A DNA stretch of 25,607 bases from a virus: positions 1 through 25,607 of the IMG/VR virus record IMGVR_UViG_3300027907_000051, one strand, 5' to 3'. Positions 1 to 25,607 of this stretch are shown in pieces. Position 1 is the stretch's first letter. Each line of letters starts with the position of its first letter. The position numbers and the translations under genes were made by a program. Under the pieces are notes generated by a model. It was not told where the DNA came from, searched no databases, and saw only the letters and a program-made list of their open reading frames with translations.

Positions 1-42
1 CCTACAACGCGAAAAATTAACTACTACCTAAGGAGTTTTATC

Positions 43-702
43 ATGGCAAGAAAAGGTCGCAATCAAGACGAAACGCAACTCGGCGCAGAAAATGACGAGG
101 CCCTGACCGACGAAGAACTCGACGCTGATCAAGGCGACGAGGGCGATGACGAAAGCAACGACGAGGTACAGGACAATACGATTCCTCAGGAAAAGAAAAC
201 TCCCTTTTGCACGGTAGATATCGACGAGGCCTCCGGCGCCGTAAATTTCCTCTTCGGAAATGGCGAAGCTGTCTCGATCAATCCTAACGAACTTCCCGAG
301 GAACAGCAAAAGAACCTCAAATACCACGGCCTCGTGCAGAAAGTGCGTGATTCCTTCTCCTCCGCCAAAGGCAATTTCGAATTCGCGCTCGGCAATAGTC
401 GTAAGGTGATCGATAACCTGAAGGCTAACAAATGGGTAGCTGGACGCGAGTCTGGCGAGACGAAGCCGAAGACTGGCGAACTGGCTCAGGCCCTCGCGAA
501 CCTCAAAGGCGTTACGCTCGAGGTGGCTCAAGCTGCTGTTGATCGTGCGACTGAAGAGAAGCGCAAAACCTGGCGCAATAACGCGGCTGTCGCTGCAGAA
601 ATCGCTAACATCCGTGCAATCAACGCTCGCGCCCGTGCCGAGAAAGCCAAGTCCGAAGATATCGATTTCGACGCCTCGCTCGAGAACGAAGAAGCAGCTT
701 AA
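43..702 (+). CDS. Hypothetical acidic phage protein (219 aa)
   Basis: I do not recognise the family. Residues 1-50 are very acidic and probably disordered, with many Asp and Glu. The middle (about 55-115) has mixed alpha/beta character. The C-terminal third (about 145-205) is Ala, Arg and Lys rich and probably a long helix, and it ends in another acidic tail. The start is supported by a strong AAGGAG eight bases upstream of the ATG. The N-terminus (MARKGR) resembles that of the gene at 2948 (MARTGR). No catalytic motif, membrane segment or signal peptide is visible. A charged helical protein of this kind could bind nucleic acid or another phage protein, but that is a guess. It stands apart from its neighbours, with 132 bases before the next gene. 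Confidence 0.8.
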   Translation: MARKGRNQDETQLGAENDEALTDEELDADQGDEGDDESNDEVQDNTIPQEKKTPFCTVDIDEASGAVNFLFGNGEAVSINPNELPEEQQKNLKYHGLVQKVRDSFSSAKGNFEFALGNSRKVIDNLKANKWVAGRESGETKPKTGELAQALANLKGVTLEVAQAAVDRATEEKRKTWRNNAAVAAEIANIRAINARARAEKAKSEDIDFDASLENEEAA

Positions 703-776
703 TCATTCTGTCCCTCCGGAGGGCGGTAGAGTTCCCTTTCCTTTCTCTGCCCCCTCCATTTTTCTCCGTGCAGCAA

Positions 777-823
777 CTATTAATAAAAATAAGCAGGCAC
801 TTACCTCTCCCTTTTATTAATAG
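777..823 (+). promoter_or_regulatory. 12-bp inverted repeat abutting the ribosome binding site of the next gene
   Basis: CTATTAATAAAA at 777-788 and its exact reverse complement TTTTATTAATAG at 812-823 are separated by 23 bases. The right arm runs into the Shine-Dalgarno sequence (AGGAG, 822-826) of the gene at 835. As RNA it would be an AT-rich stem next to the initiation region; as DNA it could be an operator with two AATAAA half-sites. No U-tract follows, so it is not a standard terminator. It resembles the leader structure at 1335-1383 in layout. Confidence 0.55.
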
Positions 824-834
824 GAGCTTCACCC

Positions 835-1227
835 ATGTCGTCAGAAAATACTTCCAGCGTCAAACTCCAAATCACTCGCGTTACGGATAACCTGTCCAAT
901 ATTGCGAAGGAACTGGAACAACGCGGTACCTCCCTCTCTCAAGACGGTCTCAAACTCGTTTCTGCTCAACTTCGCGCAGCTTGTGCTCAACTCGCGGAAG
1001 TCCATACTCCTGCACCCATAACCGAAGATGATCTTCCTAAAGGGGACGGCGTAGCCTCCAGCAACTGGGCATCTAACACTGCCGCGAATCCTTCCGCTTC
1101 CGAAGCGCCAGGTACCGTCGGCACTCCGAAAGCATCAGCTCAGTCCGACAGTCCCGCATCGAAATCCGCTCACCCTGCTTCCTCGGGCGGAACACGCTCC
1201 ACCGCCGATCTGAAGAACCAAAAGTAA
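835..1227 (+). CDS. Hypothetical protein, helical head and Ser/Ala-rich tail (130 aa)
   Basis: Not recognised. Residues about 5-60 look like two amphipathic helices with heptad-like Leu spacing (around TDNLSNIAKELEQ and LKLVSAQLRAACAQLAEV). Residues about 65-130 are a low-complexity Ser, Ala, Pro and Thr tail, probably disordered. No signal peptide and no membrane segment. The start is supported by TAGGAG upstream, partly inside the right arm of the inverted repeat at 777-823. A clear terminator follows 25 bases after the stop, so the gene ends a transcription unit. Such a two-part shape suits an accessory or scaffold role, but nothing in the sequence fixes the function. Confidence 0.78.
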   Translation: MSSENTSSVKLQITRVTDNLSNIAKELEQRGTSLSQDGLKLVSAQLRAACAQLAEVHTPAPITEDDLPKGDGVASSNWASNTAANPSASEAPGTVGTPKASAQSDSPASKSAHPASSGGTRSTADLKNQK

Positions 1228-1252
1228 TCTCCGTCAGCCGCCTTCCTTCCCC

Positions 1253-1280
1253 AGTCCCTCGAACCATGAGGGACTTTTTT
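1253..1280 (+). terminator. Rho-independent terminator
   Basis: Perfect 8-bp stem AGTCCCTC (1253-1260) and GAGGGACT (1268-1275) with a 7-base loop. The last T of the stem plus five more make a run of six T (1275-1280). It lies 25 bases after the gene at 835 and directly before the promoter at 1304, so it separates two transcription units. Confidence 0.9.
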
Positions 1281-1303
1281 CCGTCAAGTGGCAGAAAATA
1301 AAT

Positions 1304-1332
1304 TTGACAGGGGGACAGAAATGCTGTATCAT
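1304..1332 (+). promoter_or_regulatory. Near-consensus sigma70-type promoter
   Basis: TTGACA (1304-1309), a 17-base spacer and TATCAT (1327-1332) match the bacterial sigma70 consensus at 11 of 12 positions with ideal spacing. It sits between a terminator and the gene at 1397. The expected start of transcription is near 1339, inside the inverted-repeat leader at 1335-1383. It is the best promoter in the window. Confidence 0.85.
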
Positions 1333-1334
1333 GG

Positions 1335-1383
1335 GGGTTAATGGGTCGAAATAAAACGTTTATTCCGATCTATTAATTAACCC
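1335..1383 (+). promoter_or_regulatory. Nested inverted-repeat leader / operator candidate
   Basis: Outer arms GGGTTAAT (1335-1342) and ATTAACCC (1376-1383) are exact complements. Nested inside, 1346-1355 pairs with 1359-1368 around a 3-base centre with a single A-C mismatch. The 3' outer arm touches the Shine-Dalgarno AAAGGAG (1384-1390) of the gene at 1397. The inner element (GGTCRAAATAAA-N3-TTTATTYCG) recurs at 13083-13106. It could be an operator just downstream of the promoter or an RNA structure gating translation; the sequence alone cannot decide. Confidence 0.65.
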
Positions 1384-1396
1384 AAAGGAGACTAAA

Positions 1397-1681
1397 ATGA
1401 ATAAGAAACAGGGGATAGCAGCAGGGTTGACCTTGCTCCTATTAACCACCCCGCTGCTCGCACGAGACTATACATCCGAATCCCTACATGGGGATCTCGA
1501 GGCTTCCCTTCGCCGGAACGAGGTGCGCCGGGAATCTACGCGCCAGATCGGAAATGATCTTCCCCGTACGCAACAGATCGCCCCGATTCACGGATCGCAG
1601 CCTGCCTACATTCACCGCGATCATTCTGGTACCTACCTTCTCAACAACCTCGGCCAGCCGGTCGGGATCATCGGAAGATAA
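1397..1681 (+). CDS. Small secreted protein with Sec signal peptide (94 aa)
   Basis: The N-terminus is a classic signal peptide: basic MNKK, then a hydrophobic run through about residue 21, with a likely signal-peptidase I site after Ala22 (PLLA before RD). There is no Cys after it, so it is not a lipoprotein. The mature part, about 72 residues, is polar and charged and ends in a short Gly/aromatic segment (around HRDHSGTYLL and PVGIIGR). The likely site of action is the periplasm or cell envelope, for example host-envelope modification or superinfection exclusion, but that is inference. It is the first gene behind the strong promoter at 1304 and has a good AAAGGAG. The next gene starts two bases after its stop. 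Confidence 0.82.
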   Translation: MNKKQGIAAGLTLLLLTTPLLARDYTSESLHGDLEASLRRNEVRRESTRQIGNDLPRTQQIAPIHGSQPAYIHRDHSGTYLLNNLGQPVGIIGR

Positions 1682-1683
1682 TC

Positions 1684-1986
1684 ATGAGCAAGCATCCCTA
1701 TCATGATAGTCATGTCGTAGGTTATACTTATGATTCTGATGAAGTTTCCGAACATGAGATCACCTGTATCGAGATCGTCCCGCAGTGCCAAGGTTGCAAG
1801 AAGTATGCTTCCGAGATTGAAGAAATTCAGATAAACGCAGCTTATGATGATATGGAGCCGAATACCTGGGTAAAGGATCAAGAAGGCACCTACAATAGTT
1901 TCAACGGTCATTTTCTTTGCAATGCTTGCTACATCAAATCTGGTATGCCGACTAACGTCAATAGAAAAAGGTGGATCTGCCCATGA
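1684..1986 (+). CDS. Small Cys-pair (zinc-binding-like) hypothetical protein (100 aa)
   Basis: Not recognised. The protein has two Cys pairs, CQGC near residues 35-38 and CNAC near 79-82, a CxxC...CxxC pattern typical of a four-Cys zinc site. The region between the pairs is acidic and aromatic. No signal peptide. It follows the secreted protein at 1397 with two bases between stop and start, and its own stop overlaps the next start (ATGA), so the three are probably co-transcribed and translationally coupled. Similar Cys-pair proteins of 100-150 residues recur at 1983, 2434, 6010 and 6605. A possible role is binding a host protein or nucleic acid through the zinc knuckle; the function is unknown. 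Confidence 0.75.
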   Translation: MSKHPYHDSHVVGYTYDSDEVSEHEITCIEIVPQCQGCKKYASEIEEIQINAAYDDMEPNTWVKDQEGTYNSFNGHFLCNACYIKSGMPTNVNRKRWICP

Positions 1987-2357
1987 ACAACGAAACTTGG
2001 CAACACGGCGAAATAACCGAAGCTACGCCTACGAAGATGAAATACATAGAAGGTCAACCGATCGCATTTTCTGGTCAGAAGGCTTTCATCGAGACTTACG
2101 GCGATGAAGTCTGGTGCGAATTCTGCGACGCATTCCCTATGGATCAGTGGATTCGTGTTAAAGATGCCGCCCTCGAACTAGAAACTGTAAATCGCTACGC
2201 TGACCCCCGATTGTATCTTATATCTGTGCTTAAAAACGTGTTAGCTGATTACAATTCCCGGCCGGAAGCATACGAAAACGAGCCTCCCTTAATCCAACGC
2301 GGAAAGCTCATGATAGAAGTAAAGCTTCCAGGATTAGTAGTAACAACACAACACTAG
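1983..2357 (+). CDS. Hypothetical protein with WCEFC motif (124 aa)
   Basis: Not recognised. I chose the ATG at 1983, which overlaps the previous stop as ATGA and has AAGG about eight bases upstream, over an in-frame GTG at 1971 that would sit on the ribosome binding site. It has one Cys pair (WCEFC, around residues 44-48) in an aromatic, acidic setting. A helical part follows (about 60-95, with LYLISVLKNVLADY), then a short C-terminal strand-like segment (LMIEVKLPGLVV). No signal peptide. The single CxxC may be half of a metal site completed by a partner or by dimerisation. A strong hairpin follows at 2369-2395. Confidence 0.72.
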   Translation: MNNETWQHGEITEATPTKMKYIEGQPIAFSGQKAFIETYGDEVWCEFCDAFPMDQWIRVKDAALELETVNRYADPRLYLISVLKNVLADYNSRPEAYENEPPLIQRGKLMIEVKLPGLVVTTQH

Positions 2358-2368
2358 GGTCTCGCATC

Positions 2369-2395
2369 GAGGGGGTAGATACAATCTGCCTCCTC
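2369..2395 (+). other. Strong intergenic hairpin, 12-bp stem and ACA triloop
   Basis: Bases 2369-2380 pair with 2384-2395 over 12 consecutive positions (ten Watson-Crick and two G-T) around the 3-base loop ACA. It lies between the genes at 1983 and 2434. No T-run follows, so it is not a typical rho-independent terminator. It may protect the end of the upstream message or mark a processing site. Confidence 0.6.
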
Positions 2396-2433
2396 CGTGA
2401 GCGATCTTGCTCAATAACAAAAGGGAACGTATC

Positions 2434-2886
2434 ATGGGAAAGACGAAAGAACAAATAAGAGCTGAGGCAGATGCCTTATTTCTCGATCTTGACGCGGAAT
2501 TCGGCAAGAAGCCGAAGAAGGAAAAGAAGGTCGTCATGTCGAAGCCGCCAGTCATGTCTGAAGGCGCACAAGCAAATCGCATGGCCGAGCTGATGTCAGC
2601 AAACTCCAATTGGGAAGCGAAGGCGTTCGTCGCGGTAGTCGTGATTCAAACCTGTAAATGTTGCGGCGGAGATTCCGAGTATCTAGGCAACACAATGATC
2701 AGATTCGTTAACAAGCTCACCCGTATTCAGTGGAATCATCATGTAACTGAAGTTCCCGATCATACGAAACTTCCCTTCCTCGTAGATACCCACTATCAAG
2801 ATGTAGAACAATGTCCCTCATGCGTCAGACTTACGATGCACGTTCAAGATGTAAATACCGTAACTCAGTTCAAACTTTTCCACTAA
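2434..2886 (+). CDS. Hypothetical protein with two Cys clusters, zinc-ribbon-like (150 aa)
   Basis: Not recognised as a named family. I chose the ATG at 2434, preceded by AAGGGAA at good distance, over a TTG at 2407. The N-terminal half is basic and helical (residues about 1-55, with a Lys-rich stretch around 25-36). The C-terminal half has CKCC near residue 74 and CPSC near 128, the layout of a split zinc ribbon with about 50 residues between the knuckles. The protein ends with a strand-rich segment. A basic helix plus zinc ribbon suits nucleic-acid binding, but no known fold can be assigned from this. The 61 bases downstream hold only AT-rich AATAAT-type sequence before the next ribosome binding site. 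Confidence 0.75.
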   Translation: MGKTKEQIRAEADALFLDLDAEFGKKPKKEKKVVMSKPPVMSEGAQANRMAELMSANSNWEAKAFVAVVVIQTCKCCGGDSEYLGNTMIRFVNKLTRIQWNHHVTEVPDHTKLPFLVDTHYQDVEQCPSCVRLTMHVQDVNTVTQFKLFH

Positions 2887-2947
2887 CCTATCACAATCCC
2901 TTAACAATAATAATCCACTAATAATAATATCTTCAGGAGAATTTCTC

Positions 2948-3178
2948 ATGGCAAGAACGGGCCGACCAGCAGCAACTATTCCAAGGGTCTACGCGAAAAT
3001 CGCGCTACTCCCTGAGCATCATTCCCTTCTCGAGCTACTCGATCAAGACTTGTTCCGTACCAAGCGCGTGTACGGCGCTCGCAATCAGCATTTCGACATA
3101 GCCTTGCGCGAGTATTTCGAGAAGTATTATCCCGAGTTCGTGAACAAACCGATTGACAGTAAAAAAGAGAGCGCATAA
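2948..3178 (+). CDS. Small basic hypothetical protein (76 aa)
   Basis: Not recognised. Well supported by CAGGAG upstream of the ATG. The protein opens with a basic, Pro-containing segment (MARTGRPAATIPRVYAKI). A helical middle follows (about 18-55, LPEHHSLLELLDQDLF), then a Tyr/Phe-rich helix (around REYFEKYYPEF) and a short Lys-rich end. The GRP-type basic start is often seen in small DNA-binding proteins, but no HTH can be defined. The gene's 3' end contains a TTGACA that may be part of a promoter (3153-3181). Confidence 0.7.
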   Translation: MARTGRPAATIPRVYAKIALLPEHHSLLELLDQDLFRTKRVYGARNQHFDIALREYFEKYYPEFVNKPIDSKKESA

Positions 3179-3181
3179 CAT
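3153..3181 (+). promoter_or_regulatory. Possible sigma70-type promoter
   Basis: TTGACA (3153-3158) lies 17 bases before TAACAT (3176-3181), 10 of 12 matches to consensus. It overlaps the end of the gene at 2948. A transcript would start near 3188 and at once meet the hairpin with T-run at 3213-3256, ahead of the gene at 3280. TTGACA occurs by chance several times in a window of this size, so this is tentative. Confidence 0.35.
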
Positions 3182-3212
3182 AATAATAATGGTGCGGAAA
3201 ATACCTCACCAC

Positions 3213-3256
3213 AGCCGACCACGAAGGCTTACCTCCTCTTCAGTCGGCTTATTTTT
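3213..3256 (+). terminator. Rho-independent terminator or attenuator
   Basis: AGCCGAC (3213-3219) pairs with GTCGGCT (3243-3249). The 23-base loop can itself pair partly through GAAG and CTTC. The stem is followed by TATTTTT (3250-3256). It stands 35 bases after the gene at 2948 and 23 bases before the ATG at 3280, so either it ends the upstream message with some read-through or it attenuates the downstream gene. Confidence 0.7.
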
Positions 3257-3279
3257 CGGAGATTAGGGGACAAATCAGA

Positions 3280-3504
3280 ATGGAAACCAAGGAAAGGGTT
3301 CAAGTTCGTGTTAGACCTTATCGCAAGCCAATGCTGTTTCTTATCACCTTCCGCGATTGTGGCCGGTATGTCTGCTCCAAGACATTTTACGGAGTCACAT
3401 TCAAGGATGCCGTTGATGAGGCGAAAGCGTGGGCCGAGACATTACCGACATATGCTCCCGCGGATCAGTACGCAGCTTTCGACTACGACTACGTAGGGCA
3501 TTGA
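3280..3504 (+). CDS. Small hypothetical protein (74 aa)
   Basis: Not recognised. The ribosome binding site is only fair (AGGGGA about ten bases upstream). The protein is a compact basic-to-acidic alpha/beta unit: a strand-like start rich in Arg and Val (VQVRVRPYRKPMLFLITF), an aromatic core with two Cys (around DCGRYVCSKTFYG), one helix (around FKDAVDEAKAWAETL) and an acidic, Tyr-rich tail. That order of strand, strand, helix is common in small phage host-takeover proteins, but the function is unknown. It lies between a terminator-like hairpin upstream and a UUCG hairpin downstream. Confidence 0.68.
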   Translation: METKERVQVRVRPYRKPMLFLITFRDCGRYVCSKTFYGVTFKDAVDEAKAWAETLPTYAPADQYAAFDYDYVGH

Positions 3505-3518
3505 GGTTATAGCGAATA

Positions 3519-3538
3519 GGGGATTCTTCGGAGTCCCC
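3519..3538 (+). other. Intergenic hairpin capped by a UUCG tetraloop
   Basis: GGGGATTC (3519-3526) pairs with GAGTCCCC (3531-3538), with one T-G pair, around TTCG. The closing C-G makes this the extra-stable cUUCGg form. Only a weak pyrimidine run (CCTTCC) follows, so termination would be inefficient. It may be a weak terminator or an RNA-stability element between the genes at 3280 and 3567. Confidence 0.6.
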
Positions 3539-3566
3539 CTTCCGATATTCACTTCAGGAGATCACA

Positions 3567-3788
3567 ATGGCTATAGACATACACGAAATGCGCAGGCGGA
3601 TACTGGCCGGAGAATCATACACTCGCGAAGAATTGCGCGAGGGGATTGAAAAACTCCGCGTCGAGCGGGCTATCATCCAGGAAAAGACTGTCGCCAAGCG
3701 GCAGGCGAAGCAAGGAATGAGCGACGACGAGCTGGATGACGATTTCGGAGCGGCAATCGAAGCAGTTAAAAAGGAGAAGGGATTGTGA
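3567..3788 (+). CDS. Small helical hypothetical protein (73 aa)
   Basis: Not recognised. A strong CAGGAG lies upstream of the ATG. The protein is almost entirely charged helix, with a basic first half (residues about 8-48: MRRRILAG, then EELREGIEKLRVERA) that could form a coiled coil. An acidic patch follows (SDDELDDDFG), then a Lys-rich end. The stop overlaps the GTG start of the Fe-S nuclease at 3785 by four bases (GTGA), so the two are translationally coupled. That makes a role as a nuclease partner or regulator reasonable, though this is inference from position only. Confidence 0.72.
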   Translation: MAIDIHEMRRRILAGESYTREELREGIEKLRVERAIIQEKTVAKRQAKQGMSDDELDDDFGAAIEAVKKEKGL

Positions 3789-4858
3789 GTGAACCTCGCC
3801 CATTCTCCCTTTCCGATCTCGATACGGATGGAGCCCTCAACCCGTACGCGGAAGGTGACGAACCTACTCCTACCGTACATCGTCTCACGGCCTTTCCGGA
3901 GATCATAGACAATACCGCGAGGGATCAGTTCTTCCTCTGCCCGAAAAAATTCCAGTATTCCACGATCAACAAGCTCGCCCCGCGATATGTCTCGGAGCAT
4001 CTGCATTTCGGAGGCGCATTCGCAACCGGCCTCGAGCACGCACGCAAGGGATTCTACGATCTCGGCCTGACGCAACAGAAGGCTATCGATCACGGAATCG
4101 TGGCAGCTATAGAATATTACGGCGACTACACTCCTCCCGAGAAATCATTCAAGACTTTCGAAAATCTCGTGCTGGCGCTAGAATTCTATGCCTCCGAATA
4201 TCCCTTTGCGAAAGATCACGTCAGGCCTCACAAACTCGCTTCAGGTTTCCACGCAGTCGAGTTTACATTCGCAATTCCTCTTCCTCTCAATCATCCTGTC
4301 ACCGGCAATCCGCTGATCTACGCCGGACGCTTCGACATGCTGGCGCAGTACAAGAATGCCCTCTTCGTATTCGATGATAAGACGGCTTCTCGCCTCGGCA
4401 CGACATGGAGTAGCCAGTGGGGACTCAATTCCCAGATTACCGGCTACGCCTGGGCTGCGCAACAATCGAAGCTTCCTGTCGTCGGAGCCATAATCCGTGG
4501 TCAGTCAATTCTCAAAAACGGCTTCGAGATCCAAGAAGCAATCGTCTACCGTCCTCAATGGATGATAGATCGTTGGTACAAGCAGCTTCTCAAAGATATC
4601 AAGAAGATGCTTAAATGCTGGATGTATGAATATCAGCTGAATAAACCTGATTCTTTCGACTACGCAATTGGTTCCGCCTGCAATATGTACTCGGGCTGCG
4701 AATTCAGAAAGCTATGCTCCTCGCGTACTCCCGAGGATTGGATTCAGACGGAATATCGCCAACGCCACTGGAATCCCTTGGAGAAAGATCCTGAAAAGTC
4801 TGACATATCTCCCGAGATGTTACCGCCAGTTGATCCTGCTGAACGAGGAATAATATAA
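3785..4858 (+). CDS. PD-(D/E)XK nuclease with Cas4/AddB-like Fe-S cysteines (357 aa)
   Basis: A RecB-type exonuclease of the PD-(D/E)XK superfamily. The catalytic signature is visible in order: Asp184 (GRFDML), Asp197-x-Lys199 (FDDKTA) and Gln217-x3-Tyr221 (QITGY), the QxxxY motif of RecB, AddB and Cas4. Four Cys are placed as in their 4Fe-4S cluster: Cys52 (LCPKKF) far upstream, and Cys299, Cys305 and Cys311 near the C-terminus. It probably resects DNA ends in the cytoplasm during phage recombination or replication, next to the Sak4-type ATPase (6918) and SSB-like protein (8214). It starts at a GTG overlapping the previous stop by four bases. No cas1 or cas2 gene and no repeat array is present, so a CRISPR role is not suggested. 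Family assignment is firm; the exact activity is inferred. Confidence 0.88.
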   Translation: MSEPRPFSLSDLDTDGALNPYAEGDEPTPTVHRLTAFPEIIDNTARDQFFLCPKKFQYSTINKLAPRYVSEHLHFGGAFATGLEHARKGFYDLGLTQQKAIDHGIVAAIEYYGDYTPPEKSFKTFENLVLALEFYASEYPFAKDHVRPHKLASGFHAVEFTFAIPLPLNHPVTGNPLIYAGRFDMLAQYKNALFVFDDKTASRLGTTWSSQWGLNSQITGYAWAAQQSKLPVVGAIIRGQSILKNGFEIQEAIVYRPQWMIDRWYKQLLKDIKKMLKCWMYEYQLNKPDSFDYAIGSACNMYSGCEFRKLCSSRTPEDWIQTEYRQRHWNPLEKDPEKSDISPEMLPPVDPAERGII

Positions 4859-5061
4859 TGGAACCAGAAGTAAAACAATTTATAGAGTCTGTTCTTGTAA
4901 CAGTACGTAATATGAGGAACACTCGTCAGCTTCCCCATCAGTTCGAAATGGAGGCAATAACGCAAACAGCTGAGTACATTCTCGGTGGAATGTATGAGGA
5001 TAATATAATTGACAACTCTGGTGAAATCGGAGATAGTACATCCCCCGATCAACTCACATAA
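4858..5061 (+). CDS. Small acidic hypothetical protein (67 aa)
   Basis: Not recognised. The ATG shares one base with the nuclease stop (TAATG) and has GAGGAA upstream, so it is translated with the nuclease. The protein is helical through about residue 45 (VKQFIESVLVTVRNMRN, then FEMEAITQTAEYILGG), followed by a short acidic, Ser-rich tail. No Cys, no membrane segment. It may be a helper of the nuclease, but only position supports that. Its 3' end contains a TTGACA that could belong to a weak promoter for the secreted protein at 5069. Confidence 0.65.
   Translation: MEPEVKQFIESVLVTVRNMRNTRQLPHQFEMEAITQTAEYILGGMYEDNIIDNSGEIGDSTSPDQLT
5009..5037 (+). promoter_or_regulatory. Weak candidate promoter ahead of the secreted protein
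   Basis: TTGACA (5009-5014), 17-base spacer, GATAGT (5032-5037): 10 of 12 matches to the sigma70 consensus, inside the end of the gene at 4858. Transcription would start about 25 bases before the ATG at 5069, which has no clear Shine-Dalgarno. Tentative. Confidence 0.25.
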
Positions 5062-5068
5062 GACTATC

Positions 5069-5677
5069 ATGAACCTCCAGTCCACTGTCGCGCTTATCCT
5101 CCTTGCAGCCATTCCGAAGGCTTACGGAGACAATAACGCCATATCTAACGTCAACACGAACTCTTCTATGGGCGGTAGCGCTACAGGCGGAACTGGAATC
5201 GGACACGGAGGGCAAGGTGGAACAGGAGGCTCGGGAGGTCATGCGACAGGCGGTAGTTCATCTTCTACAGCTACCGGTGGAGATTCTGACGTGTCAGTTC
5301 AAGCTGTTAGCGGAAATGTCACAGGAGGTAATTCCTCCTCAACCTCTTCCCCGAACAATTCTCAAGCTATCACTTACGAGACCGTCCGACAGTCTCCTTC
5401 CGTATTCCTTACCGCTCCACATCCGACAGCTGTTTGTCAAGGATCACTAGGATTTTTCGCAACCTTTATCGGAGGTCTGGGATTCTCTACTTCCCACACC
5501 CTAGAAGAGTGCGAGAAGCGCGAAACGGCTCGCGTAGCTTTCGGCATAGATCAGCCGGCAATAGCCAAGCAGGTACTTTGCATGACCAAGTTCGCATCAC
5601 AAACAACTGAATGTAAACCACAGGGAGAAATTAATGTCAGTAAAGAAGAGGGGCTTCGGCTCGATGGATCGAGATAA
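5069..5677 (+). CDS. Secreted Gly/Ser-rich protein with four C-terminal Cys (202 aa)
   Basis: The ATG at 5069 begins a signal-peptide-like segment (hydrophobic residues 6-15, possible cleavage near AYG-D at 20/21). Its n-region lacks the usual basic residues. An in-frame TTG at 5009 would bury this segment, so I rejected it. Residues about 22-100 are a low-complexity Gly, Ser and Thr region with repeated ATGG and GGTG units, then a compact domain with four Cys (VCQG, EECEKR, VLCM, TECKP) that could form two disulfides in the periplasm. From memory, similar Gly-rich proteins ending in a Cys-containing domain occur in other phages without known function. The start has no good ribosome binding site and is seven bases after the previous stop. 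The 3' end overlaps the KGG gene by 44 bases. Confidence 0.72.
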   Translation: MNLQSTVALILLAAIPKAYGDNNAISNVNTNSSMGGSATGGTGIGHGGQGGTGGSGGHATGGSSSSTATGGDSDVSVQAVSGNVTGGNSSSTSSPNNSQAITYETVRQSPSVFLTAPHPTAVCQGSLGFFATFIGGLGFSTSHTLEECEKRETARVAFGIDQPAIAKQVLCMTKFASQTTECKPQGEINVSKEEGLRLDGSR

Positions 5678-5816
5678 ACAACGTAAGCTTGCTTCAATGG
5701 GCGGGAAGGCGGCTCACGCGGCTGGCACGGCTCATCAGTTCACTCCGGAGGAAGCAGCTCGTGCCGGTCGTATAGGTGGCCGGAATCGTGGCCTCAACCG
5801 GAATGCTCAGAAATGA
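5634..5816 (+). CDS. KGG-motif (stress-induced repeat type) small protein (60 aa)
   Basis: Residues about 7-55 contain two copies of the Gly-rich, basic unit of the stress-induced bacterial acidophilic repeat (KGG) family: GFGSMD...ASMGGKAAHA and a second around EEAARAGRIGGRNRG. These proteins are small, hydrophilic and probably disordered; chromosomal relatives are linked to general stress responses, and the phage role is unknown. GGGAG is well placed ahead of the ATG. The start lies inside the end of the secreted-protein gene (44-base overlap, different frame) and the stop overlaps the next start as ATGA, so it belongs to the compact operon. Confidence 0.78.
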   Translation: MSVKKRGFGSMDRDKQRKLASMGGKAAHAAGTAHQFTPEEAARAGRIGGRNRGLNRNAQK

Positions 5817-6013
5817 GAGGTAGCGCAGATGATCCGCGGATTGCGCAGATTAAGGAAATCCTTACTCGCAAGCCCGATTTCACTCGCCACGAGATCTATC
5901 TATCCCTCGGGGTAGCAAACAAGACGCTCGACCGTTGGATTCAGCTAGGTTGGGTACCTCATATCAAGAAAAAGACACCGACTGAAAACAGTCCTTGGAG
6001 AAGAAAATTATGA
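5813..6013 (+). CDS. Small helix-turn-helix DNA-binding protein (66 aa)
   Basis: Residues about 20-48 read as a helix-turn-helix: a first helix (DFTRHEIYLSLG), a short turn and a recognition helix with the typical NKTLDRWIQLG pattern, as in MerR-like or small phage excisionase-like proteins. The rest is a short basic tail (HIKKKTPTENSPWRRKL). It is probably a small regulator or DNA-bending protein in the host cell. Coupled on both sides by ATGA overlaps (5813-5816 and 6010-6013). Target unknown; a candidate for binding the repeated palindromic element at 1344 and 13083, but that link is speculative. Confidence 0.72.
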   Translation: MRGSADDPRIAQIKEILTRKPDFTRHEIYLSLGVANKTLDRWIQLGWVPHIKKKTPTENSPWRRKL

Positions 6014-6399
6014 GCTGGCAATGTCTTATAACTGGTGCAATCCTTATAGATCCTGCATTTAAAAGGTGGATCGTAGGTGATCTGCACATCGATGTTGAAG
6101 GAGAAGTCTACGTCTTTAACGCAACCGGCTGCTATTGGGAGCCTATAGACCATGATATGTCTGTTTATAAGGCCGTAGAGTGTGGCGATTTCTTCGAGAA
6201 GAACAATGTTATAGTAATGAAGGAGCAAGACGCAAAGCTTAATGCTACCGCAATTGCTTACATAACAGATCAGGTCGAAGATGCTCTCGAGCCGAAATTC
6301 CCGGCGACTTACTGCTCCCACTGCGGAGGAAAATTTGGGCCAGGTAATGCGGGTTTCTCCAATTGTGATTCTCACGCAGGTTTGAGGAGAATATCATAA
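6010..6399 (+). CDS. Hypothetical protein with C-terminal CSHCG motif (129 aa)
   Basis: Not recognised. I chose the ATG at 6010 (ATGA overlap, GGAGAAG upstream) over a TTG at 5995. The first half is strand-rich and aromatic (around MSWQCLITGAIL and VEGEVYVFNATGCYWEP). A helical acidic stretch follows (about 65-100). The C-terminus has CSHCG and, after a Gly-rich loop, NCDSH, giving Cys and His ligands for one zinc site. Another member of the Cys-pair small-protein set in this phage. Function unknown. Confidence 0.72.
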   Translation: MSWQCLITGAILIDPAFKRWIVGDLHIDVEGEVYVFNATGCYWEPIDHDMSVYKAVECGDFFEKNNVIVMKEQDAKLNATAIAYITDQVEDALEPKFPATYCSHCGGKFGPGNAGFSNCDSHAGLRRIS

Positions 6400-6608
6400 T
6401 GGCTCAATACATCACCCACTACCGTATATATATGCAGGAGACTGGTACGGAAACTCGTGAAGGTTTCGGAACTCCTATAGATATACAAGTTTTTGCTGGT
6501 TTTCTGCTCAGTCTTCGCGAGCAAAAAGGACGTGCATACTATTATCGTGAGGAAGATGTAGTCGAACTGACGAAAGAAGAGTACCTTACGGGTCGAGTAT
6601 CTGCATGA
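6399..6608 (+). CDS. Small hypothetical protein (69 aa)
   Basis: Not recognised. The ATG shares one base with the upstream stop (TAATG), and its own stop overlaps the next ATG (ATGA), so it is a fully coupled operon gene. It has an amphipathic start (AQYITHYRIYMQETG), a short hydrophobic middle (IDIQVFAGFLLSL) and a charged Tyr-rich end (KGRAYYYREEDVVEL). No Cys. It could be a small alpha/beta domain. Nothing indicates function. Confidence 0.65.
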   Translation: MAQYITHYRIYMQETGTETREGFGTPIDIQVFAGFLLSLREQKGRAYYYREEDVVELTKEEYLTGRVSA

Positions 6609-6931
6609 GACACTATTTCTTCCGAGGTAAGCACATTGCCTCAGTTAATCCGTCTGCAATCTTCGTGCATGGAAGAAAGCAAATTCCTCCAGGCCGAGCA
6701 TTCTTCTGCCCTATCTGTGCGGAAATCTGGTTGCTCGCGCCGGTTGACAGGGAGGAAACATTCGTGGATCATGTATTATGTGACAGGCATCCTCCGACTG
6801 CTTCACGTCGAGCTGGTAGTATGTTCCTATCCTGGGATGCGGAGTGGAACAAAGATCTACCTTCCGAACTTCTGAAAATGGAGTTCTTAACGTTGTATTC
6901 TCAAAAGGAAATGCAAAATGGCAACAGTTAG
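6605..6931 (+). CDS. Hypothetical Cys-containing protein, partial zinc-ribbon look (108 aa)
   Basis: Not recognised. Starts at an ATGA overlap. CPIC lies near residues 35-38, with a further Cys-x-Arg-His (LCDRH, around 58-62), which together could hold one zinc ion. The N-terminus is basic and aromatic (MRHYFFRGKHIASV). The C-terminal third is helical and acidic. It overlaps the ATPase gene at 6918 by 14 bases, so it is part of the recombination operon and is translated just ahead of the Sak4-type ATPase. It may act with that protein, by position only. Confidence 0.68.
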   Translation: MRHYFFRGKHIASVNPSAIFVHGRKQIPPGRAFFCPICAEIWLLAPVDREETFVDHVLCDRHPPTASRRAGSMFLSWDAEWNKDLPSELLKMEFLTLYSQKEMQNGNS

Positions 6932-7766
6932 CCCGATCATTGAAGGGATGGGATCTTCCTTCAATATTCCCGGTGCGAAAGTGCTTCTGATGGGCGATGC
7001 CGGTACAGGCAAAACTCATTCCCTTCGCACCTTGATTGAAGCAGGCATCGAAGTATTCGCCTTATTCACCGAGCCCGGCATGGAGGTCGTCTCGGACATT
7101 CCTGCCGATAAGCTCCATTGGAATTTCGTCAGTCCCTCGACAATCTCGTGGGAGAAACTGAAGGATTCCGCTCAAAAGATCAACACGCTTCCTTTCGAAT
7201 CCCTCTCCAAGCTCCCGCATATCAATCGCGGCCAGCACGCGGAGTTCATTACAGTTTTATCCGTACTCTCCGACTTCGTGGATCAACGCACAGGAGAGAA
7301 ATATGGCCCTGTCGATAATCTGAATCAGTCTCAAGCCCTCTGGATCGATTCCCTTTCCGGAATCAATACTATGGCGATGAATCTCGTAGCTGGATCGAAG
7401 CCGATGAAATCTCCAGCCGATTACGGCGTCGCAATGGACAATCTCGAGAATCTTCTGGAGAAGCTCACGCAGGATCTGAAATGCCACGTAATAGTAACTG
7501 GCCATGTCGAGCGCGAGACAGAGGAAGTGACTGGTCGAATCCTCAAGATGATCGCGACAATCGGCAAGAAACTTGCGCCGAAGATTCCGAAACTCTTTTC
7601 TGATGTAATAAACACTCAGCGCCACGAACGGGACTTCTCATGGTCTACAGTCACTCCCGATATGACGCTCAAAGCTCGGAACCTTCCTTGGGCAGATAAT
7701 CTTCGCCCATCATTCGTTCCTTTGATCGAGAATTGGAGACGTAAGAACGAACAGGCGGGACAATGA
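6918..7766 (+). CDS. Sak4-type RecA-like ATPase (AAA_24 type) (282 aa)
   Basis: A RecA-fold P-loop ATPase of the kind phages use for single-strand annealing and strand exchange. Walker A is GDAGTGKT at residues 26-33. A Walker-B-like strand ends in LWID at 141-144, and a later core strand (VIVTGH, about 191-196) carries the Thr-Gly-His usually found in this group. The length fits Sak4/AAA_24 proteins. It likely acts in the cytoplasm with the SSB-like protein at 8214 and the Fe-S nuclease at 3785, an arrangement seen in many phages. AAAAGGAAA precedes the ATG, and the start overlaps the previous gene by 14 bases. Its stop overlaps the next small gene as ATGA. Confident on the fold; the annealing role is inferred from family and neighbours. 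Confidence 0.88.
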   Translation: MATVSPIIEGMGSSFNIPGAKVLLMGDAGTGKTHSLRTLIEAGIEVFALFTEPGMEVVSDIPADKLHWNFVSPSTISWEKLKDSAQKINTLPFESLSKLPHINRGQHAEFITVLSVLSDFVDQRTGEKYGPVDNLNQSQALWIDSLSGINTMAMNLVAGSKPMKSPADYGVAMDNLENLLEKLTQDLKCHVIVTGHVERETEEVTGRILKMIATIGKKLAPKIPKLFSDVINTQRHERDFSWSTVTPDMTLKARNLPWADNLRPSFVPLIENWRRKNEQAGQ

Positions 7767-7936
7767 ACAAGATACAATTAATCAACGCCCTTGATGCGGC
7801 TATCGAGCATAGAATAGCCATAGCTCTTGCTGATGCAGATGTTATTCAAATAACACCGGAAGTATATGCACGGCGTCAGGAGACTTACCAGACATACCTG
7901 CGTCAAATCGCAGCAGAGATTCAGTACCGTGACTAA
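7763..7936 (+). CDS. Very small helical protein (57 aa)
   Basis: An open frame of 58 codons from ATG 7763 (ATGA overlap with the ATPase stop) to TAA 7934-7936. The protein starts MNKIQLINALDAAIEHRIA and is one or two charged helices ending in QIAAEIQYRD. Not recognised. Coupling to the ATPase stop and the even, non-repetitive codon pattern support it as a gene. Its stop is the last coding base before the structured region at 7937. Confidence 0.6.
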   Translation: MNKIQLINALDAAIEHRIAIALADADVIQITPEVYARRQETYQTYLRQIAAEIQYRD

Positions 7937-8178
7937 CGAATTGGAGAAACTAGACAGCAACTAACAAGTGCTGTTCCGACCGAGGTGAGATCGGGATATA
8001 ATCTTACGGAGGCGGCCGGAGTGTCTGAACCCTGAGGCATCTCCCGAAACACAAGGAACCAGATACATATAACTCGCAGATAGGCTGCGAATGGAAGGGG
8101 CAATTCCCGCGTATCTGATTCCGGTGTTTCTCCGGTAACGCATACTGTCGGTGGCTACAGACCATTAGCCACTATTTT
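7937..8178 (+). ncRNA. Candidate structured RNA, multibranch domain plus pseudoknot
   Basis: No plus-strand frame longer than about 15 codons is convincing here, yet helices nest across the whole region. P1: 7940-7950 with 8126-8136 (11 bp, two G-U), closing everything inside. P2: 7954-7962 with 7967-7974 (8 bp, one bulge). P3: 7985-7991 with 8001-8007. P4: 8017-8026 with 8035-8046, with bulges. P5: 8055-8066 with 8111-8122 (GGAA and CAGATAC arms, one C-A mismatch), capped by a hairpin 8074-8079/8085-8090 and a GA-rich loop. A pseudoknot and T-run follow at 8145-8178. It starts one base after a stop codon and ends before the SSB-like gene's ribosome binding site. I do not match it to any riboswitch, ribozyme, tRNA or tmRNA. 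It may be a free small RNA or a long leader. Helices were found by eye; no covariation is available. Confidence 0.6.
8145..8178 (+). terminator. Hairpin with T-run, also an H-type pseudoknot candidate
   Basis: GTGGCT (8151-8156) pairs with AGCCAC (8167-8172), extended by 8150-8173, and is followed by TATTTT. This would terminate transcription or mark the 3' end of the RNA at 7937. In addition CTGT (8145-8148) can pair with ACAG (8157-8160) in the loop. The result is a standard H-type pseudoknot: 4-bp and 7-bp stems, with loops of one, zero and six bases. Confidence 0.6.
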
Positions 8179-8213
8179 GATATAACTTTTAAACCTAAAC
8201 CTAAGGAACTACC

Positions 8214-8648
8214 ATGGCATCAGTATTTAACCCCGATACCTTCCTCAACATTGAAACTACCGAAGCCAACGAAACTACCTATACTCCGATACCCGAAGGC
8301 GAGCATGTGGCTGTAATTAAGGAAATTAAACCCCGCGTTGCGAAGGATGCAACTATCCTTGACGTTTACTGGGGTGTAGATGAACCTGAAATTATTGAGG
8401 TGACCGGAATGAAATCTCCGATTATCCGTCAAACTGTTTTCCTCGACATAAGTGAGAACGGCGGTCTCGCCGTTGGTAAGGGCAAGAATGTGCAACTCGG
8501 AAAGCTTCGCGAGGCAGTGGGCCAGAATCAAAACGGCAAGAAATGGAGCCCCGCTGATCTGCTCGGGCAAGTCGCAAAGATTAAAGTCGTTCATCGCATG
8601 TACGAGAACGAACCGCAAGCTGATGTGAAAGGCGTTACCGCCGTCTAA
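8214..8648 (+). CDS. SSB-like single-strand DNA-binding protein, DUF669 type (144 aa)
   Basis: Strand-rich throughout, opening with the FNPDTF...PIPEGEHVAVIKEI pattern typical of DUF669-type phage proteins, which are SSB-like and usually sit next to Sak4/AAA ATPases. Further strands around ATILDVYWGVDEPEIIEV and a closing strand (AKIKVVHRMYENEP) fit an OB-like fold. It has no acidic C-terminal tip, so it may bind partners differently from host SSB. It likely coats single-stranded phage DNA during replication and annealing with the ATPase at 6918. AAGGAA is well placed ahead of the ATG. It is preceded by the structured region at 7937-8178, which could control it. Confidence 0.75.
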   Translation: MASVFNPDTFLNIETTEANETTYTPIPEGEHVAVIKEIKPRVAKDATILDVYWGVDEPEIIEVTGMKSPIIRQTVFLDISENGGLAVGKGKNVQLGKLREAVGQNQNGKKWSPADLLGQVAKIKVVHRMYENEPQADVKGVTAV

Positions 8649-8672
8649 AAAGAACCATCCCTGTGGTCGATA

Positions 8673-8709
8673 GAGATCGTATAATCTCCGGGCAGATGCG
8701 AGGTCTGCC
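8673..8709 (+). promoter_or_regulatory. Two intergenic hairpins ahead of the membrane-protein gene
   Basis: GAGAT (8673-8677) pairs with ATCTC (8684-8688) around CGTATA, repeating the sequence of helix P3 at 7985-8007. GGCAGA (8691-8696) pairs with TCTGCC (8704-8709) around seven bases and is followed by GTTT. The TATAAT at 8680-8685 is a perfect -10 hexamer, but no -35 lies at a proper distance. The second hairpin may be a weak terminator for the SSB-like gene. Confidence 0.4.
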
Positions 8710-8732
8710 GTTTCCACTACAAGGGGAATAAA

Positions 8733-8966
8733 TTGCACAGAATTGGTCAATCGCGCAAGCATTCAGCGCTCGAATCCGTACTCAACATTCTGATAGGTGT
8801 AACTGTCGCCTACGTCGCTAATATGCTTATCCTCCCCGAGTTCGGATTCCAGATCTCCCACCAGCAGAACATGGTTCTTACTGTTATCTATACCCTTATT
8901 TCATTCCTCCGCTCCTATTTCGTGCGGAGACTCTTCAACAAGCTACATCTCATGGATATCTTATGA
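8733..8966 (+). CDS. Small two-helix membrane protein, DUF7220 type (77 aa)
   Basis: Starts at TTG, chosen because AAGGGGA is six bases upstream and the first residues (HRIGQSRKHSALESV) match the family start. Two membrane helices at about 15-35 (VLNILIGVTVAYVANMLILP) and 45-65, with a basic cytoplasmic end (SYFVRRLFNKLH) that should face the cytoplasm. This is the pattern I remember for the DUF7220 phage membrane proteins, whose function is unknown. Its stop overlaps the methyltransferase start as ATGA. Not a holin by length or neighbours, though a small membrane lysis or exclusion role cannot be ruled out. Confidence 0.72.
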   Translation: MHRIGQSRKHSALESVLNILIGVTVAYVANMLILPEFGFQISHQQNMVLTVIYTLISFLRSYFVRRLFNKLHLMDIL

Positions 8967-10258
8967 ACATAATACCTATAAGTAAGCTAATTATCTCCAC
9001 GAATCGGCAGCGTAAGACATTTCCCGGCGATGCACTTCAGGAACTTGTCGATTCGATCCTGTCGAAGGGGCTGATGCATCCTCCAGTTGTTCAAAACGAT
9101 GGAGTTACCCTCGTCGCTGGCGAGCGGCGCTATCGTGCACTTCAGGAAATTGCCAAGAAGAAGGAAGTGTACAAGTGCAATGGGCAGGTAATACCTGACA
9201 ATCACATTCCTGTCACCCTCCTCGGAGACCTCACCCCGTTCGAGATAATGGAGGCGGAACTCGAAGAAAACGTATGCCGTCTCGATTTATCCTGGCAGGA
9301 AAAATCTTCCGCTACTCTTGCCCTTCACGAGCTTCGCGTTCAGCAGGCAGCCGCCAAGGGCGAGGTTCATACTCCGACGGATACTCACGCTGAAATTACC
9401 GGCTCGCGGAACGGAGCAGGCTATCTTCGTGATTCCCTGATCCTTGCTAAGAATATTCATATCCCTGAAGTTCGTGCCGCCAAGACGCAGAAAGAAGCGG
9501 TCAAGGTTCTCCGGAAGATCAAAGAGACGGAGCATCGCGCAGACCTCGCGAAGAAAGTAGATATGAAAGGAATCCAGCACGATATTCGGCTCGGCTCGAT
9601 GTACGACTTCATGCCCGAGCTACCTGACAAACATTTCGATCTAATAATAACTGACCCTCCATACGGCGTAGATGCAGATGAGTTCGGAGATATGGCTTCC
9701 ACCGGACATAATTACAAAGACTCATGGGAGCTAGCTCGTGAACATTACAGGACGACTGCGGAAGAAGGCTACCGCGTTACGAAAGACGAAGCTCACGTCT
9801 ACGCCTTCTGTGCATTCGAGCGTTTTAAGGAAGTATCAGATCTCTTCGATCTTGCTGGATGGTTTGTATGGCCGCGTCCTATCATTTGGAACAAGGGAAA
9901 TGGCATGTTACCACGTCCTGAACACGGGCCGAGATACACTTATGAATGTATCCTTTTCGCTGCCAAAGGAGATAAACGAACACTGCTCGTCAGATCCGAC
10001 GTCATTTCTATGCCAGGTGACGCGAAACTATTGCACGGCGCTCAAAAGCCGGTTGACCTCTATGTCGATCTTATCTCGAGGTCATGTCTCCCGGGATCTC
10101 GCATTCTTGATCCCTTCGGTGGAAGCGGCCCTGCGATCAGTGCAGCCGCCCAAACTCGTTGTACAGTTACGCTATTCGAACTTGACCGAGACAATTACAA
10201 CATATGCCTTGGACGGCTCAAGGAAAATCCATTAGACCAGATCGAGTTGGAGGTATGA
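8963..10258 (+). CDS. ParB-domain / DNA methyltransferase fusion (431 aa)
   Basis: Residues 1 to about 110 are a ParB/Srx-like N-terminal domain, with the GERRYRAL signature at 53-60 and the preceding LVDSI..KGLMHPPVV segment. The rest is an adenine- or cytosine-N4 methyltransferase of the N6_N4_Mtase family. Its DPPY catalytic motif at 231-234 comes before the AdoMet-binding motif DPFGGSG at 383-389, the beta-class order with the target-recognition part between them. It would methylate phage or host DNA in the cytoplasm, perhaps protecting it from restriction; the target sequence is unknown. No cognate restriction enzyme is present, so it is an orphan. ParB-plus-methyltransferase proteins occur in other phages and mobile elements. 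The start overlaps the previous stop as ATGA. Confidence 0.88.
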   Translation: MNIIPISKLIISTNRQRKTFPGDALQELVDSILSKGLMHPPVVQNDGVTLVAGERRYRALQEIAKKKEVYKCNGQVIPDNHIPVTLLGDLTPFEIMEAELEENVCRLDLSWQEKSSATLALHELRVQQAAAKGEVHTPTDTHAEITGSRNGAGYLRDSLILAKNIHIPEVRAAKTQKEAVKVLRKIKETEHRADLAKKVDMKGIQHDIRLGSMYDFMPELPDKHFDLIITDPPYGVDADEFGDMASTGHNYKDSWELAREHYRTTAEEGYRVTKDEAHVYAFCAFERFKEVSDLFDLAGWFVWPRPIIWNKGNGMLPRPEHGPRYTYECILFAAKGDKRTLLVRSDVISMPGDAKLLHGAQKPVDLYVDLISRSCLPGSRILDPFGGSGPAISAAAQTRCTVTLFELDRDNYNICLGRLKENPLDQIELEV

Positions 10259-10259
10259 G

Positions 10260-10640
10260 ATGGAAAAAGAAAATACCATATTCGTCTTTGGAAGTAACGA
10301 GATGGGAAAGCACGGGTTAGGTGCCGCGCTCTGGGCTAGGAAGTATTACGGAGCCAGATACGGAGTCGGGATAGGTCGTACGGGAAATGCTTACGCCATT
10401 CCGACAAAAGGCATGGAGATGGAATCTCTTCCTCTTGCCCAGATTCAAAGCTACGTCAATTGCTTCCTTCGGTATGCAGATGAGCATCCAGAATTATCCT
10501 TCATGGTTACGAGAATCGGATGCGGTCTCGCGGGATATAAAGACGAGCAAATCGGCCCTATGTTTCAAACGGCTCCTGATAATTGTCACTTACCTTCTGC
10601 ATGGCAGAAATATAAAATAGATAATAATAAAAATGGATAA
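10260..10640 (+). CDS. A1S_2505 family phage non-structural protein (126 aa)
   Basis: The start IFVFGSNEMGKHGLGAA, then the AIPTKG core and the RIGCGLAGYKDEQIGPMF segment match what I recall of the A1S_2505 family of phage non-structural proteins, which resembles macro domains with a nucleotide-handling look. The biochemical role is not known. GGAGGT lies directly ahead of the ATG, and only one base separates it from the methyltransferase stop. The C-terminus is a short Asn/Lys-rich tail whose AT-rich codons also form the leader of the polymerase gene (overlap of eight bases). Confidence 0.75.
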   Translation: MEKENTIFVFGSNEMGKHGLGAALWARKYYGARYGVGIGRTGNAYAIPTKGMEMESLPLAQIQSYVNCFLRYADEHPELSFMVTRIGCGLAGYKDEQIGPMFQTAPDNCHLPSAWQKYKIDNNKNG

Positions 10641-13080
10641 AGTAACCGTTCCACCTCACGGCCCTTGCCCGGCGAAAGTCCTAGTCGTAGGCGAATTCCC
10701 TACTGTAGATGACGTACACCGCCAGAAATTGTTCTCCGGCCAGACAGGAGACGAACTCCTCAAAATGCTTCAGGAAGCGGGATTCCTCACAGCTGATATT
10801 CGGTTCACAACTCTTCTCAACTATCGCCCTTACAATTCGCAGATGCGTTACGTCTGGACGAAGGAATCGCGTGAGGCGAAGATCTGTATGCCGGGAGTGA
10901 AGAAGGATTCCGACGGCGTTTTTTTCACAGCGGAATTTTCTGCTGCTTGTTGGAACCTGTGGCCACAGATAGAAGCCTGTAATCCTAACGTAATCATTGC
11001 TTTAGGTGATGCAGTCCTCCACGCATTGACTGGTGAGCTTTCAATATCTAAATGGCGAGGATCACTTCTCCAGACGAAACTTCTAGCATATGGAAGGCAG
11101 ATAAAGGTAATCCCTACCTTCTCTCCTGTCCAGATAATGCGTATGTGGGAGTGGCGATTTTACGCTGTGCGCGATTTTGAGCGTGCCTTAACCCATAGTA
11201 AATCGCCCGAATTAGTCGTGCCCGAATATAACCTGCTAATCCGGCAAAAACATTCGACGACAATGGCCCTGCTACGCACCACGATTGCCCACGTTGAACG
11301 ATCAACTAGTCCCGTACCCATTTGCATGGATATCGAAACGATAGGCCGTCATATCGCGTGTATCGCCGTCGCATGGTCAAAACTAGATGCCATTTGCATA
11401 CCCTTCATGAACGAGCGCTACACTCACTTCTATACCCAGGAAGAAGAGACTGATATCGTCTGGGCGGTACGCGAACTAGCACTCCACCCGAACGTGAAGC
11501 TCATCTGGCAGAACGGTTCTTACGATACTCAGCATATCGTTCGCAGCTGGGGATACCGGCCGAAGATCGATTTCGATACGATGCTGGCGCAACATATCTG
11601 CTTCCCAGGCATTCCGAAGGATCTCGGATTTCTCGCCTCGATGTATTGCGAGCATTATGTATACTGGAAAGACGAATTGGAAGACTATCGAGTCCTTCCG
11701 AAGGATCTGGATAAATTCTGGATGTATGCTTGTAAGGATGTGATCCATACCTACGAGATTGCCGAAGTCCTCCAGATGGTAATCACCCGGCTCGGATTTC
11801 AGAAGCAATACGATTTCCTCCTCCGGTTAAATTTCCATGTCATCTCCATGATGATCCGGGGAGTGAACATCGATAAGATAGAGAAGGATCGCTTATGCGT
11901 TCAACTCCTTCATGAACTCGAAAAGCGGCAGGACGAGATCAACTATCTGACTTCGATGGATCTTAACATATCCTCCCCGAAACAGATGAAAGAATTATTC
12001 TACGACTCTCTAAAGATGCCAGTCGTCCAGAATAAGAAAACATATGAACCTACGACCGATGATTCCGCCTTGACCATCTTCGGTCAGCGGGAACCAGTTC
12101 TTAAACCTCTCGTAGATCTCATATCCGAGACTCGTTCCATCGGCGTCTTCCTCCGTACCTTCGCCCGTATGCCGCTCGACACGGACAAGCGTATGCGATG
12201 CTCCTTCAACGTCGGCGGGACTGAAACCTTCCGATTCTCCTCCTCCAAGAACGCATTTGGATCTGGCGGTAATCTTCAAAATATATCATCTGGTTCCGAA
12301 GAGGAAGAACGCAAAGAGGGAGAAACGAAATTCGTCTTTCCTAATCTCCGGCGCATGTTCATACCTGATCGGAAGATGGTACTGTTCGACGTAGACTTAG
12401 CTGGTGCCGATGCCCAAGTCGTAGCATGGGAAGCGCACGATGATGATCTGAAGGAGAAATTTCGATCTGGTGCGAAAGTCCATGCTCTCAACGCGAAGGA
12501 TATGTACGGGCGAGATGCTGGCCCCGACGGAACACGGAAGCCTTATTACAAACTAGCGAAGATGGGAACTCACCTTTCCAATTACGGCGGTATGCCTCGT
12601 ACCTTATCTAAAGCCCTCGGCCTGACGATGCACGAAGCGGAACAATTCCAACGCCGCTGGTTCCAGATGCATCCCGGTATCAAGCGCTGGCATACGGAAG
12701 TCGAGCACTCGATTATGACCTCTCGTTCCGTTCGTAACAAGTTCGGATTCCGTCGATTCTACTTCGATCGAATACAGGGGATTCTCCCGCAAGCGCTCGC
12801 GTGGATTCCTCAAAGCACAATCGCTATCGTCATAAATCACGGCTTATGCAACATCGCCGAATCTGGCACCTCAATGGAACTACTTCTCCAAGTCCACGAT
12901 TCCCTCGTCGGACAATTCCCTAATACCGATAAATACCTGAACCTACCTATCCTCCAAAAATGCCTGCAAGTAACCGTACCTTACGATGACCCCCTTATAA
13001 TTGGAACCTCCATTGATATGTCAGAAAAGTCATGGGGAGACCTAGTATCATTCAAATGGTCAGAAATCGAGAATATTTAA
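10633..13080 (+). CDS. Family A DNA polymerase with N-terminal UDG-like domain (815 aa)
   Basis: Three parts in order. Residues 1 to about 190 look like a family-4 or -5 uracil-DNA glycosylase: VLVVGEFP (about 16-23), an SGQTGDEL loop, then NVIIALGDAVLHALTG and the C-terminal IPTFSP. The exonuclease domain has all DEDDy motifs: Asp233-Glu235 (MDIET), Asn294 to Asp298 (NGSYD) and Tyr365-x3-Asp369 (YACKD). The polymerase domain has motif A with Asp588 (VDLAGADAQVV), motif B with Lys643 to Tyr651 (KMGTHLSNYGG) and motif C His755-Asp756. Motif C reads HDS rather than the usual HDE, and the Arg four residues before the motif B Lys is Tyr. It is the replicative polymerase. It has no clear Shine-Dalgarno, and its ATG overlaps the previous gene by eight bases, so it is probably translated by reinitiation. 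Confidence 0.9.
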   Translation: MDKVTVPPHGPCPAKVLVVGEFPTVDDVHRQKLFSGQTGDELLKMLQEAGFLTADIRFTTLLNYRPYNSQMRYVWTKESREAKICMPGVKKDSDGVFFTAEFSAACWNLWPQIEACNPNVIIALGDAVLHALTGELSISKWRGSLLQTKLLAYGRQIKVIPTFSPVQIMRMWEWRFYAVRDFERALTHSKSPELVVPEYNLLIRQKHSTTMALLRTTIAHVERSTSPVPICMDIETIGRHIACIAVAWSKLDAICIPFMNERYTHFYTQEEETDIVWAVRELALHPNVKLIWQNGSYDTQHIVRSWGYRPKIDFDTMLAQHICFPGIPKDLGFLASMYCEHYVYWKDELEDYRVLPKDLDKFWMYACKDVIHTYEIAEVLQMVITRLGFQKQYDFLLRLNFHVISMMIRGVNIDKIEKDRLCVQLLHELEKRQDEINYLTSMDLNISSPKQMKELFYDSLKMPVVQNKKTYEPTTDDSALTIFGQREPVLKPLVDLISETRSIGVFLRTFARMPLDTDKRMRCSFNVGGTETFRFSSSKNAFGSGGNLQNISSGSEEEERKEGETKFVFPNLRRMFIPDRKMVLFDVDLAGADAQVVAWEAHDDDLKEKFRSGAKVHALNAKDMYGRDAGPDGTRKPYYKLAKMGTHLSNYGGMPRTLSKALGLTMHEAEQFQRRWFQMHPGIKRWHTEVEHSIMTSRSVRNKFGFRRFYFDRIQGILPQALAWIPQSTIAIVINHGLCNIAESGTSMELLLQVHDSLVGQFPNTDKYLNLPILQKCLQVTVPYDDPLIIGTSIDMSEKSWGDLVSFKWSEIENI

Positions 13081-13082
13081 AC

Positions 13083-13109
13083 GGTCAAAATAAACTATTT
13101 ATTTCGCCC
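13083..13109 (+). promoter_or_regulatory. Second copy of the GGTCRAAATAAA-N3-TTTATTYCG element
   Basis: Bases 13083-13106 align without gaps to 1344-1367, with 19 of 24 identical; the three centre bases and one base in each arm differ. It is also a hairpin: 13088-13094 pairs exactly with 13098-13104, and the flanking G-C pairs add to it. No T-run follows. It sits between the polymerase stop (13080) and the GTG of the helicase gene (13133), so it could be an operator or an RNA element between the two. Confidence 0.6.
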
Positions 13110-13132
13110 AATTAAATCATTATGGAGATGAT

Positions 13133-14341
13133 GTGAGCGACAGGAAATTACGTAATTGGCTGACATCTTTCGTCGAGTATGCTTCCCACGGAGAGGCTCC
13201 AGAAAAGACCCTCCTGTGGACAGGTATATCAACTGTAGCAGGAGCCCTGCGACGGCAGGTATGGATAGATCAAAAGTTCTATCAGTGGACTCCTTCATTT
13301 TACATTATCCTTACTGCTCCGCCCGGTATCATATCCAAGTCTACCACTGCTAACATAGGGATTAATCTTCTCCGAGAAATTCCCGGAATAAAGTTCGGCC
13401 CTGATATCGTAACTTGGCAGGCACTACTCGATTGCTTCGAGAGTTCGACCGAATCCTACCTTGATAAGTCTACCGGAGCCTATCATACTCATTCTCCTCT
13501 TACCCTCGCGATAGATGAATTCGGAACTCTCCTCGATCCATCCGACCGAGCTTTTGTAGATTTGCTCGTTCACCTGTGGGACGGAAGGCGGCAGGTATTT
13601 CAGAAGGTTACTAAAGGCAGTGGACAGAACTCGATTGAAAATCCGTGGATCAATATGTTAGCTTGTACCACGCCCGGCTGGCTCAAAAGTAACTTCCCCG
13701 AGGCGATGATCGGAGGTGGATTCTCCTCCCGCTGTCTATTCGTATATGCTGACAGGAAACGTCAGTATGTGGCTTATCCTGCAAGGCGAATGCAGCCGGA
13801 GATTCATCAGAAATTAGAAGATGATCTCGTCCACGATCTAGAGATAATTTCCAAGCTCGTCGGTGAGTACAAAATGACAGACGAGGCTATGGATTGGGGA
13901 GAGGTCTGGTATGAAAATCTTCGCAAGGAGAAACGAAACCTCAACGAGGATCAGTTCGGAGGCTACTTCGCGCGTAAACAGGTACACGTACATAAGCTAG
14001 CAATTATCATTGCTGCTGCTCAATCATCGAATCTTGTAATCGATCTTGAGGCTCTCCAGATAGCTGAAGGTCTAGTATCCTCCCTCGAACCTGAAATGGG
14101 TAAGGTATTTGAGACTATAGGTCAGACACAAATTGGTCGAGGGATCTCGGAACTTTCTCGAATTGTTGCTGTCCATAGACGTATGACGAAATCGCATTTA
14201 TATCGTCAGCTGTCCGTGAGTATGGGTCACAGAGAATTCGAGGCAGCCCTAACGTCGGCTCAAATGGCCGGTCATATTAAGCTTGAAAGTAGTCAAAATG
14301 TCATGTATATTGTGGCAAATGACGAACTAAAAGGAGAGTAG
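13133..14341 (+). CDS. DUF3987-like helicase/primase-type ATPase (402 aa)
   Basis: A P-loop replication ATPase of the DUF3987 kind, a phage helicase or helicase-primase group. The P-loop is TAPPGIISKSTTA (residues 61-73), with Lys69 and Ser70 in the GK[ST] place and Ser in place of the usual Gly before the Lys. Walker B is LAIDEFG, with Asp128 and Glu129. A C-terminal winged-helix-like part (about 330-395) is plausible. It probably unwinds DNA ahead of the polymerase at 10633. It starts at GTG with GGAG five bases upstream; the ATG two bases before it is out of frame and stops at once. Preceded by the palindromic element at 13083. Family placement is by pattern and is fairly but not fully certain. 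Confidence 0.72.
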   Translation: MSDRKLRNWLTSFVEYASHGEAPEKTLLWTGISTVAGALRRQVWIDQKFYQWTPSFYIILTAPPGIISKSTTANIGINLLREIPGIKFGPDIVTWQALLDCFESSTESYLDKSTGAYHTHSPLTLAIDEFGTLLDPSDRAFVDLLVHLWDGRRQVFQKVTKGSGQNSIENPWINMLACTTPGWLKSNFPEAMIGGGFSSRCLFVYADRKRQYVAYPARRMQPEIHQKLEDDLVHDLEIISKLVGEYKMTDEAMDWGEVWYENLRKEKRNLNEDQFGGYFARKQVHVHKLAIIIAAAQSSNLVIDLEALQIAEGLVSSLEPEMGKVFETIGQTQIGRGISELSRIVAVHRRMTKSHLYRQLSVSMGHREFEAALTSAQMAGHIKLESSQNVMYIVANDELKGE

Positions 14342-14343
14342 TC

Positions 14344-14640
14344 ATGGCCTACAAGGTGATCGAATCAAGAATTTCACAGATGGGATTCTGCTGCCCTTAT
14401 TCGTATCTATATGCTTGCAGGCACATGGCGACTCCCGATATCGCCGCGGAGCTTGTAGTCCATAAGCGATCAGTTCGTCGTTGGAGAGCTTCCTTCCGCA
14501 ATGGCACTCTCACTTGCGCAGGGAAGTCCTCGTGTCTCTTCAAGGAGGCTCAGAAAACACCTTCGAAATGTCCCTATGTAAGCCCCGTACTCTTGCAGGA
14601 TCTCGATCTTGCTCTAGACGCCGAACCGCTTTGCTCGTAG
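14344..14640 (+). CDS. Small HTH protein with Cys-rich C-terminus (98 aa)
   Basis: Residues about 28-52 form a helix-turn-helix (TPDIAAELVVHKRSVRRWRASF), in which the recognition helix carries the Arg-rich SVRRWR pattern. It is flanked by Cys: FCCPYSYLYAC at 15-25, then TC and SSC (57-64) and KCPY (75-78), which could form a zinc site. It is probably a DNA-binding regulator made last in the plus-strand transcript. AGGAG is well placed, two bases after the previous gene. Its last 101 bases run antisense through the end of the giant minus-strand gene at 14540, so at least one C-terminus is shaped by the other. Judged real from start signal, spacing and domain. Confidence 0.72.
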   Translation: MAYKVIESRISQMGFCCPYSYLYACRHMATPDIAAELVVHKRSVRRWRASFRNGTLTCAGKSSCLFKEAQKTPSKCPYVSPVLLQDLDLALDAEPLCS

Positions 14641-17600
14641 TTCTAACGTACTCTCGCATCTCTTTACCACTGAGCCTCAAGCCGCGATCAGGGATTTCAT
14701 CATTATACTCCACGACCGACTTGAGAACGTCCTCCCGCGCTTCGGGATTTCTTTCATCAACAGCCCTTTTATATGCTTTCTTCAATCCTAGCCGTCGTCC
14801 ATTCCAGTAGTCAGCCGATTGGCGTTTCAGTCGCTCGACTTCTTGAAATTTCGCAACCTCCGTTAAGCGGAAACCGGCGCCTATTGCCGCGATCTCCAGA
14901 GCTGAAGGTTCTCGAAGATTTCCATTTTCGTCTCTTAAGATCCGTTCGCCGCGGGAGCTTTTTACTCCTTGCTCACTTGCAGATACTGCCCGAGCTATTG
15001 CGCCTGCGGCACCCGGTAGACTCTTACCTAGCTCTTTCATACCAATATCGTCGGACAGTCCGAGTTCTAATCCACCTTTAACTACACCTCCAAATGGCCC
15101 ACTTACTGACGCAAAGAATTCACCAGCATACTCCTTCCAATTGTCACCCTGAGGGTTTATCATTTCTAATCCTGGCAATGGCTTGCCCAAACTGTACGAA
15201 CCAGAAAGATCTGCGCCCAGTACATCATGGAGAAATCCGCGTTGAATCACAGTTCGCCAGTAGCGTGACTCAATGCCCATCGCGTCCTTCAGAAAGCGTT
15301 GTCCTTCAACGCGAATATTTTCTCCCTTACCAAACAGCTTCCACATTCTCTGTACAAGCTCTAGAATCGTTTCTCCAAATGGCACTCCCTCTATTCCAGC
15401 AAGAGCTAGAAATATCAGCCACATACGCATCGTCGTGCCGCCAAGAACACTCCGAGGAGTCTGACCCCGATTGCGTTGCTCAGCTCGCGTCCCTCGCTCG
15501 TAACCGCCACTCATTATCCAAAGCATATATTGAGGATAAGATAGAAAAATCATGAGCAGGGATTTCTTCCCGCGAAGAGCCTCAGGCCTGTTCCCCGAGG
15601 CATAATCATTCTGTAATAGACGGGTCTTATTCGCTGCTTGCATATAGGCAAGGTTACTCGCCTCAGCCAATGTGTACAGCGGAGATCCGTCCTCCTCTTT
15701 CATCCCGAGGTATCTGGTTCTCTCCGCACGGTAGATCGAGAGAAGCGTTACCTGTCTGTTTCCTGTCTCCACAGCCTTGAACAGATACATTCCGGTATCT
15801 ACAAATAACCTGGCAGCTTTCCCCGCGAGAGTAGGCCGAATACGTCTCTGAAGATTCCCGGCATTAGCTAACCCAGACATGAAGTATCCGAATCCCTGAT
15901 CGATAATACCGTCTGCTAGAGCCCTCTCCCGAATATGATGCTCGTCTTTAGAAAATTTACTCGACATGAGACTCTTAATCGAACCGGCCAGGATTTTCCC
16001 GCCAGCAATATCTCCATAGTCGGCTGTCACGGCAGCTACAGTCTGGAACAATCCTGTCGCGTTCATCAGCGCTGTCTTGACCGAATACATCAGGAAGGTC
16101 AGCGATACAATACTCCGTACTCTATGATACTCCTCCATCGGATGCAGAATAAATTGCTGCGCCTTCTCCATAGTATCTAGCATTCGTTGCTTTACGCGAG
16201 CACCTTCAATATCTCCGGCATGTTTCAGATCTACCATCTCCGATCTAGTAAAGGCCCGAGCATTAGTCATACGTCTGCCGTACTTCATCTTCGAGACCGC
16301 ATTCGCGGAGTCCTCAATCCAGTTCGCGTAATTCTTCAGCATATCGGGAGAAGCGCCTGCGATCTTCGAAGCATCCCGAGCAAATTTCGAGAAGGCTTTC
16401 TCATCCCGCAAGGGAGTCATTGCATCTCCGATCTCCGCCAGCTGATCCGAGGTGAACTCCCCGGTATCCTCGAGACTCTGGAGAAAATCCTTCGGGAGAA
16501 TAAGTTGCGGCCCGGTTTTATCTTTTATCTTCATCCAGCGAAGATTCTCAGGTTCAACCGTTTTCTGGAAATTCTTCACAGCTATATCTTGTTCCGCAGC
16601 TGATTCAAAATGTCCCTGATAGACAAGCACACGCTTCTTATTCTCGTCCCGCTCGAAGACCTTCACCACGTAGTCTCCATAATGCCCTTGCGGAACGAAA
16701 GGAACTTTTCTCCACTTATCAGCTACAGCACGGATCTCATGCTCTCTCCGGCGTTGCATAAGTTCTGACTTCGAATATTTATCTTGAGCTATTTCAATAG
16801 CCATTTTTTCGATTATGCCTATATGCTCCAGCATCGAATTCTTGATATCCAGAATCAGTTTCCCTAGCACCTGTCCGTTCGGAGTGGTTACATCCAGCCC
16901 CCTCTGTTTCGCGTAGTCTATGAATCCTATGCCGCCGATGTGACTCCACTTACCATTCGCATCTTCCGTAAGCTCCGTCATGTGCCCGCCAGAATGGAAT
17001 TCATCTAGCAGTATCTTCTCAACAAGCGCGGAGTCAGCTGGCCCGAGATTCTCCCATTGATCGGCTATCTCCGTCCCCCACTTCAGCATATTGTTCTTCA
17101 TCGCCATGAGCATATTCTGATAGGAGTTGAACATGTTCAGCCCCATGTCGGAAGATGTATGAGCTAACTGCTGGATTTGCAGAACGTAGTATTCCAGATT
17201 CTTCGTAAAGTCGACAGCCTTCTTCCATATCTTAGTCTCCTTAATCCCGAGACGATTGAGGGTCTTCTCGACTTCCTGAGCATCTCCCGAGTCCTTGTCT
17301 AAGAATGGATGACCTCTTTCATCGTTAGCATAATCCTCTGCATTTTCTTCTTCACTATTCGGCCGTTGTGAATAAGGAGCCCATACAGCTAATAGCTTCT
17401 CACTTGGATATATCTGGCCAAATTCTAACCCTGCGTCTGCTGCATATCTTATCCAACGAGCATTGCGACTGGTACTACTGGTAACAGCAAAATCTTCTAC
17501 CCTACCTAATCGAACTCCAGCTAAATCAGACGTATAAGACCATTTCTTGCCTAGTACGAAGTCATGTACATAAGGGTGATATTCTTTCGCAGGTGCAAGA

Positions 17601-20600
17601 TTCTGCTTCCCTTTTATCTGTCGAATACCAGGTTCTTGAAACCAAGTTTGTTGATCCATAGGATCTGCATCTGGATCATTAGGAGTCCCCTCTTCTGGTT
17701 TCACCTCTATCGTTACATGAGGTCTGCCTTGTGGATCGCGGAGGGAATAGATCTCTGTATCTCCATTTTGTACAGCCTCACAATAGCCACCTACACAATG
17801 CCCCATAGAATCGCCTTCATTTCTAAGTGCGCCAGCTGATTCTACCTTCACCCACTGGAAGCCGTCAGGGTATTGTTTAACAATAGTTGTCCCTTCCAAC
17901 TGACCCTCAGTCGTTTCCATTTTCTTACGTTGTTTCGCATCCTGTATAGCAACTTCTCGTCCAGCCCGAACGAAGTCATACTGCTGGTATTTCGAAGGAT
18001 CAACATGGTTAGACATATAATCAACTACGTGAGCTATCCAATCCTGAGCAGCGAAAAGATATGCCATAGAATTTGGATGAGCACTTGCACCATCTATATT
18101 CCAGATAGGAATACCGGCTGCTATATTTTCAGTCCAATCCATTAAGCCTTCATCTCTATAATGGGCTTTAGTTTCGGCATCTAATTTCCATGACCTTACA
18201 ATAGAATCTGTTATATCTTCCCAAAGGTGAAACTCACCCTCATACGGAACTGGAATGTCTTTTAATGGATCATTCTTAGTTCCTATAAACTTATTCATAT
18301 AGCGTGCAAGAGACTTCCGTAACCAAGTCCTAACTTCTGGAGTTCCGCGAAAAGCAGAGCTTTCCATTAGCATATCGACTGCATAAGGATCCCAATTTCC
18401 GCCTGCTTCTTTTACATCCTTCTTGAGTCGACTCTCGGCAATATCTGCCAACTGATCTTCCACTTCTAGAAGCTCACCCCTACGGATCATTTGCATCATT
18501 TCAGCACGAGTATCGTCCTTAATATCTGGGAACATCTTTTTAACTCGCTCCTTAAGAAGCTCCTTAATCATAGGATCTTCCGCCAGTTCTTCCAAGATAT
18601 TCGTCGTGTTTCCTTCGCCCGCAGCTTCCTCCTTTTCCTTCTGCCTCGCCGCGACAATCTCCGGCAGATCCTCAATATCAGGTACTACCTTCGGCTTCAA
18701 CGCTCGAGGCTTACGAGTAGATTTCGGCTTAGTTCGTTTCGCCTCTCGCTTGGCAATCGCCAGTGCTTTCGCCTCTACCATTCCATCTACCCAAGATTGG
18801 AAACTAACTCCCGACTTGATAATCGTTTCTCCATCTACCCCTTTCGTAGACTTCAGCTGTTTAAATAATGCCCGAAGAGAATCTAACGCTTTCTTGAAGT
18901 AAACACCAAGCGCGGTTCCTTCGTCGATCTTGTTAACGTGCGCGTATCTGGAGAATTGCTCCGCCATATACTCGTTGAACATAAGGTAGTACGCCTCCGC
19001 TGCTGCGTCAGACATTTCTGGAGTAACGCCTTCACGAGTATCCCTCCCCATCGCATGAACAAGTTCAATCGCCGGAATCTGATTAAGCGGAAGGGAAGAC
19101 AGTCTCGAATCTCCCTTGAATTTCGCTTCATCCAGAAGTACCTTTTTCGCCCACGAGTACAGTTCTCTCCCTTGTTGCTTCGAAAGATCTGCTCCCACCT
19201 TCCATGTGCCTAGCCACTTCTCGACCAATTCCTCAGCCGTCATCGTACCGTTTAGCACGGACAGTTTCATCGCCTGATATTCACGGATCACAGCTGCCTC
19301 AGGTGCCGGCATAGACGCTAGCTCAGCCTCCTGATATACCTTACCACTATCCAATGCTCCGACTACATTTCGGAAGGGCTTCGGCATATTCTGAGCGAAG
19401 GCTCCCATTACCATAGCATGACCGAACTCGTGAGTTATAGCTCCGAATGTTTGCTGCTGAGTAAAAGGATTATAACCTGTGATAGGCTTATCCCCGAGCC
19501 ATGTTTCAGGCTTCGAGTTCTCGCCCCGGCTAGGCTTCTTGATTTCTCTCGGAGATATGATATGAATACCTGACGCAGACATCTGGTGAGCGCCGGTAGT
19601 CAGCCCCTTCAATCCTGTCAGATTCAAAACTATCCGTGATCCCTCAGGCATGAATTTCTTGCTCCATTCGGAGAGAGTTTCGCCTAAAGCTTTCGTATAT
19701 GCCGGGGAGAAATGTTCCTCATTACCTTGCAATACGACTACATCGTTAGCCCCTATTGCTGCTTGCTGAAGGTTTAATCCTACGTGAGCCGGATTCGTAC
19801 TCCAAGCAATCGGGCGCTGTGTCGGAGGCAGAAGATTAGGATATACCTCACTAGCTCGCCGTTCAGCAACAGCTCGACTCATCCCCTTGTCCATATCCTG
19901 CTGGATCAGATCTTCAGTTTTATGCCGGATATCGTCAGCAGTTTTATAGTTATTATGATCGGTAAGTATCTTGTCGAAGTCAGCCGTATCTGCCTGAGCC
20001 ACCGGATTGACAGGAGTATCAGTCGCCCCGCTCTTCATATTCTTTAGCTGTATATCAGCTAGTTTATCCTCCTCGGGAGTCAGCGGAGCCGTTTTCGAAG
20101 GTGCAACACTTATATCTGTTTGAACTAGAGCATTCTCATCCAGACCGGCTTGAGCTGCCTCCACTCGCTTCTGGAGATCCGTCATTAGATCGGCTTTCGT
20201 CTTATCCAGAGCCGCAGATTTATCCTGTTCTTTCCGATTGAGAAGCGTAGCTACCTTGAGTTGCGCAGCCGTCTGAGCACCCGCGAGACTGGCAGTACCT
20301 CCCGCAGCCAACGGAGCAATAAGCGCAGTATCAAGTACATCTGATCCCATCTCCTTTATGAATTCTTTAAACGGCTGATTAGGATTCGTATAGATAGTAT
20401 CTGATATCTTCTGCCAAGCTGTCGTAGGAATCTCCGTCATTTCCTCACGGAGGATGAACTTCCCGACAGTCTTCATAAAGGTCTCTTTTCCCATATCCTT
20501 GAGGAGACCGGCGACTGGAGCTATCCCGAGCGTACCTTCAAGCGCAGCCTGCGTATCAGCATTTTTGCGCGCATTATCAATAGATACTTTCGTATTACCT

Positions 20601-21172
20601 TGGGCATCAGGAGTTCTATCTTTAGCATATATCTGTCCTTTCGTTTGGCCGACACTGAGAGTTACCGCCGGGAGGATGGAGTTAGGAAGAACGTTTGCCC
20701 CTGCCTTAGCTATCGTAGGCATACCCATGAGAGGAACTGCTGGTGATAAATTCTTCGCTGCGACAGCTCCAGCTATTCCCGGAAGATTCTGCGCGATAGA
20801 CTGTGTTGCTCCCGAGACAATTTGCAAGGGGAACGATGGATTCGCAGGTTGTAATCCTTGTATCTCCTTCTGCCCCGCTTGCATTTCCATTTGCAGATTC
20901 GACAGCTTCTCACGCTTCTGCTCCGGCGTATCGGCATAGGGAGTTTTGATAATCCCTTGCGTAGGATCAGGATTCTCCATCTTGTACAGATCGACACCAC
21001 GGAAACCTTGCTTGATATTAGGAATGACGGTGTTAACTGCACTCTTCATTCCCTCTTTGGATAAGAGAGTAGTTGGTGCTACCTTCTCAAAGCCATGAGG
21101 AGCTACTGCCACCTTCTCAAAGCCGTGATCTTCTTCCTCTTCATCAACTCTCTCAAATCCATGAGTATCCAT
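14540..21172 (-). CDS. Giant polyvalent protein: zincin motif, PcfJ-like domain, hydrophobic C-terminus (2210 aa)
   Basis: The N-terminus has three HGFE(K/R)V repeats (residues 4-9, 16-21, 26-31), then a long Ala- and Gly-rich helical part. A zinc metallopeptidase (zincin) core carries HEFGH at 581-585 (ITHEFGHAMVM), with a later Glu-rich segment (FNEYMAEQF) that could give the third ligand. A PcfJ-like domain (about 1090-1200) shows the MGHCVGGY (His1125, Cys1126) and IKGKQN (1186-1191) signatures. The C-terminal third holds hydrophobic stretches near 1680-1705, 1865-1880 and 1910-1935 and resembles PLxRFG-type or large polyvalent-protein C-termini. Such proteins are packed in the capsid and injected, where they may cut or modify host factors. 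It is the last of a set of ejection-type genes, its ATG sharing one base with the previous stop. The metallopeptidase, PcfJ and polyvalent calls are firm as motifs, less so as activities. Confidence 0.85.
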   Translation of the reverse strand: MDTHGFERVDEEEEDHGFEKVAVAPHGFEKVAPTTLLSKEGMKSAVNTVIPNIKQGFRGVDLYKMENPDPTQGIIKTPYADTPEQKREKLSNLQMEMQAGQKEIQGLQPANPSFPLQIVSGATQSIAQNLPGIAGAVAAKNLSPAVPLMGMPTIAKAGANVLPNSILPAVTLSVGQTKGQIYAKDRTPDAQGNTKVSIDNARKNADTQAALEGTLGIAPVAGLLKDMGKETFMKTVGKFILREEMTEIPTTAWQKISDTIYTNPNQPFKEFIKEMGSDVLDTALIAPLAAGGTASLAGAQTAAQLKVATLLNRKEQDKSAALDKTKADLMTDLQKRVEAAQAGLDENALVQTDISVAPSKTAPLTPEEDKLADIQLKNMKSGATDTPVNPVAQADTADFDKILTDHNNYKTADDIRHKTEDLIQQDMDKGMSRAVAERRASEVYPNLLPPTQRPIAWSTNPAHVGLNLQQAAIGANDVVVLQGNEEHFSPAYTKALGETLSEWSKKFMPEGSRIVLNLTGLKGLTTGAHQMSASGIHIISPREIKKPSRGENSKPETWLGDKPITGYNPFTQQQTFGAITHEFGHAMVMGAFAQNMPKPFRNVVGALDSGKVYQEAELASMPAPEAAVIREYQAMKLSVLNGTMTAEELVEKWLGTWKVGADLSKQQGRELYSWAKKVLLDEAKFKGDSRLSSLPLNQIPAIELVHAMGRDTREGVTPEMSDAAAEAYYLMFNEYMAEQFSRYAHVNKIDEGTALGVYFKKALDSLRALFKQLKSTKGVDGETIIKSGVSFQSWVDGMVEAKALAIAKREAKRTKPKSTRKPRALKPKVVPDIEDLPEIVAARQKEKEEAAGEGNTTNILEELAEDPMIKELLKERVKKMFPDIKDDTRAEMMQMIRRGELLEVEDQLADIAESRLKKDVKEAGGNWDPYAVDMLMESSAFRGTPEVRTWLRKSLARYMNKFIGTKNDPLKDIPVPYEGEFHLWEDITDSIVRSWKLDAETKAHYRDEGLMDWTENIAAGIPIWNIDGASAHPNSMAYLFAAQDWIAHVVDYMSNHVDPSKYQQYDFVRAGREVAIQDAKQRKKMETTEGQLEGTTIVKQYPDGFQWVKVESAGALRNEGDSMGHCVGGYCEAVQNGDTEIYSLRDPQGRPHVTIEVKPEEGTPNDPDADPMDQQTWFQEPGIRQIKGKQNLAPAKEYHPYVHDFVLGKKWSYTSDLAGVRLGRVEDFAVTSSTSRNARWIRYAADAGLEFGQIYPSEKLLAVWAPYSQRPNSEEENAEDYANDERGHPFLDKDSGDAQEVEKTLNRLGIKETKIWKKAVDFTKNLEYYVLQIQQLAHTSSDMGLNMFNSYQNMLMAMKNNMLKWGTEIADQWENLGPADSALVEKILLDEFHSGGHMTELTEDANGKWSHIGGIGFIDYAKQRGLDVTTPNGQVLGKLILDIKNSMLEHIGIIEKMAIEIAQDKYSKSELMQRRREHEIRAVADKWRKVPFVPQGHYGDYVVKVFERDENKKRVLVYQGHFESAAEQDIAVKNFQKTVEPENLRWMKIKDKTGPQLILPKDFLQSLEDTGEFTSDQLAEIGDAMTPLRDEKAFSKFARDASKIAGASPDMLKNYANWIEDSANAVSKMKYGRRMTNARAFTRSEMVDLKHAGDIEGARVKQRMLDTMEKAQQFILHPMEEYHRVRSIVSLTFLMYSVKTALMNATGLFQTVAAVTADYGDIAGGKILAGSIKSLMSSKFSKDEHHIRERALADGIIDQGFGYFMSGLANAGNLQRRIRPTLAGKAARLFVDTGMYLFKAVETGNRQVTLLSIYRAERTRYLGMKEEDGSPLYTLAEASNLAYMQAANKTRLLQNDYASGNRPEALRGKKSLLMIFLSYPQYMLWIMSGGYERGTRAEQRNRGQTPRSVLGGTTMRMWLIFLALAGIEGVPFGETILELVQRMWKLFGKGENIRVEGQRFLKDAMGIESRYWRTVIQRGFLHDVLGADLSGSYSLGKPLPGLEMINPQGDNWKEYAGEFFASVSGPFGGVVKGGLELGLSDDIGMKELGKSLPGAAGAIARAVSASEQGVKSSRGERILRDENGNLREPSALEIAAIGAGFRLTEVAKFQEVERLKRQSADYWNGRRLGLKKAYKRAVDERNPEAREDVLKSVVEYNDEIPDRGLRLSGKEMREYVRTTSKAVRRLEQDRDPARVRGLHRDISKVFSEPP

Positions 21173-22239
21173 TATTTTACCTTGTAAGTATCACCATCAG
21201 GGCCAACAAAATGTTTCTTCCCAGCGCTTTTCGCTATGTCATTAGCCCGCTGATATGCCGCAGTCGGAAATCCCTTATTACCTTTATCCGAAATGACTGC
21301 TCCCGGTGCAGCTAGCTGAGGATCTCCCGAGCCGAGAGCTTTCAGTTCATCCAGCGTAGCATTGAATTCAGGAGTTCCAGGATCTTGTTGAAGTAATACT
21401 TCTCGCAAAGCTTGCACCTTTACGGAAGCCGGAACTGCACCTCCCGCATTAGGCTTGGCATGATAATCTGTAACTAATTTCTCTATTCTGGCTCGATAAT
21501 CAAGCGGGTGTTCATCAGCTCCTTGAGGATGCTGCAACATGAACGACTCCACGTGTCTGTTGAATAGAGCCACTCCCGCAGGCGTTCTCGCTCCTCCAAC
21601 ATTAGCATTGGTAATAGCTGCATCACCTTTCTTATCATACCAGTTACCTGTTTTCCGCTTAAGTACTCGTTCTTCTGCATTTGTTGCTAAAGTATCTTCA
21701 AGTACTCTTCCTTGATTATCTACTTCGAACTGACCAGATTTATTCTTCAGTTCTCCAAGCGTAAGCCCTTGCTGCTTCGCCTGTACATCCATAGGTCTAT
21801 CACGGCGAGCAAAATCTTGTGTCTGATCCAGTCCGCGAGTCTGTGCCTGCTGCTGAGCAATTTGCGCCTGATTCAGCAATCGTTCCTGTTCGAATTTCTG
21901 CCTCTCGAGATCCATTCGAGTCTGATTAGCCTGATGAAAGCCGTGAGAAATTACCCCTGCTTGCAGACCTCTCCCGAGCATATTTCCGGCAGTTTCACCA
22001 TCCCCTTGACCTTGCATTAGGGTCGTAGCAGTCATTAATGCTGCGTTCCGCATAGCCGGATCAGTCTGGAGTCTCGTCATGAAATCCTGCCAGCCGGACT
22101 TCCGCTGCTCCAATTCCTGCGGAGTCGTCGGAGGCCCTTCTTGCGGAGCCTGAATAGGATTCATTCCAGCATATCCCTGTAATTGATCCTGCTGCGGAGG
22201 TGGTGCTCCTACAGGATTGATTAATCCAGCGTATGGCAT
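21172..22239 (-). CDS. Internal-virion / ejection-type structural protein (355 aa)
   Basis: Not assignable to a named family by eye. Pro/Gln-rich start, then a long coiled-coil-like region (about 110-160; RMDLERQKFEQERLLNQAQIAQQQ) with many Gln, as in phage ejection proteins. A charged alpha/beta part follows, with a short compact end (KKHFVGPDGDTYKVK). GGGAGG is well placed ahead of the ATG. It lies between a 152-residue Gly/Met/Pro-rich protein and the giant polyvalent protein, whose ATG overlaps its stop (TAATG). By position and composition it is probably a pilot protein packed in the capsid and ejected with the DNA; this is inference. Confidence 0.65.
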   Translation of the reverse strand: MPYAGLINPVGAPPPQQDQLQGYAGMNPIQAPQEGPPTTPQELEQRKSGWQDFMTRLQTDPAMRNAALMTATTLMQGQGDGETAGNMLGRGLQAGVISHGFHQANQTRMDLERQKFEQERLLNQAQIAQQQAQTRGLDQTQDFARRDRPMDVQAKQQGLTLGELKNKSGQFEVDNQGRVLEDTLATNAEERVLKRKTGNWYDKKGDAAITNANVGGARTPAGVALFNRHVESFMLQHPQGADEHPLDYRARIEKLVTDYHAKPNAGGAVPASVKVQALREVLLQQDPGTPEFNATLDELKALGSGDPQLAAPGAVISDKGNKGFPTAAYQRANDIAKSAGKKHFVGPDGDTYKVK

Positions 22240-22240
22240 A

Positions 22241-22699
22241 TTACCTCCCTAGTAACTGAGCAAGTGTAGGAGCCGGCATTCCTCCGGCTTGCGGTATTCC
22301 GATAGGATTCATCTGCACCTGTTCGAGATTCGCCATAGGAGCTATTCCTGGATACTGCATAGGAGGCTTTTTCGTAGCTCCCATTAAGGCATTAAGTTGC
22401 ATCGCATCCATACCTCCTCCAGCCATACCCGCTGCTGCTCCAGCTGACCCTGCTCCTCCAGCCATCATTGGTACAGCTCCTGCTTGCATTCCACCAGCTG
22501 CCTGAAATCCCTGCGGGACAGCACCGACAGAAGGATTCATCGAACCTGCGAAGGCTCCCGGCGCGAGGGTACTAGCTGCACCCGGATTAGGCATCTGCGG
22601 TGGAGGCGCTTTCATAGCCGCCATTTGTGCGAGATTCGAAATTCCGCCTTGATCAGCTTGTAGTAATTTTGTCAAGAAACTCATATCCATACCTGGCAT
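22241..22699 (-). CDS. Low-complexity Ala/Gly/Met/Pro-rich virion-type protein (152 aa)
   Basis: Not recognised. A helical start (MSFLTKLLQADQGGISNLAQMAAM) is followed by a long Ala, Gly, Met and Pro-rich stretch (about 33-105) and a second short helix ending in LAQLLGR. AGGAG sits ahead of the ATG. It lies directly between two other ejection-type genes, with nine bases upstream and one downstream. Its composition, small size and place suggest an internal-virion or pilot protein. No enzyme motif is visible. Confidence 0.62.
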   Translation of the reverse strand: MPGMDMSFLTKLLQADQGGISNLAQMAAMKAPPPQMPNPGAASTLAPGAFAGSMNPSVGAVPQGFQAAGGMQAGAVPMMAGGAGSAGAAAGMAGGGMDAMQLNALMGATKKPPMQYPGIAPMANLEQVQMNPIGIPQAGGMPAPTLAQLLGR

Positions 22700-22708
22700 T
22701 TCGTTCTC

Positions 22709-23587
22709 CTAGAATAAACCTGCAAGTACACCTAAACCGCCGCCAACAGCAGCTCCTATTGGACCGCCTACCATGAAGCCGGCTGCTGCTCCACCTAAGG
22801 CTCCGCCGAGCATATCGCCTGCTCCACCGCCTGTAGTACCATTCGTAGCTTTCGTACCGGGAGCTGACATGCCATTTATAAGATTCGCATAATTCTGTAT
22901 CGCCATAACTGGCTTGTTCAGATCCCAGGATCTACCAGCAGCTGCATAATCATTCTGTTGCTGGCCGAACTGTTCATTCTGAGCGCCTATTGCAGACAGA
23001 TATTGGGCAGGCATTGCCCCAGCTTGCATTGCTGCCGGAGCTAAACCGAGCGTTCGGGCGAACGTATCTTGCCCTTTATTATAGGCATCTGATGCCATTG
23101 TCGAGGCAACGTCTCCAATTTCCGTAGCGTATCTGCCTGCCGCAACTCCTTCTGCGAGGCCTTGCCGCGTACCTCCATACTGCCCGTTATTAATTGAACC
23201 TGATCTAATATTCGCAAGCACACCATTAGGATCAGTATAGTTACGAGTAATACCCCGAGTCGCAGCATCTATTGCCCCTTGTAAGTGCGGATTATTATTA
23301 ACATCCATTGCCCCGTTCAGGCCGTAATTGACTGCTCCTGACATAGCAGCCGCTTGCTGTGCGCCACCTCCAGTCGCGTATTGACTGAGCATATTTTGCG
23401 CTTGAGTCGTCGCTGCGGAAGGCCCGACAGGAACGGAAGAAGGATTACTCATATTCTTCAGCATTTCCTGCTGCTGATCGAAAGCCGATGATCCAGCCTC
23501 GAATAGCTTATTCCTAGCAGCTGTTTCTTCAGGGCTAAATATCTGCTGAGTAGTCGTTGTACCGCCTTTAGATTCGCCGCCGCTCAT
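22709..23587 (-). CDS. Gly/Ala-rich ejection-type protein with hydrophobic C-terminus (292 aa)
   Basis: The first part (about 1-70) is polar, with a helical Gln-rich segment. The middle (about 70-230) is Ala-, Gly- and Asn-rich and probably long helices. The last 40 residues are a Gly-rich hydrophobic run (GGALGGAAAGFMVGG, then IGAAVGGGLGVLAGLF), typical of a membrane-inserting segment. This is the look of podovirus ejection proteins such as those of the P22 gp7/T7 gp14 kind, which leave the capsid first and enter the host envelope. GGAGG precedes the ATG, and the start overlaps the previous gene as ATGA. Assigned by composition and place, not by a clear family match. Confidence 0.66.
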   Translation of the reverse strand: MSGGESKGGTTTTQQIFSPEETAARNKLFEAGSSAFDQQQEMLKNMSNPSSVPVGPSAATTQAQNMLSQYATGGGAQQAAAMSGAVNYGLNGAMDVNNNPHLQGAIDAATRGITRNYTDPNGVLANIRSGSINNGQYGGTRQGLAEGVAAGRYATEIGDVASTMASDAYNKGQDTFARTLGLAPAAMQAGAMPAQYLSAIGAQNEQFGQQQNDYAAAGRSWDLNKPVMAIQNYANLINGMSAPGTKATNGTTGGGAGDMLGGALGGAAAGFMVGGPIGAAVGGGLGVLAGLF

Positions 23588-24015
23588 TCTATACCTCCAT
23601 CAGGATCAATCGTTAATACTTCGTATCTTGTCTTAAGTCCACGTCTGCGGAGAAGTCTCGCCATAGCTGGCCGGCAGTAGACCTCAGCTTCTTGAATATT
23701 ATTACCTCGCATCCACTGAGACATATGCGGCCAAAATTCCCAGCCGTACGTCATTTTCCCTGCGGCAGCATAGACTACTACAATCCTTCGAGCAGTCTGT
23801 TGGCGAATTTCTGTTACCCATACGAAAGCTATTTCCTCATTCCTAGTCACTACCCATAATTGCTGGAGTTGCTGAAACAACTGGAGGCGAGTCGTTGCTG
23901 GAGTAAATTCTCCGCGAGAATACTCCGCAGCATCTGCAATTAGGGGTTCTATTTTCTCCCACAGATCATCAGAAATCTCCCCTGTGTATTGCTTACAGGT
24001 TATAGCTTCGTCCAT
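23584..24015 (-). CDS. Hypothetical virion-block protein, acetyltransferase-like by size and place (143 aa)
   Basis: I chose the ATG at 24015 over a TTG at 24063; the ATG has GGAG close by, though with tight spacing, and starts a natural N-terminus (MDEAITCKQYTG). Alternating helices and strands: a first helix (ISDDLWEKIEPLIADA), a strand block (LWVVTRNEEIAFVWV and RRIVVVYAAAG), then a helix-strand pair (MARLLRRRGLKTRYEVL) in the order of a GNAT-type fold. T7-like phages carry a small internal-virion protein (gp13) of similar size and position, so that is a possible role. The motifs are too weak for certainty. It overlaps its upstream neighbour by 16 bases and its downstream one by four. Confidence 0.5.
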   Translation of the reverse strand: MDEAITCKQYTGEISDDLWEKIEPLIADAAEYSRGEFTPATTRLQLFQQLQQLWVVTRNEEIAFVWVTEIRQQTARRIVVVYAAAGKMTYGWEFWPHMSQWMRGNNIQEAEVYCRPAMARLLRRRGLKTRYEVLTIDPDGGIE

Positions 24016-24242
24016 GCTCCACCATAATAAGCGTAGATCCCCTTCCCGCCTCCTGGATTCCAAGAGGTACCATCTGCTCCGTAGATCATGCCCTCCCGAG
24101 GCTTAGTCGGAGCTACCGTACGGAACTCGAGATTACGGGCTGGTGCCTCGCGGAGAACATAGGCTAGTTTCTGTAATTCTTCCCGCAGAAACCTCTGCAC
24201 CTCGAGTGGATCATCAGGTACTATCCCTGGAGTGTAGTCCAT
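24000..24242 (-). CDS. Small phage structural-block protein (80 aa)
   Basis: The ATG at 24242 shares a base with the upstream stop (TGATG), with GGAG upstream; a TTG just before it is less likely. A helical N-terminal half (LEVQRFLREELQKLAYVLRE) is followed by a compact Gly/Trp/Tyr-rich end (REGMIYGADGTSWNPGGGKGI and YYGGAWTKL). Many podoviruses carry a similar small protein with this WNPG-type C-terminus beside the tail genes; its function is unknown to me. It belongs to the tail-nozzle end of the virion block. Confidence 0.66.
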   Translation of the reverse strand: MDYTPGIVPDDPLEVQRFLREELQKLAYVLREAPARNLEFRTVAPTKPREGMIYGADGTSWNPGGGKGIYAYYGGAWTKL

Positions 24243-25607
24243 CAATATTCTCCGATTGGAATAACTTCCAAGCTATATCCGTGTAGCTTCCATGAAATAG
24301 CTGTTGTCGATTGGAAGGAGATTGCCAGAAGTCTACCTCCGGTAGTCACATTGATTTTTTGAGTAGTTCCTATCACGTAATTCTTCCATTCGCCCCACTT
24401 AGGCTCTTCGTGAAAGGTATCGTGAGCACCGATTCTGATCTGTACAATCCCGCCGATAGTTCCTGTAATTCTTGGCCAGATTTCTGTGCAATACTTCTTT
24501 GACCCAAAGTCTGGAGGTAAGTTTTCTCGGAAGGGTATGCCGATTCCAGTTCTTTCAAGTTTCGCTGTAAAGTCTGTTCCATTAAAGTTATTAACATCTG
24601 GTACGATGCCATGCAGATGATCCCCTTCAGGTGTTGCCATTACCAGTCGTGTCTGTGATGGATTCGCGGTAGACTGGCCCCACTCCGCGGAAGATTCATC
24701 CCAGATTGTTTCGTCAGAATTCCAGTTATCGTCTCCGGCAGAAATATCAGCTATGCCGAGGCCGATTGAAGCTACCTCAGGAATGTCTCTGACTCCTGTC
24801 GTATTCGATCTCCAATTCCAGATCAGTGCTTTATTCGGATAGACATGCCCATTTTCCGGCCAGCAGATCCATGCCTCCTGATTCGCAGGATTAATCGTGA
24901 CAAAACTATTATCTGTGTGTACAGAATTAATCGAGTTGTAAATCCTCCTCCGCATTTTCGCACGGAGAATAGGTTCAATCGTCTGCCCATCATGAATTAT
25001 TACATCGTCTCTAGCAAACACAAGATGCTTTCCTTTCTGGAACTCTACCGCGCAATCCTTAGCCATTATACCGACGTTGCGGAAGAGGTTATCAAAAGCG
25101 AAGATATCATTACCTCCGACGTAGGCCATAGCCCAGATGCTATCATCCTTGTAGATCACGTTTACGGAGCGAAGAGGAATACAATCTATATTCACTCCCT
25201 CGGATTCCGACAGGGAATATTCCCCTGCATCCTTAGTAGGATCAGTCTCATCCCACGAAACTGGATAGGTTCCGACAGGAGCCGGGTGACTCCACTTCAC
25301 GAGCCTCGGATCGCGAGTACTTGCTTTCGTTACGTCTAAAGCTACCATAAAATTCTTGAAAGAACGTATCGTAGCGGCTCGGGCTGTACTCGGCCAATTC
25401 GGCAGATCGATCAATTTCTGAGTATTGTTCGCGGGAGACCATACTTGAGGTTTATCTACTCCGTTGTTCAGGTAAAGGAGTCCATTCATTACTCCGCCTT
25501 GCCAAGCATTACTTGTATAGAGGCCGGAGACTCTTGTAATCTCATTATGCGCGGAATCGTAAGCATATACTTTTTCTGCTCCCGCATAGACCCAGAATGC
25601 TTCTCCC
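24242..25607 (-). CDS. Tail-nozzle / tail-tubular-type protein, 5' end outside window (partial, 455+ codons)
   Basis: The frame stays open from TGA 24242-24244 to the right edge and keeps a natural sequence upstream of the first Met (25489), including AEKVYAYDSAHNEITRVSGL. The true start therefore lies beyond 25607 and the gene is cut here. The protein is almost all strand with repeated aromatic blades: TIRSFKNFMVALD, SVNVIYKDDSIWAMAYVGG, LVFARDDVIIHDG, LIWNWRS. This is the pattern of the beta-propeller nozzle proteins of podoviruses, of the T7 gp12 or P22 gp10 kind, which form the tail tip and close the capsid channel. It is the first gene of the virion block visible. Assigned by fold pattern and place; the exact family needs the missing start. 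Confidence 0.7.
   Translation of the reverse strand, partial: GEAFWVYAGAEKVYAYDSAHNEITRVSGLYTSNAWQGGVMNGLLYLNNGVDKPQVWSPANNTQKLIDLPNWPSTARAATIRSFKNFMVALDVTKASTRDPRLVKWSHPAPVGTYPVSWDETDPTKDAGEYSLSESEGVNIDCIPLRSVNVIYKDDSIWAMAYVGGNDIFAFDNLFRNVGIMAKDCAVEFQKGKHLVFARDDVIIHDGQTIEPILRAKMRRRIYNSINSVHTDNSFVTINPANQEAWICWPENGHVYPNKALIWNWRSNTTGVRDIPEVASIGLGIADISAGDDNWNSDETIWDESSAEWGQSTANPSQTRLVMATPEGDHLHGIVPDVNNFNGTDFTAKLERTGIGIPFRENLPPDFGSKKYCTEIWPRITGTIGGIVQIRIGAHDTFHEEPKWGEWKNYVIGTTQKINVTTGGRLLAISFQSTTAISWKLHGYSLEVIPIGEY

What the first reader, a model, noticed from the sequence alone, without database searches (positions are those of the whole stretch)
7937..8178. Candidate new structured RNA of about 200 bases between the recombination and SSB-like genes
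The region carries no convincing gene but holds nested helices over its full length. An 11-bp outer helix (7940-7950/8126-8136) closes the whole domain, with four branches inside and a pseudoknot/terminator behind. It begins directly after a stop codon. I see no match to known riboswitches, ribozymes, tRNA or tmRNA. The location suggests either control of the SSB-like gene or a free phage RNA.
Basis: partly seen in the sequence, partly recalled or inferred. Interest (0 to 1): 0.82.

Follow-up and report, generated by a model that had tools for sequence, protein, structure and literature searches.

The report
Pseudoknot leader of phage SSB-like gene
The stretch is a real folded RNA in front of a phage gene for a probable single-stranded-DNA-binding protein; its last part is a knot shared by many uncultured phages, and it most likely lets the protein limit its own production, as in phage T4.

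Summary
The structured RNA is real (z -3.7 against shuffles, no Rfam match, no shared reading frame), but it is best read as a cis-acting 5' leader of the SSB-like gene at 8214, not a free RNA. Two related phages carry the same RNA between the same genes, and in all three the core folds independently to the same shape.

The 3' part (8134-8172) is an H-type pseudoknot. Pseudoknots at this place are enriched over shuffles in 32 of 69 SSB-like leaders, against 4-7 of about 70 control stretches; in the main subgroup 15 of 17 pairs covary. That subgroup shares a cassette: TTGACA promoter, pseudoknot at the predicted first base, nearly G-free linker, SD, gene. The gene product is a predicted OB-fold protein closest to PrgE.

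[quoted passage not shown] Protein binding is inferred, not shown. The window's clade lacks the promoter and carries about 180 nt of extra structured RNA of unknown role. Verdict: new variant of a known kind.

The parts
6918..7766 (+). Sak4-like ssDNA annealing protein gene (upstream neighbour)
   Evidence: PHROG 124 E 5.3e-16; Pfam AAA_24
7763..7936 (+). 57-aa ORF of unknown function; its stop codon directly precedes the RNA
   Evidence: no clear family
7940..8136 (+).
7954..7974 (+). P0 hairpin, ACAGCA/UGCUGU
   Evidence: pairing probability 1.0 in the window; matching but weak hairpins in L002 and L003
7978..8013 (+). P1 hairpin GACCG..GGAGGC: stem 7985-7991/8001-8007 plus 7980-7981/8011-8012, loop CGGGAUAUA
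   Evidence: sequence conserved in L002 and L003, stem kept with changes
8016..8135 (+).
   Evidence: in the minimum-energy fold of L002, +3.0 kcal/mol in L003, +7.3 in the window; one two-sided change
8022..8039 (+). P3 hairpin, UGUCU/AGGCA (CUGGA/UCCAG in L002 and L003)
   Evidence: 5 of 5 pairs changed on both sides; probability 0.99 in the window
8049..8127 (+). P4 arm: ACAC/GUGU, GGAA/UUCC and CAGAUAC 8060-8066/GUAUCUG 8111-8117, with hairpins P4b 8075-8089 and P4c 8093-8107 inside
   Evidence: same shape [] reached independently in three phages; changes
8134..8172 (+). H-type pseudoknot: S1 outer GGU 8134-8136/ACC 8161-8163, conserved GCAUA 8140-8144, S1 inner CUGU 8145-8148/ACAG 8157-8160, S2 GUGGCU 8151-8156/AGCCAC 8167-8172
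   Evidence: pseudoknots at this place in relatives
8173..8204 (+). Unstructured, nearly G-free linker with UUUUAAACCUAAACCUAA
   Evidence: 1 G in the 27 nt before the SD; UAAC motifs enriched in the family's linkers
8203..8209 (+). Shine-Dalgarno region AAGGAAC, not part of the pseudoknot
   Evidence: sequence
8214..8648 (+). SSB-like gene, predicted OB-fold protein of 144 aa: the gene whose leader this is
   Evidence: AlphaFold2 pLDDT 89.9; PrgE Foldseek E 1.9e-5 and VIA Z 11.6

Best explanation
[quoted passage not shown] Proposed steps: the SSB-like protein, once in excess over single-stranded DNA, binds the pseudoknot; further monomers spread along the G-poor unstructured linker and cover the ribosome-binding site, shutting off translation; free ssDNA draws the protein away and restores synthesis. 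Shown by sequence comparison: the shared structure, its place and the linker composition. Predicted: the OB fold. Inferred by analogy: binding, spreading and repression. In the window's clade about 180 nt of extra structured RNA (P0-P4) precede the pseudoknot and the promoter found in many relatives is missing, so the leader is probably part of a longer read-through message. The role of that extra domain is open (stabilisation, processing or a second input).
For: Pseudoknots better than nearly all shuffles in 32 of 69 SSB-like leaders, against 7/67, 4/68 and 5/71 in controls. Covariation in 15 of 17 pairs, score 0.481 against 0.188 shuffled and at most 0.145 slid. A covariance model finds only SSB-like leaders in 568 kb, including a GenBank phage not used to build it. 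Predicted -10 box ends 6-10 nt before the pseudoknot in 16 of 19 loci; linkers to the SD with 0-3 G; terminator-like hairpin after the gene in 21 of 69 loci against 1.2 expected. Window pseudoknot core at -69 to -42, close to T4's pseudoknot about 67 nt upstream with an unstructured stretch over the RBS (PMC3014915, PMC535899). OB-fold protein. Same RNA in two related phages.
Against: No binding or expression data. The window, L002 and L003 are not found by the subgroup's covariance model; the link is by position, geometry and GCAUA. About half of the leaders show no clear pseudoknot by my scan, and some have gaps too short for one. In the window the whole-element fold without pseudoknots prefers other pairings. 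UAAA repeats typical of T4 are not enriched in the family, UAAC is. The protein has no gp32 family match.
Confidence: 0.58

Rival explanations
1. The pseudoknot is a 5'-end stabiliser or translation enhancer of a strongly expressed mRNA. It blocks decay from the 5' end and keeps the ribosome site open, without the SSB-like protein binding it.
For: In promoter-bearing relatives the pseudoknot lies at the predicted first base of the message, and the linker is open.
Against: Such a role does not call for a pseudoknot tied to this one gene; the control genes' leaders in the same phages lack it. The window's clade has no promoter at the pseudoknot.
Confidence: 0.17
2. A riboswitch-like or attenuator element that senses another ligand and switches transcription or translation of the gene.
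For: Compact pseudoknot with a conserved internal loop (GCAUR and UAAA). In the window S2 can be read as a terminator-like hairpin, 8150-8173.
Against: The SD lies about 30 nt beyond the pseudoknot and is not part of it; T-runs after S2 are broken and not conserved; no Rfam riboswitch match. An SSB gene suggests no metabolite.
Confidence: 0.08
3. P0-P4 in the window's clade is a processing or self-processing element that cuts the read-through message to leave a 5' end at the pseudoknot, taking the place of the promoter.
For: The window and its two relatives lack the TTGACA promoter found in about half of the leaders and have P0-P4 there instead.
Against: No known ribozyme or processing signature. 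L039 has both a TTGACA site and a long leader with a P1-like loop. Only three members.
Confidence: 0.07
4. A free trans-acting phage RNA of about 200-240 bases.
For: Length and compact fold.
Against: No promoter-like site in 7700-8800, no real terminator at the 3' end, and the 3' pseudoknot keeps a fixed place before the gene across many phages.
Confidence: 0.05

Closest known systems
T4/T2/RB69 gene 32 autogenous translational operator (PMC535899, PMC3014915)
   Same: Leader of an SSB gene; H-type pseudoknot with abutting stems about 70 to 40 nt upstream of the start codon; unstructured G-poor stretch from the pseudoknot over the ribosome site; OB-fold SSB-like product.
   Different: The protein is not gp32 by sequence family; stems and loops differ; linkers carry UAAC more than UUAAA repeats; a second S1 segment with a conserved GCAUR internal loop in the main subgroup; in the window clade a further 180-nt structured domain upstream. 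Repression not shown.
STAXI motif (PMC2864571)
   Same: Pseudoknot structures near genes for single-stranded-DNA-binding proteins.
   Different: STAXI is a tandem array of two or more pseudoknot repeats, perhaps acting as DNA; here there is one pseudoknot at a fixed place before the start codon, and no Rfam match.
rpsO (S15) translational operator pseudoknot (mentioned in PMC3014915)
   Same: Pseudoknot in a translational operator used for autogenous control.
   Different: Different protein and fold; from my own knowledge, in rpsO the pseudoknot includes the ribosome site, which is not the case here.

Membership tests
T4 gene 32-type SSB translational operator | Lies in the 5' leader of a gene for an SSB protein | tested here: met
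   Directly upstream of the SSB-like gene in the window and relatives; product is a predicted OB-fold protein close to PrgE. ssDNA binding itself not tested.
T4 gene 32-type SSB translational operator | H-type pseudoknot with coaxially stackable stems | tested here: met
   S2 abuts inner S1 in the window, L002 and L003; covariation of all three helices in the main subgroup.
T4 gene 32-type SSB translational operator | Unstructured A+U-rich stretch with UUAAA/UAAA repeats from the pseudoknot over the ribosome site | tested here: inconclusive
   Linker G-free or nearly so and the window has UUUUAAACCUAAACCUAA, but in the family UAAC, not UAAA, is enriched.
T4 gene 32-type SSB translational operator | Protein is a gp32 homologue | tested here: not met
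   No PHROG or Pfam family for the window protein; two relatives match DUF669 only below its cut-off.
T4 gene 32-type SSB translational operator | The SSB binds the pseudoknot and represses its own translation | not testable with these tools
   Needs binding and reporter assays.
STAXI motif | Match to the Rfam model; two or more tandem pseudoknot repeats | tested here: not met
   No Rfam match in the window or in 15 relatives; one pseudoknot per leader.
Known riboswitches, ribozymes, tRNA, tmRNA | Match to the Rfam family model or ARAGORN | tested here: not met

The most novel reading that the evidence does not exclude
P0-P4 (about 7950-8135) is a new structured RNA class: a sensing or self-processing domain that, in one phage clade, has replaced the promoter in front of an autoregulatory SSB pseudoknot and adds a second layer of control.
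Probability: 0.12. Interest if true: 0.8.

Novelty: new variant of a known kind. Interest (0 to 1): 0.6.

Why it matters
Autogenous control by an SSB through an mRNA pseudoknot is described, in the papers found here, only for T4-type phages, and those authors note that it was not known whether other SSB proteins do the same (PMC535899). Here an SSB-like family with no gp32 family match, in many uncultured phages, carries a covarying pseudoknot at the same place. This suggests that such regulation arose more than once or is old and widespread, and it gives many natural variants for working out how an SSB tells its own message from other nucleic acid.

Tried and rejected
Close DNA relatives in GenBank phages: none. 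Rfam at permissive thresholds: only chance hits to eukaryotic lncRNA and a Pseudomonas sRNA. Pattern scans for the conserved blocks found only the two relatives plus chance matches such as L025 and L028-L034. Protein-coding reading of the stretch: no shared frame. Promoter reading of the TATAAT in the P1 loop: no -35 at a proper distance, the loop differs between homologues, and the stem is kept with changes on both sides. Attenuator reading: T-run broken and not conserved. The covariance model R1 does not detect the window, so I do not claim membership in that subgroup by model score. A scan by the Sak4 protein profile found no further close relatives; of the 15 new, more distant leaders it gave, 4 show the pseudoknot signal. 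Prokaryote genomes hold almost no relatives (2 loci). A search for a fourth carrier of P0-P4 gave only the doubtful L039.

Full report
What was checked. The stretch 7937-8178 folds at -85.1 kcal/mol, z -3.73 against dinucleotide shuffles. It starts directly after the stop of a 57-aa ORF (7763-7936) that follows a Sak4-like gene (6918-7766; PHROG 124). It ends 35 nt before the SSB-like gene at 8214. Rfam 15 has no match at gathering thresholds in the window, and only a chance lncRNA hit at permissive thresholds in the stretch. ARAGORN finds nothing. The record is an IMG/VR virus contig of 25,607 bases.

Homologues. Searching with the Sak4-like protein found two phages (L002, L003; 76% and 73% identical Sak4) with a related RNA in the same gap. 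They share the block GACCG-N-GGU..UACGGAGGCRGCC (P1) and the block UUUCU..GGU-R-A-Y-GCAUAC-N-G near the 3' end. Two pattern scans of all viral contigs found no other phage with either block in this setting. No reading frame is shared between the window and the other two in this stretch.

Architecture of the upstream part. The segment between P1 and GCAUA is 122, 123 and 122 nt long. In each phage it folds on its own to the same abstract shape, a hairpin followed by an arm with two hairpins, which occurs in only 4-7% of shuffles. The energies are z -4.06, -3.96 and -1.29. L002 and L003 are closer to each other than to the window, so these are not three fully independent tests. Hand-matched helices show two-sided changes in most pairs of P3, P4, P4b and both pseudoknot stems. 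Those helices were chosen by eye, so that count is illustrative and the shape test is the stronger evidence. The layout P0, P1, three-way junction P2/P3/P4 is exactly the minimum-energy fold of L002, costs 3.0 kcal/mol in L003, and costs 7.3 in the window.

The pseudoknot. At 8134-8172 lies an H-type pseudoknot: S1 inner CUGU/ACAG and S2 GUGGCU/AGCCAC, with S2 abutting S1. In L002 and L003 the stems are CAGGG/CCCUG with AUGGC/GCCAU, and CAGGU/ACCUG with ACAGU/ACUGU. A protein-profile search brought in 80 loci with the SSB-like gene. In the 120 nt before that gene, 32 of 69 distinct leaders hold a pseudoknot better than nearly all shuffles. The same test gives 7 of 67 before Sak4, 4 of 68 before the methylase and 5 of 71 inside the gene. 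In the main subgroup of 18 loci the structure has two-sided changes in 15 of 17 pairs. Its covariation score is 0.481, against 0.188 after shuffling and at most 0.145 when one side is slid. The slid control keeps relatedness, so shared ancestry alone does not explain the score. A covariance model of the stem finds only these leaders in 568 kb of loci, among them the GenBank phage MW202489, which was not in the model. It does not find the window or its two relatives, whose loops differ. Their link to the family is by position, geometry and GCAUA. A descriptor of that geometry occurs in 22 of 84 leaders, including all three, against 0.028 expected per 130 nt. Fifteen further leaders from a later scan, more distant in the gene, gave 4 positives.

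The cassette. In 16 of 19 pseudoknot loci a TTGAC(A/T) box, 16-18 nt before a -10-like box, places the end of that box 6-10 nt before the first base of S1, so the predicted message begins with the pseudoknot. From the pseudoknot to the Shine-Dalgarno the RNA holds 0-3 G. A terminator-like hairpin follows the gene in 21 of 69 loci against 1.2 expected. UAAC is enriched in the linkers (43 against 18.7), UAAA is not. The window, L002 and L003 lack the promoter and have P0-P4 in its place.

The protein. The 144-aa product has no Pfam or PHROG family; two relatives match DUF669 only below its cut-off. AlphaFold2 gives a confident model (pLDDT 89.9). Its best PDB match is PrgE of plasmid pCF10 (Foldseek E 1.9e-5; VIA Z 11.6 with rmsd 3.4 over 112 residues, next family at 6.8). 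PrgE is an OB-fold protein described as a non-typical SSB (PMC11137577). A phage Sak4 stimulated by its cognate SSB is on record (PMC5928155), which fits the neighbouring genes. ssDNA binding of the phage protein is therefore likely but not shown.

Mechanism. In T4, gp32 binds a pseudoknot about 67 nt upstream of its start codon and spreads along an unstructured stretch with UUAAA/UAAA repeats over the ribosome site (PMC535899, PMC3014915). The window has a pseudoknot core at -69 to -42 and an unstructured, nearly G-free linker with UUUUAAACCUAAACCUAA before the SD. The match of place, topology and linker makes autogenous translational control the best explanation. Structure and position are shown; the OB fold is predicted; binding, spreading and repression are inferred. 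It is not filed as a member of the gp32 operator family, because the protein has no gp32 family match, but it should work like one.

What stays open. The role of P0-P4 is unknown. Only three phages carry P0-P4 clearly. L039 may be a fourth, with the same loop string UCGGGAUAUAA downstream of its own TTGACA box. About half of the family's leaders give no clear pseudoknot by my scan, and some have no room for one, so the control may have been lost or replaced in those.

Noticed in passing
L010:2600-2700 and L014:2595-2680: The SSB-like leaders of these two phages lack the usual pseudoknot but have CCCGC-AU-CCGGU-AA-GCGGG, whose loop CCGGU can pair with an upstream (A/G)CCGG: a pseudoknot with the order of stems reversed. 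It resembles the window's P2 3' strand CUCCGGUAACGC.
   Followed up: partly
L039:2780-2997: A TTGACA box about 217 nt before the gene, then a leader of about 180 nt whose first hairpin has the loop string UCGGGAUAUAA, the same as the window's P1: a possible fourth carrier of part of the large domain.
   Followed up: partly
L024:5450-5567 (Vibrio phage vB_VspS_VS-ABTNL-3): By eye, a promoter-like TTGCCA..TATATT followed by a UAGGUCGG/CCGACCUA stem whose loop GUUAA may pair downstream: a possible pseudoknot leader in a phage with a known host, useful for experiments.
   Followed up: no
8963-10258 (+): ParB-like N-terminal part fused to a DNA methyltransferase; the fused gene recurs after the SSB-like gene in the relatives.
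   Followed up: no
14540-21172 (-): A 2210-aa protein with one PcfJ-like stretch (Pfam E 1.9e-9) and an HEFGH metalloprotease-like motif seen by eye.
   Followed up: no
5634-5816 (+): 60-aa protein with a KGG stress-induced repeat motif (Pfam E 5.5e-9), unexpected in a phage replication region.
   Followed up: no
8733-8966 (+): 77-aa protein of family DUF7220 (E 2.2e-25) just after the SSB-like gene; L009 and L021 carry a similar-looking small protein near it (by eye).
   Followed up: no
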